From contig JAJDHV010000002.1 of NCBI GenBank assembly GCA_030266365.1, positions 1-64,000 of the forward strand: DNA of 64,000 bases, read 5' to 3'. Made by a program: the position numbers and the translations under genes. Each line of letters starts with the position of its first letter. The first letter of the stretch is position 1. Below, in pieces: positions 1 to 64,000 of this stretch. The notes under the pieces were generated by a model. That model was not told the DNA's origin and did not search any database. It saw nothing but the letters and a program-made list of their open reading frames with translations. The DNA is from Synergistaceae bacterium OttesenSCG-928-I11 (lineage in GTDB: Bacteria > Synergistota > Synergistia > Synergistales > Synergistaceae).

Positions 1-342
1 TGCGAGCTGTCGCCGGAGCTGGCGGAGCGATTGAACCGCGCGAAGGCCGAAGGCCGTCGGATCGTCGGCGTCGGCACGACGAGCGTGCGGACGCTCGAAA
101 GTTTTGCGGACGACGCGGGGCGCATCTCGGGTGGCGTGCGCGAGACGGATATTTTTATCCGCCCGGGGTACGATTTTCGCTTCGTCGACGCGATGATCAC
201 GAACTTCCACCTGCCGAAGAGCACCCTGCTGATGCTGGTTGCCGCTTTCGCCGGTTATGAAACGACGATGGCGGCCTACCGCGAGGCCGTGCGCGAGCGA
301 TATCGATTTTTTTCGTTCGGCGACTCGATGCTGATCGAGTGA
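1..342 (+). CDS. queA: S-adenosylmethionine:tRNA ribosyltransferase-isomerase, C-terminal part
   Basis: QueA transfers and isomerises the ribosyl part of SAM onto the 7-aminomethyl-7-deazaguanine of tRNA, making epoxyqueuosine at the wobble base. The frame is open from base 1, so the gene starts before the window and only about 113 C-terminal residues are seen. Family signatures are clear: [11 protein letters not shown], then [35 protein letters not shown], and the usual end [13 protein letters not shown]. The stop is TGA at 340-342. The gene converges on the minus-strand gene ending at 418, with a hairpin between them. Confidence 0.96.
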
Positions 343-360
343 CGCCCGCGGCGATCTGAT

Positions 361-397
361 AAAAACGCCCCCTTGCCGTGAGGCTCGGGGGCGTTGT
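361..397 (-). terminator. Intrinsic terminator after A2
   Basis: Stem ACGCCCCC/GGGGGCGT around a loop that itself pairs GCC/GGC, followed on the minus strand by TTTTT (365-361). It closes the minus-strand gene ending at 418 and may also act on queA from the other side. It closely resembles the hairpins at 2323-2356 and 4682-4724. Confidence 0.85.
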
Positions 398-417
398 GCG
401 TATGTTGTGCGAAGCGT

Positions 418-2241
418 TCAGTCGCCTCTTTTTCTGAGCTCGTTGATGATGTTGCGCCGGGAGTCGACTGGAATCGACTTGTTCCTCAGCGACGCGCGCA
501 GGAAGGCTTTGACGCTGCCGTCCTCATCCGCGTCCCGGCAGATGTAGCCGAGCATGTCGTTGATCACGAACGAGTCGCGCTCACTCTCGATCGAGTCCAT
601 GGCGATCTTCACGGTCTCCCTGTCCGGCTCTCTGTAGGAGAGCGCGCCGCTCAGCGCAAAGCGGGCTTCGCCGTTTTGCTCGGAGGCAATGGCATGTCGG
701 ATCAGCTTTTCCGGCTCCTCTCCCTGCATGAAGCGCAGCGCGTCGTAGGCGGCGGCCCGAAGGGTGCTTTCGCCGGACTCCGCGTAGGGCGCGATGTCGG
801 GGAAGAGCGAGCTGTCCCGAATATTTCCCAGGCTGCCCAGGATCAGGGCGCTCCGCGCCGTGTCCCCCTGCGAATCGTGGAGGTCCTTGCGGATGTCCGA
901 TACGAGGTCCCTGTACGCGAACGGGTCGCTTGTTCGAAGTATGTCGGCTGCCGCGCCGAGGTTCAGGATGGCGGTATTCGCAAGCATGCGGTCCCTGTCC
1001 GTCGCGTCTTTTCTGGAGAGGGCCTGGAGAAATCGGATCGACTTGTCCTCGATGTAGTCCACCCCGGCCAGTGCGACGATTGCCCGTGCGCTGTCGATCT
1101 CGCTGTGCGCCGTGCCTGTGGCGATGGTCATGAGCGCCGCCTGCGCCTCGGTCGAACCGCACCGTTCGAGCGCGAACATGAAGATGGAGTGCTGCGAGTC
1201 GCTGATGAGGTCGCCGTTTTCGAGGAGCCAGGCGGGCAGCATCCCCACGGCCTCCGGGTGCTCCATGAGGAATTGAATATAGGCGTCGACGCCATCCGTG
1301 TCCTGAATCGACAGGGTCGGGAGAATTTCGCGAAGGTATCGGTCGATTTCCTCGGGTGCCATGCGCGCGGTGTCGGGCGTCTCGGCGGTACCGGTGTGCG
1401 TCGTCAGCATTCGCTGCTCGGTCCTTGCGGTTGTCCGGTTGGGCTCCCGCATTTTGGCGAAGATGGTTTTCAGATCGCCCGTCTCGTTCCACAGGGCGGT
1501 ATCCGTCGGCATCGGGGAGATGCGCTTCATCTCCAGTTTCAAATAACCGTTCGACTCGGCGAAGCCCATCTTCATCGATTTTTCCTCATACGCGTACACG
1601 TTGTCGATCCAGCATATCGGCGAAATTTCGCAGGAAAAATCGGACGAGAGGACGCGGACGGACTCCGCGTCCCTGTTTTCGTAAAGGAGGGTTTTTCTTG
1701 CCAGCGTTCTGCCGGAGATGTGGAATCGATAGTCCGCGGTCGATGAGTCGTGGCTGCTGCGCCATTCCCACTTCTCGCCCGCCGGGGCAAGGTGGGTCTC
1801 CATTGTGAGGAAAATCTGCCGCAGGAGGTTGGTCTCGTTTTCGCCGAAATTCGCGGGGAAATAGATGTGCAGGATTTCTCCGCCTCTGCCGAAGTGCAGG
1901 ACGGCGTTCGAGTCGGTCGGTATCCCGAGCGGGAGCGGCATGCCCAGGACCCTGTACTCGGGCTCGATAAAGCGGACGACGGCATAGACGCTATGCTCAT
2001 CCGTGGAGACCACCCGCATGGCCATGCGGGAGAGGAACGTCTGGTCGAGTTTCATCCCCGTCTCGCCCTCCATCGAGATGGTCGTCGATCCGCTCGACTG
2101 GATCAGGTAGACGTTTTTTTCAGCGGTATCCCATGAAAAATCTCTAGGGGAGGGTTCGTGGCGCTGACTGGTTTTGAGATAGACGAACGTCGACAACGCA
2201 ATGACAAGAAACAGCAAGGCAATCCATTTTATTTTTTTCAC
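418..2241 (-). CDS. Membrane-anchored exported protein with HEAT-like repeats (family A, copy 2)
   Basis: Function unknown. I chose GTG at 2241 because GGGGTG lies 7 bases upstream; the frame extends to 2256 without a better site. The product is about 607 residues. A short basic stretch (KKIKW) and one hydrophobic segment (ALLFLVIALSTFVYL) suggest an uncleaved signal anchor with the rest outside the cytoplasm. Residues of about 30-260 look beta-rich. The C-terminal half looks helical, with repeats such as ALILGSLGNI and STLRAAAYDALRFM that resemble HEAT repeats. It is a full-length paralogue of the gene at 7150-8967; for example SSDFSCEISP and MKRISPMP are shared. It is last in the A1-B1-B2-A2 array and follows its own hairpin-flanked gap. 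Confidence 0.85.
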   Translation of the reverse strand: MKKIKWIALLFLVIALSTFVYLKTSQRHEPSPRDFSWDTAEKNVYLIQSSGSTTISMEGETGMKLDQTFLSRMAMRVVSTDEHSVYAVVRFIEPEYRVLGMPLPLGIPTDSNAVLHFGRGGEILHIYFPANFGENETNLLRQIFLTMETHLAPAGEKWEWRSSHDSSTADYRFHISGRTLARKTLLYENRDAESVRVLSSDFSCEISPICWIDNVYAYEEKSMKMGFAESNGYLKLEMKRISPMPTDTALWNETGDLKTIFAKMREPNRTTARTEQRMLTTHTGTAETPDTARMAPEEIDRYLREILPTLSIQDTDGVDAYIQFLMEHPEAVGMLPAWLLENGDLISDSQHSIFMFALERCGSTEAQAALMTIATGTAHSEIDSARAIVALAGVDYIEDKSIRFLQALSRKDATDRDRMLANTAILNLGAAADILRTSDPFAYRDLVSDIRKDLHDSQGDTARSALILGSLGNIRDSSLFPDIAPYAESGESTLRAAAYDALRFMQGEEPEKLIRHAIASEQNGEARFALSGALSYREPDRETVKIAMDSIESERDSFVINDMLGYICRDADEDGSVKAFLRASLRNKSIPVDSRRNIINELRKRGD

Positions 2242-2322
2242 GAAGCGGCACCCCACAGAAAGTCGTCACTCGATTATAAGTGAAAGAATGGAATGCTGGC
2301 AAATCCAGCACGCGGGCAAGAA

Positions 2323-2356
2323 GAGCGCCCCCTGGCCTTGCGGGCCTGGGGGCGTT
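2323..2356 (-). terminator. Terminator between B2 and A2
   Basis: GCGCCCCC ... GGGGGCGT stem with an inner GGCC/GGGCC-type pairing, followed on the minus strand by a C/T-rich tract (CTCTTCTT). It lies just past the stop of B2 (2375) and before A2. It is similar in sequence to the hairpins after A2 and after B1. Confidence 0.75.
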
Positions 2357-2374
2357 GCGCGGTTTTTCCTGCGT

Positions 2375-4585
2375 TTAGAGCTTGGGCAGCCAGAGTGTTT
2401 TGTCCAGAATTCTGCCTTTATAGATGTTCCAGTTGTTGCTCCACCCATTCCAGTTCAAGAGGTCGTAGTGGGCGGCATGCACCCATTTGCCCCACAAGTA
2501 ATATTTTCTCCGATCGAGGAAAAGTCGGAGGAAACCGTCCATCGTCGAGAGCGAATGGTCTAAGGAGAAGTCCAGCTTGGTGCTGATTCCCTTTGCCATC
2601 TGCCTGCCGTCGACAACCTTGCCATCCTCGAACGCGAGGCCGAAGGTAGCTTTTGGCGTAAATTCATAGTTGAGCAGCTTCAGGACCACGGAGATTCCCG
2701 CGCGGAACACCCAGACGTCGAGTTCCACCGCCGCAAAGGCCGCCGCATCCAGGTAGGGGACGATGGCGAGCGAGATGTCGTCGAGCGAGTTGAACGCGAT
2801 ATCCGGCCTCACGCCCATCTCCCCGCGGCCGCCCGCCCGCAGCGCGAGGGGAATGAGGAATTCGTAGAACGCCTTCTTGATTTGAAGTTCCTTTGTGACG
2901 GAGAATTTCCCCTTGTTTTTGTCGTTGTTGGTGGAGAGTTTCCAACTGTCCTCGTACACGTTGACGCCGAACACCTTGACCTTGACGCCGACCTTGCTCG
3001 GGGCGTTTTCGAACGGCGGAATGGTCAGCGTCTGGTGACCGACGAACGCGCCGCCGCTGACGTCGAGCAGGTGGGTCTGTTTGTCGAAGATGGACAGGGG
3101 AATCTTGCCGCTCAACTTGAGGCCCGCGCCGAAGGCCCTGATGTATATTTTGCCGGACACGTCGATTCCGCAGCTAAAATATTTCGGGTTGCCGGCGGAG
3201 TGCGTGAATCCTTTGTCGAACCCCCAGATATAGGAGGGGCTTGGGTCGTCGTAGTGATCGACCTCGTCGGGTTTGTCCTCGGCGCGGCTCGCGGAGGTCG
3301 TCTCCGTCGGCACGTAATCGCTGTCCAGGTTGTGGAGGGCGAAGTGGCTTTCGAAGAGGAGGTGCAAATCCTCCGTGAACAGGTCCTGTGTGTCGCGTAT
3401 CACCGCGCTCGTCTTGTTCTGCCATGCGATGCCTTCGGCGAAGCGCGGATCCGATACGGCGTCCTCCGGGACGTATTCGGCCTCCACGGCGATCGACGCG
3501 TTCAGCTCGGCGATCGCCTTGTCGCTGGAGAGATAGTTCAGGATATCTTCCGGCGTCGGCCCGGTGATTTTTACGCCAAGGATGAACGAGACGCCCAGAA
3601 ATTCGCCGTCTTCGAGCGCGCGTTTCGTAAACGTGTGGATTTGGATCGGGTCCTCATCCTCCGAAATCCGAAAATCGCTCGTATCCGGGACGAGCGTCAG
3701 TTCGGAGCTCCCCCCGCCGATTTCATCCATCTCGACCGATTCCACGTCGGCGGGGAGGATCGCGGTCAGGGTGGAGGCCGTGATGGCGTTGTCACCGAAG
3801 ACGATGTTTCCTTTTCCAGACGCGGACCTGATGGTGATGGAGGTCACGGCGCTGTTCTGCGGAGCAAGCTTCATCCTCACCGGAATGCCGAGATAGACTT
3901 CGTTGTTCGGCGCCGGCTGAGACGACGGATCGTAAACGGTCGAATCCTTGTTCTCCGGCAGGAAGTACGGCGATCCGATTTCGACCTTCTTCACGGATAT
4001 GCCGAAAAACGTCGTTGGGTCGGGGTCGGGCGTTGTCATGGAGCCGACGTAGTAGTACTCCGGAGTTTCCTGATCGGCTGGATTCTCGTCGACGTGGAAG
4101 ATGGCGCTCACCTTGACGTTTTCGGCGAATTGCTCGGAGATGTCATCCTCCATCGCGTTCAGCACGTCGAAGGTGGCGACGTACTCCGTCTGACTCGGCG
4201 TGAGGTTTTCGATCAGCGCGGTTGCAATCCACGACTTGACCTCGCCCTCGGTCCCGCGGGCGCTCTCGGAGGAAGTGAAGCCAGGGGATACCCTGAATGT
4301 CGAGGGATCGTACTCGACGTCGCCGCTCACGAGATGCAGGACGCACAACAGGTTGTCGAGAGGTTCCGAAACGAAGACCTCAAGAGGAACTTTCACGTGT
4401 CTCAGATCCTCCATGTCGGCGATGTACGATTCGAGGTCGACCTCGTGCGGGGAGGACGGCTCCGCCGACCCGACCTTCATGTCCCCTCCCGACGAACCGC
4501 CGACGCAGCCCCCGCTCATGAGGAGCAAAGAAGCCAACAACAAAAAAACGATTGAAAAACAGTGCTTGTGTCTGAAACCCGGCAT
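2375..4585 (-). CDS. Secreted lipoprotein (family B, copy 2)
   Basis: Function unknown. ATG at 4585 is preferred over the frame's first ATG at 4663: GAGGGG lies about 10 bases upstream, and it places a lipoprotein signal peptide at the N-terminus (MPGFRHKHCF, hydrophobic run, lipobox LMSGGC). The mature protein should be lipid-anchored at the Cys and starts with a Gly/Ser-rich linker. It is about 736 residues. The C-terminal third is beta-rich and conserved with the neighbour at 4769-7099: both have LST-(M/L)-DG, then FDRRKY or LDRRKY, and a closing Trp-rich stretch with NGWSNNW here. No catalytic motif was recognised. It may form a surface module with the A proteins. Confidence 0.88.
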   Translation of the reverse strand: MPGFRHKHCFSIVFLLLASLLLMSGGCVGGSSGGDMKVGSAEPSSPHEVDLESYIADMEDLRHVKVPLEVFVSEPLDNLLCVLHLVSGDVEYDPSTFRVSPGFTSSESARGTEGEVKSWIATALIENLTPSQTEYVATFDVLNAMEDDISEQFAENVKVSAIFHVDENPADQETPEYYYVGSMTTPDPDPTTFFGISVKKVEIGSPYFLPENKDSTVYDPSSQPAPNNEVYLGIPVRMKLAPQNSAVTSITIRSASGKGNIVFGDNAITASTLTAILPADVESVEMDEIGGGSSELTLVPDTSDFRISEDEDPIQIHTFTKRALEDGEFLGVSFILGVKITGPTPEDILNYLSSDKAIAELNASIAVEAEYVPEDAVSDPRFAEGIAWQNKTSAVIRDTQDLFTEDLHLLFESHFALHNLDSDYVPTETTSASRAEDKPDEVDHYDDPSPSYIWGFDKGFTHSAGNPKYFSCGIDVSGKIYIRAFGAGLKLSGKIPLSIFDKQTHLLDVSGGAFVGHQTLTIPPFENAPSKVGVKVKVFGVNVYEDSWKLSTNNDKNKGKFSVTKELQIKKAFYEFLIPLALRAGGRGEMGVRPDIAFNSLDDISLAIVPYLDAAAFAAVELDVWVFRAGISVVLKLLNYEFTPKATFGLAFEDGKVVDGRQMAKGISTKLDFSLDHSLSTMDGFLRLFLDRRKYYLWGKWVHAAHYDLLNWNGWSNNWNIYKGRILDKTLWLPKL

Positions 4586-4681
4586 GACAGATGCCCCCTC
4601 GCTTGTTTTGCGATGCCCGTTGTAAATATGTTTCATAATAGTCAATTCTTGTGCATTTTGCAATTCCCCTTTTAACCTCGC

Positions 4682-4724
4682 AAAACGAATGCCCCCTTGC
4701 CATAAGGCTTGGGGGCGTTCGTTC
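4682..4724 (-). terminator. Terminator after B1
   Basis: Long stem AACGAATGCCCCC/GGGGGCGTTCGTT (one G-T pair), loop TTGCCATAAGGCTT that can also pair, then TTTTG on the minus strand. It closes the A1-B1 unit and is a near copy of the hairpin at 361-397. Confidence 0.85.
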
Positions 4725-4768
4725 GTTTTACTGTGTTCGGAATGGCATGACGTTTGGTTCGAAATTTG

Positions 4769-7099
4769 TTATTTCTCCGGATACCAAATTGTCTTGCCGC
4801 TCAGGATGGTGCCGTTGTACTGTGGCCAGGTATCGCTCCAGCCGCCCCAGCTAAAGATCGTGTAGGTTTTGATATTCTTCCAGTTGCCTGCGACGATGTA
4901 CTTTCTCCGGTCGAAGTACAGCTTGAACTTGCCGTCCAGCGTCGAAAGTGTGTGATTGATTACGTACTTCAGTTCCGGCTTGATGCCCAATGCCATCTTT
5001 TTCCCGCTGACCGTCTGCGCGTTCTGATAGTCGAGTGAGAAGGTGATGCCGGGCTTGAACTCGTATTTGATCATCCTCAGATCGCCGCCGATTCCCGCGC
5101 GGAAGACGTAGACATCCAGCTCCGCTGCCGCGAAGGCCCACGTGTCCAGGTAGGGAACGATGAAAATGGAAAGATCTTGCACTTTTTTTCCGTCATACTT
5201 GATTTCGGGCTTTACCCCCAGCGTTCCCCTCACGCCGCCCTTCAACGTGACCGGAACCAGATATTCGTGGAACGACTTCTTGATCGAGAATTCCTTTGTG
5301 TAGGAAAGCTTGTCAATCGTTTTATCGACGCCTTTCGAGATATCCCATTCTTTATCGAACAGTTTCTTGTCGAATGCATATACCCTCAGGCCAACCCTGC
5401 TCTTTACGGGTTCGTAACCTTTCGCTGTTTTACCGGAATCCCCGATGAATCCGCCGCCGAGAATGTGGATCAGGTTCATCGACTTGCTCAGGATGTGCAT
5501 CGGAACCCTGCCGCTCACCTTGAAACCGACGCCGAATGCCCGGGAATACGCCATGGCGTACGCATCGACGCCGCTGCGGAAAAATTTCTCCTTGCCCGAG
5601 TATTTGGTGTACGATTTGATTTCATCCCAGATTCTGGCGCTGTCGTAATCGAAGAAACTCGTTGGGGCCGCCGTGCGCGAGAGTGTGTCGAGCTCTTCTT
5701 CTGCCACAATATCACCCGGATGCTTTAGATCCACGAAGATGCCCTCGAAGAGGAGCTGCAAGTCCTTGGTGAACAGCGTTGCGTCCTCGGAAATCGTCGT
5801 ATCCACGGTGACAGTGTGCGCGACACCATCGGCCAGACTCGCGTCCGTAACCGCATCCTGTGGCCTGTATTCGCCCGTTATCGTGATCGGCGTGTTCAGC
5901 TTGATGGGTTTGGTGAGGGGGGTGTTGACCTTGTCATCGGACAGGTAGTGCAGAATATCTTCGGGGTGTTTGCCGACGAGTTTTATTGCCAACATGAACT
6001 CGATTGCCAGAGGTTCCTCCTCCCCGCCAAGCGACTGTTTTTCAAACGTAACAACCCCGGCGTTTCCATAGTCGATATCGTTGTCATCGCTGAGGGGTTG
6101 AACGGGGGTTGTTTGCGGGGTGATTGTCAGCGTGGAGGTCCCGCCCTTGATGTCGGTCGATTTGAAAATATCCGCGACACCTAGGAGATGGGTCGTGACT
6201 AGGATATGCTCGTTCAGGTCGCTGAAAGAGGCGTTCTCCTGAGCGGATGTGGATGAGATTGTGATGGAGGTCAGCGCCGTATTTTGGAGCGCCAGCTGCA
6301 TTTTGACCGGTACGCCGATAAAAATCCCATGCGCTGCGTTCTGTCCATCGGTCAGGCTGTAGTTGAGGTCGTCCGACTCGACAAGGAACACGGACGGGTC
6401 GAACTCGATCGATTTGACCTCCAGTTTGAAGACATCCTTGGGATCGTAGTCGGGCGTCGTCATTTTGCCGAGGTAATAATACTCGGATACCGTTCCCTCC
6501 GCCGAATCCGCGTTGCGCGCCGGAGATGTCGTGTCGGGAACGTCGATGATGTTGCCATCCGTCTCGTCGGCGCTGAGCGCGCCGACCTCGACCGTGTAGA
6601 AGACGGCGCTCACCTCGACGCCCTTCGCAAACTGGCCGGAGACGTCGCCGTCGATCGCGTCCTGCAGGTCGAACGTCGCGAGATACTCCGACTGACCGGG
6701 TGTGACCTTATCGATCAGGCAGGTCGCCATCCATTCTTTTTCCTCGCCCACGGCCCCACGGCCCAGCGAGGTGTTGGTCGTGACGGGCGACACCTTGAAC
6801 GTATTGGGGTCGTAGTCGACATCGCCGCTGATGAGGCGCATGACGCACACCACGTTGTCGACCGGCTCCGTGACGGAGATGTGCACGGGCACGCTCACTT
6901 CTTTCAGTTTTTCCAGATCTGTCGCATAAGACGGCAAATTGACCTTGTCGGGAGACGGCGGCACCGCCTCGACAATCTTTGCATTCGTGCCTCCGCCGGA
7001 GACGGACGAATCTCCCACACATCCACCGCTCATGAGGACTGCAGAGATCAGCAGCAGAAGAACCACAAGAAAAGAACGTTTTTGTTTGAAGCTTGGCAT
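4769..7099 (-). CDS. Secreted lipoprotein (family B, copy 1)
   Basis: Paralogue of the gene at 2375-4585. The start is ATG at 7099, preceded by GGAGGAG; upstream codons to 7153 in the same frame are rejected because this start gives a clean lipoprotein signal (MPSFKQKRSF, VVLLLLISAVLMSGGC). The product is about 776 residues. After the lipid-modified Cys comes a Ser/Gly-rich linker, then a long region without recognisable domains, and a conserved C-terminal part with RAFGVGFKVSG, FDRRKYIVAG and SWGGWSDTW. It starts 50 bases after the end of A1, so A1 and B1 probably share a transcript, while B1 ends at its own terminator. Expected location: lipid-anchored, outside the cytoplasm. Function unknown. 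Confidence 0.88.
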   Translation of the reverse strand: MPSFKQKRSFLVVLLLLISAVLMSGGCVGDSSVSGGGTNAKIVEAVPPSPDKVNLPSYATDLEKLKEVSVPVHISVTEPVDNVVCVMRLISGDVDYDPNTFKVSPVTTNTSLGRGAVGEEKEWMATCLIDKVTPGQSEYLATFDLQDAIDGDVSGQFAKGVEVSAVFYTVEVGALSADETDGNIIDVPDTTSPARNADSAEGTVSEYYYLGKMTTPDYDPKDVFKLEVKSIEFDPSVFLVESDDLNYSLTDGQNAAHGIFIGVPVKMQLALQNTALTSITISSTSAQENASFSDLNEHILVTTHLLGVADIFKSTDIKGGTSTLTITPQTTPVQPLSDDNDIDYGNAGVVTFEKQSLGGEEEPLAIEFMLAIKLVGKHPEDILHYLSDDKVNTPLTKPIKLNTPITITGEYRPQDAVTDASLADGVAHTVTVDTTISEDATLFTKDLQLLFEGIFVDLKHPGDIVAEEELDTLSRTAAPTSFFDYDSARIWDEIKSYTKYSGKEKFFRSGVDAYAMAYSRAFGVGFKVSGRVPMHILSKSMNLIHILGGGFIGDSGKTAKGYEPVKSRVGLRVYAFDKKLFDKEWDISKGVDKTIDKLSYTKEFSIKKSFHEYLVPVTLKGGVRGTLGVKPEIKYDGKKVQDLSIFIVPYLDTWAFAAAELDVYVFRAGIGGDLRMIKYEFKPGITFSLDYQNAQTVSGKKMALGIKPELKYVINHTLSTLDGKFKLYFDRRKYIVAGNWKNIKTYTIFSWGGWSDTWPQYNGTILSGKTIWYPEK

Positions 7100-7149
7100 G
7101 ACACGACTCCTCCTCTCTTTTTTCAACGCGCAATTTGTTGAAAAAACAC

Positions 7150-8967
7150 TCACTTCCGCCTTTTTCTGAGTTCGTTGATAACCCCCCTTCTCGTATCGAT
7201 CGGGATCTTTTCGTTGTCCACCGTCTTGTGCAGGAAGGCATCGATCTTGCCGTCCTCATCCGGCGCCTTGTAGATGTAACGCAGCATGTTGTTGATCACG
7301 GGCTCGTTCGTTTCGCTCTTCATCGAATCCATGACGATGTCGAGGGTTGCTGCGTTCGGTTCCCTGAGCGAGAGCGCGTTGCTCACCGCGTAACGGGCCT
7401 CGCCGTTTTTTTCAGATACAAGGCCCTTTTGGAGCAATTTTTCCGACTCATCGCCCTTTTTCAGGCGCAACGCATCGTAAGCGGCTGCCCGCAGGATGCT
7501 TTCGTCGGAGTCGGTGTAAGGGGCGATGTCGGAGACAAGCGCGTCGTCGTAAATGTTACCGAGGCTGCCGAGGAGCAGCGCGCTGCGCCCCACATCTTCG
7601 CGCGAGTTGTGCAGGTCTTTGCGGATGTCCGATACGAGGTCCCTGTACGCGAAAGGATCGCTTGTCTGAAGGTTGTCCGCAGCATTCCCAAGGTTCAGGA
7701 TGGCGGTGTTCGCAAGGATTTCGTCCTTGTTCGTTGCGTTTTTGTACGAGACGGCCTGAAGAAAGCGAATCGAATCGTCGTTGATGTGGCTCACGCCGCC
7801 TAGCGCGACGATCGCCCGCGAATTGTCGACCAGTCCGTATGCCTCGACGTCCGCAATCACGGTGAGCGCCGTCTGCGCTTCGGTCGAGCCGCACTTTTCC
7901 AGCGCGAACATGAAGATGCTGTGCTGCCCGTCGTCGATGCGGTCCCCGTTGTTCAGCAGCCACTCCGGCAGCATCTCTACGGCCTCCGGGTTCTCGGAGA
8001 GGAAGCGAATGTAGTCGTCGGTCCCATCGATGTCCCGTATCGACAAGCCGGGGATGGTTGCGTCCAGGTAGGCCATGATCTCTTCTCTGGACAGGGGCGC
8101 GCGTTGGGCTGCCTCGTCGCCGGGCGCTGCGTTGTCGGGCGTCCAGCGTTCGGTCGTGGTGACGGTTCGGGCGGGCTGCCTCAATTTGGCGAAGACGGTC
8201 TTCAGGTCGTCCGTCTCGTTCCAGAGGGCCGTGTCCGAGGGCATCGGCGAGATGCGCTTCATCTCCAATTTCAGATGACCGTTTGACTCGGAGAAATCCA
8301 TCTTCATCGCCTTCTCTTCGTAGCAATAGAGATTGTCGATCCAGAAGGCGGGCGAAATTTCGCAGGAGAAATCCGACGAAAGCACCTCGACGGAATCCGC
8401 GTCTTTGTTCTGATACCGCAGGGTTTCTCTGGAGAGCGTCCGCCCCGAGAGGTGAAAACGATAGTCCGCTTCGACCGAATCGTACGCCGTGCGCCACTCC
8501 CACGCCTCCGCCTGGGGCGCGAGGTGAATCTCCATGGTTCGGAAAATTTGCGTCAACAAGCCGGTCTCGCTTTCGCGGAAATTGGCGGGGTAGAAGATTC
8601 GCCGGATTTCGCCGCCCCTGCCGAAATTCAGAACGATGTTCGCGTCGGCGATTCGAAGCGGAATCTGCTGGCCCATCACGCGGTATTCGGGCTGGAGAAA
8701 GCGGGCCACGGCGTAGAGGTCGGTTTCATCCTCGGAGAGCACCTTCATGGCCATGCGGGAGACGAACGTCTGGTTCATCTTCATCTCGCCCCCGCCCATC
8801 GAAATGTTGGCGGTCGCGTCCGATTGGATCAGATAGACGTTTTTTTCGGATGTGTTCCACACGAGTTCTTTCGGCACCGTTTCGGTTCGTCGGTCGGTTG
8901 TCAGATAGACGAAGGTCGCCAGTACGCAGCCCACGAACAGGACAAGTGCAATTCGCGATTTTTTCAA
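7150..8967 (-). CDS. Membrane-anchored exported protein with HEAT-like repeats (family A, copy 1)
   Basis: About 605 residues, start TTG at 8967 with GAGGGG upstream; ATG at 9003 is possible but lacks a comparable site. Basic N-terminus (LKKSR) then a hydrophobic anchor (IALVLFVGCVLATFVYL). Residues of about 30-260 form a probable beta domain (KNVYLIQSD, FYPANFRESETGLL). From about 330 on there are helical repeats (SALLLGSLGNIYDD, SILRAAAYDALRL). It aligns end to end with the gene at 418-2241. A beta domain followed by an alpha superhelix recalls large lipid-transfer proteins, but I cannot establish homology by eye. First gene of the A1-B1 unit. Confidence 0.85.
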   Translation of the reverse strand: MKKSRIALVLFVGCVLATFVYLTTDRRTETVPKELVWNTSEKNVYLIQSDATANISMGGGEMKMNQTFVSRMAMKVLSEDETDLYAVARFLQPEYRVMGQQIPLRIADANIVLNFGRGGEIRRIFYPANFRESETGLLTQIFRTMEIHLAPQAEAWEWRTAYDSVEADYRFHLSGRTLSRETLRYQNKDADSVEVLSSDFSCEISPAFWIDNLYCYEEKAMKMDFSESNGHLKLEMKRISPMPSDTALWNETDDLKTVFAKLRQPARTVTTTERWTPDNAAPGDEAAQRAPLSREEIMAYLDATIPGLSIRDIDGTDDYIRFLSENPEAVEMLPEWLLNNGDRIDDGQHSIFMFALEKCGSTEAQTALTVIADVEAYGLVDNSRAIVALGGVSHINDDSIRFLQAVSYKNATNKDEILANTAILNLGNAADNLQTSDPFAYRDLVSDIRKDLHNSREDVGRSALLLGSLGNIYDDALVSDIAPYTDSDESILRAAAYDALRLKKGDESEKLLQKGLVSEKNGEARYAVSNALSLREPNAATLDIVMDSMKSETNEPVINNMLRYIYKAPDEDGKIDAFLHKTVDNEKIPIDTRRGVINELRKRRK

Positions 8968-9161
8968 AGGCCCACCCCTCGCTGATGCGATTGCGATATT
9001 CATTTTAATTATAGAATAAGCCTTTTTATTTCGCAATCAGCCGTTGGTGAAATCGATTCTGCGACGTTTCCTGTAATTCGACGTTGCATCGGTGTCTGCA
9101 CGGCAGTTTTCTGTATAATGGTTGCACGGAAAAAATAAGCGAACGAGAAGGGGTGTTACGG

Positions 9162-9755
9162 TTGACGGCGATCCCGATTTCCCGCGAGGATGCCATGCCG
9201 CGCATGCGGGCCTATTTGACGCGCGCGGGCTATGCGTCGCACGTCTCGGACGTTTCAAAAGACGTGATGCGCATGGCGCGCGACGTCTATCTCGAAGCGT
9301 TCGATCGCGCGGAGCCAGTCGCGATTTCCTGCGACCGCGAGGCAAAAAAATTTCCCGGCGCGGTGTCGGAGGCGCTTGCCGGGTGCGCGTCGTACACGCT
9401 GCTGTTTTTTTCGCTCGGCGCGTGTTTCGACGCCGCGGTGGACGACTTGCTCGCGCGCGGCGAGACGCTGCGCGCGATGCTGATGGACGCGTGGGGATCG
9501 GAGGCGGTCGAGGCGCTCGCCGAGCACGTCGACGCGACGCTGCGCAAAGAGCGCGGCGCGGGCACGATGCGCTTTTCTCCGGGATACGAACCGTGCGACA
9601 TCCGCGAAAATTTCGCCTGGTTCGAGGCCATCGCGGGCGATTGTGGGCACGATGATGGTACAATAAATTTTTCCGAGTATTCGGTAAACCCGGAGACGGG
9701 GATCATCACGCCGAGGAAGAGCGTCATCTGCGCGATCGGCTGGAGGGATGCGTAA
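9162..9755 (+). CDS. Stand-alone MetH activation-domain protein
   Basis: Probable reductive-activation partner of cobalamin-dependent methionine synthase, binding SAM to reactivate cob(II)alamin. TTG at 9162 is preferred, with GAGAAGGGG about 8 bases upstream; the frame is open further upstream but without a site. The product is about 197 residues. The pattern fits the activation fold: a small-residue helix with LFFSLGACFDAAVDDLL, then RFSPGYEPCDI (the RxSPGY type motif of this domain) and a C-terminal ITPRKSVICAIGW (like the LxPxKS end). Its stop is followed directly by the metF ATG. The metH in this operon lacks this domain, so the split is complementary. A TATAAT lies at 9114-9119. Confidence 0.82.
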   Translation: MTAIPISREDAMPRMRAYLTRAGYASHVSDVSKDVMRMARDVYLEAFDRAEPVAISCDREAKKFPGAVSEALAGCASYTLLFFSLGACFDAAVDDLLARGETLRAMLMDAWGSEAVEALAEHVDATLRKERGAGTMRFSPGYEPCDIRENFAWFEAIAGDCGHDDGTINFSEYSVNPETGIITPRKSVICAIGWRDA

Positions 9756-10670
9756 ATGAGAATCGACACCATCATGAAGCGGAGAAACACCCTGTCGTTC
9801 GAGGTCTTTCCCCCGAAGCCGGAGATGGACGCCGACCTGTCCGGCATCACGAACACACTGTCGGCGCTGCGCGTCGCGAGCCCGGACTTCGTCTCCGTCA
9901 CGTACGGCGCGGGGGGTAACAACCGACCGCGCGCGCTCGATATCGCGAACATCGTCGTCTCGCTCGGCATGTCGCCACTGTCGCACCTGACCGCGGTCGG
10001 CTACACGAAGGACGAGACGGACCGCGTGCTCGGCTCCCTTGGGGAATTGGGCGTCGAGAATATTCTGGCGCTGCGCGGCGACATCCCTGTCGGCATGGAC
10101 CGCGACGACGAGCGCCACTGGCGCGACTTCCAGTGCGCGCGCGACCTCTCGCGCCACGTCATGGGGCACGGGCGCTTCTGTATCGGCGGCGCGGCGTACC
10201 CGGAGGGACACCAGGAGAGTGCCTCGCCCGAGGCGGATATCGAATTCATGAAAGACAAGGTCGATGCGGGGACGACGTTTTTCATCACGCAGCTCTTTTT
10301 CGACAACGACCGCTTCAAAAAATTCGCGGACCGCGCGAACGCATCCGGCGTCGGCGCGCCGATCATCGCGGGCATCATGCCCGTCTTCAAGGCCCGCCAG
10401 ATCCGCCGGATCGTCGAGATCTCCGGGTGCAGCGTGCCGGAAAAATTGAACGCCCTGCTCGACCGCTACCTCGACGACGACGCGTCGATGAAGGAGGCGG
10501 GGATCGACTACGCAGCAGAGCAGATTTCGGACCTCTGGGACGAGGGCTTCGGCGTGCACGTCTACACGATGAACAAGTCGAAGGGCGTCCTGGAAATTCT
10601 GCGGCGATGCGGTTTTTTGGATAAAGATAATTTGGATAAAGACAAAAACGACGGGGGTGCGACGAAATGA
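9756..10670 (+). CDS. metF: 5,10-methylenetetrahydrofolate reductase
   Basis: FAD-dependent TIM-barrel enzyme that reduces methylene-THF to methyl-THF, the methyl donor for MetH. 304 residues, the usual bacterial length. Signatures: LSFEVFPPKPEMD at residues 12-24 (catalytic Glu), SVTYGAGG near 48, DNILALRGD-type ENILALRGDIP near 100, and IGGAAYPEGHQES near 145. The ATG abuts the TAA of the preceding gene, and the TGA overlaps the ATG of metH (ATGA), indicating translational coupling. Confidence 0.97.
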   Translation: MRIDTIMKRRNTLSFEVFPPKPEMDADLSGITNTLSALRVASPDFVSVTYGAGGNNRPRALDIANIVVSLGMSPLSHLTAVGYTKDETDRVLGSLGELGVENILALRGDIPVGMDRDDERHWRDFQCARDLSRHVMGHGRFCIGGAAYPEGHQESASPEADIEFMKDKVDAGTTFFITQLFFDNDRFKKFADRANASGVGAPIIAGIMPVFKARQIRRIVEISGCSVPEKLNALLDRYLDDDASMKEAGIDYAAEQISDLWDEGFGVHVYTMNKSKGVLEILRRCGFLDKDNLDKDKNDGGATK

Positions 10671-13036
10671 TCTCCCGGCAAAAATTTCGCGATCTGCTCG
10701 GCAGCCGGACGCTCTTGCTCGACGGCGGATACGGCACGAGTTTCTTCGAGATGGGGCTCGGCGGCGTACCCAGCGAGCAGCTGAACCTCGAGCATCCGGA
10801 CCGCGTGGAGGAATTGCACGCAGCGTACGTCGAGGCGGGCGCGGACATTTTGCTGTCGAACACGTTCGGCGGCAACCGATTCAAGTTGGAGGAGAACGCG
10901 CTCGAGGGGAAGATCAAAGAGATTCACCGTGCTGCGATCGAGATCGCGCGCCGCGCGTCGGACCGCGCTGACCGAGAAGTCCTGGTCTTCGGCGACATCT
11001 CGTCGACGGGGCGTCTGCCCCGCCCGAGCGGCGACGGCACGTTCGAGGACTGTCGGCGCGTCTACGCGGAGCAGGCGGCGCTCCTGATCGAGGCGGGGTG
11101 CGACGGCATCATCGTCGAAACGATCACGGACATCAAGGAGATGAAGGCGGCGCTCGTCGCGGTGCGCGAGGTTTCGGGCGAGGTCCCGCTCATCGCGCAG
11201 ATGGCGTTCGACGAGGCGGGCGCGACGCTGACCGGGGCCTCCGTCGAGGTCTTTGCGGCGCTCGCGAACGACCTCGACGTCGACGTCCTGGGCATGAACT
11301 GCCTCGTCGGCCCGGCGGAGATGATGGAGAACCTCCGTCGGCTCGCCGCCTGCACGGACAGACATCTCTCCGTGGAGCCGAACGCGGGCGACCCGATCTT
11401 CGACGGAACCCGGACGACGTACCCGACGGGCCCGGCGGAGCTCGCCACCTACGCGGAGGAGTTCGTAGAGCGGGGCGCGTCGATCATCGGCGGCTGCTGC
11501 GGTACGGGCCCCGCGCACATCCGGGCGCTTGCTGCCGCATTGCGCGGCGTGGTGCCGGCGGGCAAACGCCCGCGCGACGTGCGCATACCGGTGCGCCTGA
11601 CGTCGCGCACGACCTGTTTCGATCTGGGCACAGCGTCCGAACCGGACAAGAAAAATAAAAAATTCTGCGTCGTCGGCGAGCGTATCAACCCGACCGGGCG
11701 AAAACAGCTGCGCGAGACGATGCGCGCGGGCGACTGGTCGGTCATGCTGGAGGAGGCGGGCGCACAGGCGCGCGAGGGCGCGGATGTGCTGGACGTCAAC
11801 TTCGGCGTGGAAAAATTCTTCGAGCCCGACGCGGTGACGGATGCCTTCGTCGTGCTCGACCGCGCAACGGCGTTGCCGCTCTCCATCGACGTGCAGACGA
11901 TCGAACTGATGGAGCGCGCGATGGCCGAGTACCCCGGCCGCCCGCTCGTCAACTCGAGCGCCTGCGACGAGGCATCGCTCTCGAAAAAACTGCCGCTCCT
12001 CAAAAAATACGGCGGCGTCATGATCTTGCTCGCCATGGACACGGAGATTCCGCACACGGCGGAAGAGCGCATCGCCGTCGTTGAGCGTGCGATGGCGTAC
12101 GCAGAGAAGATGGGTCTATCCCGCGACCGCTTCGTCGTCGACCCGCTCGTCATGTCGCACGGCGCGGGCTACGACCACCGCGTGACGCTCGAAACCGTCC
12201 AGTTGTGCGCAGCGCGCGGATGGCGCACGACGATGGGCCTGTCCAACCTCTCGCACGGTATGCCGAACCGCTCCGGCACGAACGCCGCCTTCCTGACGCA
12301 GGCGATCGAACTGGGTCTCGATTCCGCCATCATGAACCCCGGAGATCATGTTGTTATGGAGACGCTCTACGGTGCGATGCTGCTTGCGACCGGATCGCTC
12401 GACGAGGCGATCGCGGGCGAGGAGCTGGACCCGCTCGTCGAGGCGCTCCTGTCGGGCCGGACGAAGGTCGTCGACGCGATGGTCGACGAGCGTTTGGCGG
12501 CGGGCACGCCGCCGATCGAGGTCAGCCAGGATTTTCTGGGCGGCGCGATGGAGACGGTGGGCCTGCTCTACGAACACAAAAAAATATTTCTGCCGCACAT
12601 CCTCTACGCCGCGGAGACGGCGTTCCCCGTCTTCGACCGGCTGAACGCCATGATGACGGGCAGCGGCGCGACGCGCGGCCGCGTGATGCTCGCGACGGTC
12701 GAGGGGGACATCCACGACATCGGCAAGAACATCGTCGGCACGGTCATCCGCGCGGGCGGCTTCGAGGTGCTGGACGTCGGCAAGAACGTGGCGGCGTCCG
12801 AGATCGTCGCGCGTGCGCGCGACTACAAGCCGGACATCGTCGGCCTGTCCGCCATGATGACGACGACGGTCGGCCGCGTCGCAGAGGTGGCGAAAGCATT
12901 GGACGAGGCGGGCATCCCCACCGCCGTCATCAGCGGCGGCGCGTCGATGAACGCCGAACTCGCCAAACTCTTCGGCGTCCTCTACTCCGAGAACAGCAGC
13001 GGCGCTGTCGCGCTGTGCAAGGGGATCGTGGGGTAG
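10667..13036 (+). CDS. metH: Cobalamin-dependent methionine synthase without activation domain
   Basis: Transfers methyl from methyl-THF through methylcobalamin to homocysteine. 789 residues against about 1200 in E. coli MetH. Domain order: homocysteine-binding barrel (1-300), with zinc-ligand cysteines in MNCLVGP near 211 and GGCCGTGP near 276; pterin-binding domain (about 330-590) starting FCVVGERINPTGRK; helical cap with GAMETVGLLYEHKKIFLPHI; and the B12 Rossmann domain with DIHDIGKNIVG, whose His is the cobalt ligand. The protein ends after this domain, so the SAM-binding reactivation domain must come from the small gene at 9162-9755. It overlaps metF by 4 bases. Confidence 0.97.
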   Translation: MISRQKFRDLLGSRTLLLDGGYGTSFFEMGLGGVPSEQLNLEHPDRVEELHAAYVEAGADILLSNTFGGNRFKLEENALEGKIKEIHRAAIEIARRASDRADREVLVFGDISSTGRLPRPSGDGTFEDCRRVYAEQAALLIEAGCDGIIVETITDIKEMKAALVAVREVSGEVPLIAQMAFDEAGATLTGASVEVFAALANDLDVDVLGMNCLVGPAEMMENLRRLAACTDRHLSVEPNAGDPIFDGTRTTYPTGPAELATYAEEFVERGASIIGGCCGTGPAHIRALAAALRGVVPAGKRPRDVRIPVRLTSRTTCFDLGTASEPDKKNKKFCVVGERINPTGRKQLRETMRAGDWSVMLEEAGAQAREGADVLDVNFGVEKFFEPDAVTDAFVVLDRATALPLSIDVQTIELMERAMAEYPGRPLVNSSACDEASLSKKLPLLKKYGGVMILLAMDTEIPHTAEERIAVVERAMAYAEKMGLSRDRFVVDPLVMSHGAGYDHRVTLETVQLCAARGWRTTMGLSNLSHGMPNRSGTNAAFLTQAIELGLDSAIMNPGDHVVMETLYGAMLLATGSLDEAIAGEELDPLVEALLSGRTKVVDAMVDERLAAGTPPIEVSQDFLGGAMETVGLLYEHKKIFLPHILYAAETAFPVFDRLNAMMTGSGATRGRVMLATVEGDIHDIGKNIVGTVIRAGGFEVLDVGKNVAASEIVARARDYKPDIVGLSAMMTTTVGRVAEVAKALDEAGIPTAVISGGASMNAELAKLFGVLYSENSSGAVALCKGIVG

Positions 13037-13114
13037 GGGTAGGCGAATTTTTTCAAGCGGATACAGGTCGTTTTCGGCGCTGCATTGTTTTTCGGACTGA
13101 CGAAGTCCGCGGTC

Positions 13115-13143
13115 TTGACCATCGTGCGCGGTGGTGTTACACT
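13115..13143 (+). promoter_or_regulatory. trp operon promoter
   Basis: TTGACC (13115-13120), 17-base spacer, TACACT (13138-13143). Transcription would start near 13150, about 30 bases before the leader-peptide ATG. Confidence 0.8.
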
Positions 13144-13179
13144 CCTCGCGCAGCAGAGAAAGCGAACGAGGTGCAATCG

Positions 13180-13245
13180 ATGATTTCGAGCGGGACGACG
13201 GTATCGGTTTTTTCTACGCAGAAGGGTCTTTGGTGGTGGCGCTGA
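13180..13245 (+). CDS. trpL: trp operon leader peptide
   Basis: A 21-residue reading frame beginning Met-Ile-Ser-Ser and ending Lys-Gly-Leu-Trp-Trp-Trp-Arg, stop TGA at 13243-13245. GAGGTG lies about 7 bases before the ATG. The three consecutive TGG codons (13231-13239) overlap the left arm of a hairpin (GGTGGCG 13235-13241 with CGCCGCC 13246-13252). This is the layout of ribosome-mediated attenuation: scarcity of charged tRNA-Trp stalls the ribosome on the Trp codons and prevents the downstream terminator from forming. Confidence 0.92.
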   Translation: MISSGTTVSVFSTQKGLWWWR

Positions 13246-13300
13246 CGCCGCCCCGAGGTCTCGTGTCGTTGTTCTGATTCGAATACAAGCGATCTGACAG

Positions 13301-13346
13301 GAGAGGCTCCGAGGGTGTAAACACACTTGCGGAGCCTCTCTTTTTT
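13301..13346 (+). terminator. trp attenuator terminator
   Basis: Perfect stem GAGAGGCTCCG/CGGAGCCTCTC with TTTTTT at 13341-13346. The upstream segment 13251-13262 (CCCCGAGGTCTC) can pair imperfectly with GAGAGG-CTC-CGAGGG at 13301-13315, giving a candidate antiterminator. Confidence 0.88.
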
Positions 13347-13363
13347 CTTGACATGCATGATGG

Positions 13364-13399
13364 CGAGAGGCGTCCCAAAGGGGTGTCTCTCGTTTTTTT
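13364..13399 (+). terminator. Second tandem terminator in the trp leader
   Basis: CGAGAGGCGTCCC/GGGGTGTCTCTCG stem with several G-T pairs, followed by TTTTTTT. It lies after the first attenuator and 45 bases before trpD, so read-through of the first stop is not enough for full expression unless this stem is weak or also controlled. Confidence 0.75.
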
Positions 13400-13443
13400 A
13401 TGAAAATTTTCCTGGATGAACGACAGAAAAGGAGATGTGTACG

Positions 13444-14490
13444 ATGGAACGGATGGAGAAAATTCTGAACAGGTTGATGTCAGGGGACAATCTCGACAAG
13501 GGGGAGAGCGCTGCGCTCTTCGACGCGGTCATCGCGGGCGAGCTGGGCGATGTGGAGATCGCGGCGGTCCTCGTTGCGCTCAAACTGCGCGGCGAGACGG
13601 CGGAGGAGATCGCGGGGGCGGCCGACGCCCTTCGGCGCGGCGCGCGGGCGTTCGAGCGCCCCGATTACGCCTTTGCGGACATCGTCGGCACTGGGGGCGA
13701 CGGGGCGAACACGATCAACATCTCGAGCGCCGTCACCTTCGTCGCGGCGGAGGCAGGGCTTCCCGTGGCGAAGCACGGCAATCGCTCCGTGTCGTCGAAG
13801 TGCGGCGCGGCGGACCTCTTCGACCGTTTCGGCGTCAAGCTCGACATGGCGCCGGAGACGGCGCGGTGCATGCTCGACGAGCTCGGCGTGACCTTCCTCT
13901 TCGCGCCGCACTACCACACGGGGATCAAGCGTGTGATGCCGGTGCGCAAGGCGCTCGCCACCCGCACGATGTTCAACGTTCTCGGGCCCCTCATCAACCC
14001 GGCGCGGCCGCCGATCATGCTCGTCGGCGTCTACGACTACGCGCTCTGCGACATCGTCGCGGAGACGCTGCGGCTGCTCGGCTGCGAGCGCGCCCTCGTC
14101 GTCAACGGTCTCGGCCTCGACGAGATCGCAGTGCACGGCGAGACGAACACCGCCGAGCTGCGCGACGGCGAGATCGTCCGACGCAACTTCACCACCGCGG
14201 ACTTCGGCGTCCGCGAGTTCCCCCTTTCCTCGATCGTCGGCGGCACGCCGGAGGAGAACGAGCGGGCGATCCGCGCGGTCCTGGAGGGGCGGGGCGACGA
14301 GGCGCACGCGGCAGCCATCGCCGTCAACGCGGCGGCGCTGCTCGTGCTGGGCGGCAAGGCGCGGAACTACCGCGACGGCTTCGACATCGCCATGGGGATC
14401 ATCGAGAGCGGCAGGGCGGCGGAGCTCGTGACGCGGCTCGCCGCGATGTCGCACGCGCCGGACGGGGCGAACTGCCGTGTCAGTGCTTGA
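13444..14490 (+). CDS. trpD: Anthranilate phosphoribosyltransferase
   Basis: Joins anthranilate to PRPP, the second step of tryptophan synthesis. I take ATG 13444, 9 bases after AAAAGGAG; the ATG at 13435 sits too close to it. 348 residues. Signatures: DIVGTGGDGANTINISS (PRPP-binding glycine loop, near 80), AKHGNRSVSSKCGAADLF (anthranilate site), MFNVLGPLINPARP (near 175). First structural gene of the operon: no trpE or trpG precedes it. It overlaps trpCF by 14 bases. Confidence 0.97.
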   Translation: MERMEKILNRLMSGDNLDKGESAALFDAVIAGELGDVEIAAVLVALKLRGETAEEIAGAADALRRGARAFERPDYAFADIVGTGGDGANTINISSAVTFVAAEAGLPVAKHGNRSVSSKCGAADLFDRFGVKLDMAPETARCMLDELGVTFLFAPHYHTGIKRVMPVRKALATRTMFNVLGPLINPARPPIMLVGVYDYALCDIVAETLRLLGCERALVVNGLGLDEIAVHGETNTAELRDGEIVRRNFTTADFGVREFPLSSIVGGTPEENERAIRAVLEGRGDEAHAAAIAVNAAALLVLGGKARNYRDGFDIAMGIIESGRAAELVTRLAAMSHAPDGANCRVSA

Positions 14491-15847
14491 CGAGATCGTC
14501 GCGCGAAAGCGCGCCGACGTGGCCTCTCGCATGGCCCGCGTCTCGCTTGAGTCGCTCAAGTCCCGCGCGGTTCGGACCGGGCGCAGTCTGGAGCGCGCGC
14601 TCAAAAAACCCGGCGCGCGCTTCATCCTCGAGTGCAAGAAGGCCTCGCCCTCCGAGGGTTTGATCCGGAAAAAATTCGACGTCGCGGAGATCGCGCGCGC
14701 GTACGAGAATTTCGCCGACGCCGTCTCCGTTTTGGCGGACGAGCCGTACTTCCAGGGGAGCCTCGAAAATATCGCCGTCGCGCGCGGATGCCTCGATGCG
14801 CCGATCCTGTGCAAGGACTTCGTCGTCGGCCCCTATCAGGTCTACGAGGCGCGCGCCTACGGCGCGGACGCCGTTCTGCTGATGCTCTCCGTCCTCGACG
14901 ACGAGACCTACCGCCGCTGCGCGGAGGCGGCAGCCGCGCTCGGCATGGACGCGCTGACCGAGGTACACGACGAAACCGAGCTCTCCCGCGCGCTCGACCT
15001 GGGCGCGCGGATCGTGGGGGTCAACAACCGCGACCTCCGGACGCTGAAGGTCGACCTCGATACGACGCGGAAACTGGCGAAAAAAATTCCAGACGACCGC
15101 GTCGTCGTCTGCGAGTCCGGCATCCGCTCGCACGCAGACGTCGAAGCCCTGCGCGACCACACGGGCGCCTTCCTCGTCGGCGGCACGCTGATGAAAGCCC
15201 CCCGGCTCGACCTCGCCGTGCGCGAGCTCGTCTTCGGCCGCGTCAAGATCTGCGGCCTCCGCTCGCCGGACGACGCGCGATGCGCCTACGAGTCGGGCGC
15301 GACCTTCGGCGGTCTCATCTTCGCCGACGCCTCGCCGCGCCGCGTCGACGAAGCGTGTGCACAGGAAATCGCCGCCGCCGCACCCCTCCGGACGGTCGGC
15401 GTCTTCGTGAACGACGACCCGCAGCGAATCGCTCATCTCGTGCGCACGTTAGGTCTCGAAGCCGTCCAACTGCACGGTGACGAAAGCGAAACCGAGGTCG
15501 CAAATCTCAAAAAAATTCTCCCGGCGTCGTGCGAGGTCTGGAAGGCAGTCCGCATCGCGGACGGCATCCCGCATCTCTCGGATACCGCCGACCGCGTCCT
15601 GCTCGACACCTATGACACGGCGGTACGCGGTGGAACAGGGCGGTGTTTCGACTGGTCGCTCCTTGAACGCGACCTTGGAAAAGCCGAAAAAAATCGCGTC
15701 GTCCTCGCCGGCGGCATCGCCCCGGACAACGTCCGCGAAGCCGTTGCCCTCGGTTGCCACGCCGTCGACGTCAACTCCGGCGTCGAATGCGCGCCGGGCA
15801 AAAAAGACCCGGCAAAAATAAAAGCCCTCTTCGAGGCAATTCGATGA
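14477..15847 (+). CDS. trpCF: Bifunctional indole-3-glycerol-phosphate synthase / phosphoribosylanthranilate isomerase
   Basis: GTG start overlapping trpD. The TrpC half (1 to about 252) shows FILECKKASPSEG (catalytic Lys), VLADEPYFQGS, PILCKDFVV, VGVNNRDL and VVVCESGI. The TrpF half (about 254-456) starts VKICGLRSPDDARCAYESGA, with catalytic Cys in KICG, GLIFADASPRRV, LEAVQLHGDE and the final VDVNSGVE. 456 residues, like the E. coli fusion. A 178-bp palindromic element fills the gap between this gene and trpB. Confidence 0.97.
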   Translation: MSVLDEIVARKRADVASRMARVSLESLKSRAVRTGRSLERALKKPGARFILECKKASPSEGLIRKKFDVAEIARAYENFADAVSVLADEPYFQGSLENIAVARGCLDAPILCKDFVVGPYQVYEARAYGADAVLLMLSVLDDETYRRCAEAAAALGMDALTEVHDETELSRALDLGARIVGVNNRDLRTLKVDLDTTRKLAKKIPDDRVVVCESGIRSHADVEALRDHTGAFLVGGTLMKAPRLDLAVRELVFGRVKICGLRSPDDARCAYESGATFGGLIFADASPRRVDEACAQEIAAAAPLRTVGVFVNDDPQRIAHLVRTLGLEAVQLHGDESETEVANLKKILPASCEVWKAVRIADGIPHLSDTADRVLLDTYDTAVRGGTGRCFDWSLLERDLGKAEKNRVVLAGGIAPDNVREAVALGCHAVDVNSGVECAPGKKDPAKIKALFEAIR

Positions 15848-15853
15848 AAAAAA

Positions 15854-16031
15854 CAGCGATTGAAAATCAGGACCGTGGGCTCTGCCCACACCCGGCAGGG
15901 AGCAGTGCCCCCTGCACCCCCAATATTTTTTCTTTGCGCGTACGCGCAAAGAAAAAGTTTGGAGGTCCAGGAGGTACGACCTCCTGGCGGGGTGTGGGGC
16001 AGAGCCCCACGGTCCTGATTTTCAATCGCTG
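15854..16031. repeat. Palindromic dispersed element, copy 1
   Basis: A 178-bp nearly self-complementary block. Its outer arms match over at least 26 bases (CAGCGATTGAAAATCAGGAC at 15854 repeats inverted up to 16031). Next come GTGGGCTCTGCCCAC-type and CCCGGCAGGGAG-type submotifs, and the centre is a perfect palindrome around GCGCGTACGCGC (15936-15947) flanked by TTTTTCTTT/AAAGAAAAA. It is non-coding and sits inside the trp operon. Related copies are at 35796-36002 and 44459-44634. Confidence 0.85.
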
Positions 16032-16057
16032 AATTTTGTACAGGGAGTGTGATTGGT

Positions 16058-17260
16058 ATGGAGATACGACATGGAGCGTTCGGTCGGTTTGGCGGGATGT
16101 TCGTCCCGGAGATTCTGGTGCCGACGTTGGAGCAGTTGGAGCGCGCGTTCGAGGACGCGTCGGCGGACGCGGCCTTTGCGGCGGAGTTGGACGGGTTGCT
16201 GCGGGAGTACGCGGGGCGCGAGACGCCGTTGTATCGCTGCCGCAACCTGACGGAGGGGACGAAGGCGACGATTTTTTTGAAGCGTGAGGACCTGTTGCAC
16301 GGCGGCGCGCACAAGACGAACCAGGTGATCGGGCAGGCGCTGCTGGCGCGGCGGATGGGGAAGACGCGCCTGATCGCTGAGACCGGCGCGGGGCAGCACG
16401 GCGTCGCGACGGCGCTCGCGGGCGCGCTGTTCAAGATGAAGACGCGCGTCTACATGGGGTCGAAGGACATGGCCCGCCAGGCGCCGAACGTGTATCGGAT
16501 GCGGCTGATGGGGACGGAGGTCGTGCCGGTCGAGACGGGGAGTTGCAGCCTGAAGGACGCGATCAACGAGGCGCTGCGCGACTGGTCGGAGAGCTACGAG
16601 AACACGCACTACCTGCTGGGGACCGTCGCCGGGCCGCACCCCTTCCCGACGATCGTGCGCGAGTTCCAGCGCGTCATCGGGCGCGAGGCTAAACGCCAGA
16701 TGATCGAGGCGACGGGCCGCCTGCCGGACTACGCCGTCGCGTGCGTCGGCGGCGGGTCGAACGCGATCGGTCTCTTCGCCGACTTCATCGACGAGCCGGA
16801 CGTGCGCCTCGTCGGCGTGGAGCCCGCGGGGCACGGCCTGCACACGGAGAAGCACGGCGCGACGCTCGAGAAGGGCCGCCCCGGCATTCTGCACGGCAGC
16901 TACAGCTACGTCCTGCAGGACGAGGACGGACAGATCGTCGAGTCGCACTCGGTGTCGGCGGGGCTGGACTACCCCGGCGTCGGCGCGCAGCACTCGCACC
17001 TGATGGAGACGGGGCGCGCGGAGTACGTCGGTATCACCGACGACGAGGCGCTTGCCGCCTTCGGCCTGCTTTCGCGGACGGAGGGCATCATCCCCGCGCT
17101 CGAGTCTGCGCACGCCCTCGCCCACGCGCTCAAGATCGCGCGCGACGCGACGCGCGAGACCGTGATCCTCGTGAACCTCTCGGGGCGCGGCGACAAGGAC
17201 ATCGAGCAGACGATGCCCTACACCAAGCTGGAGGTGAACGAATATGACCGCAAGATATAA
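16058..17260 (+). CDS. trpB: Tryptophan synthase beta chain
   Basis: PLP enzyme that condenses indole with serine. ATG 16058 is chosen, 10 bases after GGGAG; the GTG at 16049 is too close to it. 400 residues. Signatures: [17 protein letters not shown], the PLP lysine in [19 protein letters not shown] (near residue 85), [12 protein letters not shown], the phosphate loop [10 protein letters not shown] (near 230), and [14 protein letters not shown]. This is the TrpB1 type that partners TrpA. It overlaps trpA by 17 bases. Confidence 0.98.
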
Positions 17261-18053
17261 AAGGATGTTCGACGCTTTGAAGCAGGAGGGGAGAGGCGCG
17301 TTCATTCCCTTCGTCATGCTCGGCGACCCCGACATGGCGGAGAGCCTCGCCATCCTGAAGACGCTCGCCGCGAGCGGCGCGGACGCGCTGGAGCTCGGCA
17401 TCCCCTTCTCCGACCCGATCGCGGACGGCCCGACGATCCAGACCGCCGCCAACCGCGCGCTTGCGTCCGGCGCGACGCCGACGAAGTGCCTCGATCTGGT
17501 CGCCGCGTTCCGAAAGGAATACCCCGACCTCCCGATCGGCCTGCTCGTCTACGCGAACCTCGTCATCGGGCGCGGCATCGACGCGTTCTACGAGCACGCG
17601 GCGAAGTGCGGGGTCGACTCCGTCCTCGTCGCGGACGCCCCCACCGCGGAATCCGGCGATTTTCTCGCGGGCGCGCGTAAGCATGGCGTCGCCCCCGTCT
17701 ACATCGTCCCGCCGAACGCGGACGAAGCGGCGATGAAAAAAATTTCCGAGATCTGCGAGGGCTACACCTACCTCCTGGGCCGCGCGGGCGTCACCGGCGC
17801 GGAGTCTGAGATGAACGCGCCGCTCGACGCCCGCGTGAAATACCTGGGCGAACAGGGCGCGCCGCCCGTCGTCGTCGGCTTCGGCATCTCCAGGCCGAAC
17901 CACGTCGCCACCGCCATCCGCGCAGGCGCGGGCGGCGCGATCTCGGGATCGGCCACCGTCAGGATCGTCGAAAAAAATCTCGGCGACCGAAAGAAAATGC
18001 ACCGGGAGCTTGCGGCCTTCGTCCAAAACATGTTGGCCGCGACGAAAGCGTAG
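17244..18053 (+). CDS. trpA: Tryptophan synthase alpha chain
   Basis: Cleaves indole-3-glycerol phosphate to indole and glyceraldehyde 3-phosphate, passing indole to TrpB. 269 residues. [11 protein letters not shown] at 20-30, [18 protein letters not shown] (catalytic Glu and Asp near 50-60), [12 protein letters not shown] near 180, and [12 protein letters not shown] near 210. Last gene of the trp operon. Confidence 0.98.
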
Positions 18054-18130
18054 CATTCCGCATCGCGCGCGCCCGGTTTCCATGTGAATATAGATTCACC
18101 CGAGTCCGCCGGAACGATCTTTGCCATAAA

Positions 18131-18169
18131 AAAACGGGGTTGCGCAAAAAATTGCGTCAACCCCGTTTT
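18131..18169. terminator. Bidirectional terminator, trpA / flavodoxin-like gene
   Basis: AAAACGGGGTTG-CGCAA stem with TTGCG-T-CAACCCCGTTTT, flanked by A and T runs on both sides. It serves the converging trp operon and the minus-strand gene at 18201-18692. Confidence 0.9.
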
Positions 18170-18200
18170 GTTTGTCGTGTGCTGGAAATTTATATTTTTT

Positions 18201-18692
18201 CTACGCGCCGAACAGTTCCTTCGTCTTTTTCGCCATTCTCTCGCCGTAGAGTTTGAACGTCTCCTCGCTCTTCTCGAGCTCGCTCCCCAGCGCGACGGGG
18301 CCCAAATGGATCGGGGGCGGGCCGAATGCGCCGCCGCCGGAGTAGGCGAGCATGCCCAGGACCATCATGTGGCTCAGGATGCTCTGGATGCCGATCTCCG
18401 CGCCGCCGTGCAGAAAATTCGCCGTCGCGAACGCGCCGCCGATCTTGCCGCCGAGGCCGAGTTTCATCGCGGGACCGTCGAGCCAGCTCTTCACCGCGCC
18501 CGCCATCGACGCAAGGTAGATCGGCGTCCCCAGCACGACGCAGCGGCTCTCCGCGACGAAAGTCTCGTCCACGTCGTCGAGCGGAAACGCCCGCGCCTCG
18601 ACGCCGTCCACGGACGACATCGCATCCGCGATGACCCCCGCCATCTTCTTCGTATTGCCGCTCTTCGAATAGTACAGGACCGTCATTTTCAC
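18201..18692 (-). CDS. Flavodoxin family protein (WrbA/NADPH-FMN reductase-like)
   Basis: 163 residues with the flavodoxin fold. The FMN phosphate loop YYSKSGNTKKMA is at 7-18, VVLGTPIYLASMAGAVKSWLD near 52-72, and a glycine-rich stretch GGAFGPPPIHLGP near 120. Such proteins bind FMN and carry out one- or two-electron reductions, often of quinones, in the cytoplasm. Substrate cannot be told from sequence. Separate from the trp operon by the shared terminator. Start ATG 18692 has GGGAGGAAT upstream. Confidence 0.88.
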   Translation of the reverse strand: MKMTVLYYSKSGNTKKMAGVIADAMSSVDGVEARAFPLDDVDETFVAESRCVVLGTPIYLASMAGAVKSWLDGPAMKLGLGGKIGGAFATANFLHGGAEIGIQSILSHMMVLGMLAYSGGGAFGPPPIHLGPVALGSELEKSEETFKLYGERMAKKTKELFGA

Positions 18693-18746
18693 GATACGGA
18701 TTCCTCCCGGTGGTGCGAATTTTTTGACCCTTCCAATGATACCCGA

Positions 18747-19391
18747 TTACAGCCCCTTCTGCTCCGGCAGGTCGAAGCCGATGCCGAGGAAGTGGGCGTC
18801 GCCCATGAGGCTGATTCTGGCGGGCTGCCCAACGCGTAACTCGGCCACGGTCAGGCTGCAATTGGCGATCTGGAAGCGCCAGAAGCTCGAGAGCGGCGCG
18901 TCGAGAAAGTGGCAGAGCAACACTTTGATCACGGCGTCGTGCGACGCGACGAGGACGTCGCCGTCGTAGCGCGCGGAGATCTCATCCACGGCCTTGACCG
19001 CGCGGAGCTGGACGCTGCGCAGGGACTCGCCGCCGTCGCCGGGCATGATCACCGTGTGCGGCGACGTGTGCCAGAGGTCGATGATCCGCGGCCACTTCGC
19101 GCGGACTTCGTTTGCGAGCAACCCCTCCCAGTCGCCGTGGTTGATCTCGGTCAGCGCCTCCGTCGTCTCGAACGCCTCGCATCCCGCCGCTGCTGCGATC
19201 TTCTCCGCCGTCACGCGCGCGCGCTTCAAGGGGCTCGATACGACGGCGTCGAATTTGTGCCCGCGCAGAAAATCCGCGACCTTGTCCGCCTGCGAGAGGC
19301 CGTACTCCGTCAGGTCTGTGTCCTGCTGTCCCTGGAAGCGCCCTTCGCGGTTCCAGTCCGTCTCGCCGTGCCGTACGATAAACAGTCTCAT
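18747..19391 (-). CDS. Histidine phosphatase, likely phosphoserine phosphatase
   Basis: 214 residues of the phosphoglycerate-mutase-like histidine phosphatase family. Catalytic RHG in FIVRHGETDWN (residues 4-14), second Arg in SSPLKRARVTAE, acid Glu in EINHGDWEG, and second His in VASHDAVIKVLL. The ATG overlaps the serA stop by 4 bases. With SerA and a class V aminotransferase upstream, the missing step for serine synthesis is phosphoserine hydrolysis. Metal-independent phosphoserine phosphatases of this family are known (Hydrogenobacter PspA type), so this role is inferred from context. A cobalamin-pathway phosphatase (CobC) is the main alternative. Confidence 0.85.
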   Translation of the reverse strand: MRLFIVRHGETDWNREGRFQGQQDTDLTEYGLSQADKVADFLRGHKFDAVVSSPLKRARVTAEKIAAAAGCEAFETTEALTEINHGDWEGLLANEVRAKWPRIIDLWHTSPHTVIMPGDGGESLRSVQLRAVKAVDEISARYDGDVLVASHDAVIKVLLCHFLDAPLSSFWRFQIANCSLTVAELRVGQPARISLMGDAHFLGIGFDLPEQKGL

Positions 19392-21064
19392 TCTTTCGTC
19401 TCCCCGTTCAGTTTTACCGTCGTCGCCCAGATCATGTCGACGTCGTGCTCCAGCGTCGACATCAGCTCGTCCGACACCGTGCCGTCGATCTCCATCACCG
19501 CCAGCGCGAGCCCGCTCGTGTCCTTGCGGCCGAGGTTGAAGTTCGCGATGTTCACGTTGTTGTCGCCGAGCAACTTTCCGATCTTGCCGATGACGCCGGG
19601 GCGGTCGTGGTTCTGGAAGATCAGCATCTGCCCGTGGGGGACGAAGTCGACCCAGTAGTCGTTCATCTTGACGATGTGCTGCCGCCCCTCCTCGGTGATC
19701 GTGCCGGTCAGGGTCGCCGTCGCGTTCTGCGCCTCGATCGCGACGTCGATGACGTTGCGGTACGTGCGCGGCTCGCCGGTCGTCTCCTCGACCTCGATGC
19801 CCCGCTCGGCTGCCAGGATCGGCGCGATCATGTAGTTCGCGTCCGGGCCGTGCGTGACCTCGAGGAAGCCCTTGAGGGCCGCGACCGTGTAGGGGCGCAG
19901 TTTGTTGCCGGGGGTGTCGTCGTCGCAGAGGAAGGGGCCGCGCAGCGTGACCTTGCACTTGACCGCGGGGCCGCCGTCGTTTTCGATCAGCTTGGCGGCG
20001 AGGATGCCCATCTTGCGGGCGAGGCGGAGGAAATTTTTTTGCTTGTAGTTCAGGTGCTGCTCCATGAAGGGGAGGTTGACCGCGTGGTCGTACTCCTCGC
20101 CGCGGAGGGCGGAGAGGGCGTTCGAGACCGCGATCTTCGCGACCTCACCCTGCGCCTCGACGGTGTTCGCGCCGATGTGGGGGGTGAGGACGATCTTGTC
20201 TGTGAGGTCGTCCGCGAGCAGCGGGTGGTCCGCCGAGGGGGGCTCCTGCGTGAAGACGTCGAACGCTGCGCCCGCGAGTCGCCCGTCGCGCAGCGCCTGC
20301 GCGCAGGCCGCCTCGTCGACGATGCCGCCGCGCGCGCAGTTGACGAGGTATGCGCCGTGTTTGATCGCCCGCAGGGCTTTTTCGTTAATCATCCCGTGCG
20401 TCTCCTTCGTGATCGGCACGTGGACCGTGACGACGTCGGCGAGGGAGAGGCTGCCCATGAGGTCGGTGACCCGCTGCACGCCGAGCTCCTGCATTTTTTT
20501 CTCCGACACGTATGGGTCGTAAGCCATGACCTCCATGCCGAAGGCGCGGCACCTGGAGGCGACGCCCGAACCGATGCGGCCGAGGCCGATGACGAGCAAT
20601 TTTTTGCCGCTCATCTGCCTGCCGGTGAAGCGCTTGCGGTCCCATTCGCCCATCTTGAGCGAGGCGTGCGCGTAGGGTGTGAGACGTATGACGGAGAGCA
20701 TGAGGGCCATCGTCTGTTCGGTTGCGGCGAGCGTGTTGCCGGTCGGGGCGTTGATGACGATGATGCCCCGCTTGCTCGCCTCCTGAAGGTCGACGTTGTC
20801 GACGCCGACCCCCGCGCGTGCGATGACGCGGAGGTTCGTCCCCGCCTCGATCGCCGTCTTGTCCATCGGTGTGCCGCTCCGCGTGACGATGGCGTCGTAT
20901 GCCGGCAGAATTTTGAGCAGTTCGTCGCGCGCGACGCCGATCTTGACGTCGAGCTGCACGTCCCCGGCGTCTTGAAGAATCTGGAGGCCGTCGTCGCCGA
21001 GGTGTTCGGTCACCAGGAATCTGAATTTTTTGTCCGTTTTTTGCCCGCTTCTTTCGTTCACCAT
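19388..21064 (-). CDS. serA: D-3-phosphoglycerate dehydrogenase
   Basis: First enzyme of serine synthesis, oxidising 3-phosphoglycerate with NAD. 558 residues, the long form. Substrate/NAD domains show VIARAGVGVDNVDL, NTLAATEQTMALML, the Rossmann motif IGLGRIGSGVASR, NCARGGIVDE and LTPHIGANTVEAQ. The intervening ASB domain follows (NLPFMEQH ... VTHGPDANYM). The C-terminal ACT domain (about 480-558: LIFQNHDRPGVIGKIGKLLG, VNIANFNLGR) is where serine feedback would bind. ATG 21064 lies two bases from the upstream gene's stop. Confidence 0.97.
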   Translation of the reverse strand: MVNERSGQKTDKKFRFLVTEHLGDDGLQILQDAGDVQLDVKIGVARDELLKILPAYDAIVTRSGTPMDKTAIEAGTNLRVIARAGVGVDNVDLQEASKRGIIVINAPTGNTLAATEQTMALMLSVIRLTPYAHASLKMGEWDRKRFTGRQMSGKKLLVIGLGRIGSGVASRCRAFGMEVMAYDPYVSEKKMQELGVQRVTDLMGSLSLADVVTVHVPITKETHGMINEKALRAIKHGAYLVNCARGGIVDEAACAQALRDGRLAGAAFDVFTQEPPSADHPLLADDLTDKIVLTPHIGANTVEAQGEVAKIAVSNALSALRGEEYDHAVNLPFMEQHLNYKQKNFLRLARKMGILAAKLIENDGGPAVKCKVTLRGPFLCDDDTPGNKLRPYTVAALKGFLEVTHGPDANYMIAPILAAERGIEVEETTGEPRTYRNVIDVAIEAQNATATLTGTITEEGRQHIVKMNDYWVDFVPHGQMLIFQNHDRPGVIGKIGKLLGDNNVNIANFNLGRKDTSGLALAVMEIDGTVSDELMSTLEHDVDMIWATTVKLNGETKE

Positions 21065-21065
21065 C

Positions 21066-22217
21066 TCACTTGCCCTCCCAGATGTCGAATGCCGCTTTCA
21101 TAAAGTCCCCGCTCTCGTTTCTCCGCTCTCCCATCGCTGCGAACAGGCTGCCCAGGATCGTCGCGATCTCCGGCCACCGGACGTCGTGGTAGTGGGCGAG
21201 CCGGAGAATTTTTCCCTTGAGCGCGCCCTGTCCGCCCGCGGGCTCGATTCCCATGGCGCGCAGGTTTTTCGCCACCCCTCCGATGCCGCCGCCCGGCAGC
21301 GAGAAGGCGGTCACACCGGGGGAGCGATACGCCGCGTCCCGGACGAGCAGTTCGAAACCGAGCGCTTCGAGCCCGGAGGCGATGGACCGCGCGGCGCGCT
21401 GCCGCAGGTCGAACCACTCCGGCTCCGCCAAGATCGCGTCCAGTGCCGCGTCGAGCGCGTAATAGAGCGAGACGGGGGGCGTGTAGGGGTTTTCGTGCGC
21501 GTCCGGTTTCATATATTTTTTTTGCAGCGCGAGGTCGAAGTAGTACGACGACGCGCCGTGCGTTTCGACGTGCTCCCAGCCGCGCGCGGAAAGCCAGACG
21601 AGGCCGAGGCCCGGGGGCGTCAGGAGGCCCTTCTGCGACGCCGTCGCAAGGCCGTCGACGCTCCACTCCTGCGGATGGCAGGGCATCGCGCCGACGGCGC
21701 TGACCCCGTCGACCAGCACGAACGGGCGGTTTTCTCCCTTTTTTTCATTTTTATCGGGCAGCGCCGCGACGATTTCGGCGATCGGGTTCAGGACGCCGGT
21801 CGAAGTCTCGTTCTGCGTCAGGAGGAGGACGTCGCAGGGGAATTTTTTCACCGCGTCCGCGACAATGGCGGGGGCGACGCCCGATCCCTGTTCGACGTCG
21901 ACGTTCGTCATCTCCGCGCCCGTGCGCGCGACGATCTCGCGGAAGCGGTCGCCGAAGACGCCGCACGAGACGGAGAGGACCTTCGTCCCCGGCCGCGCGA
22001 AGTTCGCGGCGAGGCACTCGAGCGCCCCCGTGCCCGACGAGGGGAGCAGGACGACGGGTCCCGTCGAGCGGAGAAGCCGCTCCAGCTTCTTCTCGATCGC
22101 ACCGAACAGTGCGTGGAAGTCCGCGCCCCTGTGCGAGATCATCGGACGGGCCATCGCAAGCGACGCATCCACGTCCACCGGAACGGGTCCGGGTGTCAAA
22201 AGATATCGGTTCATCAC
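21066..22217 (-). CDS. Class V aminotransferase (phosphoserine / serine-glyoxylate aminotransferase-like)
   Basis: PLP enzyme, 383 residues. N-terminal LTPGPVPVD and MISHRG, SSGTGALECLAAN near 62, ETSTGVLNP near 136, VDGVSAVGAMP (PLP Asp) and ATASQKGLLTPPGLGLV, whose Lys binds PLP. These match the alanine/serine-glyoxylate aminotransferase branch. Being first in an operon with serA and a phosphatase argues that it makes phosphoserine from 3-phosphohydroxypyruvate in place of a classical SerC. That is inference; family members also use serine or alanine with glyoxylate. GGAGGCGTTGTG precedes the ATG. Confidence 0.9.
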   Translation of the reverse strand: MMNRYLLTPGPVPVDVDASLAMARPMISHRGADFHALFGAIEKKLERLLRSTGPVVLLPSSGTGALECLAANFARPGTKVLSVSCGVFGDRFREIVARTGAEMTNVDVEQGSGVAPAIVADAVKKFPCDVLLLTQNETSTGVLNPIAEIVAALPDKNEKKGENRPFVLVDGVSAVGAMPCHPQEWSVDGLATASQKGLLTPPGLGLVWLSARGWEHVETHGASSYYFDLALQKKYMKPDAHENPYTPPVSLYYALDAALDAILAEPEWFDLRQRAARSIASGLEALGFELLVRDAAYRSPGVTAFSLPGGGIGGVAKNLRAMGIEPAGGQGALKGKILRLAHYHDVRWPEIATILGSLFAAMGERRNESGDFMKAAFDIWEGK

Positions 22218-22239
22218 AACGCCTCCAATCGAAAAAATA

Positions 22240-22283
22240 AAAATGAAAAAAATAAAGGGAGCCGACCTCTCGTGTCGGCTCCC
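22240..22283 (-). terminator. Serine operon attenuator terminator
   Basis: On the minus strand GGGAGCCGAC-acgagag-GTCGGCTCCC followed by TTTATTTTTTT. Perfect 10-bp stem, 40 bases before the aminotransferase start. The left arm GGGAGCC can instead pair with GGTCTCCC at 22370-22363, a candidate antiterminator. Confidence 0.88.
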
Positions 22284-22331
22284 GTCTCTTATGCTCGAAT
22301 CGATGTTCTGTGTCGAGTGGGAAGGTTACGG

Positions 22332-22466
22332 CTACGAAACGCGGGGTACCTTCCTCCGAGGCGGGAGACCGATCATACGCCATTTGGCTCCGGACGTGGA
22401 TCCGGAGCGCATGGAGGAGGAACATCCTATGCCGTTGCCGTAGGCGGTGCAGATAACGGTGATCAT
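22332..22466 (-). CDS. Candidate serine leader peptide
   Basis: A 44-codon frame starting ATG at 22466, 3 bases after an AGGGGAAGGG site, stop TAG at 22334-22332. Codons 16-18 are TCC-TCC-TCC and codons 21, 23 and 25 are also TCC, so six serine codons fall within ten. The last three overlap a hairpin GCTCCGGA/TCCGGAGC (22408-22387). It lies between a consensus promoter and a terminator upstream of three serine-synthesis genes, exactly as trpL does for trp. I infer attenuation by charged tRNA-Ser. Confidence 0.75.
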   Translation of the reverse strand: MITVICTAYGNGIGCSSSMRSGSTSGAKWRMIGLPPRRKVPRVS

Positions 22467-22524
22467 AAAGCCCTTCCCCTCTCATACGGCGGATCGTCCG
22501 CGCTCGATTTGCAGAACATGTTCA

Positions 22525-22553
22525 CTTATATCATTTTCGCTTTTATATGTCAA
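22525..22553 (-). promoter_or_regulatory. Serine operon promoter
   Basis: Minus strand TTGACA (22553-22548), 17-base spacer, TATAAG (22530-22525). Transcription would begin near 22518, about 50 bases ahead of the leader-peptide ATG. Confidence 0.88.
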
Positions 22554-22588
22554 TGCAATCGACGCGTTTCGCGATCTGCGGCGGTTTT

Positions 22589-23182
22589 TCAATACTTCGC
22601 AGAATCTATGCAAGAATCATATTGCGCTTTATCAATGTGAATCCAGTCGGTTTTATCCACTCCGCGATGGTTTGGAGATCCTGCCGCATACGGGTATGCG
22701 GATGCAATTTTTATCCATCGCTGCTGTTTCTGGACTATGGAGCGGATTTCTGTCGCAGCTTGCGACAGGTCATTGTCTTGGCTGAACAGCAACGCGACAT
22801 CATACTTGTCCTCAATTGCCATCACAACAAGGTCGATCGCGATGCGCACATCGACGCCCTTCTCTCTTGCGACGCCGTTTGAATAACGCAGAGGAGTCGT
22901 GAAAAAGTGGACACGAGAATCTTTCGCCTTGTGGGCATTGAGTTTGTTTGCCCAAAATTTATGCCATTTCGGATTTATCGAGTGGTCGTGAATGCCGGTA
23001 TAAATACGAATTCCACGAAGCCACCATTGATCTGGTGCGTGCGCCCGCACAATCATTTTCGAAAGCTCGATAGGGTCGAAATTTGGAAAACTGTAACCCC
23101 ACGCATTTTTTGCACTCTGGAAAAGGTTTTGAGAATCGAAAAAAGCTACAACCCGTTTCTTTATTGGTTCGACACAAGTCAC
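22589..23182 (-). CDS. NYN-domain protein (putative RNase)
   Basis: NYN/PIN-like proteins are usually metal-dependent RNases. GTG at 23182 is chosen, 8 bases after GAGG; the frame is open further upstream into the promoter. About 197 residues. VVAFFDSQNLFQSAK near the start carries the first acidic position of the fold (FxDxxN). REKGVDVRIAIDLVVMA and DVALLFSQDNDLSQAATEI carry the two later Asp clusters, as in LabA/DUF88 proteins. GC and codon use are lower than in the neighbours, which hints at transfer. It has its own promoter and a terminator in the 5' UTR. Confidence 0.85.
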   Translation of the reverse strand: MTCVEPIKKRVVAFFDSQNLFQSAKNAWGYSFPNFDPIELSKMIVRAHAPDQWWLRGIRIYTGIHDHSINPKWHKFWANKLNAHKAKDSRVHFFTTPLRYSNGVAREKGVDVRIAIDLVVMAIEDKYDVALLFSQDNDLSQAATEIRSIVQKQQRWIKIASAYPYAAGSPNHRGVDKTDWIHIDKAQYDSCIDSAKY

Positions 23183-23200
23183 CCAAAGTTCCTCGCTTCC

Positions 23201-23254
23201 AAAAAAAAACCCGCTGAAAGAGTTGCTACGGAAACATTCCGTTCTTCCAGAGGG
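23201..23254 (-). terminator. Terminator-like hairpin in the 5' UTR of the NYN gene
   Basis: Minus strand CCC-TCTGGAAGA ... TCTTTCAG-CGGG stem (with an inner ACGGAA/TTCCGT hairpin) followed by nine T. It lies between the promoter at 23316 and the start codon at 23182, so it should reduce or condition expression. Confidence 0.65.
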
Positions 23255-23287
23255 CAGCAAATTCATACGGTTATCGTATGCGCGAAT

Positions 23288-23316
23288 ATGATACCTTATC
23301 CGATGAACCATGTCAA
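23288..23316 (-). promoter_or_regulatory. Promoter of the NYN gene
   Basis: TTGACA (23316-23311), 17 bases, TATCAT (23293-23288) on the minus strand. Confidence 0.8.
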
Positions 23317-23408
23317 TTCGTAATTCGCGAGCGTGCAAAGTGCGCAACCCGGCCAACCCCCGTATTCTGTGCGCATCGCGCACACGCCGCGCATGCTACA
23401 ATCGCGCC

Positions 23409-23528
23409 ATGCGACGTACGTTGATCGGACTCAACCTCGCGATATTCGTCAACATGGTGGGCACCGGCATGGTCATGCCGCTCCAGCTTCGTTCAAGGGG
23501 GCGGATGCCGCAGTGGGGGACATCATGA
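23409..23528 (+). pseudogene. Truncated MFS-type transporter N-terminus
   Basis: The first 26 or so codons read MRRTLIGLNLAIFVNMVGTG and continue MVMPL, typical of the first helix of a major-facilitator transporter. The frame then runs into unrelated residues and stops after 39 codons, so only the start of the gene remains. TACAAT lies at 23396-23401, 7 bases before the ATG. Downstream to 23653 no gene is seen. Confidence 0.6.
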
Positions 23529-23653
23529 TCGAAAGTCCATTGCCCACCCTCACGCTGTCGCGAAAAAAATTTCGTAACGCCTCTCTGTGAACACCTCTTG
23601 CTTTGTTCGAAAATTTGCGTGCACTCATGCGGTCTTTTGTTGAAAAGTTCCTA

Positions 23654-23683
23654 TTGACAAATGGGGGCGATGCTCAATAATAG
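23654..23683 (+). promoter_or_regulatory. Promoter of citDEF
   Basis: TTGACA at 23654-23659, 16-17 bases, then AATAATAG (best match AATAAT 23676-23681). The shared 31-bp sequence at 23696 lies about where the transcript begins. Confidence 0.75.
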
Positions 23684-23695
23684 AAAGTAAAATAA

Positions 23696-23726
23696 GTATC
23701 CGGGATCCCAAATACGGAATCCAAAA
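23696..23726 (+). promoter_or_regulatory. Candidate operator, citDEF copy
   Basis: 31 bases beginning GTATCCGGGATCCCAAATAC, ending GGAATCCAAAA, identical at 29 of 31 positions to 30688-30718. Contains GGGATCCC and GGATCC/GGAATCC half-sites. Position just downstream of the promoter suits repression by the GntR/FCD protein encoded at 30741. Confidence 0.7.
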
Positions 23727-23781
23727 TGAATATGCGTCTGGATGGTTATCGAGCGAAGATTTTTCGAAAGGGAGTGAGAGC

Positions 23782-24093
23782 ATGGAGATCTTGAACGCGG
23801 CGGTGGCGGGTACGCTGGAGTCGAGCGACGTGCAGGTCTCGGTCGAGCCGGCCGAAAAGGGCGTTGCGCTCGATCTTTCGAGCAGCGTGATGGAGCAGTA
23901 CGGAAGGCAGATCCGGGCGGTCGTCCTGGAGACGCTGGAGCGGCTGGGCGTCGCCTCCGCGCGCGTGCGCGTCGTGGACAAGGGGGCGCTTGACTGCACG
24001 ATCCGCGCGCGGGTGGAGTGCGCGGTCTTTCGTGCGTGCGGCGCGGATGCGGCGGCGAAAAATATTCCGTGGGGAGGTGTCGTTCGGGAATGA
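23782..24093 (+). CDS. citD: Citrate lyase acyl carrier protein (gamma subunit)
   Basis: 103 residues, the normal CitD length. Ser in AGTLESSDVQV (near residue 14) is the expected attachment point of the phosphoribosyl-dephospho-CoA group made by CitG. This carries the acetyl/citryl thioester during citrate cleavage. ATG 23782 follows GAAAGGGAG. The stop overlaps the citE ATG. Confidence 0.95.
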   Translation: MEILNAAVAGTLESSDVQVSVEPAEKGVALDLSSSVMEQYGRQIRAVVLETLERLGVASARVRVVDKGALDCTIRARVECAVFRACGADAAAKNIPWGGVVRE

Positions 24094-25001
24094 GCGCGGA
24101 GAAAAGAAGCGAGAAAAACCGGCTGCGCCGGACGATGCTCTTCCTGAGCGCGCAGCGCCCGAGCCTCATGAAGGACGCGTATGTGTTCGGCCCCGACTCC
24201 GTCATCTTCGACCTCGAGGACGCGGTGGCGGAGAGCGAGAAGGACGCGGCGCGATTCTCCCTCTACCACATTCTGCGCCGGGTCGACTACGGAAACGTCG
24301 AGCGGATCGTGCGCATCAACGGCCTCGACACGCCGCACTGGCGCGAGGACGTGCGCGTCTGCGTCGCGGGTGGGGCGGACGGCATCCGCATCGCGAAGTG
24401 CGAGACGGCGGACGACGTCCGCGCGGTCGAGCGCGCGGTCTGTGAAGCGGAAGCTGAGTTCGGCGTCGGGCAGGGGCGGACGCTCCTCATGGCGGCGATC
24501 GAGAGCCCGCGCGGCGTGCTGAACGCGGTCCCGATCTGCGAGTCGTCCGAACGGCTCTTCGGCGTCGCGATCTCCGGCGGCGACTTCCGCAAGTGCATGC
24601 AGACGAAATATTATCCGAGCGGCGTCGAGATGCTCGTCGCGCGCGGGCAGATCCTGCTCGCGGCGCGCGCCGCGGGTGTGCAGTGCTTCGACACCGTCTT
24701 CACCGACCTGGACGACATGGAGGGCTTTCGTGCCGAGGTCGTGCAGAACAAGGAGATGGGCTTCGACGGCAAGTCCGTCGTCAACCCGCGGCAGATCGGG
24801 ATCGTGCACGAAATTTTCACGCCGACCGCGCGGGAGATCCGCGAAGCGGAGCGCGTCGTCCGCGCGATCCGGGAGAACGCGGACAAAGGCGTCGGCATCT
24901 TCCAGCTCGACGGCAAGATGCTGGACGTCGCCTTTCTGCCGGGCGCGGAGCGCACGCTCGCGCTCGCCAAGGCGTCCGGCATGTACGAGGGGGACCTGTA
25001 G
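24090..25001 (+). CDS. citE: Citrate lyase beta subunit (citryl-ACP lyase)
   Basis: Cleaves citryl-ACP to oxaloacetate and acetyl-ACP. ATG 24090 overlaps the citD stop (ATGA); GGGGAGG is upstream. About 303 residues. HpcH/HpaI-type barrel motifs: LFLSAQRPSLMKDA, DSVIFDLEDAVAESEKD, VRINGLDTPHWREDV, catalytic AAIESPRGVLNAV, SGGDFRKCMQTKY, and GKSVVNPRQIGIVHE. Confidence 0.97.
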   Translation: MSAEKRSEKNRLRRTMLFLSAQRPSLMKDAYVFGPDSVIFDLEDAVAESEKDAARFSLYHILRRVDYGNVERIVRINGLDTPHWREDVRVCVAGGADGIRIAKCETADDVRAVERAVCEAEAEFGVGQGRTLLMAAIESPRGVLNAVPICESSERLFGVAISGGDFRKCMQTKYYPSGVEMLVARGQILLAARAAGVQCFDTVFTDLDDMEGFRAEVVQNKEMGFDGKSVVNPRQIGIVHEIFTPTAREIREAERVVRAIRENADKGVGIFQLDGKMLDVAFLPGAERTLALAKASGMYEGDL

Positions 25002-26555
25002 ATGAAAAATTCCATAGGCAGAGAGATTCCGGACGAACTGCTCGCCGGCGGCAGAGAAATTTTTCGGGGGAACAACCACCGCGACGGCTACGGATATACG
25101 AAGGCGGGGCCGAAGGTCCGCGCCGCCGTGAAGCCGCAGGAGAGCAAGGTGGTGCCGACGCTGCGCGCGGCGATCGAGGCGTGCGGCCTCAGGAGCGGCA
25201 TGACCGTTTCGTTCCACCATCACTTCCGCGACGGGGACTACGTCGTCAACATGGTGATGCGCGAGATCGAGGCGATGGGCATCCGCGACATCACGATCGC
25301 GGCGTCCTCCGTCGGCAGCGCGCACGATCCGGTCGCCGCGATGATCGAGTCGGGCGTCGTCACGGGCTTGCAGACGAGCGGCATCCGCGGCCGGATGGGC
25401 GAGGTCGTGTCGCACGGAAAACTTGCGACGCCCGCCGTGATCCGATCGCACGGCGGACGCGTCCGCGCGATCGAGATGGGCGAGGTGCACATCGACGTCG
25501 CCTTCATCGGTGCGCCGTCGTGCGACGAGTTCGGCAACGCGCGCGGCAAGGGAGGCAAGTCGGACTGCGGCGTGCTCTCGTACGCCATGGTCGACGCGAA
25601 GTACGCCGACCGCGTCGTCGTGATCACGGACACCCTCGTCCCCTTCCCGAATTTCCCGCCGAGCATCGAGTCCGTCGACGTGGACTGTGTCGTCGTCGTG
25701 GACGAGATCGGGAACGCGAAAAAGATTGCAAGCCAGGCGATCCGTATCTCGCAGGATCCGCGCGAGCTGAAGATGGCGTCCGACTGCGCGCGCGTCATGG
25801 CGGCGCTGCCGTACTTCAAGGACGGATTCTCGTTCCAGACCGGGGCGGGCGGACCGTCCTTGGCGGTCAACCGCTTCATCGAACCGGTCATGCGCGAGCG
25901 CGGAATCAAGATGAAGTGGGCGCTGGGCGGCATCACGAAGCCGACGGTCGAGCTGCTCGAGCGCGGGCTGATCGAATGCATCGTCGACACGCAGGATTTC
26001 GACACGGACGCGGTCGCCTCGGTGCACGAGAACCGCAATCACTACGAAATTTCGACGTCGCAGTACGCGAACCCGATGAACAAGGGTGCGTTCGTCAACA
26101 AGCTGGACTTCGCCATTCTGGCGGCGCTCGAGATCGACACGGATTTCAACGTCAACGTCGTGACGGGGTCGGACGGCGTGCTGCGCGGCGCGCCGGGCGG
26201 GCACCCGGACGCAAGCGCGGGGGCGAAGTGCACGATCATCGTGACGCCCCTCGTGCGCGGACGCATCCCGACGGTCTGCGACCGCGTCGTGACGGTCACG
26301 ACGCCGGGCGAGTCCGTCGACGTGCTCGTCACGGACTACGGCATCGCCGTCAACCCGTCAAGGCCCGACATCGCGCGCGCGCTGGACGAGGCGCGCATCG
26401 CGCACACGACCATCGAGGCCCTGCGCGACCGCGCGTACGGCATGGTCGGCGTGCCGGACGAGATCGCGTTCGGCGACCACGTTGTCGCAATCGTCGAGGC
26501 GCGCGACGGAACGATCCTGGACGTCGTGTGGCAGGTCGAAGCGCACGACGCATAG
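25002..26555 (+). CDS. citF: Citrate lyase alpha subunit (citrate:acetyl-ACP transferase)
   Basis: Exchanges acetyl for citrate on the carrier protein. 517 residues, ATG immediately after the citE stop. Motifs seen: GREIPDELLAGGREIFRG, VSFHHHFRDGDYVVN, SGIRGRMGEVVSHG, VEMGEVHIDVAFIGAPS-like IEMGEVHIDVAFIGAPS, QTGAGGPSLAVNRF and VVTGSDGVLRGAPGGHPD. Last gene of citDEF, followed by a strong terminator at 26584. Confidence 0.97.
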   Translation: MKNSIGREIPDELLAGGREIFRGNNHRDGYGYTKAGPKVRAAVKPQESKVVPTLRAAIEACGLRSGMTVSFHHHFRDGDYVVNMVMREIEAMGIRDITIAASSVGSAHDPVAAMIESGVVTGLQTSGIRGRMGEVVSHGKLATPAVIRSHGGRVRAIEMGEVHIDVAFIGAPSCDEFGNARGKGGKSDCGVLSYAMVDAKYADRVVVITDTLVPFPNFPPSIESVDVDCVVVVDEIGNAKKIASQAIRISQDPRELKMASDCARVMAALPYFKDGFSFQTGAGGPSLAVNRFIEPVMRERGIKMKWALGGITKPTVELLERGLIECIVDTQDFDTDAVASVHENRNHYEISTSQYANPMNKGAFVNKLDFAILAALEIDTDFNVNVVTGSDGVLRGAPGGHPDASAGAKCTIIVTPLVRGRIPTVCDRVVTVTTPGESVDVLVTDYGIAVNPSRPDIARALDEARIAHTTIEALRDRAYGMVGVPDEIAFGDHVVAIVEARDGTILDVVWQVEAHDA

Positions 26556-26583
26556 GCAAAAATTTTTTTTCGGATTAAAAAAT

Positions 26584-26617
26584 GCGGCTTCCTCCACGAG
26601 GGGGAGCCGCGTTTTTT
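26584..26617 (+). terminator. Terminator of citDEF
   Basis: GCGGCTTCCTCC/GGGGGAGCCGC stem then GTTTTTT. Confidence 0.88.
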
Positions 26618-26618
26618 A

Positions 26619-26646
26619 TGATATAATTCGATTCAAACGAATCGAA
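26619..26646 (+). promoter_or_regulatory. Extended -10 promoter and operator of the toxin-antitoxin pair
   Basis: TGATATAAT (26619-26627) is an extended -10 with no good -35. It is followed at 26627-26646 by the inverted repeat TTCGATTC-AAAC-GAATCGAA, a likely autoregulatory site for the antitoxin complex. Confidence 0.7.
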
Positions 26647-26664
26647 CGATTGGAGGTCGCAACC

Positions 26665-26919
26665 ATGATCACATTGACGGCAAACGAAGCGAAGACCGGT
26701 TTCGGCGACATGCTCATGAAGGTCCAAAAAACCCCGGTACAGATCACGAAGAGCGGCAAGCCCGTCGCCGTCCTCCTCTCGCTGGAGGATTACGAGGCGG
26801 CGGAGGAAATGAAGCTGCGGGAGCTTAGAAAGATCATTGAAAACGGCGAGAGAGAGTTGGCAAATGGCGACTATACGGACGGCAAGACGTTTATGCGAGA
26901 GCTGATCGATGGAATTTGA
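26665..26919 (+). CDS. Phd/YefM family antitoxin
   Basis: 84 residues, ATG 26665 after TTGGAGG. N-terminal MITLTANEAKTGFGDMLMKV and ITKSGKPVAVLLSLEDYEA are the DNA-binding Phd/YefM fold. The acidic C-terminal part would neutralise the toxin. It overlaps the toxin gene by 11 bases. A palindromic operator lies in its promoter. Confidence 0.92.
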   Translation: MITLTANEAKTGFGDMLMKVQKTPVQITKSGKPVAVLLSLEDYEAAEEMKLRELRKIIENGERELANGDYTDGKTFMRELIDGI

Positions 26920-27232
26920 TCGTATGGCCGAATATACAATACTCGCCCAGGCACGGAAGCATATAAGCGGGATTCGAGATTATACGGTCGAGAACTGGGG
27001 TGGCGATCAGGCGAAAAATTATCTCGCTGAAATGAATGTCGTTTTCGACTTTCTGGCGCAAAACCCCGATGTCGGAGCGAACCGAAGCGACGACTTGAAA
27101 CCTGGAATCATGAGCTTCGTGTATCGAAGCCACGTCATCTACTACAGAAAATCAAGGGCGAATATCGTCATCGTCGCGGTCTTGCATCAGAGTATGGTCC
27201 CACAAAAGCATCTTTTCGAAGTGGGCCCTTAG
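26909..27232 (+). CDS. RelE/ParE family toxin
   Basis: 107 residues with the type II RelE/ParE fold: ARKHISGIRDYTVENWGGDQAKNYL as the helical hairpin, then FVYRSHVIYYRK and IVIVAVLHQSM as the final strands. ParE members poison gyrase and RelE members cut ribosome-bound mRNA; the target here cannot be told. ATG 26909 overlaps the antitoxin; ATG 26924 is a possible alternative. Confidence 0.88.
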   Translation: MEFDRMAEYTILAQARKHISGIRDYTVENWGGDQAKNYLAEMNVVFDFLAQNPDVGANRSDDLKPGIMSFVYRSHVIYYRKSRANIVIVAVLHQSMVPQKHLFEVGP

Positions 27233-27265
27233 CGAACATACGTTCTTATTTTCTCCGCGTCGTCG

Positions 27266-27280
27266 TATAATGCCCGCATG
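27266..27280 (+). promoter_or_regulatory. Promoter placing the MATE start at the transcript 5' end
   Basis: TATAAT at 27266-27271 is only 6 bases before the ATG at 27278, and no Shine-Dalgarno is present. This implies a leaderless mRNA. The -35 (TTCTTA, 17 bases upstream) is weak. Confidence 0.55.
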
Positions 27281-28648
27281 AATGAATCGGCAAGAAAAAA
27301 ATACGATCTGACGAGAGGCGGCATTCTCGATCGGCTGTTGCTCGTCGCGCTGCCGATCATCGGGACGCAGCTTGTGCAGATGAGCTACAACCTCACGGAC
27401 ATGTTCCTGCTGGGGCGCGTGGGGAGCGATGCGGTTGCCGCGAGCGGGTCCGCCGGGATGTTCATCTGGCTCTCGAACGGCCTGATGCTGCTTGGGCGGA
27501 TGGGCGCGGAGATCGGCGTCGCGCAGAGCGTGGGGCGCGGCGACGTCGAGTCGGCGCGGCGATTTTCGCAGCACTCGCTGATCGTCGCACTGGTCGTCGG
27601 CTCGATCTACGCGCTGGTCTGTCTCTTTTTTTCGCACGACCTGATCGGTTTTTTCCGCATTCGGGAGGCGGAGGTGGCGGCGGATGCCGCGCGCTATCTT
27701 TCGATCGTGGCGGTCGCGATGCCTGGGGCCTTCGTCAACGCGTCCGTCGTCGGGACGTTCAACGGCTCGGGCAACTCGCGCATGCCGTTTTTCATCAATC
27801 TCACCGGCCTGGGGCTCAACATCCTGCTCGACCCGATCTTCATCTTCGTGCTCGGCATGGGCGTAGCGGGAGCGGCGATTGCGACCGCCATCGCGCAGAC
27901 GTGCGTCTGCGTCCTGATGTTGCGCGCGCTCATCGGGCGGCGCGACCGCCCGTTCGAACGCTATGCCTTCTTCGAGCGGATGCAGGTGGCGCGCGTCCGG
28001 CAGATTTTGCGATGGAGCTTTCCGATCTGCACGGAGAGCGTCCTCTTCACATTTTTCTCGCTGTTCACGTCGCGGTTCGTGGCGTTGTTCGGCGCGGGGG
28101 CGATTGCGGTGTACCGGGTCGGCAGCCAGATCGAGTCGCTCAGTTGGCTGACGTGCATCGGTTTTTCGACAGCGATCACGGCCTTTGTCGGACAGAACTA
28201 CGGTGCCGGTGAGTGGGGACGGATTCGTGATGGGGTCCGCGTGTCGTTTGCCGCCGTTTCGGCCTGGGGCGTCATGGTCACGCTCGTCCTGGCGTTTGCC
28301 GGTGGCGGGCTGTTCGCTTTTTTCCTCCCCGACGAGACGCTCACGGAGATGGGGCGGACGTTTCTGCGCATCCTCGCGTTCTGCCAGATCCTCGGTTGCC
28401 TCGAAGCGGCGTCGAGCGGTTCGTTCCGCGGGCTCGGAAAGACGCTGCCCCCTTCGCTGGTCAGCATCGCCTGCAACGGCCTGCGCGTGCCGCTCTCGTA
28501 CGCGTTGTCGCAGACCGCGCTCGGCCTGAACGGCATTTGGATCGGCATGACGGTCGGCGCCGCGATGCGCGGGGTCTTGCTCACGCCCTGGCTCCTGCGG
28601 ACGCTGCGGGATATCGTTGGAAAAAATTCATCGAAAGGGGTTATATAA
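27278..28648 (+). CDS. MATE family efflux transporter
   Basis: 456 residues, about 12 membrane helices in two MatE halves. DRLLLVALPIIGTQLVQMSYNL-type first helix with NLTDMFLLGRVGSDAV, VGTFNGSGNSRMPF near 160, and second half with QNYGAGEWGRI. NorM/DinF-like pumps export organic cations or drugs with Na+ or H+. Substrate unknown. The next gene starts at the following base pair. Confidence 0.94.
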   Translation: MNESARKKYDLTRGGILDRLLLVALPIIGTQLVQMSYNLTDMFLLGRVGSDAVAASGSAGMFIWLSNGLMLLGRMGAEIGVAQSVGRGDVESARRFSQHSLIVALVVGSIYALVCLFFSHDLIGFFRIREAEVAADAARYLSIVAVAMPGAFVNASVVGTFNGSGNSRMPFFINLTGLGLNILLDPIFIFVLGMGVAGAAIATAIAQTCVCVLMLRALIGRRDRPFERYAFFERMQVARVRQILRWSFPICTESVLFTFFSLFTSRFVALFGAGAIAVYRVGSQIESLSWLTCIGFSTAITAFVGQNYGAGEWGRIRDGVRVSFAAVSAWGVMVTLVLAFAGGGLFAFFLPDETLTEMGRTFLRILAFCQILGCLEAASSGSFRGLGKTLPPSLVSIACNGLRVPLSYALSQTALGLNGIWIGMTVGAAMRGVLLTPWLLRTLRDIVGKNSSKGVI

Positions 28649-29599
28649 ATGAAACGGAGGGCAATCGTTGTCGCTGTGGTTTTCGCGTTGAATCTCGCAC
28701 TCTTGGGCGGCGTCTGTGCCGGGGAGGGAATTGCGCGGGGGATCGCACCGCTCGTCGACATCGACCCGGAGGGCGGCGCGGACAGCTACGCCGGGAAAGG
28801 GGACAACCCCGCGTCGCGCTACTACGTCAACATGGACTTTTACAACGCGAAATCCGACGGGATGCTCGCGATCATCCCGCACTACCGGACATACCAGCAG
28901 ACCGCCGAGTGGTCGTGCGGCAACGCGGTCGCGCTCGCGGCGCTGCACCACTTCGGCATCTCGAAATACAGCGAGTGGGACATCGCTGTGACGATGGGGA
29001 GTCACGCGGACGGCAACACGCCGGGTGCGTTGCCGGGGACGGCCTCGAAGTTCGGCGACTATGGCACCGACGTCGCGCAGATGACGCGCTTCTTCCGCCG
29101 CGTCGACGGGGTCGAGGTGCTCGAGACCAGTTATCGCGCCGTGTATACTCCTTCCGACCTGCTCACGGTCGGTGACGGCGTTCCCGAGAGCATGGCGGGC
29201 AACCTCCCCCCGACGTTTTCGGAAAAGAGCCTCTATACCTCCGAGAACGACGACGACAGCGAGGCATGGGTGGCGGACGCGAAGGACAGCTATTTCGTGC
29301 GTTGGCTCACGGGACATATCGAGCGCGGCAACGTCGTTATGGTCGAGTGGGCCGACTGGGACGGGCACTGGACGGCCATCGTCGGCTACGACAACAACGG
29401 AACGCCCGGTATCGGCGACGATATTCTCATTTTCGCCGACCCGTACGACACCTCCGACCACATGCAGGACGGTTACGCCGTCTTCCCGCTCGAGCGGTGG
29501 TTCCGTAACTGGAACGACCGGACCGTCGCGCGGAAGCCGTACCAGTTGCAACCCTACCTGGTGCTCGGCCGCGCACACTTGCCAAACGAAAGCGACTAG
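28649..29599 (+). CDS. Secreted C39-like cysteine peptidase family protein
   Basis: 316 residues with a cleavable signal peptide (MKRRAIVVAVVFALNLALLG, then VCAGEG). A papain-like C39 fold is suggested by YQQTAEWSCGNAVALAALHHFGI (Cys near residue 90), WDGHWTAIVGYD (His near 246) and ILIFADPYD (Asp). No ABC transporter is fused or adjacent, so this is not a bacteriocin exporter; it probably acts outside the membrane on an unknown substrate. It directly follows the MATE gene. Confidence 0.82.
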   Translation: MKRRAIVVAVVFALNLALLGGVCAGEGIARGIAPLVDIDPEGGADSYAGKGDNPASRYYVNMDFYNAKSDGMLAIIPHYRTYQQTAEWSCGNAVALAALHHFGISKYSEWDIAVTMGSHADGNTPGALPGTASKFGDYGTDVAQMTRFFRRVDGVEVLETSYRAVYTPSDLLTVGDGVPESMAGNLPPTFSEKSLYTSENDDDSEAWVADAKDSYFVRWLTGHIERGNVVMVEWADWDGHWTAIVGYDNNGTPGIGDDILIFADPYDTSDHMQDGYAVFPLERWFRNWNDRTVARKPYQLQPYLVLGRAHLPNESD

Positions 29600-29622
29600 A
29601 ACACCTCGCGACGCATACAACA

Positions 29623-29658
29623 AGCGGCGGTTCCGCCCACGAGGCGGGACCGCCGCTT
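29623..29658. terminator. Shared terminator between the C39 gene and citG
   Basis: AAGCGGCGGTTCCGCC/GGCGGGACCGCCGCTT stem; short T runs on each side. Serves converging genes. Confidence 0.85.
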
Positions 29659-29673
29659 TGTGTTGTGCCGAAA

Positions 29674-30549
29674 TCAGGACGAGTCCAGAAAAACCGTCAC
29701 GGCGAGCAGGTCGGCGCAGCCACCCGGGCTGATGTTTTTTAGGATGAAGTCGCGGTCCATCTCCGCCACGGCGTGCCTGCCCGCAGCCGTCGTCATGCCG
29801 CCCTTGGCAAGGACGTCCGCCGCGCGCTCGCGCACGTAGTGCGATGTCGCGAGGTTGTGGCGCGAGATGACGTTCGTGTCGTGAACGGCAACCATCAAAT
29901 GCAGTAGTGTCTGTACGAGTACGTCGTTCTCCGGCGCGCCGTTTTTTTTCATCTCCCGATATGCGGGAAGCCCCACGCGCAGCACCGACGGAAAGCCGTC
30001 CTCCGCCTCGCCCCGCACGCCGCGGATGCCGTGCTCCAGAAAGACGCGCTCGCCCTTCGTGAGGATTTTTTTCCTCTCCAATGCGGCGTAGGCTTCGTCG
30101 CAGATTCCGGTGCACAGCTCGGCGGACATGCGGCAAATTTCCTCCGCTGATGTGTTGGCTGCGAGAGAGGCCCTGCCCGCCGCGCCGCAGACGAGGCCAA
30201 GCGAAAAGATCGCGCCCTTGTGCGTGTTGACGCCCCCGGTCGCCGCGAACATTTTTTTCTCCGCATCGAGCCCAGCCCGCTGTAAATGCCGAAACGCATC
30301 GCGCGCGAAAAGGGCGCGCGTCTCCGCGCCGATCTCCGCGAAATGCTCGAACGATTTTCGCAGCGCAGAGGCGGACGCCATGAATGTGAAAAAATCCATG
30401 TCGTCGTGCGCGCCGTTGTTGGCACGGTCGACGAGCCCCGGTTTCGGTGTCGCCGAGACTTCGCAGAGCATGGAAAAAAGCGCGCGGTCGCCGATTGCCT
30501 CGGCGTCGCCGCCGCCGGTAAAAATTTTTATCTCTTGCTCGTCCAACAC
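29674..30549 (-). CDS. citG: Triphosphoribosyl-dephospho-CoA synthase
   Basis: Makes the precursor of the citrate lyase prosthetic group from ATP and dephospho-CoA. GTG at 30549 follows GGAGGGGG by about 7 bases; the longer frame to 30765 would run through the divergent promoter and is rejected. About 291 residues. Motifs: LCEVSATPKPGLVDRANNGAHDDMD, AATGGVNTHKGAIFSLGL, VHDTNVISRHN and NISPGGCADLLAVTVFL. No citX is seen nearby. Divergent from the regulator gene. Confidence 0.95.
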   Translation of the reverse strand: MLDEQEIKIFTGGGDAEAIGDRALFSMLCEVSATPKPGLVDRANNGAHDDMDFFTFMASASALRKSFEHFAEIGAETRALFARDAFRHLQRAGLDAEKKMFAATGGVNTHKGAIFSLGLVCGAAGRASLAANTSAEEICRMSAELCTGICDEAYAALERKKILTKGERVFLEHGIRGVRGEAEDGFPSVLRVGLPAYREMKKNGAPENDVLVQTLLHLMVAVHDTNVISRHNLATSHYVRERAADVLAKGGMTTAAGRHAVAEMDRDFILKNISPGGCADLLAVTVFLDSS

Positions 30550-30647
30550 CGATCCGCCCCCTCCGAAGTTCGTGCGTAATATATCATCATTCGCTCGCGC
30601 TTGCGTGTCGCTCGCGAAAAAATATGTCGTATTTCCGCTTTTGCATC

Positions 30648-30677
30648 TTGACAAAACGTCGCAGCGCTTCATAATAA
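30648..30677 (+). promoter_or_regulatory. Promoter of the GntR regulator gene
   Basis: TTGACA at 30648-30653, 17 bases, ATAATA at 30671-30676. Same architecture as the citD promoter. Confidence 0.75.
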
Positions 30678-30687
30678 TTGATAATTG

Positions 30688-30718
30688 GTATACGGGATCC
30701 CAGATACGGAATCCAAAA
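30688..30718 (+). promoter_or_regulatory. Candidate operator, citG/gntR copy
   Basis: Second copy of the 31-base sequence (begins GTATACGGGATCCCAGATAC), lying 11 bases after the -10 and just ahead of the regulator start. Suggests autoregulation and shared control of the citrate genes. Confidence 0.7.
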
Positions 30719-30740
30719 ACCACCGCAAGGGGGAGGCAGC

Positions 30741-31454
30741 ATGGGCGATTTGCAGGCCATCGCACCGGCTCAATCGATTAGAGAGGTTGTTTACGATCAA
30801 TTGAAGGGCGCCATTTTGTCCGGCACTTTCGGGGACGGCGAGCGATTGGTCGAGCACGACATCGCGGAGCGTTTGCAGGTGAGCCGCACGCCGGTGCGCG
30901 AGGCGCTGCGCCGCCTCGAATCGGAGGGGATCGTCGAGGCGCTGCCCAAGCAGGGGTTGGTCGTCAAAAACTATACGGACGAAGAGATCCGCGAGATCTA
31001 TCTGATTCGCGAAGCGTTGGAGAGCCTTGCTGCAGAGTACGCGGCGAGGAACGCGACGGACGAGGATATCGCGGAGCTGGAACGCCTGGTGGACGAGATG
31101 GACCGCGCGCACATGGCGCCGGACGTCGGCAGCAGGGAGTCGATCGCGGCGCATCAGAATTTTTCCGAGGCGTACAACCGGGCTTCGCACATGCCGACGC
31201 TCGTCCATATGATCGAGTCCATAAAAGAGCAGCTCGCACGGTGCCGCACGGTCTCGCTGCGGCGTGGAGAGCGGCGCGCGGCGGCCCAGCGCGAGCACCG
31301 CGAACTGTTCGAGGCGCTGAAGCGGCGGGATGCGGAGATGGCGTCCGTCCTGACGAAGCGGCACCTGCAAAACGCCTCGGCGGCTTATTTCAAATCGGCA
31401 AAAGGTTCGGTAAAAGACTCGGCAGAAAACGATGGAGGTGAAAAAGCGGAATAG
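30741..31454 (+). CDS. GntR family regulator, FCD (FadR-like) class
   Basis: About 237 residues; ATG 30741 after GGGGGAGG. Winged helix at 10-75: VVYDQLKGAILSGTFGDGERL, LQVSRTPVREALRRLESEG (recognition helix), GLVVKNYT. The C-terminal all-helical FCD ligand domain (80-220) contains YLIREALESLAAEYAA and an EHRELFEAL helix with potential metal/ligand His. It heads the tct transporter genes and is divergent from citG, so it likely senses citrate or a related acid and controls this locus through the 31-bp site. Confidence 0.93.
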   Translation: MGDLQAIAPAQSIREVVYDQLKGAILSGTFGDGERLVEHDIAERLQVSRTPVREALRRLESEGIVEALPKQGLVVKNYTDEEIREIYLIREALESLAAEYAARNATDEDIAELERLVDEMDRAHMAPDVGSRESIAAHQNFSEAYNRASHMPTLVHMIESIKEQLARCRTVSLRRGERRAAAQREHRELFEALKRRDAEMASVLTKRHLQNASAAYFKSAKGSVKDSAENDGGEKAE

Positions 31455-31552
31455 CGGGAGCGGGAACATCGTCAACATGCGCGCAAACGGCACCCGGCTG
31501 GTTCCGGGATGGAATGCACCACTTGTTTTTATCGTGAAAGGAGTCTTGTGTA

Positions 31553-32533
31553 ATGCGTAAGATGGCACTGTTTCTCATGAGCATGGTTCTTCTGGCAATG
31601 GCTGCGGGCGTCGCGCTGGCGGCGGACTACCCGAGCAAGAACTTCGAGTGCATCGCCCCCGCGGGCCCCGGTGGCGGCTGGGACACGACGATGCGCATGG
31701 TCGCGAAGGTCCTCACCGAAAAGGGCCTCATCAAGACGGCGATGCCGGTCGTCAACAAGCCGGGCGGCGGCGGCGGCGTGGCTTTGACCTACATGCAGCG
31801 CAAGAAGGGCGATCCCTATTCGCTCATCGTCTACTCGCCCCCCCTCATCCTCATCAACCTCACGGGACAGAGCAAGCTCGGCTACAAAGACGTGACCCCG
31901 ATCTCGATGCTGATCAACGACTTCGGCGCGTTCGCCGTTCCGAAAAACTCTCCCTATAACACGATCGACGAGCTCTTCGACGCCCTCAAGAAGGACCCGA
32001 AGAGCGTGAAGATCGGCGGCACGAGCTCGATGGGCAGCATGGACCACGTCCAGTTCATGGTCGCGGCAAAGGCGGCGGGCGTCAGTGACCTCACCGCCCT
32101 CCAGTACATCGCCTTCCAGGGCGGCGAAGGTCTGGCCTCTCTTATGGGCGCGCACATCGACGTTCTCTCGACCGGCATGGCCGAGCTCGTGGGGCCGAAG
32201 GAGTCCGGCGACATCAAGGTTCTCGCCGTGACCGCGCCGAAGCGCATCCCGACCGGCCCGCTCTCCGACGTCCCGACGCTCAAAGAGCGCGGCATCGACG
32301 CCGAGTACGTCAACTGGCGCGGCATCTTCGGCGCACCCGGCATGCCGGAGGCCGAGAAGAAGTTCATGGCGGACGCCCTGAAACAGATGGCGGAGACGCC
32401 CGAGTGGAAAGAAATCTGCGCCCGCAACGGATGGGTCGAGGCGTACATGACCCCGGACGAGTTCGGCGCGTTCTTGGACAAGGTCAACGAGGACAACAAA
32501 GTTGTCCTCGAGGAGCTCGGCCTGCTCCAGTAA
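31553..32533 (+). CDS. tctC: Tripartite tricarboxylate transporter substrate-binding protein
   Basis: Periplasmic binding protein of the TTT family. 326 residues; signal peptide MRKMALFLMSMVLLAMAAGV ending ALA-A. Mature start YPSKNFECIAPAGPGGGWD is the ligand-phosphate-like loop typical of Bug/TctC proteins; VVNKPGGGGGVAL follows. GAAAGGAG precedes the ATG. Context with citrate lyase suggests citrate or another tricarboxylate. An intra-operon hairpin follows. Confidence 0.95.
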   Translation: MRKMALFLMSMVLLAMAAGVALAADYPSKNFECIAPAGPGGGWDTTMRMVAKVLTEKGLIKTAMPVVNKPGGGGGVALTYMQRKKGDPYSLIVYSPPLILINLTGQSKLGYKDVTPISMLINDFGAFAVPKNSPYNTIDELFDALKKDPKSVKIGGTSSMGSMDHVQFMVAAKAAGVSDLTALQYIAFQGGEGLASLMGAHIDVLSTGMAELVGPKESGDIKVLAVTAPKRIPTGPLSDVPTLKERGIDAEYVNWRGIFGAPGMPEAEKKFMADALKQMAETPEWKEICARNGWVEAYMTPDEFGAFLDKVNEDNKVVLEELGLLQ

Positions 32534-32549
32534 AACATATTGCGGCGAA

Positions 32550-32590
32550 GCGGGGCGTGTGGTGCGAGATCAACCGCACGCCCCGCTCTT
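32550..32590 (+). terminator. Partial terminator between tctC and tctB
   Basis: GCGGGGCGTGTGGT/ACCGCACGCCCCGC 14-bp stem followed by TCTTTT. It would let the binding protein be made in excess over the membrane subunits. Confidence 0.75.
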
Positions 32591-32602
32591 TTCAAGGAGG
32601 GA

Positions 32603-33082
32603 ATGGATTTGAGACCAAACGCATGGGTCGGACTTGTGGCGATCGTATTCGGCGTCGCGTACGGCATACAGGCTTGGGGCCTGCCGAGGGCCCGCATCGG
32701 CAACCCGATGGCGCCCGTTTATTTTCCGCTGGGACTCGCCGTACTGATGGTGCTGCTCGGTGCAATCGTCTTCATCATCGAAGCCCGCAAGGGGTTGAAC
32801 AGCGACGACAAGAGCAAACGCCCGAAGTTCCACTTTCAGAGTATGAAGCTGATCCTCTTCGTGATCGTGCTCTGTTTTCTCTACACGGCGCTCTTCGATC
32901 GCATCGGCTTTGTTTTTTCGACGATTCTCTTTCTGATGGCCATGCTGCTCGGGATCAACGGGGGAAGGGGCAAACTCGTGAAAAACACCGTCATCACGCT
33001 CGTCTTCTCGTTCGGCATGTGGTACATCTTCGTGAACATCTTCCAGATCAGTCTCCCCGCTTCGCCGCTGGGAATCTTCTAG
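32603..33082 (+). CDS. tctB: Tripartite tricarboxylate transporter small membrane subunit
   Basis: 159 residues; ATG 32603 follows AAGGAGG, upstream codons rejected. Four predicted membrane helices (LVAIVFGVAYGIQAWGL, PLGLAVLMVLLGAIVFII, LILFVIVLCFLYTALF, and a C-terminal one). Starts 16 bases before tctA. Confidence 0.93.
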   Translation: MDLRPNAWVGLVAIVFGVAYGIQAWGLPRARIGNPMAPVYFPLGLAVLMVLLGAIVFIIEARKGLNSDDKSKRPKFHFQSMKLILFVIVLCFLYTALFDRIGFVFSTILFLMAMLLGINGGRGKLVKNTVITLVFSFGMWYIFVNIFQISLPASPLGIF

Positions 33083-33098
33083 GGAGGGGGATCTGACA

Positions 33099-34601
33099 AT
33101 GGGCGAAATTTTTACGCATCTGCTCAACGGTTTCTCGGTGGCGATGACGCCGTACAACGTCCTCTGGCTCGTGCTCGGTTCCGCTCTTGGCACGGTGCTG
33201 GGGATGCTCCCCGGCCTCGGCCCCACTACCGGCATCGCGCTGCTCCTTCCGCTGACCTTCACCATGCCGCCCGCAACCGCGCTCATCGCGATGTCGGCGA
33301 TTTACTATGGCGCGATGTTCGGCGGGTCGCGCAGCTCGATCCTGCTGAACGTCCCCGGCGACGGCGCGGCGGTGGCGAGCTGTTTCGACGGATACCCCAT
33401 GGCACAGCAGGGGCGCGCGGAGGCGGCGCTCGCCATGTCGGCGATCGCGTCGTTCATCGGCGGCCTCATGGCGACGGTCGCGTTCGTCTTCATCGCGTTG
33501 CCGATGGCCCGGTTCGCGCTCAAGTTCGGCCCGGCGGAGTACTTCGTGCTGATGATCTTCGCGCTCGCCGCGACCGCCGCCATTTCGAAGGCGGCGCTGT
33601 TGAAGGGGCTCATCTCCCTCATCTTCGGTCTGATGCTGACGACCGTGGGGCTCGATTTCCAGGCGGGCACCGCCCGCTTCACGTTCGGCATCGACGAGTT
33701 GCAGGGAGGCATCGACTTCGTCATTGTCATCATCGGCATCTTCGGCATCGGCGAGGTCTTCGAGAACCTCGAGCACATCGCGCGCGAAGTGGTGAAGCCG
33801 GTGCAGACGAAGTTCGGCAAAATATGGATCAGCATGGAGGACTGGAAGCGCTCCTTCTGGCCGATCCTCCGCGAGGCCCCGGTCGGATTTTTCATCGGCA
33901 TCCTGCCCGGCGCGGGCGGCACCATCGCCGCGATGATGGCTTACAACAACGAGAAGCAGATCTCGAAGCGCAAGGACGAGTTCGGAAAGGGCGCGATCGA
34001 GGGGCTGGCGGCCCCCGAGTCGGCGAACAACGCCTGCTCGGTCGGCGCGATGATCCCGATGCTCACCTTGGGCGTCCCCGGCTCCGGCACGACGGCGATC
34101 ATGCTCGGCGCGCTTTTGATCCTCGGCCTCCAGCCGGGCCCGCTCCTCTTCGAGCAGCACCCCGACATCGCCTGGGGCGTCATCGCGAGCATGTTCCTCG
34201 GCAACGTCGTCTGCGCGGTCATCAACATTCCGCTGGCAGGTCTGCTCGTCCGCGTCCTCTCCGTTCCGGGACGCATCCTCTACCCGCTGATCGTCGCGGT
34301 CGCGTTCCTCGGCGTCTACACGATCAACTTCGCCGCGATGGACTTCGTGCTACTGACGATTCTGGGTTTCATCGGCTACCTGATGAAAAAATTCAAGGTG
34401 CCGACCGCGCCGCTGATCCTCGCCTCCGTCGTCGGGCAGATGATGGAGCAGTCCTACCGGCAGTCGATGATGCTCTCGGACGGCTCGTTCGGCATCTTCT
34501 TCGGCTCCCCGATCTGCCTCGTCCTCTGGGTGCTCGCCATCGGCTCGCTCGTGTGGCCGTTCATCTCCGAGGCGCGCGCGGCAAAGAAGAAGGCAGCGTA
34601 A
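33099..34601 (+). CDS. tctA: Tripartite tricarboxylate transporter large membrane subunit
   Basis: 500 residues, about 12 helices. Conserved GTVLGMLPGLGPTTGIALLL near the start, YYGAMFGGSRSSILLNVPGD near 70, FFIGILPGAGGTIAAMMAY near 265 and LTLGVPGSGTTAIMLGAL near 325 are the TctA duplicated glycine-rich motifs. It forms the Na+- or H+-driven channel for the acid delivered by TctC. Ends before a bidirectional terminator. Confidence 0.97.
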   Translation: MGEIFTHLLNGFSVAMTPYNVLWLVLGSALGTVLGMLPGLGPTTGIALLLPLTFTMPPATALIAMSAIYYGAMFGGSRSSILLNVPGDGAAVASCFDGYPMAQQGRAEAALAMSAIASFIGGLMATVAFVFIALPMARFALKFGPAEYFVLMIFALAATAAISKAALLKGLISLIFGLMLTTVGLDFQAGTARFTFGIDELQGGIDFVIVIIGIFGIGEVFENLEHIAREVVKPVQTKFGKIWISMEDWKRSFWPILREAPVGFFIGILPGAGGTIAAMMAYNNEKQISKRKDEFGKGAIEGLAAPESANNACSVGAMIPMLTLGVPGSGTTAIMLGALLILGLQPGPLLFEQHPDIAWGVIASMFLGNVVCAVINIPLAGLLVRVLSVPGRILYPLIVAVAFLGVYTINFAAMDFVLLTILGFIGYLMKKFKVPTAPLILASVVGQMMEQSYRQSMMLSDGSFGIFFGSPICLVLWVLAIGSLVWPFISEARAAKKKAA

Positions 34602-34632
34602 TTCCCGACAACGAAAAAAACGCACAACGCAT

Positions 34633-34667
34633 AAAAAAATCGCGATCGATCAGGTCGCGATTTTTTT
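34633..34667. terminator. Bidirectional terminator, tctA / citC
   Basis: AAAAAAATCGCGA ... TCGCGATTTTTTT between converging genes. Confidence 0.9.
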
Positions 34668-34690
34668 ATGCAAAAGGGGCGCACGGTTGC

Positions 34691-35746
34691 TCAATAATGC
34701 TTCACGCGGCCCGCCTCCTCGATGCGGCGGACGACGCGGCGGCCCTCCTCGGTCGAGAAATAGTCGAACGTCGTCGCCGGGACCAGGTGGCGCGCCTCTT
34801 CCACCCGGCCGTCGTGGATCAACTGCCGCACGTGCGACGCGCTCACCGGCACGCCGTCCAGCTCGAAGCGTGGGACGACGACGCATTCGACGCCCGCCCG
34901 CGGCAGGCGTTCTTTCATGATATCGTTGTAGATGCCCGTTACCCGACTGAACGGCTCGTCGCCGACGTAGCGCTTCGTCACACCTATGGCATGCGCGATG
35001 CGAGCGAAGAGCGAGACGTCGAGCGACGCCTGGGCACGGATGACCGACTCGCCCTCCTCCAGAAAGTACGACGGGAAGACGGCCTGCGAGATCATGTAGC
35101 TCGACGACGGGTGGAGCGACACGTTCGTCAGGTGCGCGGTGCCCGCCGCGACCAGCCTGAAACGATCCTCGAAGGGAAAGAACGACGCGTCCTCCGAGAC
35201 GACGAAGAGATGAACATTGTCGTTTTCGCCCGCCGCCCGCTCCACCAGATGCAGGTGCCCCAGCGTGAAGGGGTTGCAGTTCATGACGAGCGCGGCACTC
35301 GTTCCGTCGCGCCGCTCTTCGGCGAGCGCCTCCAGGAACGACGAGAACCCGTCGCGCTTGTTTTCCATGAAGACGACGTCGTGTGTGTCCGCGATCTTGT
35401 AGAACCCCAAGTCGTGAAAAAAACGCGCCGTGTCGGGCTTCGTGTACAGAAAAAGATGGGCGTTGCCGTGCGCGATCTGCCTGCTCACCAGATGCGAGAC
35501 GACGCGGTTCATCAACCCCTCGCCCTGGTGCGCGTCGTCCACCGCGAAACAGCGCAGCGTGTTCGCGAAGCACGCGCCCGTCGCGACGAGTTTTTCGTCC
35601 GCCTCACCCCGCTCGTCGTCGTACAGCCCGACGATGTAGTCGAGGTGCGCGTCCCGCCGAATCCCGTTGCGCGCCAGCAGCGCGTCCAGCTCCGCCACTG
35701 CCGCGCGGTCGTCCGGACGAATCTCCGAAAAGCGATACTCCCACAC
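34691..35746 (-). CDS. citC: [Citrate (pro-3S)-lyase] ligase
   Basis: Acetylates the thiol of the citrate lyase prosthetic group with ATP and acetate, activating the enzyme. GTG at 35746 lies 7 bases after GGGAGG. About 351 residues. N-terminal GNAT domain (to about 130: LVATGACFANTLRCFAVDDA, HQGEGLMNRVVSHL). C-terminal nucleotidyltransferase domain with MNCNPFTLGHLHLVERAA (HxGH-type motif) and VPVSASHVRQLI (SxxxR motif). Transcribed toward tctA; promoter side carries a palindromic element. Confidence 0.95.
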   Translation of the reverse strand: MWEYRFSEIRPDDRAAVAELDALLARNGIRRDAHLDYIVGLYDDERGEADEKLVATGACFANTLRCFAVDDAHQGEGLMNRVVSHLVSRQIAHGNAHLFLYTKPDTARFFHDLGFYKIADTHDVVFMENKRDGFSSFLEALAEERRDGTSAALVMNCNPFTLGHLHLVERAAGENDNVHLFVVSEDASFFPFEDRFRLVAAGTAHLTNVSLHPSSSYMISQAVFPSYFLEEGESVIRAQASLDVSLFARIAHAIGVTKRYVGDEPFSRVTGIYNDIMKERLPRAGVECVVVPRFELDGVPVSASHVRQLIHDGRVEEARHLVPATTFDYFSTEEGRRVVRRIEEAGRVKHY

Positions 35747-35795
35747 AAAAAAACCTCCCGTCTCGTTGCTACTTGGTGACATTATATCAGCCCTG

Positions 35796-36002
35796 AGCGG
35801 TGAAAAAACTCAAGACCGTGGGGCTTTGCCCCACACCCCGGAAGGGGTCGGCGACCCCTTCACCCCATACGAAAATCCAAAACAAAAAATTTTTGCGCGC
35901 CGCGCAAAAATTTTATTTTTGGTGTTTTATTAAGGGGGCGCAGGGGGCACTGCTCCCTGCCGGGTGTGGGCGGAGCCCACGGTCTCGATTTTCTTCACCG
36001 CT
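35796..36002. repeat. Palindromic dispersed element, copy 2
   Basis: About 207 bp between citC and an aminotransferase gene. Arms AGCGGTGAAAAAACTCAAGA and its inverse near 36002 match imperfectly. Submotifs GTGGGGCTTTGCCCCAC and GTGGGCGGAGCCCAC parallel copy 1. The centre is AAATTTTTGCGCG-C-CGCGCAAAAATTT, unlike the centres of copies 1 and 3. No coding capacity. Confidence 0.85.
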
Positions 36003-36053
36003 TGAGGCGTGATATAGTGTTGCAAGGGACGATACATATGGAGGTATTTATAA

Positions 36054-37283
36054 ATGGAAGAGTTCATGTTCAGGGAAAATTTGAGCGCGATGGCGCGGGA
36101 GCGGTTGGGCGAGTCGGAGATCGCGGAGATGATCACGCTCGTTCTGGAGAACGGCGCGATCTCGTTCGGCGCGGGCGAGCCGTCGCACGACCTGTTCCCG
36201 AAGGAGGGCATTCGCGAGGCGTTTGTGGACGCGTTCGACGATCCGGATATCTGGGGATACTATCACGACAGTTATGGCGACACGGGCCTGCGCGCGTGGA
36301 TCGCGGAGCGCATGGGATTGGACAGCATGGCGCCCGCTTGGGTCGCCCCGGAGCACGTGCTTCTGACGAACGGCGGGGGTGAGGCGGTCAGCCTTGTCTC
36401 GGAGGCCCTGATCGACGCGGGGTCGGTTGTTCTGGTCGAGAGCCCGACGTACACGGAGACGCTTTTGACATTCCGCAAGCAGGGGGCGGTCTGCGCGCTC
36501 GTGCCGTCGGACGACGACGGCCTGATCCCGGAGGAGATGGAGCGCATTCTTGCGAGGCTCCGCGCGCGGTTCCTCTACACGATCCCGAACTTCCAGAACC
36601 CGAGCGGGCGCACCTCGCCGGTCGAGCGGAGGAAAAAAATTCTCGAGATCGCCCGTCGGCACGACCTTGCCATCGTCGAGGACGATCCGTACCACTATCT
36701 CAGCTACGACGGCGCGGCTCCCGAGAGTTACCTGCGCCTCGCGGGCGACGACAAGCGCGTCATCCACTGCAACAGCTTTTCGAAGACGCTCGCGCCAGGC
36801 CTGCGCGTCGGCTGGGCAATCGTCCCGCCCGCGCTCGCATCGGTGTTCGAACCACTGCGCGTCAGCGCGGGGCTCGGTCGCCCTGCACTCGTGCAGAAGG
36901 CCGTTCACGCATATCTCGGCGGCATCGATTTCTCCATGCGCATTGCGGGTCTGTGCAGCGAGTACAAGCGGCGGCGCGACGTGATGCTCGAAATGATTGC
37001 CCGCCACCTGTCGCCGCTCGGCATCCGGACGAACGTGCCGAAAGGCGGATTTTTCATCTGGGCGCAGGTGCCCGCGGACACGCGCGAGGACTTCGACAGT
37101 GGGGCGTTCGCCAAACATGCGGTGACGGCGGAGAAGATCGGCGTCATCCCCGGGAACGCGTTCTATCCGGAGAAGACGCGCGAGGGTGCGCGCGCTTTCC
37201 GCCTCTCCTACGCGAAAATCAAGACCGACGACATGGAAGAAGGCGTTGCGCGGTTGGCTCGTGCGTGGAATGCTTTTGCCTGA
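36054..37283 (+). CDS. PLP-dependent aminotransferase, fold type I (2-aminoadipate/valine-type)
   Basis: 409 residues; ATG 36054 with GGAGG 9 bases upstream. FGAGEPSHDLFP, YGDTGLRAWIAERM, LLTNGGGEAVSLV, DDPYHYLSY (PLP Asp-Pro-Tyr) and SFSKTLAPGLRVGW, whose Lys binds PLP; FRLSYAKI holds the substrate-carboxylate Arg. It belongs to the LysN/MocR-like class I/II subgroup. Donor and acceptor cannot be read from sequence. No operon partner; a TATAAT (37374) for the next gene follows. Confidence 0.9.
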   Translation: MEEFMFRENLSAMARERLGESEIAEMITLVLENGAISFGAGEPSHDLFPKEGIREAFVDAFDDPDIWGYYHDSYGDTGLRAWIAERMGLDSMAPAWVAPEHVLLTNGGGEAVSLVSEALIDAGSVVLVESPTYTETLLTFRKQGAVCALVPSDDDGLIPEEMERILARLRARFLYTIPNFQNPSGRTSPVERRKKILEIARRHDLAIVEDDPYHYLSYDGAAPESYLRLAGDDKRVIHCNSFSKTLAPGLRVGWAIVPPALASVFEPLRVSAGLGRPALVQKAVHAYLGGIDFSMRIAGLCSEYKRRRDVMLEMIARHLSPLGIRTNVPKGGFFIWAQVPADTREDFDSGAFAKHAVTAEKIGVIPGNAFYPEKTREGARAFRLSYAKIKTDDMEEGVARLARAWNAFA

Positions 37284-37437
37284 TCGTTTGCATACAGTGG
37301 AAACGGCGGAGAGAAAAAGTTTCGATATTCGAGGAAGTGGATCGCTTTTGGAAGGGTAAGTGGAAAAAATAGTGGTATAATTTTGCGCGAAGCGACAAAA
37401 ACATACTATTTTTCCTGTTAGGGGGAGTTTCTTTACC

Positions 37438-39195
37438 ATGTTCCGCAACTTCAAGATGAGCTTCAAGGTTCTGTTTCTCTCGGCAACGACGCTTCTTTTG
37501 CTGCTTCTGGTCGCTGGCATTGGCTACCGCTCGAACAAGCTGCTTCAGGCAGATTTACGCCTGATCTACACGAACTACGCGAGCCCTGCCATGGAGATGT
37601 CCGCCACCGACTCTCACGCGCGGGAGGTCCGGCAGACCGTCACCATGATGCTGATTTCGGACGACCCAAACGAGCTCCGGGACCTGAACGCCCGCCTCGC
37701 GACGTACAAAAAGCTGACGGAAGAGATGCTGGAGTCGTATCGAGCGGATAACCTCACCAGCGACAGAAGAAGAGGTGTTTTTGAAAGCATTCTGAAGGCG
37801 AAGGCAGGGCTCGACCGCTTCTACGGCGAAACCGCCACACTCGCGCTCGACGGGAGAAAGGACGAAGCCTACGCGCGCTTTATGGACCCGGAATCGCGCA
37901 AGGTGGAGACCGAGTTCTTCCATCTGATCGAAACCGAGGCGAATACGCTGACGAAACAGGCCGGCGAGCGGCAGCAGGAGGCGATCGACGACTCGAATCG
38001 CTCGATCACGATCTCGATGGTTGTCACACTGGTGGCGTTGATTGCCGGTGTCGCGGTGAGCATGCTGATCTCGCGTTCGATCACCAAGCCGCTCCAGAGT
38101 CTTCGCGCGGCGGTGGAGGTCTTCTCGAAGGGCGACCTCACCGTCGAGATCGAGAGCGCCGGCAAGGATGAAATTGCGGAGATGGGCGCGACCCTGGCGA
38201 ATATGTCTATGGCGCTGAACCGGGCCATCGGCGCGTCAAACGATGCGAGCCGCAACATCAACGAGACAGCGCACGAGTTCTCCGCGATGGCGGAGGAGAC
38301 GAACGCGTCGGTCGAAGAATTCCGCGCGAACGTCGACGAGATGGGCAGCAATCTGGACAGCCTGGCGTCCGCAAGCGAAGAAGTCAATGCCTCCGTGCAG
38401 GAGGTTGCGGCAGGCGCGCAGGCGACGGCGGAAAAGGGCACGGACATCGCCCGCAAGGTCGACGAGGCGATGACGGCAGGCGACGAGGGGATGGAGGCTG
38501 TACGCCAGGTTGTGCGCGGCGTCGGCGGTGTGGCGGAGAGTTCGACCGCTGCGACGAGCGCGGTCATGGCGTTGGGCGAACGCGCACGCCAGATTCAGAG
38601 CTTCGTGTCACAGATCGGCGGCATCGCGGACCAGACGAACCTCTTGGCGCTCAACGCTGCAATCGAGGCCGCGCGTGCAGGCGAGGCGGGCCGCGGGTTC
38701 GCGGTCGTCGCTGAAGAAGTCCGCAAGCTCGCCGAGGACAGCAACGTCGCGGCGAAGAACATTGAGGAGCTGGCGAACACGATCACGGGTGATCTGGACA
38801 TGATCGTCGACGCGTCACAGAGCAACGCGAAGGAGTCGACGGCGGCGCAGGAACTGTCCGCCAACACGGAAGCAGCGATTTCGCGCATGATCGGTTTCCT
38901 GCACGAGATTTCTGCGTCGACGCAGGACTTGGCCGCAGTGTCCGAGCAGCAGGCGGCGTCGAGCGAGGAGATCGCGGAGACGATCCAGAACATGGCGACG
39001 AAGATCGGCCGCACGGCGGAGGCGGGTGAGAACATCCGCACGAGCGTGACGGAGGTCGCAGCCGCCGCCGAGCGCGTCGCGCAGGGCGCAGAGAGCCTGT
39101 CAAGTCTTTCCGGCGATTTGCAGGAGGAATTGTCGTTCTTCCAACTGATGGACGAAAAATCGAGTGCGAAGATGCGGGCACTTCCCGCGAGGTAA
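37438..39195 (+). CDS. Methyl-accepting chemotaxis protein
   Basis: 585 residues. First membrane helix at about 11-28 ([19 protein letters not shown]), an extracytoplasmic helical ligand domain of the four-helix-bundle type, second helix at about 190-212, then HAMP ([20 protein letters not shown]). The signalling tip [20 protein letters not shown] and [14 protein letters not shown] is near 394-434, where CheA/CheW bind. Pairs of Glu/Gln in the flanking helices are possible methylation sites. AGGGGGAG precedes the ATG and TATAAT is at 37374. No che genes are nearby. Confidence 0.96.
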
Positions 39196-39215
39196 TACAA
39201 GGTAAAACGAAATCG

Positions 39216-39259
39216 CGTAAACAACGAGGAGCCGGTCGACCGGCTCCTCGTTGTTTACG
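39216..39259 (+). terminator. Terminator of the chemoreceptor gene
   Basis: Perfect 42-base palindrome centred on GTCGAC (39235-39240): GTAAACAACGAGGAGCCG and its inverse. The run GTTT serves as a short T tract. Confidence 0.75.
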
Positions 39260-39325
39260 GTGCCTTTTGTTGTGTCGTCGACATTTTCAAACGCGCCTTC
39301 ATTGACGATCGTTGCGTTGACGGTA

Positions 39326-39393
39326 TCCCCCCTGCAAGATACGTATTAAAGGCGCTCTTTTGTTTTCGCCTATATCGTATCAAGCAGGGGGGA
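39326..39393. other. Long stem-loop of unknown role
   Basis: TCCCCCCTGC-AA-GATACG (39326-39343) pairs with CGTATC-AA-GCAGGGGGGA (39376-39393), and inside the loop AGGCG pairs with CGCCT. No T tract in either direction and no coding frame. Confidence 0.6.
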
Positions 39394-39449
39394 CGCAGGG
39401 GTGTCCGGGTGAAAAAGTTTACGGTTGGCGGGGAATATTTCGTGGCTCC

Positions 39450-39887
39450 CTAATAATAATGAAGCTCTGTCGTTACGCCGGGGAAAATCTTGATGAAACA
39501 GGATACTCCGGCGCTTTTGAATCGGTTGACATATTCCGCTGCGATCCCCTTCACCTTCAAAACGTTATCGGTGGTCGGGTAGCATTCGAGCGACATTACG
39601 TACGAGCTCTCCCTTTGAATTTCTCCGGTCTCCGGGTTTTGCCACTGTCCCGCGCCATCGAAAACAGTCGTCCCGGTGGGGAATTTCGGGACAATAACCT
39701 TCGCGATGAACTCATCCATCATCGCACGCGTTACGACCGACTCTCCCTTGCCTCCGCCGAAGTGGAAAACATAGCTTGTAAGGTTTTCCGTCTTGAATAC
39801 GGAGGGAGCTTTTTTCTCTGTCGCAAATGCGCACGACGACATGAAAGCGAGAACCAACAGAGCGACAAAAAAGAACTTCTTAGACAT
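39450..39887 (-). CDS. Secreted small protein, DUF3574-like
   Basis: About 145 residues. ATG 39887 is preferred (GGGAGG 8 bases upstream) to the ATG two codons earlier. Signal peptide KKFFFVALLVLAFMSS, likely cut after AFA. The mature part has FHFGGGKGESVVTRAMMDEF, FPTGTTVFDGAGQWQNPETG and ESSYVMSLECYP, the pattern of DUF3574 proteins. Function unknown; expected outside the cytoplasmic membrane. A Cys at SSC could suggest a lipobox but the -3 position does not fit. Confidence 0.72.
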   Translation of the reverse strand: MSKKFFFVALLVLAFMSSCAFATEKKAPSVFKTENLTSYVFHFGGGKGESVVTRAMMDEFIAKVIVPKFPTGTTVFDGAGQWQNPETGEIQRESSYVMSLECYPTTDNVLKVKGIAAEYVNRFKSAGVSCFIKIFPGVTTELHYY

Positions 39888-40037
39888 TAACATACCTCCC
39901 GAATTTAACGGGACGCCGCAGCGTCCCGGTCTTCATAAAATTTTCGACACACTCCGCCATGTTATCGGCAATTTATTTTCCCTTCACGCTCATTTACAAA
40001 TTCGACAGAGTAATACCGCGTTTTGCAGCTTCGTCCT

Positions 40038-40396
40038 TTATAAGCACACCAACGTCGATATAACCTCGGGAAGCGCGGGCAAGAGGGCGTCTAGAATGTT
40101 GTCGGCATACGGTTCAAAAGCGCCAATCAGAGACGAAGTGACTATTTCCCCATCAAGCAGCTTCGGCGGCATTTTTGTCTTTGCGAGCGCTACTATTTTT
40201 TCGTATCAATGCTTTCAATCGATGCCGAGATATTCAGCATTTTCCCAGTCTCCTTAATATTTACATCAGTCAATTCGATACCGTAAGTTTCAGCAAATTT
40301 TTCCAGCTTCCAAGCCAGAATCGTCTTTACCCCAAGCCAATTCAATGCGGACGCTCTTATATTTATGCCAAACAACCTAAAGTCGCCTATCGTCAA
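40038..40396 (-). pseudogene. Small gene interrupted by a -1 frameshift
   Basis: Upstream part (40396-40193) reads MTIGDFRLFGINIRASALNW ... ISASIESIDTKK and stops at TAG right after a run of six A. In the -1 frame the text continues IVALAKTKMPPKLLDGEIVT and goes on to 40038. Together they give one smooth protein of about 120 residues. A single lost A in the run, or programmed slippage on it, would explain this. The start is unclear: TTG 40396 has no ribosome site, while AGGAGG at 40433-40428 lies before an in-frame CTG. Not recognised as a known family; AT-richer than its neighbours. Confidence 0.5.
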
Positions 40397-40433
40397 AACA
40401 ATATCCGCGCAAGTTGTCAGTGCTCAATCACCT

Positions 40434-40905
40434 CCTAAAAGACTTCCTTTTTTGCGCAAAATTAGGTGCGCTTATGCCCTCGCAAAAACCGACGGTATTG
40501 CCTCACAACAACTTCGCGTCGAAATTAAGTTGATGGAATGTCACACGCCTCAATTGACTCTAACTGTTGCTTTGACAAGCTCCTGCTGTGTTCATTCAAG
40601 CGTACTGATTGATTCATGATAATGTCATCGAATAGATTGCATACGCATTCTAGTTGTTGAATCAGACATGCATATGTCCATGCAAAAACACAATGATAGG
40701 AGGATCTGCAAAACAACATAATTATATAGTTGCAAGAAATTTAAAGCAATCATTCATTTGCTCTTCGCGTTATGCCATTCGACAACCGTGTGCCGATCTT
40801 TTCATAATCTTTTGCCCCCGCCCCATTGTGGGAACATTGAACCGCGGCAGCTTCGGTAACGTTGAGAGAGCCCCCCCTGCTTTGAAGCCATTGTGAACGC
40901 AGCAA
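40434..40905. other. Gene-poor AT-rich stretch
   Basis: About 470 bases of lower GC than the flanking operons. Short frames exist on both strands but none has a ribosome site plus family features. I see no tRNA, IS end or array here; it may be decayed sequence. Confidence 0.5.
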
Positions 40906-40947
40906 AAACGCCCGGTACTCGAAAAAAATTTCGAGTACCGGGCGTTT
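40906..40947 (-). terminator. Terminator of the liv operon
   Basis: AAACGCCCGGTACTCGAAA/TTTCGAGTACCGGGCGTTT, 19-bp perfect stem, with T residues following on the minus strand. Confidence 0.88.
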
Positions 40948-40976
40948 GTCGATTGCGGAAAAATTCAAATCAATGC

Positions 40977-41699
40977 TTACGCTCCGCCGAGATAGGCCTC
41001 CTTGACCTTCGGGTTCTCCAGCAGTTCCGCGCCCGTGCCTTCGAGCGTGATGTCGCCCGTCTCCAGGACGTAGGCCTTGTGCGCGATGCGGAGGGCGGCG
41101 AACGCGTTCTGTTCGACGAGCAGGATCGTGCGTCCCTCGCGGTTGATCGTCTGGATGATTCGGAAGACCTCCTCGACCAGGATGGGTGCCAAGCCCAGCG
41201 ACGGCTCGTCGAGCATCAGGAGGTCGGGGCGGCTCATCATCGCGCGCGCGACGGCGAGCATCTGCTGCTCGCCCCCGGAGAGTGTGCCGCCCTTCTGCGC
41301 CCGCCGCTCTCGGAGGCGTGGAAAAAGCGAGTAGCCGTATTCCATGTTCTCCGCGATTTCTTTTTTGTCGCTGCGCGTGTACGCGCCGAGCAGCAGGTTC
41401 TCCTCGACCGTGAGGTGGGGGAGGATGCGCCGCCCCTCGGGGCTCAGCGCGATGCCGAGTTTCACCATGACCTCCGGTTGTTTCCCTGCGAGCTGCACGG
41501 TTTTGCCGCCCGCGTCCGTGTACTCGATCGATCCCTTGCAGCCCTTGACGAGGCCGGCGATCGCGCGGATCGTGCTGCTCTTGCCCGCACCGTTCGCCCC
41601 GATCAGGGTGACGATCTCGCCGCGCCGGATCGACAGGTTCACGCCATGCACGGCGTGGATACCGCCGTACCAGACGTTCAGGTCCCGAATCTCAAGCAT
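40977..41699 (-). CDS. livF: Branched-chain amino acid ABC transporter ATPase
   Basis: 240 residues. Walker A IGANGAGKSSTIRAI near 35, signature LSGGEQQMLAVARAMM near 138, Walker B LLMLDEPSLGLAP. LivF-type because it starts with MLEIRDLNVWYGGIHAVHGV and ends soon after the ABC core. It overlaps livG by 8 bases. Confidence 0.97.
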   Translation of the reverse strand: MLEIRDLNVWYGGIHAVHGVNLSIRRGEIVTLIGANGAGKSSTIRAIAGLVKGCKGSIEYTDAGGKTVQLAGKQPEVMVKLGIALSPEGRRILPHLTVEENLLLGAYTRSDKKEIAENMEYGYSLFPRLRERRAQKGGTLSGGEQQMLAVARAMMSRPDLLMLDEPSLGLAPILVEEVFRIIQTINREGRTILLVEQNAFAALRIAHKAYVLETGDITLEGTGAELLENPKVKEAYLGGA

Positions 41700-42492
41700 G
41701 GGCCGCCTCCTTTCCGAGGTACGCCTCGATGACGCGCGGGTCGGACTTGATCTGGTCCGGGTTGCCCTGCGCGATGAGCGTCCCCTGGTCCAGGACCCAG
41801 ATGTGTTCGCAGACGCCCATGACGACCTTCATGTCGTGCTCGATCAGCAGGATCGTCAGGTCGAAGTCGTCGCGCAACTGCCGGATGAAGGCGAGCAGCC
41901 TGGCCGACTCCTGTGGGTTCATGCCCGCCGCCGGCTCGTCCAGCAACAGGAATTCCGGCTTCGTCGCGAGCGCGCGAGCGATCTCGAGCCGTCGCTGTGC
42001 GCCGTAGGGGAGGCTCGACGCCGGGGCATGCGCGTATTCGGCGAGCCCGAGGCGTTCGAGCAGCGTCATGGAATTTTTCAGAATTTCCGCCTGCTCCGCC
42101 TCCGCCGCGCGGAAGACGTATGGCACGAGGTTCATCCACCAGCGGCCCTTCTGCCGCACGTACGAGCCGACCATGACGTTCTCGAGCGCCGTCTCGTTTG
42201 CAAAGAGGCGGATGTTCTGGAACGTGCGGGCGAGTCCCGCCGCGCAGACCCTGTGCGGCGGCAGGCCCGTGATTGTTTCCGTGTGTCCGTTGCGGTGCGT
42301 GAATTCGACGCAGCCTTCGCTCGGCTGATAGAAGCCGGTGATGACGTTGAAGGCGGATGTCTTGCCCGCGCCGTTCGGTCCGATCAGGCCGACGATGCTT
42401 CCCATCGGGATCTCCATCGAGAGGCCGTTGACGGCGACGAGGCCGCCGAAGCGCAGCGTGACGGCGTTTACCGTCAATGCGTACTGCGTCAT
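41692..42492 (-). CDS. livG: Branched-chain amino acid ABC transporter ATPase
   Basis: 266 residues; ATG 42492 overlaps the livM stop by 4 bases. Walker A IGPNGAGKTSAFNVITG near 40; GLARTFQNIRLF (LivG-specific); signature LPYGAQRRLEIARALA (PYG in place of SGG, normal for LivG); Walker B FLLLDEPAAGMNP. The C-terminal VIEAYLGKEA is the usual LivG tail. Hydrolyses ATP with LivF to power import. Confidence 0.97.
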   Translation of the reverse strand: MTQYALTVNAVTLRFGGLVAVNGLSMEIPMGSIVGLIGPNGAGKTSAFNVITGFYQPSEGCVEFTHRNGHTETITGLPPHRVCAAGLARTFQNIRLFANETALENVMVGSYVRQKGRWWMNLVPYVFRAAEAEQAEILKNSMTLLERLGLAEYAHAPASSLPYGAQRRLEIARALATKPEFLLLDEPAAGMNPQESARLLAFIRQLRDDFDLTILLIEHDMKVVMGVCEHIWVLDQGTLIAQGNPDQIKSDPRVIEAYLGKEAAHA

Positions 42493-43550
42493 TTCGCCGC
42501 ACCTCCCCGTTTCCTGCCCAGCCCCAACAGCCATGACCAGGAAAACTCGCGCATCCCCATGATCCCTTCGCGCCGGAAGATGATGACCGCGATCAGAAGC
42601 AGCGAGAAGATAACCATGCGCATACCGGGGATGCCGGGGATCTCGAACGTCCCGATCGTGACCGGGTTCTCGACGATGCGCAGCCATTCGAGCATCGTCG
42701 TGACGAGGATCGAGCCGACGATGCTCCCCGTGATCGAGCCCAGCCCGCCGACGACCACGATCATCAACAGGCTGTACGTCTGCGTGATCATGAACATCTT
42801 CGGGTCGATCGTCGTGATCAGGTTGCCCATGAGCGCGCCGCCGACTCCGCCGCCGAAGCAGCCGAGCGTGAAGGCCAAGACGCGCATTTTGAACGTGTCG
42901 ATCCCCATTGTGCGCGCCGCGATCTCGTCGTCGCGCACGGCACGCAGGACGTTGCCGAAGTTGCTTCGCATCAGGCGCACCATGCAGAGCAGGAAGATCG
43001 CGAGGCAGCCGTAGCTCATCCAGAGCGTCGTGTGCGAGGGGATGCCCTTCAGCCCCAGAGAGCCGTTCGTGATCGGTGTGAAATTCGTAATCAGGATGCG
43101 GATGATCTCGGAGAAGCCGAGCGTCGCGATCCCGAGGTAATCTCCGCCCAGCCTCAGGATGGGCAGCGAAATCAGCCAGCCGAAGAACGCCGCAATCACG
43201 CCCGCAGCCAAGAGGGAGGCGATGAACGGCGTGTGGATATTGGCGAGCCACGGCGCGATCGGTTCCAGGATCCACATTTGCACTTTTTGTTCCGGTGTCA
43301 GAACCAGCAACGCCGAGACGTATGCCCCGATCGCCATGAACCCCGCATGCCCCAGCGAGAACATGCCCGTCATGCCGTAGATCAGGTTCAGCGACAGCCC
43401 CAAAATCGCGTTGATCGCGATGAGGTTGATGATCCGCAATTTATATCCATCGAGATTGTTCGGCACCCACCAGAGAAAGACGCAGAACAATCCCACGGAA
43501 ACCAGCGTCAGCGCGTTGTCGCGTGTCCTCGTGTCTTGTGCCGCGATCAT
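42489..43550 (-). CDS. livM: Branched-chain amino acid ABC transporter permease
   Basis: 353 residues, about 8-10 membrane helices. GLSLNLIYGMTGMFSLGHAGFMAIGAY near 52-78 is the family motif, and AVRDDEIAARTMGIDTFKMRVLAF is the cytoplasmic coupling loop that meets LivF/LivG. Overlaps livH by 4 bases. Confidence 0.96.
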   Translation of the reverse strand: MIAAQDTRTRDNALTLVSVGLFCVFLWWVPNNLDGYKLRIINLIAINAILGLSLNLIYGMTGMFSLGHAGFMAIGAYVSALLVLTPEQKVQMWILEPIAPWLANIHTPFIASLLAAGVIAAFFGWLISLPILRLGGDYLGIATLGFSEIIRILITNFTPITNGSLGLKGIPSHTTLWMSYGCLAIFLLCMVRLMRSNFGNVLRAVRDDEIAARTMGIDTFKMRVLAFTLGCFGGGVGGALMGNLITTIDPKMFMITQTYSLLMIVVVGGLGSITGSIVGSILVTTMLEWLRIVENPVTIGTFEIPGIPGMRMVIFSLLLIAVIIFRREGIMGMREFSWSWLLGLGRKRGGAAK

Positions 43551-44440
43551 ATCTTGTCCTCCAGTTTCTCGCCCATCAGCCCCGTCGGCTTTGCCAACAG
43601 GATCACGATGAGCAGGACGAACGCGAACGCGTCCTTATACCCCGACAGCTTCGGGAAGAACGCGACCGACATGATCTCGACAAAGCCGAGCGCCAGCCCC
43701 CCGAGCATCGCCCCGGGAATCGAGCCGATGCCGCCGAAGACCGCCGCGATGAACGCCTTGAACCCCGGAATGATCCCCATAAACGGCTCCACCCTCGGGT
43801 ACCGCAGCGCCCACATGATGCCCGCCACCGCGGCGAGCGCCGATCCGATGGCAAACGTCAGTGCGATGATCCGGTCCACCGACACCCCCATCAGCCGCGT
43901 CGTCTCGATGTCGTGCGAGATCGACCGCATCGCGAGCCCCGGTTTCGTCTTATACACGACCCACAACAGTCCCGACACCAGAACGAACGAGATCGCCGGC
44001 ACCATCAGTCCCAGCGGCACAAGCCGCACGCCTCCCACCGAGAACGCCTTCATCAGCATCGGCGGCTGCACGACTGGGCGCGGCATGCCCGTAAAGACCA
44101 CCACCGCCAGATTTTCTATGAAAAACGACACGCCGATCGCGCTGATCAGCGCCGAGATTCTCGGCGCGCTGCGCAGCGGCCGGTACGCCACACGATCCAC
44201 CAACAGCCCGCAGAGCGTGGCGCCCAAAATCGCGATCCCCACGCCCACCGCCCACGGCATCTTGTACATCACCGTCGAGAAAAATACAAAATATGCCCCC
44301 AGCATGAAAATATCGCCGTGGGCAAAGTTGATCAATCGCAAAATTCCATAAACCATCGTATACCCGATGGCAATCAAGCCGTACAACGAGCCAAGCCCCA
44401 ACGCGTTGATAAAATGCTGCACAAACATATTCAACGTCAA
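43547..44440 (-). CDS. livH: Branched-chain amino acid ABC transporter permease
   Basis: 297 residues. TTG 44440 lies 8 bases after GGAGG. LGSLYGLIAIGYTMVYGILR and LINFAHGDIFMLGAY near 16-50 are the LivH signatures, with AMRSISHDIETTRLMGVSVD as the coupling loop. Separated from the binding-protein gene by palindromic element copy 3. Confidence 0.96.
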   Translation of the reverse strand: MTLNMFVQHFINALGLGSLYGLIAIGYTMVYGILRLINFAHGDIFMLGAYFVFFSTVMYKMPWAVGVGIAILGATLCGLLVDRVAYRPLRSAPRISALISAIGVSFFIENLAVVVFTGMPRPVVQPPMLMKAFSVGGVRLVPLGLMVPAISFVLVSGLLWVVYKTKPGLAMRSISHDIETTRLMGVSVDRIIALTFAIGSALAAVAGIMWALRYPRVEPFMGIIPGFKAFIAAVFGGIGSIPGAMLGGLALGFVEIMSVAFFPKLSGYKDAFAFVLLIVILLAKPTGLMGEKLEDKI

Positions 44441-44458
44441 CGCAGATACCTCCTAAAG

Positions 44459-44634
44459 AAAAGCAAAACCTTGGGCTCCGCCCAAACCCGGCAGGGGACA
44501 GCGTCCCCTTGACCCCCATACGGGAATTTTTCTGTTCGCGCATTTGCGCGAACAGAAAAATTCCGGATAGGGGTCAAGGGGGCGCTGTCCCCTTGCGGGG
44601 TTTGGGGCGGAGCCCCAAGGTCTGGCTTTTGATT
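44459..44634. repeat. Palindromic dispersed element, copy 3
   Basis: About 176 bp filling nearly all the space between the binding-protein stop and livH. Nested arms include CTTGGGCTCCGCCCAA with TTGGGGCGGAGCCCCAAG, and AGGGGACAGCGTCCCCTTGA with its inverse. The centre is TTTTTCTGTTCGCGC-ATTT-GCGCGAACAGAAAAA. It may act as a partial terminator in the liv operon. Confidence 0.85.
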
Positions 44635-45758
44635 TACGGTGTTACGGTGCCGATGAACTGTTTCTTGCCGTCGCGGATTTCGACGATGCCGAGTTCTTTT
44701 TCGGCGTCATGGGTTGCGTTGAGCGTCGTCATACCGGTAACGGTCGGGACGTCCTTCGTCTGCTCGAGGGCGTCGCGGATGGCCTTGGGATCTGCGCTGC
44801 CGGCGCGCTTGATGGCGTCGACGATGAGGATGTAGCTGTCATAGCCGAGAGCGGCGTTGACGTTGGGCTCTTTGCCCGGGAATGCTTTCTTCCAGTTTTC
44901 GGTGAATTTCTGTGCGACCGGGTTCATGTTCGGCATGCTGGGGTCGTAGGCGAAGGTGGTGTGGAGGAAGCCCTCGACCGCGTCGCCGCCCAGGGTGACG
45001 ACCTCGGGGTTATCCATGGCGTCGCCGCCCATGAAGCGGAACTCGGCGCCCAGCTCTTTCGCCTGTTTCAGGACGATCGCGCCCTCGGCGAAGTAGGCGG
45101 GGAGGAAGACGATGTCGGGCTTCTTGGAGATGAGCTCGGTGAGCTGTGCGGTGAAGTCCTGGTCGCCGGACTGGTACTTCATCTCGGAGACGATCTCGCC
45201 GCCGAGCTTGGTGAAGTTCTGTTTGAAGAAGTTGCCGAGGCCGACGCTGTAGTCGTTGGCGACATCGATGAGGAGGGCTGCCTTCTTGAAGCCGAGGTCA
45301 CGGTAGGCGTACGCGGCAGCGCCCGCGCCCTGGAAGGGGTCGATGAAACAGGCGCGGAAGTAGTACTGCTTGCCCTGGGTGACGAGGGGGTTGGTGCAGC
45401 TCGTGCCCATGACGGGGACGCCCGCCTTTTCGGCGACTTCGCCGCCCGCCATCGCGAGGGAGGAGCCGTAGGTGCCGATGATGGCGTTGACCTTGTCGCG
45501 CTCGATGAGGCGGGTCACGGCGTTTGCGGCCTCGACCTTGTCGGACTTGTTGTCGACGATGACGAGTTCGATCTTCTTGCCGAGAACTTCGGGGATTTCC
45601 TTCTGGGCGAGCTGCGTGCCCTCGAGCTCGAGCTGTCCGCCGAACGCGTTCTGTCCGGTGAGACAGTTGAAGACGCCGATCTTGATGACGTCGTCCGCCG
45701 CGAACGCGGCGCCTGTTGCCATGAGACAAACCACGAGAGCCAGTACCAACTTGCGCAT
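44634..45758 (-). CDS. livJ: Branched-chain amino acid ABC transporter substrate-binding protein
   Basis: 374 residues with signal peptide MRKLVLALVVCLMATGAAFA. Mature start DDVIKIGVFNCLTGQNAFGG, then AIIGTYGSSLAMAGGEVAEKAGVPVMG and RACFIDPFQGAGAAAYAY are the two-lobed Leu/Ile/Val-binding fold. First gene of the liv operon; likely imports branched-chain or related amino acids, though ligand range cannot be told. GGAGTGG precedes the ATG; a GTGACGTCAC palindrome lies in the 5' UTR at 45791-45800. Confidence 0.95.
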   Translation of the reverse strand: MRKLVLALVVCLMATGAAFAADDVIKIGVFNCLTGQNAFGGQLELEGTQLAQKEIPEVLGKKIELVIVDNKSDKVEAANAVTRLIERDKVNAIIGTYGSSLAMAGGEVAEKAGVPVMGTSCTNPLVTQGKQYYFRACFIDPFQGAGAAAYAYRDLGFKKAALLIDVANDYSVGLGNFFKQNFTKLGGEIVSEMKYQSGDQDFTAQLTELISKKPDIVFLPAYFAEGAIVLKQAKELGAEFRFMGGDAMDNPEVVTLGGDAVEGFLHTTFAYDPSMPNMNPVAQKFTENWKKAFPGKEPNVNAALGYDSYILIVDAIKRAGSADPKAIRDALEQTKDVPTVTGMTTLNATHDAEKELGIVEIRDGKKQFIGTVTP

Positions 45759-45927
45759 TGCCTACCACTCCTTGAGAAAATTTTTTGTTACCGTGACGTC
45801 ACAACATTCTAAAACATGTTTGTGACAACGCGTAACAGTATAGCGCAATTTTTCCCCATTTTCACCCGCTTGTGCTACACTCCTCTGATCGATTTTTCGA
45901 AATATCCTGGGCGAAGGGGTTTGTACG

Positions 45928-47220
45928 ATGTCAGTCTCGGAGAAAAATAAAAAAAATACCCGTCGCGACATGGTGGTGCTTTTGTTCATCCTGTTGCTGG
46001 CGGGATATTTTTACAATTGCGCCCAGCGGATTTCTGCGGGGGTCGTGCTGCCGCACCTGGCAGCGAAGTACGGTTTTTCTGCCGCGCTCGTCGGGTTTTT
46101 GTCGAGCCTTTTTTTCTACTCCTACGGGTTTTTGCAGAACATCTGGGGGGCGGTGGGGGACCGGATCGGGCCGGTGAAATCCTGCGCCGTTGGGCTTGCG
46201 GTCGCGGGGATCGGTTCGTCGATCATGCTCTTTTCGCACGACCCGTTCTTCATCGGTTTGTCCCGGCTTGTCACGGGCGTCGGGCTTGCCGCGATTTTCA
46301 CGGGGATCTATCTGTACGCGGCGCTCGCGTTTCCACCCGACCAATATCCGTTCTGGGTGGGGCTCATTCTGGTCGTCGGCAACCTCGGGACCGTCGCCGC
46401 GATCGGCCCGCTCGGCGCGCTGATGGACCGACTGGGGACAGACGGGCTCTATGTCTTGCTCACGCTCTGGGGGGTGGGGATCGCAGCAGTGCTCTGGTGC
46501 CTGCGGAATTACGCGCCCTCCGGCGCGGAGCCCGTGGAAAAGGGCGCGAAGGGCGGCTTTCTGGCCGGCACGGCGCGTGACGCCCTGCTCGGCTTCCGGC
46601 TTCTGCGGGAGAACCGCGCGCTCTTTGTCATAACACTCCTTTGGGTTACGACGTCGATGGCCATGCAGACGCTCCAGGCGCTCTGGGCCGTCACATGGAT
46701 GACGGTTTCGAGTGGTATTTCGGTCGAGGAAGCGCGATTCTGGGCGACGTTCATTTCGATCGGCCTCGTTGTCGGTTCGCCGATCGGTGCGCGGGTGACG
46801 GTTCGGTCGAAAGGGGGACGGCGCGACATCCTGTGGACGATGTTGTTGATCTCGCTCTCGTGGGCGCTCTACCTCGTCGGCGCGTGGCTTGGGCTTTCGG
46901 GGCGCGCGATGGGGGCTCTCGGTTTTACCGTTGGCGTGACGTCCAGTGTGGGCATGGTCTATTGCAGCAGCACCGTCAAATCGATGGTGCATCTCTCGCG
47001 CGCGGGGCTCGCGATCGGGACGGGCAACATGCTGATCTACGTCGCGGTCATCTTTTGCCAGTGGGGCTCCGGCCTGATCATAAACAAATTCCCCGGCGAC
47101 GCGCCGGGGAATTATCTGAACGAGGGCTATCTGATCGGGTTCGGTCTGATTGTCCTCTGTGTGTGGCTCTCTCTTTTCGCGATCTTTAGCGTCCGTTCGT
47201 TCGAATCACGCGATGTATAG
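45928..47220 (+). CDS. Major facilitator superfamily transporter
   Basis: 430 residues, 12 predicted helices. NCAQRISAGVVLPHLAAKYGF and FFYSYGFLQNIWGAVGDRIG (MFS motif A region) near 30-80, GLSRLVTGVGLAAIFTG (motif B) near 110, and a second half with GSPIGARVTVRSKGGRR. Resembles ACS/organic anion porters. Substrate unknown. It converges with the IclR gene, overlapping it by 15 bases. Confidence 0.92.
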   Translation: MSVSEKNKKNTRRDMVVLLFILLLAGYFYNCAQRISAGVVLPHLAAKYGFSAALVGFLSSLFFYSYGFLQNIWGAVGDRIGPVKSCAVGLAVAGIGSSIMLFSHDPFFIGLSRLVTGVGLAAIFTGIYLYAALAFPPDQYPFWVGLILVVGNLGTVAAIGPLGALMDRLGTDGLYVLLTLWGVGIAAVLWCLRNYAPSGAEPVEKGAKGGFLAGTARDALLGFRLLRENRALFVITLLWVTTSMAMQTLQALWAVTWMTVSSGISVEEARFWATFISIGLVVGSPIGARVTVRSKGGRRDILWTMLLISLSWALYLVGAWLGLSGRAMGALGFTVGVTSSVGMVYCSSTVKSMVHLSRAGLAIGTGNMLIYVAVIFCQWGSGLIINKFPGDAPGNYLNEGYLIGFGLIVLCVWLSLFAIFSVRSFESRDV

Positions 47221-47958
47221 CTGACGCGCGATCTTCGTGCACATCTCCTGGATGTGTGGGATGAGGGCCGCCACCTTGTCGTCGTCGAAGCGGGTCGAGG
47301 GGCCTGCGATCGACATGCAGAGCGGCGCGCGCTTCTCGCGGTTGAAGATCGGGACGGCCAGGGACAGGATGCCGTCCTCGCGCTCGCCCCTGCTGATGGC
47401 GTAGTCCCGGCTGCGGATCTCCGTCAGGTCCTCCAGGAATTTTTTTCTGTCCGTCAACGTCCCGTCCGTGATTTTTTTTAGCTTCGCCGCCTCGCGCTCG
47501 ATGACGGCCTCGTCCTCGTAGGCGAGCATGACCTTGCCGCCCGCCCCCGCCCACAGGGGGAAGTGGTCGCCGACGCGCACGACGCAGCGCATGGTGAGCA
47601 GGCTGGGGACGTGCTCGTAGCAGACGCGGAATTCGCCTTCGAGGCCGTAGAGCGAGACGGCCTCTTTCGTCTCGTCGCGCAGGTCGCTCATGTACGGGTG
47701 GGCGATCTGCTGCGGTTTGAAATGCGCGCGCGCGACCGCGCCGATAAGATACGCCTCGTTGCCGAGCGAGTAGCTGCGGTCGCCGTTTCGCTTGAGCAAG
47801 CCCAGGGAGACGAGCGTCGTCAAAAGACGGAGCGTCGTCGTCACCGGCAGGCCAATCTGCTCGGTGATCGTCGTCAGGTTCAGGTGATAATCGTCCAGGC
47901 TGAAACACTTCAATATCGCGAACGCCCGCTCCACGGAGCGCACGGAATCCTCTTTCAT
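47206..47958 (-). CDS. IclR family transcriptional regulator
   Basis: 250 residues; ATG 47958 with AGAGG 8 bases upstream. N-terminal winged helix (SVERAFAILKCFS, LTTITEQIGLPVTTTLRLLTTLVSLGLL) and a C-terminal GAF-like effector domain with YEHVPSLLTMRCVVRVGDHFPLWAG, AGGKVMLAY, ISRGEREDGILSLAVPIFN. Could control the adjoining MFS gene or the liv operon; the effector is unknown. Confidence 0.94.
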   Translation of the reverse strand: MKEDSVRSVERAFAILKCFSLDDYHLNLTTITEQIGLPVTTTLRLLTTLVSLGLLKRNGDRSYSLGNEAYLIGAVARAHFKPQQIAHPYMSDLRDETKEAVSLYGLEGEFRVCYEHVPSLLTMRCVVRVGDHFPLWAGAGGKVMLAYEDEAVIEREAAKLKKITDGTLTDRKKFLEDLTEIRSRDYAISRGEREDGILSLAVPIFNREKRAPLCMSIAGPSTRFDDDKVAALIPHIQEMCTKIARQLYIA

Positions 47959-48084
47959 GACCAAAACCTCTTTCTTTTATGCTGTTATGCGGAAATTTCA
48001 TCCAACATGCGGATCATTTTAGATCGAATGTGGAAAAAAAGCAAGGATATTCGAACGGGATATTTCATGCATCGCGCATACGAC

Positions 48085-48133
48085 ATGCGGCAATTCTTCG
48101 AACGGCGCAACGTCGCTCGAAGAATTGCCGCAT
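48085..48133. other. 17-bp perfect inverted repeat
   Basis: ATGCGGCAATTCTTCGA (48085-48101) and TCGAAGAATTGCCGCAT (48117-48133) with a 15-base spacer; outer CGAC/GTCG extends it with a bulge. It is 31 bases past the stop of the minus-strand gene at 48164. No T tract follows, so a simple intrinsic terminator is doubtful. Confidence 0.6.
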
Positions 48134-48163
48134 ATGGTTGTCGGAAATAAAATCGTCTGCCCG

Positions 48164-48937
48164 TTATCGCTGCGTGTGCGATTTTTCGTCCAGGTCGAGT
48201 TCCTCCCGGATGCGCAGGATGCGCATCATTCGGGCGACGGCGTCGATCTGCGCGCGTGTGAGCTGGAAGTGGTGCTCCTGTCCTTCGCCGCGGAAGCAGA
48301 CGAAGACGTTTTGTCCGTTTCCGATGTGCCGGAGGGTGTCCAGATGGTTGTCGATGGGGAGGTCGACGAATTCATGCGTCTCCCCGATGTAGTCCAGGTA
48401 TCGCTGGTTGAGGTCGTTGTATTGAATGTCGATGCCGTAGACCACTCCGTCGACGTCGACGATGATGCGGTTCGCGAACACGGGGATCTCGCGGATGTAA
48501 CCCGCCAGCAGCCTGCCCCAGATCGTGCCGCCTTTCGCGCCGAGATATACGTAGAAATTGGCGGTCATGAGGGCGCTCGGCGTCGTCCTGTCATAGATCC
48601 ACTGTACGCTGCCGTCGCCCGTCTCCTCGACGCGCGACGCGGTTCCCTCCATCAGGAGGCTCAGTTCGTCCGTGAGCAGCATGCGCCGCTGCGGCAGCAT
48701 GTCCGGGGAGGGGAGGGGTTCCTCGATCTCGAACGACGGGACGTAGTAATCCTTGCCGAGGTCCGCCGAGAGAGCGGCGTCATCTGTTCCTGCCTCCGGT
48801 GTTTTTTTGATTTCGACATTCAGGAGAAAGACGAGGACGGAGACCGCGGAGAGAATAAGCAACAACAGCATCACCGCCAGGGTGATCAGACGTTTTCTGC
48901 CGTCGGTTCCTTCCTTGTTTTTGACCTCCTCGTCCAT
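48164..48937 (-). CDS. Single-pass membrane protein of unknown function
   Basis: 257 residues. Acidic/basic cytoplasmic start (MDEEVKNKEGTDGRKR), one helix at about 17-42 (LITLAVMLLLLILSAVSVLV), then an extracytoplasmic domain with WIYDRTTPSALMTANFYVYL, GGTIWGRLLAGYIREIP, and VDVDGVVYGIDIQYND. GGGAGG precedes the ATG. No family recognised. It is followed leftwards by the IclR gene and preceded by other envelope genes on the same strand, separated by gaps. Confidence 0.8.
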   Translation of the reverse strand: MDEEVKNKEGTDGRKRLITLAVMLLLLILSAVSVLVFLLNVEIKKTPEAGTDDAALSADLGKDYYVPSFEIEEPLPSPDMLPQRRMLLTDELSLLMEGTASRVEETGDGSVQWIYDRTTPSALMTANFYVYLGAKGGTIWGRLLAGYIREIPVFANRIIVDVDGVVYGIDIQYNDLNQRYLDYIGETHEFVDLPIDNHLDTLRHIGNGQNVFVCFRGEGQEHHFQLTRAQIDAVARMMRILRIREELDLDEKSHTQR

Positions 48938-49012
48938 GTGCAGGCCTCCCAGGATAAACGGACTGTGACGCGACTCATTATACCAGTATACCAGTTTTGT
49001 CGAAGTCGTCCC

Positions 49013-49723
49013 TCACTTCACGAGTGCGTCGGTGAGATTTTTTTCGAGCTTTCCCCCGAGTTTCTGATAGATCACGGCTGTCGAAGGTGTTGCGCCCTCC
49101 TCGGTCGGTGGGGTTGTCGAGAGGGAGACCAGAAATTTTTTCGCCGCCCAGTTGTCGGTGTACCCAACGTCGAAATTTTCGTAGTCCGGTTTGCCGTATT
49201 TCGACACGAGCGCTGCCTTCAGGTCGTAGTAAATTTTATAGTCGCGGTCGACCGGGTACGAGACGCGGATGCAGTTGGCACGCCCTTCGTCGAGTTCGAC
49301 CGTCACGTCGGCGGGGTAGCCGAACGTCTCCCGCGCCGCGCAGAGGATATTCGTCTCGCTCGTGCGCTCGAACGGTGCGCCCGCTTGCGTCAGGCTCTTT
49401 TCGACGTGCGCTGCCGTGTCGCCGAGACGAAAGCCGAACGTCTCCCGCAGGTCCGACGCGACGCGGGCGTTCTTGAGCGGCGGCGGCAGCGTCCAGGCAC
49501 AGTGTTTGCAGGGGCGGCTCGGCTTGATGCGGATGTTTCTCCCGCACGACGGGCAGGGCTCCAACGGCGGCGCGAGCAGGATGTGCAAAAGCGCAAACGG
49601 TCCCAGGATCGCGCCGTAGAGACACCACGCGGGCCAGAAGCGGCGTTTCCGCGCGGCAGCCTTGCCGGTAAGCGCGCTGAAGACGCCTAGGGAGATGACG
49701 ACCGCTGCTGCAATGTCGATCAT
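49013..49723 (-). CDS. Membrane protein with zinc-ribbon, unknown function
   Basis: 236 residues. Two hydrophobic segments at the start (IAAAVVISLGVFSALTG and LYGAILGPFALLHILLAP), then a four-cysteine zinc ribbon CPSCGRNIRIKPSRPCKHC at about 57-75. A soluble C-terminal domain follows with RETFGFRLGDTAAHVEKSL, NILCAARETFGYPADVTVEL and SKYGKPDYENFDVGYTDNW. The C-terminal layout resembles small periplasmic or lipoprotein domains that track 'LGDT' and 'KYGKP' motifs, as does the secreted protein at 52925, but homology is not shown. Confidence 0.78.
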   Translation of the reverse strand: MIDIAAAVVISLGVFSALTGKAAARKRRFWPAWCLYGAILGPFALLHILLAPPLEPCPSCGRNIRIKPSRPCKHCAWTLPPPLKNARVASDLRETFGFRLGDTAAHVEKSLTQAGAPFERTSETNILCAARETFGYPADVTVELDEGRANCIRVSYPVDRDYKIYYDLKAALVSKYGKPDYENFDVGYTDNWAAKKFLVSLSTTPPTEEGATPSTAVIYQKLGGKLEKNLTDALVK

Positions 49724-49780
49724 CGTCTCGCCGTGACCGGTCCGTTTTTTTCTCTTCGCATCATGAGATCGCTCCGTCGT

Positions 49781-49823
49781 AAAAAAATCGGCATCGACCC
49801 GATCGCATGCCGGGGCGATGCCG
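49781..49823 (-). terminator. Terminator of the MotA-like gene
   Basis: Minus strand CGGCATCG ... CGATGCCG stem (inner CCCCGGCATG region) followed by ATTTTTTT. Confidence 0.85.
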
Positions 49824-49867
49824 TAAGGTGTCTTCGATGTCGATCGGGCAACGCCGAGCCCCGGCGC

Positions 49868-50365
49868 TTACCTGCCGCAGGCGGCGTCGGCCGTGTGCGG
49901 CGCGCGCGCGTCGTCCGGGAACTCCGCAAGCCTGCGCGCGGCGTGCGCCGCGTACGGCAGCGACAGCAGCAGGTTGAGCATCGCGGCGTAGAGCAGGCAG
50001 AGCAGGACGACCGCGAGGTACGGGCCCCATGTGGCGGGGTTCGCGATGTCGCCGAGCATCGCAATCGTCGCGGAGATCGAGGCGAAGAGCGCGAAGAGCC
50101 ACGTCGCCCTGCCGTAACTGCGAAAGAATGCGACCGACGCCCGCAGCTCCGCCGCGGTTGCGTCCGGATCCCCGGGTGCGCGGAAGGCGCGCGCCACGCC
50201 GCCGAAGCCGTACAGGGCGCTCTGGTAGAGGAACGGAAAGACGAGCACGACCATGAGGCTGGGCACGTCCACGAAATAGGCGAATCGGCCCCCCATCGTG
50301 ACGATCAGCCCGATGAAACACGCGGCAGCCACGATCGCTGCCGTCAATATTTTTTGCGTTCGCAT
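49868..50365 (-). CDS. MotA/ExbB-like small membrane protein
   Basis: 165 residues with four hydrophobic segments. GGRFAYFVDVPSLMVVLVFP near 25-45 resembles the N-terminal signature of MotA (small Gly, then I/V-D-x-P-S). FRSYGRATWLFALFASISATIAML and a C-terminal pair of helices follow. It lacks the large cytoplasmic MotA loop, and no MotB-like partner is adjacent, so a stator role is not supported. GGAGG lies upstream of the ATG. Confidence 0.7.
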   Translation of the reverse strand: MRTQKILTAAIVAAACFIGLIVTMGGRFAYFVDVPSLMVVLVFPFLYQSALYGFGGVARAFRAPGDPDATAAELRASVAFFRSYGRATWLFALFASISATIAMLGDIANPATWGPYLAVVLLCLLYAAMLNLLLSLPYAAHAARRLAEFPDDARAPHTADAACGR

Positions 50366-50588
50366 GGAAAAACCTCCTTCAATATTGCATCGAAATGTAA
50401 TGGGTCTCGTGAGTCTTTCGGTTCATGTTGCTCGGGCGTATGAACTAGGAATATTGTAACTCCGATTTTGTAAAGGTCAATGTCGAATGGCGCAATGTCG
50501 GCGCGTGGCCGCCGGTTCTGATATAATCCGCCCAGAGGATGCGCCCGGCTCTTCGTTCGTTCGCCGGGGCTTCGACTTGGAGGATCGC

Positions 50589-51188
50589 ATGGCTGGGGAA
50601 AAATTTTTTCGAAAAAAACTTGCGGCGAAAAAAATCCGCGCCGCGGCGAAGAAGGAGCAGAACCGAATCCGCCGCCTCATCAAGAAGCTGGAGGAGGGGT
50701 TGATTCTGCTCGACTTCCTGATTTCCTCGCGCTTCGCGGACGAACCGCGCTTTGCCGACGTGAGTTTCCTTCCCTGGGAGAGCCCGGATTTTCTCTTGCA
50801 GGCGCGAAAGAAAAAAATCGGCGTCGAGCTGACGCGCGCCGTGAAGAAAAAGGACGCGCCGCCCTGCCCGGGGGAGGAGGCGCTCGACGGCTGGCTCTCG
50901 CGGATCGCGCACCGGATCGAGGCGAAGCGCAAAAAATACGACCGCGGCACAATCCGCCTCTTCAACGCCAACGTCCTTCTCGTCATCGACGAACTCGACG
51001 TGCCGATCGAACCGTCGGCCGACGCGGCGTTTCTGGACGGCCTCGTCGCGGTACTCGGCGCGGATGCGCAGAGGCGATACCCGAACCGCTTTTCGATCTG
51101 CCTAAAGTTGGCGCGGCGCAGGTGGTACCGCCTCACCGAACACCAGGGCGCGTGGAATTGCGAACCCTTCACGAGAGAAAAAACGTGA
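50589..51188 (+). CDS. Uncharacterised basic protein, possibly PD-(D/E)xK-like
   Basis: About 199 residues; ATG 50589 follows TTGGAGG, upstream codons rejected. Very basic N-terminus with a coiled helix (KKLAAKKIRAAAKKEQNRIR). Middle: FLPWESPDFLLQARKKKIGVELTRAV has an acidic residue, a beta strand and V-E-L-T that recall a PD-(D/E)xK nuclease core with Thr in place of Lys. FNANVLLVIDELDVPI and a Trp-rich tail follow. Nuclease activity is a guess. The stop is followed by a candidate small RNA. Confidence 0.65.
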   Translation: MAGEKFFRKKLAAKKIRAAAKKEQNRIRRLIKKLEEGLILLDFLISSRFADEPRFADVSFLPWESPDFLLQARKKKIGVELTRAVKKKDAPPCPGEEALDGWLSRIAHRIEAKRKKYDRGTIRLFNANVLLVIDELDVPIEPSADAAFLDGLVAVLGADAQRRYPNRFSICLKLARRRWYRLTEHQGAWNCEPFTREKT

Positions 51189-51222
51189 CGGCGTGCAAAA
51201 TAATTTCTAAGTCACGAGGTAT

Positions 51223-51251
51223 TGCAATTTTTATTTTTCCGTGATAATATC
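51223..51251 (+). promoter_or_regulatory. Promoter of the candidate small RNA
   Basis: TTGCAA (51223-51228), 17-base AT-rich spacer, TAATAT (51246-51251). Confidence 0.7.
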
Positions 51252-51257
51252 TCTCCG

Positions 51258-51371
51258 CTGTGTTTGATAAGCTTCATCTCGGTTCAGTCTTTAAAAAAGA
51301 AATTCCCCGTAAAAAGCTTATCAAACCCAAGCGCAAATTCGCACACAGGAGCCCGCGAGGGCTCTTTTTTT
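51258..51371 (+). ncRNA. Candidate small RNA of about 114 nt
   Basis: Bounded by a promoter and an intrinsic terminator, with no plausible reading frame. GTTTGATAAGCTT (51263-51275) pairs perfectly with AAGCTTATCAAAC (51314-51326) to form a 13-bp closing stem around a loop that contains TCTTT/AAAGA. A single-stranded linker follows, then the terminator hairpin. No match to 6S, SRP, tmRNA or RNase P signatures by eye. Located between the basic protein gene and the pentapeptide gene. Confidence 0.6.
51349..51371 (+). terminator. Terminator of the candidate small RNA
   Basis: GAGCCC-GCGA-GGGCTC followed by TTTTTTTT, a textbook intrinsic terminator with a GNRA-type loop. Confidence 0.9.
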
Positions 51372-51453
51372 GTGCCTTGCTGTCGGCCTATGTATAATGT
51401 GCAGCAGGCTTTTTTGATATGAAGGATCGGCTTGTAAAAGAGAGGCGAGGCGT

Positions 51454-52167
51454 GTGAGAGTCTTGGGCGCGGATGACGCGAGAAGGGAATTGGCGGAGCG
51501 AGGGGTCGTCGCGGACGCGTGTTTACGCGGAATATCGTTTGCGGACCTTCGCTTGTTCGACGTCGAGCTGTCGGGGTGCAGGTTGGAGGATTGCGACTTC
51601 GACGGGTTCGACGGCGGGCGCGTCTCGTTCGGCAGGTGCGCGTGCGTCGGGCTTTCGATGCGGCATGCGCACCTGGACGACGCCGTTTTTCTGTGTTCCA
51701 CGATGCCCGCATGCCGCTTCGACCGCTCCGCGTTGGGCGGTGCGAGGTTCGAGGAGTGCGATTTGAGCAACACGTCTTTTTCGGGCGCGGGGCTCGCCGG
51801 GGCCTCTTTTTCGGACTGCAAGCTTCTCGGGTCGGACTTCGCGAAGGCAAACGCCGCGCGGATGTCCCTTCGGCGCTGCAACATGCAGATGTCGAATCTG
51901 AAATTCCAGAATTTCCGCAAGGCGCGTTTCGAGGAGGTCGATTTTTCCGAGGCGGACTTGGTCGGGGCGGATTTCACGGGCGCGGTCTTCGACCGCTGCC
52001 GTTTCGCCACGGCCAACCTGTCGGGCGCGCTCTTCGCGAACGCCGATCTCTCGACGTCCGACCTAGCGGGCTTCAACCTGCACGCGTGCAAGTCGATCCG
52101 GAACGCCGCCGTCTCTATGTGCGGCGCCGCCCAGCTCTTGGATTCGTTCGGCGTACGCATCGTGTAG
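51454..52167 (+). CDS. Pentapeptide-repeat protein
   Basis: 237 residues; GTG 51454 after GAGGCGAGG. From about residue 25 to 215 the text follows A(D/N)LXX-type fives, e.g. LRLFDVELSGCRLEDCDFDG, DLSNTSFSGAGLAGASFSDC, DFSEADLVGADFTGAVFDRC and ANLSGALFANADLS. Such repeats fold as a right-handed quadrilateral beta helix. Some members mimic DNA and protect gyrase, but most have no known role. TATAAT is at 51392-51397. Confidence 0.93.
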   Translation: MRVLGADDARRELAERGVVADACLRGISFADLRLFDVELSGCRLEDCDFDGFDGGRVSFGRCACVGLSMRHAHLDDAVFLCSTMPACRFDRSALGGARFEECDLSNTSFSGAGLAGASFSDCKLLGSDFAKANAARMSLRRCNMQMSNLKFQNFRKARFEEVDFSEADLVGADFTGAVFDRCRFATANLSGALFANADLSTSDLAGFNLHACKSIRNAAVSMCGAAQLLDSFGVRIV

Positions 52168-52200
52168 GCGAAACGTCCGTTTTCGAAGGGAGAAATCGAA

Positions 52201-52848
52201 ATGAGAATCGTCGACCTGACCCACACCGTTGCGCCGGGCATGCCCCTCTTCCCCGGTACGCCGCAGCCCCAGCTCGACACGATCTGCACGCACGAGCGGG
52301 ACGGTTTTCGCGAGACGCGGCTCACCCTGACGTCGCACGTCGGCACGCACGTGGATGCGCCGGCGCACATCCTGCCGGGCGGCAGGACGCTCGACGTTCT
52401 CGACGCGGCTGCGTTCGTCGGCAGCGCCCTCGTCGTCGACTGCCGCGGCCTTGGAGAGGGCGCGCAAATCGAGATTGAACGCGTCGAGCGGATGCGCCCC
52501 GCTGCGGACGACGTCGACTTTCTCCTCTTCGACACCGGCTGGTCGGAATATTGGGGGAGCGACGCGTATTTCGGCCCTTACCCCTGTCTCTCCGAGGCGG
52601 TCGTGGATTACGCGCTCCGCACGGGGAAGAAGGGGATCGGTCTCGACACGGCTGGCATCGACCCGGTCGAGTCGCTCGAGATGCCGCTGCATCGACGCTT
52701 TTTTTCGCGCGGCGGCACGTTGATCGTGGAGAACCTGACGAACCTGAAAAACCTCGGGGCGGATGTCTTCACGCTCGCCGTTCTGCCGCTGAAATACGCG
52801 AACGCGGACGGCGCACCGGTGCGCGCCGTCGCTATCCTGCCCGGATAA
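52201..52848 (+). CDS. Cyclase family protein (kynurenine formamidase-like metal hydrolase)
   Basis: 215 residues. MRIVDLTHTVAPGMPLFPGT at the start and TSHVGTHVDAPAHILPGGRT near 42-60 give the HxGTHxDxPxH metal-binding motif. FDTGWSEYWGSDAYFGPYP, GIGLDTAGIDP and LIVENLTNLKNL are also typical. Family members hydrolyse N-formylkynurenine or isatin; the substrate here is unproven. Preceded by AGGGAG and 33 bases after the pentapeptide gene. Confidence 0.93.
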   Translation: MRIVDLTHTVAPGMPLFPGTPQPQLDTICTHERDGFRETRLTLTSHVGTHVDAPAHILPGGRTLDVLDAAAFVGSALVVDCRGLGEGAQIEIERVERMRPAADDVDFLLFDTGWSEYWGSDAYFGPYPCLSEAVVDYALRTGKKGIGLDTAGIDPVESLEMPLHRRFFSRGGTLIVENLTNLKNLGADVFTLAVLPLKYANADGAPVRAVAILPG

Positions 52849-52924
52849 ATGCGTGCGCCGGATTCGCGAAATTCGTCTATACTGTCGCTTGCAAACCGTC
52901 AAAGTCGCAAAAGGAGTGTCGATC

Positions 52925-53500
52925 GTGAAAAAATATTTGATCCTGGCCGCCCTCGTCGTTCTTGCGTGCGCTTCTGCCGCAGGCGCGGGAGATTTTCGAA
53001 ACGTCGAGTGGGGCATGTCGATGCGCGAGGTCATGGCGGCCGAAACGGTGCCGCTGGAGGAGGACGACGAGTCCGATGTGCCGGAGATCTCGTGCCTGTT
53101 CGGCGAGACGACGGTCTTCGGCTTCGACTGCGAGTTGATCTACTTCTTCGCGAACGGCGAGTTGAAGCAGGCGCGATATTTTTTCTTCCACGAGACGCAG
53201 AACCCGAACTCGCTGATCTCCCACTACGAAAAACTGGACCGGCTTCTGATGGAGAAGTACGCGTACCCGCTCACGCGGGAGGATTTCATGGAGCCGGACT
53301 ACACCGGCGACAGGGGAACCGGGCTCGTTACGGGCAAAGGCTGGATGTTCTCGGAGTGGCTGCTGCCCGACGGCGCGACGATCGAGCACGAGTTATCCGG
53401 CGACAACAATGAACCCTACCACTGCATCGACTACTACGCACCGGGCGGCCGAGATTTGCTGGACGAGATCGAGGAGCGAAACGCGAAGAAGATGCTGTAG
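52925..53500 (+). CDS. Secreted protein of unknown function
   Basis: About 191 residues; GTG 52925 lies 8 bases after AAAAGGAG. Signal peptide KKYLILAALVVLACASAAG, likely cut after AGA. Mature: FRNVEWGMSMREVMAAETVP, then ISCLFGETTVFGFDCELIYFF and FHETQNPNSLISHYEKLDRL. The 'WGMSxxEV' start is typical of small periplasmic proteins with a repeated alpha-beta unit. No enzyme motif. An intrinsic terminator at 53532 follows. Confidence 0.78.
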   Translation: MKKYLILAALVVLACASAAGAGDFRNVEWGMSMREVMAAETVPLEEDDESDVPEISCLFGETTVFGFDCELIYFFANGELKQARYFFFHETQNPNSLISHYEKLDRLLMEKYAYPLTREDFMEPDYTGDRGTGLVTGKGWMFSEWLLPDGATIEHELSGDNNEPYHCIDYYAPGGRDLLDEIEERNAKKML

Positions 53501-53531
53501 GTATTTCTGCCACAATAGAAAATATGTAATG

Positions 53532-53570
53532 AAAAAGCAGGAGAAGGATAAACCCCTCTCCTGCTTTATT
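53532..53570. terminator. Chromosomal terminator beside attL
   Basis: AAAGCAGGAG ... CTCCTGCTTT stem with A and T runs on both sides. On the minus strand it lies just past the tRNA-Glu 3' fragment, where the original tRNA transcript would have ended before the element integrated. It also stops the plus-strand gene ending at 53500. Confidence 0.85.
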
Positions 53571-53583
53571 TGTGCAAAAAAAA

Positions 53584-53631
53584 TGGCAGTCCCAAGGGGA
53601 TTCGAACCCCTGTTACCGGGCTGAGAACCCG
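53584..53631 (-). repeat. Left attachment site (48-bp copy of the tRNA-Glu 3' part)
   Basis: Identical over 48 bases to 58460-58507, from the encoded CCA end through the T arm to the anticodon stem. Beyond 53631 the sequence diverges, so this is a partial tRNA and marks one end of an integrated element. Confidence 0.93.
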
Positions 53632-53758
53632 AAATATAATCTCACGCAACCTCTCATTCTTACGGAATATTGTCTATATAACTCCTTGCAGCGCAATGAC
53701 TTATGGCGCTTATACTTTCCTGGCTTGTCTTAATTTTTCCTATGCTTTATACTATTTT

Positions 53759-53777
53759 TGTGGCAAGGACGTGGCAA
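53759..53777 (+). repeat. Candidate integrase arm site, left
   Basis: TGTGGCAAGGACGTGGCAA, 17 of 19 identical to 58393-58411 near the other end. It also contains a tandem GTGGCAAGG. Confidence 0.6.
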
Positions 53778-53797
53778 GGAGATAACGGGGGGATTCG

Positions 53798-55048
53798 ATG
53801 AAATTTCACATGACACAAACCAGTATTGCGACGCTAAAGCCAAAAGACAAACCGTATTGGCTCACTGATGACGACTGTAAGAACTTGCGGCTTTATGTCG
53901 GAACCTCCGACAAAGCCAAAGCGTGGTATGCCAGATATAGAGATGAGTACGGGAAAAGCCAAACCGTCAAACTTGGCCCAGCTGACGCATTGACAGTGGC
54001 GCAGGCGAGGGAGATGGCACGCAAGGTTGCAGTCCGTGTTTCTCAAGGTGAGCCGGTAAAGAAAGAAAAACCCGCCGAAGTTCTTGCCCTTGGCGCGTAC
54101 TTGAACGACATTTATTTCCCCTACGCTCGCCGTTCTCTAAAAAGCGCTGACGAGACGATAAGAAAAATCACCGCCAACTTCACCCCGTATTTCAGTAAAC
54201 CCATTAACGGACTTTCTCCAGTAGTCTTTGAAAAGTGGCGCAATACTCGCATGGCTGATGGTGCGAAAACCGCTACGGTGAATAAAATTCTTTCCGCACT
54301 TACGGCGGCTCTCAATTGGGGAGTTAAAAAACGTCACATACCCGAGAATCCACTACGCGGTTTAGGTAAAGAGCCAGAGAAGGATTCAACGCATATAGTG
54401 AGGTATCTTTCTCCGGACGAGCGGGAACGGCTTGAAAACGCTTTGATTGAGCGGGAAGGGAATTTACTCGATGAAACCGAGAGCGCCAAAGAAAATGAGT
54501 TTTTCGATTATCTGCGCCCAGCCGTACTACTGTCTTTAAATACGGGTATACGACGTAACACTCTTTTTTCTCTTCTTTGGGGCGACGTTGACTTTACGAC
54601 ACAAACGGTATGTCTACGCGGGGAGATCGCTAAGAATAGCAAGACGGCAAGAATCCCCATCAACGATGATGCCGCGGACGTTCTCATGGCGTGGCGGGAG
54701 CAATCCATACAGAGTGACGATAGCGATCTGGTATTTCCATCGAAGACAGGTGGCAAAGTGGGAAACTTCCAACACGTATGGCGAGCATGGGGAGAGGTTC
54801 TAAAAATGGCTCAGATTGATAATTTCCGTTGGCACGACATGCGACACGACTTCGCGAGCCAACTAGTAATGAAGGGTGTAGACTTGAATGTCGTTCGCGA
54901 ACTACTGTGCCACAGCGATATTAAAATGACCATGAGATACGCTCACTTGGCCCCCGAGTTCAAGTTAAACGCCGTGCAAGTCCTGAACCGACGCACAAAA
55001 GGGGATAAGGTCATCGGACGCATTCGGAAAGTGGTGGGGGATGAATAG
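53798..55048 (+). CDS. int: Tyrosine recombinase / phage-type integrase
   Basis: 416 residues; ATG 53798 with AAGGAG and GGGGGG upstream. N-terminal arm-binding DUF4102-like part (KPYWLTDDDCKNLRLYVGTS, WYARYRDEYGKSQTVKLG, ADALTVAQAREMA). Core-binding domain at about 100-190. Catalytic domain: Arg in LNTGIRRNTLFSLLWGDVD, HDMRHDFASQLVMKG (HxxR), LCHSDIKMTMRYAHL (His and the nucleophile Tyr). Catalytic residues are intact, so it may be active. It integrates at tRNA-Glu 3' end as P4-type integrases do. Confidence 0.96.
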   Translation: MKFHMTQTSIATLKPKDKPYWLTDDDCKNLRLYVGTSDKAKAWYARYRDEYGKSQTVKLGPADALTVAQAREMARKVAVRVSQGEPVKKEKPAEVLALGAYLNDIYFPYARRSLKSADETIRKITANFTPYFSKPINGLSPVVFEKWRNTRMADGAKTATVNKILSALTAALNWGVKKRHIPENPLRGLGKEPEKDSTHIVRYLSPDERERLENALIEREGNLLDETESAKENEFFDYLRPAVLLSLNTGIRRNTLFSLLWGDVDFTTQTVCLRGEIAKNSKTARIPINDDAADVLMAWREQSIQSDDSDLVFPSKTGGKVGNFQHVWRAWGEVLKMAQIDNFRWHDMRHDFASQLVMKGVDLNVVRELLCHSDIKMTMRYAHLAPEFKLNAVQVLNRRTKGDKVIGRIRKVVGDE

Positions 55049-55131
55049 CGAGCTACCTTTCGCAAGATAAGAATCGCTCGACAAGGCAATAACTTTTGAG
55101 TATAATAACTTTGCGAGGGGAGAAGTGGGCA

Positions 55132-55503
55132 GTGTACAAAGTCTTTTTTTACAGAGATAAAAACGGTGACAGCCAGATAGAGGCTTATATACAAGAGTTA
55201 TCTGCAAAAAACACGAAAGACAGCCGCATAAAACTAAGCAAAATTTATGAGCACATCAAATATCTTAGCGAAACTGGCCCCCAAGCAAAGGAGCCGTATG
55301 TTAAGCACCTCGACGGCGAAATCTTTGAGCTTAGGCCGATACGTGACAGGATATTATTCGCTGCGTGGGACGGTGAGAGCTTTATACTTCTCCACCGATT
55401 TATGAAAAAAACACAAAAAACACCGCAGAGGGAAATCGACCAGGCAAAACGAAATTTAGCCGATCATAAGGAAAGGAGTAGCGACGATGAGCAAGACAAC
55501 TGA
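55132..55503 (+). CDS. HigB/phage Gp49-like toxin
   Basis: About 123 residues; GTG 55132 with GGGGAGAAG upstream, TATAAT at 55101-55106. RelE-fold family: VFFYRDKNGDSQIEAYIQEL, KEPYVKHLDGEIFELRPIRD, RILFAAWDGESFILLHRFMK and KKTQKTPQREIDQAKRN match the Gp49-like (HigB) pattern, usually a ribosome-dependent mRNase. The toxin gene precedes and overlaps the antitoxin gene by 17 bases, the HigBA order. Confidence 0.9.
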   Translation: MYKVFFYRDKNGDSQIEAYIQELSAKNTKDSRIKLSKIYEHIKYLSETGPQAKEPYVKHLDGEIFELRPIRDRILFAAWDGESFILLHRFMKKTQKTPQREIDQAKRNLADHKERSSDDEQDN

Positions 55504-55849
55504 ATATAGCAAGGCAATCGCACAGGCAAAAGAAAATTTAGCGGATGTCCGCGAAAGGGGAGCGGACGCCCTCGGTAGTGATGCGCTTGAGTTTATGCAG
55601 GGGATATTAACCGCAGAGGAAATAGCCGCAAGCAATCTTAGAGTGGCGATGATGATTGAGCTTGCCAACCTCAGAGCCGAGAAGGGCATATCTCAAAAGA
55701 AGCTCGAAGCGATGAGTGGCGTGAAGCAGCCAATTATCGCACGTATGGAGAAGGGCTATACCAGCCCACAATTGGATACGGTCTTAAAGGTATTGGCCCC
55801 TCTGGGCAAGACCCTTTATATCGGGGATTTGCCTGGGGTAAAAGATTAA
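55487..55849 (+). CDS. HigA-like XRE-family antitoxin
   Basis: 120 residues. Helix-turn-helix at about 60-110: LANLRAEKGISQKKLEAMSG, VKQPIIARMEKGYTSPQLDT, LKVLAPLGKTLYI. The N-terminal half would wrap the toxin. GGAAAGGAG precedes the ATG. Likely represses its own operon. Confidence 0.92.
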   Translation: MSKTTEYSKAIAQAKENLADVRERGADALGSDALEFMQGILTAEEIAASNLRVAMMIELANLRAEKGISQKKLEAMSGVKQPIIARMEKGYTSPQLDTVLKVLAPLGKTLYIGDLPGVKD

Positions 55850-55881
55850 TCAAAAGTTCGTATCTAAGGCGTAACCGGTTT

Positions 55882-56121
55882 TTATGGGTCGACCTCTCGT
55901 GCGAAGTATACTCGCTCAAATGTTTCGGGTATTTCTTCTTTGCTTGCGTTGACTTCCTCGAAAAATTTCCGCCAAGCAGTAGCTTGCGACGTCTCCTTTG
56001 TTTCCGGTGTTGGCTCATCCAGGACGGTGACGGTCACCCGGCGACGGCCCTGTATGCGAACAGGCCTACCTATCGGGAAAAATCGTCCCTTTTCCAAATA
56101 TCCCTCATATGCGCATAGCAT
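55882..56121 (-). CDS. Antitoxin-like small protein without a partner
   Basis: 79 residues; ATG 56121 follows GGAGG by 8 bases. MLCAYEGYLEKGRFFPIGRP and RVTVTVLDEP form a small beta fold seen in antitoxin-like proteins that start '...YEGYLENGRF'. The charged C-terminus (FFEEVNASKEEIPETFERVY) could bind a toxin. No toxin gene follows, so it is an orphan or acts alone. Its upstream sequence (GCATTGGCTTCA... on the plus strand, 56118-56148) recurs in diverged form at 58356-58386. Confidence 0.6.
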   Translation of the reverse strand: MLCAYEGYLEKGRFFPIGRPVRIQGRRRVTVTVLDEPTPETKETSQATAWRKFFEEVNASKEEIPETFERVYFAREVDP

Positions 56122-56391
56122 TGGCTTCACCTCCTTCGCTGATACTTATAGGGACACTCGGTTACGGCAACAGCTGTATGCTCACCCCTAACCACGACAA
56201 GGCCACCTCGTGCTTGTAATATATTATCATGCTGACACGGAACACGACACCGTCAGTTCCAAGATCAACTCATGGCCGCTGTGTGCATAATTCGCAGTCA
56301 TCCAACAAAATTGTTCAACAATACAATGACTTTTAAACATAATGGAATTGTCAATATCAGTTCAGTCGCTAACACAAGGAAAATATAAAAG

Positions 56392-57453
56392 TCATGCTGC
56401 ATTCTGTATATCGTAGTATGCCTGCCTGTATTTTTCTGGTGGGATCCCTCCGTTCGTGCTGTAGATGCGTCTGAGGTTGTAATAATTTATATACCTGTGG
56501 ACGATGCTCCTCACTTCTTCCATGGCGTAATTGCTCGTTTTTATTTTGTACAGCTTCTCTTTTTTGAGTGTCGCAAAAAAACTCTCCATTCTCGCGTTAT
56601 CATAGCAACGCCCGGTACCGCTCATACTCTGGACTGCGCTGCGATGTTGCAAAGCATCTCTAAACTCGTGACTCGTATATTGGCTGCCTCTATCACTGTG
56701 GAGAATCATTCCATCAGATATCAGTTCATTTTTATCTGTATCATCAACTTTTAAAATTAGCGAGATGTATTCGTCGATAATGAGGACTACAACCGGTTCT
56801 TGCTGCAATTCTTCGGGTGAAAGTTTGATTCGCCACTCCATTTTTTTGCGGATGCCAGATATCACCTTCACGGCAACTTCAGGATCCTTGACGATTGGAG
56901 ATGCAAGGTGGGGAAGAGCGCTTAACAGATCTAGGCCACGTGCACCAGTGTCAATTATTATCAGATTAACCTTATCCACCGGCTGCTTGAGGGCGATACA
57001 GATCGCTATATTATTGAGACACACGGTTTTCCCAGAATTTGTTGTACCGCTTACAAAGAGATGTTTCAATTCGTACAAATCAACGACGTGCTTATTCCCA
57101 AGAGAATCATACCCGAGAATCAAAGGTATCTTCATGTTGCTTTTGAGAAATAAATCACTCCACAAAATGTCACTTAAGCTATTCAAAATAAATGGGCTTG
57201 TTGATACGGCAATGCTGATGGACTTTCGGTTCGAAGACACCTCGAAGTACGGCAGACCTAAAAAGGCCCGAACATCTTGCGCTCGCTCCAAAATTGACGT
57301 TACTTTTGCGCCAGGCCTCGGTTTGACTTGAAAAATAAAGCGTTTGCCGTTACATGCGACCTTACAGTGCTTAATTTTAATATCAACCCCATAAGACAAA
57401 TAACATTTTGCAATTGCATCCGTCAAAAGTATAATGAACTTCTCCAACGTCAT
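56392..57453 (-). pseudogene. FtsK/SpoIIIE-like ATPase fused in frame to an IS3 transposase C-terminus
   Basis: 353 codons made of two unrelated parts. Codons 1-247 look like the alpha/beta parts of an FtsK-type DNA translocase: KHLFVSGTTNSGKTVCLNNI (Walker A), NLIIIDTGARGLDLL, PHLASPIVKDPEVA, and PVVVLIIDEYISLI (Walker B). From about 56712 the text switches to IS3-family OrfB: GMILHSDRGSQYTSHEF (DDE second Asp), GRCYDNARMESFFATLKKE (final Glu), YINYYNLRRIYSTNGG. The ATPase lost its C-terminal part and the transposase its first half, so neither should work normally. Confidence 0.82.
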
Positions 57454-57504
57454 CTCTGAACGCCTCCTTCATATTAATAACACTATTGGCAACCAGCTAG
57501 AAGT

Positions 57505-57537
57505 GTGAAATGGGCGATAGCAAGCCGCCCATTTCAC
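57505..57537. other. Inverted repeat at the protease-fragment junction
   Basis: GTGAAATGGGCG (57505-57516) and CGCCCATTTCAC (57526-57537), a perfect 12-bp stem with a 9-base loop. It coincides with the point where the protease similarity starts and may be a terminator or a rearrangement scar. Confidence 0.55.
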
Positions 57538-58320
57538 GCATCTCATGTTCCACAAGACCCATATTCGTTTCTGCTGTCAAATACCGGGAAATTTGTACCT
57601 GATGCCGGAACAAGTTTTTCTGCTCCGGTAGTTGCCGGAGATCTCGCAGAGATTTTGAGTGAAATTCCTCAAAATGATGTATTGCTTGCAAAAGCATTGC
57701 TGTATCACAACGCCCTGCCATTATGGGATGTAGAGGGTATGGATGACGATGAATTAACCTTTGCTCATAATATTTATGGTCGCGGATTGCCAAACGTAGA
57801 TGGGAGCAAATTCTCTTCTTTATCTAGAGTGACATTTGTTAGGAGTGGCACGCTTAATAAAACAACAAAAGAACGGATATCCATTTATATGCCGGAAATT
57901 CTAGCCGCTCAAAAAGGGAGAAATGTAGCTCGTGTTTCTGTAACGTGCTTATCTGCTCCACCAGTTGATCGGACAAAAGGGACTGAATACTTGGGTGCAT
58001 ATATCAGGGCCTCGCTGAAAAAAAGCCGTGCCGATGGGGTGTCCTTTAATCGTGTAAATCAAGAATACAAAGAGGGGCGACAAAAATGGGATGTCTGCCA
58101 ACAGTTCACTAAGCAGTTTTCACGGTTTAACGCTGGTGATTGGCAAATTTGGTTGGAGCTATTTTCACGTTGGGAGGAAGAGCGTCTTGATGTTCCTTAT
58201 GCGCTGGCGGTCACTATTGAGGACGTAAGTAATGCCCTTGACATATACAGTGAGATTGAATTATTGAATAGGTATCGCCCGTTAAACACATTGCGCATTC
58301 GAGTAGACAATCAGCAGTAA
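57538..58320 (+). pseudogene. Subtilisin-like (S8) protease, C-terminal fragment
   Basis: The frame (open from 57505) gives PDAGTSFSAPVVAGDLAEIL, the GTS-x-(S/A)-xP motif with the catalytic Ser, then about 230 residues of C-terminal domain (YGRGLPNVDG, SSLSRVTFVRSGTLNKTT, YALAVTIEDVSNALDIYSEI). The Asp and His of the triad and the signal region are absent, and no ribosome site precedes it. The C-terminal type resembles proteases found in mobile defence modules with an ATPase partner, but this is only a suggestion. Divergent from the ATPase chimera. Confidence 0.75.
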
Positions 58321-58392
58321 AAAACAGAACAGAGGTTCTCGCCATATTGCGCGTCGCATTGGCTTCATTTCTCTTCGCTGATTCTTGATCAT

Positions 58393-58411
58393 TGTGGCAA
58401 GGGCGAGGCAA
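58393..58411 (+). repeat. Candidate integrase arm site, right
   Basis: TGTGGCAAGGGCGAGGCAA, partner of 53759-53777. Confidence 0.55.
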
Positions 58412-58420
58412 ACAAAATAA

Positions 58421-58450
58421 AAGGGTTCAGAGGAAATCCTCTGAACCCTT
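58421..58450 (-). terminator. Element-borne terminator for tRNA-Glu
   Basis: AAGGGTTCAGAGGA-AA-TCCTCTGAACCCTT, then TTTATTTTG on the minus strand. It lies inside the element, 10 bases past the tRNA 3' end. Confidence 0.88.
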
Positions 58451-58459
58451 GATATTAGC

Positions 58460-58507
58460 TGGCAGTCCCAAGGGGATTCGAACCCCTGTTACCGGGCTGA
58501 GAACCCG
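58460..58507 (-). repeat. Right attachment site inside tRNA-Glu
   Basis: 48 bases identical to 53584-53631; crossover must lie within this stretch. Confidence 0.93.
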
Positions 58508-58535
58508 GCGTCCTAGGCCTCTAGACGATGGGACC
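58460..58535 (-). tRNA. tRNA-Glu (anticodon CTC)
   Basis: 76 nt with encoded CCA. Acceptor GGTCCCA/TGGGACT-type stem, D arm with TCTAGAGGCCTAGGAC, anticodon stem CCGGG-TTCTCAG-CCCGG (anticodon CTC), T arm AGGGG-TTCGAAT-CCCCT. Its 3' 48 bases are the attR copy. Confidence 0.95.
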
Positions 58536-58560
58536 GCGCTTGTGTTGGGTCAGGTAAAAA

Positions 58561-58634
58561 TGGCTGGGGAACCTGGATTCGAACCAAGATTACCTGATCC
58601 AGAGTCAGGCGTGCTGCCATTGCACCATTCCCCA
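58561..58634 (-). tRNA. tRNA-Gln (anticodon CTG)
   Basis: 74 nt with encoded CCA. TGGGGAA acceptor arm, anticodon stem CCTGA-CTCTGGA-TCAGG (anticodon CTG), T arm CTTGG-TTCGAAT-CCAGG. The U1-A72-type acceptor end is normal for tRNA-Gln. Lies 25 bases upstream of tRNA-Glu on the same strand, probably co-transcribed. Confidence 0.94.
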
Positions 58635-58853
58635 ACGCCCAACGAAAGAATATTCTACCTTTTTTCTCGGAGATGTCAATGCTTTGGGCGAAGGAGGGCG
58701 AAAATTTTTCGAAACGCTCCCGCAATTTCACGTGCGGCGTCAGAGAATCGCTGAAAGTGCATATTGGTGAAATACGCAATGCGGACGCGCGGGAGATCAT
58801 CTATTATACTTGCACAAAGAATTGCCCATCATCAATGGAGGTGCACATACACA

Positions 58854-60281
58854 ATGGCACAAAACAAAACGCATGGCAAAAAAATTTTTGTAAGTATCCT
58901 GGCACTTCTGCTGCTCGGCATTGCGGCGGCAACGGCGCTCGCCGCCCCACGCACGGGGGACGACGTCTACACGCAGAACCCGATCGCACGCATCGCACGC
59001 GAAGCGTCGCCCGCAGTCGTCAACATCGATACGGAGACGATGGTGACGCGCAACCCGCACCCGTTCGCGAACGATCCGTTCTTCCGCGAGTTCTTCGGGC
59101 AGGAGTTCGAGCGCTTCAACCGCACGATCCCGATGCGCGGCAAGGGGTCGGGCTTCATCGTGGACAAGGAGGGCTACATCCTCACCAACAACCACGTCGT
59201 CGAGGGCGCGGACAAGATCACGGTGACGATGCAGGACGGACGCCACCTCGACGCGGAGTTGATCGGCAAGGACCCGACGTTCGACCTCGCGGTCGTCAAG
59301 ATCGACGCGGATAAGCTGCCCGCCCTGCCGCTCGGCGACTCGGACGCGGCGGAGGTCGGGGAGTGGGTCGTCGCGATCGGCAACCCGCACGGTTTCGAAC
59401 ACACGGTGACCGCGGGCATCATCTCGGCGAAGAACCGCACGCTCCAGGCGGCGGACATCAACTTCCAGGGCTTCATGCAGACCGACGCCGCCATCAACCC
59501 CGGCAACAGCGGCGGCCCGCTGATCAACCTGAATGGCGAGGTCGTCGGCATCAACACGGCGATCGTCCCGTACGCGCAGGGCATCGGATTTGCAGTGCCG
59601 GTCAACATGGCCAAACAGGTCATGGACGATCTCATCAAGCACGGCGAGGTCAAGCGCGGATGGCTCGGCGTCATGCTCCAGACGCTCACGCCGGGATTCG
59701 CCGAGACGTATAAAATCCCCACGGAAGAGGGCGCGATCGTCTCCGACATCGTGACGGATTCCCCGGCGGAGAAAGCGGGCTTCAAGCGCGGCGACGTCAT
59801 CGTTGCCGTCGACGGAGAGAAGATCAAGAACAGCCAGGACGTCGTCCTGCGCATCCGCAACAAGCTGGCGGGCGATCGCGTGAAGGTCGAAGTCTACCGC
59901 GACGGCAGGAAGACGAACCTCAACGTGACCCTGGGCGACATCCCCGGCAAGGAGGGGGAGAAGAGGGAGGTCCGCCGCACGGACGGCAAGGCCCCGAAGC
60001 AGTCCTCCGAGCGCATTGGCGTGACGGTGAGCGAGATCGACGACAAGCTGAAGGACGAATTCGGCCTCCCCTCCGACAAGGGCCTCGTCGTGACGGCGGT
60101 CGAGCGTGGCTCGATTGCGGCCCAGCTCGGTCTCAAGGTCGGCGACCAGATTTTCGAGGCCAACCGCAAGCGTGTGGAGAGCATCTCCGACTGGGAGAAG
60201 ATTATCGACAAGGACCCAAGCACGGTCGTCCTGCTTGTCTCTAGAGAGGGGCAGACACTGTTCTTCTCGTATAAAAAATAA
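58854..60281 (+). CDS. HtrA/DegP family periplasmic serine protease
   Basis: About 475 residues; ATG 58854 follows ATGGAGGTG. Signal region KKIFVSILALLLLGIAAATA then LAAPR. Trypsin-like domain: ILTNNHVVEGAD (His), FDLAVVKID (Asp), TDAAINPGNSGGPLINLNG (Ser). Two PDZ domains follow: the first at about 270-355 (RGWLGVMLQTL ... GDVIVAVDGEKI) and the second at the C-terminus (GLVVTAVERGSIAAQLGLKV). It degrades or refolds misfolded envelope proteins. Ends at a strong terminator. Confidence 0.96.
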   Translation: MAQNKTHGKKIFVSILALLLLGIAAATALAAPRTGDDVYTQNPIARIAREASPAVVNIDTETMVTRNPHPFANDPFFREFFGQEFERFNRTIPMRGKGSGFIVDKEGYILTNNHVVEGADKITVTMQDGRHLDAELIGKDPTFDLAVVKIDADKLPALPLGDSDAAEVGEWVVAIGNPHGFEHTVTAGIISAKNRTLQAADINFQGFMQTDAAINPGNSGGPLINLNGEVVGINTAIVPYAQGIGFAVPVNMAKQVMDDLIKHGEVKRGWLGVMLQTLTPGFAETYKIPTEEGAIVSDIVTDSPAEKAGFKRGDVIVAVDGEKIKNSQDVVLRIRNKLAGDRVKVEVYRDGRKTNLNVTLGDIPGKEGEKREVRRTDGKAPKQSSERIGVTVSEIDDKLKDEFGLPSDKGLVVTAVERGSIAAQLGLKVGDQIFEANRKRVESISDWEKIIDKDPSTVVLLVSREGQTLFFSYKK

Positions 60282-60316
60282 ACCGAGGCGACAGAAAAAA
60301 AATCGCAACCAAAAAT

Positions 60317-60358
60317 CGAGGCCCCGCGCTTTTTACTGCGCGGAGCCTCGTTTTTTTT
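60317..60358 (+). terminator. Terminator of the htrA-like gene
   Basis: CGAGGCcCCGCGC/GCGCGGAGCCTCG stem followed by TTTTTTTT. Confidence 0.9.
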
Positions 60359-60394
60359 GAACGCTGCTGCGTCTGCTTCGGCGATTTTACAGGC

Positions 60395-62575
60395 CTATTT
60401 CCCTGTGCCAAGCATCTTCGCAGTTTCGGCGTTCGTTCTCTCGTCGTCGTATATGAACATGGAGAGTATTTCTCTTAAGTTGTCCACGCCGCTCGTCACA
60501 TTCTGCGCCTCCTGTGCCACATTCTCACTCGCCGCCGATGTGTCGCCGGTGGCGGAGCGGATGCCGTCCAGGTTGCCGACCGTGCTCGCGGTATCCCTCG
60601 ACGCCTGTGTTACGGATTTTACGATCTCGTCGCTGGTTGTCGCCTGTTTCTGTGCTGCTGCCGCGATGTTCTGCATGCTTTCGCTCAGCGCGTCGACCTC
60701 CTGAAGACTTTGCCAGAGCATGTCCTTTGCTTTCCCGGCCATGTCGACGGTGCGGCCCAGCATGTCCGCCAGCTCGCTTATGATCGAGTCGGCGTCGCGC
60801 GTGTCGTCCTGGAGGTTGGTGATAAGCTTCTGCACTTCCTGAGCGGCGGTGCCGGAGTTCTCGGCAAGTTTGCGAACCTCTTCCGCGACGACGGCGAAGC
60901 CCTTCCCTGCCTCCCCGGCGCGCGCCGCCTCTATCGCGGCGTTCAGCGCGAGCAGATTGGTCTGGTCTGCGATGCCCGTTATGATGGAGACGAAATTGGC
61001 GATCGAGCTGACCGACGAACCGACCTTGTTGATCGACGTGCCGCTGTCCTTCGAACGCTGCCCTGCCGTCGCGATCAGGTCCACCACCTGCGTCACTTCG
61101 CCCGCGGCGTCCCTTGTGAGGCGAGTCGTCTTGCCGGCAGCCTGCGCGCCCTTCTCGGCGGCGGCCGAGGTTGAGTTGGAAGCGGTCGACACCTCCTCGA
61201 CGCTTGTGTTCACCTGTTCCAGCGCGGCGGAGTTCGACTGCGACAGGCTGGTGACCTCGTCGACCGACGCTTTGATCTCCTCCATGGAGGCCACCGTTTC
61301 CTGCGACAGGGCGGCGAGGTTCTGCGCCGTCGCACTAAAACCTACCGAGGCTTTGTCCAGATCGGAGAAGACATTCGAAAGGCTAACCTGGAGCCTCATA
61401 TAGCCTCTGGCCATATCGCCGATTTCGTCGTTTCCGTATTTGAGCAACCATGTTTTGGATTTGTCGGTGGTGAAGTTGAGGTCGGAGGCACGCTTCAAGA
61501 GCCCCGAAATTGCCACGATCGGTTTCACGATACCTCCGATGATGAGATAGAGCACGAAAGAGAGGATGAGCAGGCCCGCAACGACGGCAAGCACCGTGTT
61601 CCTGGTCGTCGCTTTGGCCTCTCGCAGCATATCCTCGACCAGAACGTTTGCGTTGAAGGACATATGCTGCTTCGCACCACCGATGCTTATGGGCGCATAG
61701 GCTTTCATCACCATCTTGCCACTTACGACGGAGCGGTCATAGACCGAGTACCCAACGCCGCCGGCGACTGCTTTGAGCGTTTCGTCGAGGTATTTCGATC
61801 CTTTCAGAACCGCGTCGACGTTCTTCCCGATATCGTCCTTGCGTGTCGCGTAGATCAGGGTTCCTCCGTTCGCGATCAGCAGCGCAGTAGTTTTGTCGCT
61901 AATGATCTTCGTCCCTGACAGCATTTTTTGAATGGCCGAGTACTCCAGATCGGCCCCCACGACCCCCGAGACTTTGCCGCCGAACCTTATCGGGACGCAC
62001 AGGCTTGATACAACCTGCCTGGTGCCGTCCGGGTAGATATATTCGGCGGGTTCGGTGATCGTGACGTTTCCGGTTGAGAGCGGCACCTTGTACCAGGCCT
62101 CCTGCCCGGGTGTGTTGATCAGAGCGGCGTTGACGTCGTTCGTCCTCTTGGTCTTCCCGCCGCCGAGATCGTTGACCACGTAGGCCAGTTGTCCCGTCTC
62201 GTCGTGACCCTCGGTTCCGGCGTAAAGCGAGTCTTGGCCGTCGAAGGCGTTCGGCTCAAACGCAGTCCACATGTTGATCGTTCCCGAACTGGCGGCGGCG
62301 CCAGCAGCGATGATGTTTTCCAGAACGTTTCTCGCGTCGGGGGTCGACCTATCCATTTTTTCGATGATCGCCGCGACTGTCGTAACGACATTGAGCTCGC
62401 GCTCCATGGCGATCTGAACGTCCTTCGCGACTTTGTCGACTGCCTCCAGAGTCAGTTTCTCCGCGTCCGCCTGCGATTTGCCAAACATGGCAAACCCCAC
62501 GTACGCGACGATCAGGGCGAAAAGAAGAACAACCACGCTGAGAATCTTGATCGACATTTTCGCACGCAATTTCAA
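60395..62575 (-). CDS. Methyl-accepting chemotaxis protein with Cache sensor
   Basis: About 726 residues from TTG 62575, 10 bases after GAGAAGG (TTG 62581 is also possible). First membrane helix [20 protein letters not shown]. Large extracytoplasmic double-Cache domain of about 270 residues with [39 protein letters not shown] and [16 protein letters not shown]; such domains bind amino acids or small acids. Second helix [24 protein letters not shown], and the signalling tip [20 protein letters not shown] and [19 protein letters not shown]. Cytoplasmic tip resembles that of the receptor at 37438, but the sensors differ. Confidence 0.95.
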
Positions 62576-62639
62576 CTGCAACACACCTTCTCTCTTATGA
62601 TGGATGAAAGCAACTTTCGTCAAAGGACAAGGTAACGCG

Positions 62640-62900
62640 GCGACAAATTTCTTTTTGGAAAAAGAGGGGAAACGATTATAGATATTTTACACCTTATTTC
62701 ATGCAATCACTCAAAAAATAGAAAAAAATGGCCACGGCCAACGATAGTTTTCAATAATGTGATTACATAAATATATATTGTTGATAATATATTATAACAA
62801 TAAAAGAACGCGAATGGTTTTGCGAAAAGTGGTTGAAATATATTCAAAGTCGAAAATTCCTCGAAATCTGTAAATCGATCGACAAGCTGCGGGAAGAAAA
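62640..62900. other. AT-rich spacer before the relic region
   Basis: No gene is supported. Contains TATATATTGTTGATAATATA-type near-palindromic AT sequence around 62770-62800, and upstream signals for the chemoreceptor on the minus strand could lie here. Confidence 0.45.
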
Positions 62901-62987
62901 GCTGCCACGATCAACAGGTGCACGGCCAGCCTGCGCGCTGTGTTCAGTTGGGCCGTGAAACGCGGTTTTATCGAAGAAAATCCCCTT
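62901..62987 (+). pseudogene. Fragment of a tyrosine recombinase (core-binding domain)
   Basis: In one frame the text reads ATINRCTASLRAVFSWAVKR then GFIEENPL, the pattern of integrase core-binding domains; the intact integrase in this window has TVNKILSALTAALNWGVKKR at the equivalent place. No start and an early stop, and only about 29 codons remain. It abuts the truncated Fic gene on the other strand. Confidence 0.65.
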
Positions 62988-63201
62988 TGGCGATGTTGAC
63001 GTTACGTATCTCTCCGGCAAAGTCGTAGATGTCGCCGAAGAGCGTTCTGTGTATCTCTGCCAACGCAGCGTATGTTCCAGCTTCAAGCTCATCCAGACGC
63101 CCACTTTCAAAAAGCAGGGCAGCCTTCTTTTTGCTTATTTTTTCCTCTGCGCGAGCGAGTTCTACAGAGTCGGCGATTCCAAGCTTGTTATTCAAAGTCA
63201 T
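62968..63201 (-). pseudogene. Truncated Fic-family protein, N-terminal part
   Basis: 77 codons from ATG 63201 (GAGGAGG 10 bases upstream). [40 protein letters not shown] and [11 protein letters not shown] match the start of Fic/cell-filamentation proteins. The frame stops at the junction with the integrase fragment, so the HPFxxGNG catalytic motif is missing and AMPylation activity is excluded. Starts 15 bases after the stop of the preceding gene, as if in one operon. Confidence 0.75.
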
Positions 63202-63216
63202 CGTGCTCAATCCTCC

Positions 63217-63786
63217 TCAGCAAGTCTTTACTTTCCAGAATCCGCTGCGGTCGGAGCCCTGGCGCTCAAGGAGACCCTTCTCCTTCAAAGCCCTGATTCG
63301 GTTTGATATCGTCTGCCTGCTGACTGACAGCTTTGTGGCAAGTTCTTTTGTTGTATATCGCGGGTTTTTTGTGAGCATCTGCAAAAGCGTGCGTTCTGCT
63401 TCTGTCACATCTGTAAAGCTATCTGTAAAGTTTTCTGTAAACCTATCTGTAAACCCGTTTGATGTCGGAGAGCCTTTTCCTCTTACTATGCGGTCCTCTG
63501 GAGCCGTAAACTTGATCATGATATCGCCGGGATTGATGGTGTATTCGGGGCGGGGTATTCCGTCGGCTTCGCAAGCACGGCATATTTTTTCGACTCCGCG
63601 CCCCCAGCTTTCGATATACCCTGCCAGATAAAAGATATTTGCGATCGTGGGGTTGAACGGTTTCGATACATGCTTGCCCATCAGGTTTTCTATCGTCCAC
63701 GACTCAGGGAGGCGGCCGATGTTGCCAATGTAGAGTCTGTCGTCGTAAACGCTGATCTGGATTGGGATGCCGCTGGCATAGTCCTT
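63217..63786 (-). pseudogene. AlbA_2/RecG-like C-terminal regulator, truncated
   Basis: The frame runs from about 63786: YASGIPIQISVYDDRLYIGN, then LPESWTIENLMGKHVSKPFN, NPTIANIFYLAGYIESWGRG and VEKICRACEADGIPRPEY match the HATPase_c_4 part of Schlafen-AlbA_2 ATP-binding regulators. A winged helix follows (TTKELATKLSVSRQTISNRI), with a repetitive linker of FTD/FTE units at about 63420-63460. The N-terminal AlbA_2 domain is missing; a stop and the edge of another element lie upstream. Confidence 0.75.
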
Positions 63787-64000
63787 GTGTTATGCCAAGT
63801 TGCACATTATGCCAAGTAAACGCCTAAGCGCATGACTTTCTAGAACTCCAGCCCTATTTTACTATACATAACGTGCTACCTTCAAACCGTTTCTTTCTAA
63901 AATACGGATGGAGGTGCACCATGAAAGTAAATGAAATCCAATCGACAGCGGTGGCGCTCTACGAGCGGATGACCCATGACGGTTACAGCCAAAGCATCAT
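63787..64000. mobile_element. Left edge of another mobile element
   Basis: At the break in the AlbA_2-like gene there are two spaced copies of TTATGCCAAGT (63789-63799 and 63807-63817), then unrelated sequence and a new gene start at 63921. Such repeated ends followed by a recombinase are usual for insertion elements. The rest lies outside the window. Confidence 0.5.
63921..64000 (+). CDS. Start of a probable site-specific recombinase (partial)
   Basis: ATG 63921 after GGAGG. Only 26 codons: MKVNEIQSTAVALYERMTHD and GYSQSI. The helix with LYERMTHDGYSQSI resembles the N-terminal SAM-like domain of tyrosine recombinases in transposons. Truncated by the window end, so the call is tentative. Confidence 0.45.
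   Translation, partial: MKVNEIQSTAVALYERMTHDGYSQSI

Follow-up and report, generated by a model that had tools for sequence, protein, structure and literature searches.

Attenuation through leader peptides is established for several amino acids other than serine. The trp, his, thr, ilv, leu and phe attenuators share a promoter, a short frame in which codons for the amino acid made by the operon stand in a run, an antiterminator strand behind this codon run, an intrinsic terminator and a biosynthetic operon. The element described here, which lies on the minus strand of the window (the whole 64,000-nucleotide stretch analysed), is built alike. It differs from all of these kinds in its amino acid, serine, in its phylum, Synergistota, in the lack of a match to any family model and in its preference for UCN over AGY codons. 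A case of the known kind lies in the same window:

13180-13245, plus strand: Trp leader peptide MISSGTTVSVFSTQKGLWWWR, with a WWW run
about 13299-13346, plus strand: strong trp terminator, before the trp genes (13435 to 18053)

Judged by these parts, 13180-13346 is a textbook trp attenuator, sharing its architecture and genome with the Ser attenuator and differing in its Trp codons and trp operon; the attenuation mechanism thus appears to be at home in this genome.

Published systems come close to a serine attenuator from several sides. Leader-peptide attenuation has been described for His (PMC9413887), and a comparative study of Actinobacteria reported only Trp, Cys and Leu/branched-chain elements (PMC1262725). 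In B. subtilis sinR, UCN codons respond to serine limitation and AGY codons less so, but these codons lie within a structural gene that has neither a leader peptide nor an attenuator (PMC3862929), whereas the Synergistota loci have a dedicated leader and terminator. The serC RNA element of Alphaproteobacteria (RF00517, PMC1273637) is likewise a regulatory RNA before serC-serA operons, but it consists of a pair of hairpins located at the ribosome site of serC and no leader peptide is described for it; its family model had no match in the window leader or in 13 relatives. The T-box covariance models likewise had no match at the gathering score in the window or these 13 relatives. Serine is absent from the main text of a structured-RNA scan of Thermovirga lienii, a member of Synergistota (PMC6429828). 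The earlier note on this DNA had known of no described serine case, and we found no serine leader peptide or attenuator in the searchable literature, outside which lie the supplement of PMC6429828 and a broad 2010 survey (PubMed 20198868), while no family in Rfam, Pfam or NCBIfam describes one. Our analysis supports serine as a new amino-acid class within a known mechanism, conserved in most of Synergistales, with its novelty judged within the searchable literature.

The leader locus occupies 22553-22246 of the minus strand, where a near-consensus promoter, a 44-codon frame, a hairpin and a terminator can be read directly from the sequence (the source assembly is 56% complete). The features of the leader and of the operon behind it are:

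22525..22553, minus strand: promoter, read from sequence, with -35 box TTGACA (22553-22548), a 17-nt spacer and -10 box TATAAG (22530-22525)
22332..22466, minus strand: leader peptide frame of 44 codons, from ATG at 22466 to TAG at 22332, supported by sequence and relatives
22392..22421, minus strand: candidate regulatory Ser codons, TCC at codons 16-18 (22421-22413), 21, 23 and 25
22387..22408, minus strand: 8-bp hairpin, GCTCCGGA (22408-22401) with TCCGGAGC (22394-22387), over codons 20-26
22358..22371, minus strand: putative antiterminator 5' strand, in codons 32-37 of the leader frame, from duplex, folding and co-variation
22276..22288, minus strand: putative antiterminator 3' strand, overlapping the terminator 5' arm, from duplex, folding and co-variation
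22246..22283, minus strand: intrinsic terminator, a 10-bp stem of GGGAGCCGAC (22283-22274) and GTCGGCTCCC (22266-22257)
21066..22217, minus strand: class V aminotransferase, first gene of the operon (NCBIfam matches below cut-offs, PhnW/BhcA/SerC superfamily)
19388..21064, minus strand: serA, phosphoglycerate dehydrogenase (TIGR01327, 580 bits against a cut-off of 454)
18747..19388, minus strand: histidine-phosphatase family gene, third in the operon (best NCBIfam match NF045917 PspA, 151 bits against a cut-off of 350)

From their families and context, the aminotransferase, which adjoins serA in most relatives, is presumed to be a phosphoserine aminotransferase and the third gene a phosphoserine phosphatase. 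In two relatives (L019 in G028 and L020 in G013), a TAA stop codon is counted inside the aminotransferase match.

Transcription is expected from the promoter sequence to start near 22518, and a purine-rich ribosome site, GAGAGGGGAAGGG, lies at 22483-22471 of the minus strand. The frame translates as MITVICTAYGNGIGCSSSMRSGSTSGAKWRMIGLPPRRKVPRVS and holds a further Ser codon, TCG, at codon 44. The 8-bp hairpin over the last three TCC codons is a candidate protector or pause hairpin, and hairpins resembling it over Ser codons are visible by eye in several relatives and groups. Downstream, 22371-22358 can pair with 22288-22276 over 12 bp (CGG-U-CUCCCG-C-CUC with GAG-A-CGGGAG-CCG), and the terminator stem, predicted at -22.2 kcal/mol, is followed by TTTATTTTTTT, with its T tract at 22256-22246. 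The entire leader folds better than shuffled sequences (z = -3.2). That note had described most of these parts, and its 44-codon frame with ribosome site and six TCC codons, its hairpin over the last three of them and its 10-bp terminator are all present as it said. Its consensus promoter holds for TTGACA and the 17-nt spacer, although the -10 box departs from a perfect TATAAT and the promoter is near-consensus; its second segment, at 22370-22363, is present but belongs to the longer antiterminator strand at 22371-22358. The Ser run taken in isolation is suggestive only, since dinucleotide-shuffled versions of the upstream region contain a frame with 6 Ser in 12 codons about 2% of the time (P = 0.023); conservation carries the case.

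We searched for the aminotransferase first in 61 genomes and later in 188 from the phylum, reading the upstream DNA in the orientation of the gene. A short frame with a run of Ser codons, usually followed by a terminator, is found in most Synergistales members that have the aminotransferase gene, and such frames stand before the orthologous operon, or before serA where serA comes first, in nine Synergistales families (f1, f2, f3, f5, f6, f7, f8, f9 and f10 in the family codes of the tool). The peptides include MRRSAYLVYTGISSSSLCSGVSSSCGGSGCLCRSRNVYPMNREDH (L013), MNCKTISKSVSSSSLSSGLSSCGWSSPRRRSQSE (L021), VNPTCDLSLAGFGSSRSRFSMGSSSSSIGGGCWPVPLRP (L024) and MNFVCLFGILGTGSSSSSSSGWSGRAGLPVPAGKAPQP (L157), and leaders such as MNCKTISKSVSSSSLSSGLSSCGWSSPRRRSQSE and MNFVCLFGILGTGSSSSSSSGWSG... 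have terminators behind them. Among 71 upstream regions, a count that includes four outgroup genomes and two truncated regions, Ser was the most over-dense of the 20 amino acids in 46, and its density exceeded that of shuffles at P < 0.05 in 44. When regions before control genes in the same taxonomic family were put through this Ser-density test, only 2 of 28 before serS, 2 of 28 before trpB and 1 of 26 before glyA were significant, which is not above chance for any of the three genes. Moreover, most genomes examined that have no full-length serA behind the aminotransferase have a Ser leader directly before serA (L288-L293 and L296-L300).

We found no Ser leaders in f11, the other readable order of the phylum, and only chance levels before distant relatives of the aminotransferase outside Synergistota (Chloroflexota, Bacillota and others). 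Within Synergistales, five genomes have the aminotransferase with no Ser leader (G003, G004, G023, G138 and G150), and four have only serA, also with no Ser leader (G001, G006, G014 and G024). A Ser leader is missing from the operons at L015 and L017 (both in genus g5), L136, L139 and L145, and the region upstream of the gene at L139 holds a short-repeat array (GGCCTCTTATTTA...).

Across most of Synergistales, the Ser-codon runs, the alternative stem and the terminator are conserved in position despite diverged DNA. The earlier note had proposed orthologous serA operons as the place to check its reading, and the Ser codons and alternative stems are indeed kept there across most of the order; the state that it thought would speak against that reading, a terminator kept with no Ser codons, occurs in a single genome (L017 in G023, genus g5), in what looks like a local loss. 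Single-base codon differences within groups, counted in peptide-guided alignments, fall at the third position 929 times, compared to 464 and 417 at the other positions. This roughly twofold excess backs translation of the leader frame, as supportive rather than conclusive evidence.

The serine codons in the leaders are themselves biased. UCN codons make up 229 of 262 Ser codons in leaders (87%), compared to 527 of 698 (75%) in aminotransferases of the same genomes (P = 4e-5) and 194 of 337 (58%) in serS. The regulatory codons in the window are all TCC, and charged tRNA-Ser(GGA) had been put forward in the earlier note as the sensed species; this idea finds no support beyond the window, as other genera use TCT, TCG and TCA runs, and the common denominator is thus the UCN codon box. 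The preference fits observations in B. subtilis, in which serine limitation makes ribosomes pause at UCN codons more than at AGY codons (PMC3862929).

We examined pairing between the strand after the Ser run and the terminator 5' arm in the set of leaders. In 54 leaders, shuffling the upstream strand weakened the duplex (combined P = 4e-16, which is too small because related sequences are not independent; 19 of 54 were individually below 0.05). In a swap test between genomes, cognate strands beat foreign strands (P = 5e-5; 47 leaders), as they did within the group of 15 leaders to which the window belongs (P = 0.001). Within groups I, II and IV, in which the strands hardly vary, this test gave no signal of co-variation, and in some group IV genomes no specific antiterminator was resolved. 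Sixteen pairs in group III can be read, for instance CCTCAG/CTGAGG in G036 compared to CCTCG/CGAG in others. For the window alone, the duplex is not distinguished from shuffles (P = 0.22), and the cognate strand ranks 16th of 47 in the swap test; the structural case rests on the set of leaders. Folding predictions point the same way: with a ribosome placed in the Ser run and the 3' arm not yet made, the mean pairing of the terminator 5' arm was 0.70, compared to 0.61 when the upstream RNA was shuffled (P = 3e-5). Moving the ribosome to the stop codon gave a mean of 0.43, although the contrast with 0.70 comes partly from the shorter free RNA. An antiterminator predicted to exclude the terminator is weak for the window alone and clear for the set. 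The sequences themselves show these parts, the conservation of their order and an antiterminator that co-varies. The earlier note had envisaged four alternating pairings, but the core switch is between the terminator and one antiterminator; the 1:2 hairpin, a putative protector, is clear in some genera.

The element in the window is very probably a ribosome-mediated transcription attenuator of the trp/his type with serine regulatory codons, judging from its sequence and that of its relatives. The central proposal of the earlier note, a serine leader-peptide attenuator before a serine biosynthesis operon, is thereby supported by the Ser density, the terminators and the co-variation in relatives. 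We infer that the leader is translated, that ribosomes stall on it and that the response runs in the following direction. If charged tRNA-Ser were scarce, the ribosome would stall in the Ser run, leaving 22371-22358 free to pair with 22288-22276 once the latter was transcribed; with the terminator 5' arm thus occupied, RNA polymerase would continue into the aminotransferase-serA-phosphatase genes. If serine were plentiful, the ribosome would proceed towards the stop codon and cover or displace the antiterminator strand, and the terminator would form.

We considered that the Ser codons might act through translation or Rho rather than an intrinsic terminator, such that a stalled ribosome would uncover or mask either a Rho site or the ribosome site of the aminotransferase. 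For Cys leader peptides of Actinobacteria, Rho-type variants have been proposed (PMC1262725), and a few leaders had no terminator in our automatic scan. The same scan, however, found a strong intrinsic terminator between the frame and the first gene after most leaders; in G046, which the scan missed, a hairpin is visible (GGGCCGGAGG...CCTCCGGCCC), and the antiterminator pairing targets the terminator 5' arm. We therefore regard this mode of action as very unlikely. Cys, considered as a second amino acid that the leaders might sense, occurs in them at only 1.23 times expectation.

It is even harder to credit a riboswitch in the leader RNA, whether a T-box or another element that binds tRNA or a metabolite, with the Ser-rich frame present only incidentally. 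In favour of one, the terminator has an alternative stem, and GGTACCCCGCG in the window bears a faint resemblance to a T-box motif, but this GGTACC stretch is not conserved in relatives, and in-frame Ser runs recur in nine families with no conserved RNA core. Nor did Rfam yield a T-box or any other fitting family, either in the window leader with hits as weak as E = 10 listed or at the gathering score in the window and 13 relatives. Likewise scarcely credible is a Ser-rich peptide that is itself the functional product, placed before serA for reasons unrelated to attenuation: some groups do keep motifs (GxG before the Ser run; SGWSGRAGLP; CGGSGCxCRSRNV), but the peptides are unlike between groups outside the Ser run, match no Pfam or NCBIfam family, are followed in most cases by a terminator and its pairing partner, and have conserved stretches that partly coincide with the pairing RNA strands.

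Returning to the serine attenuator, we are evenly divided on a fuller account, in which the class would probably be ancestral to Synergistales, would read the charging of UCN-decoding tRNA-Ser in particular, would follow whichever serine-pathway gene is first and, in one genus, would apparently act from a nearly leaderless leader mRNA. As an attenuator, the element would make serine one of the few amino acids sensed through leader peptides, and attenuation long-standing in Synergistota, a phylum with little known RNA regulation. Dozens of natural variants of one attenuator are available for study, the Ser leader could serve as a serine-responsive genetic part, and these loci make it possible to test outside Bacillus whether it is UCN rather than AGY codons that report a shortage of serine.

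The leaders also vary in ways that touch on their expression and composition. A TTGAC element lies about 58-70 nt before the leader start in most relatives, compared to 38-39 nt in genus g17, in which the leader ATG follows the -10 box by only about 9 nt (L006, L007, L120, L126, L129, L132, L134, L138 and L141). Given this spacing, the Ser leader frame of genus g17 is probably read from a leaderless or nearly leaderless mRNA. Gly occurs in the leaders at 1.69 times expectation, an excess that may be structural, and in several families Gly-x-Gly precedes the Ser run (groups III and IV, for example L002, L003, L148, L151 and L157).
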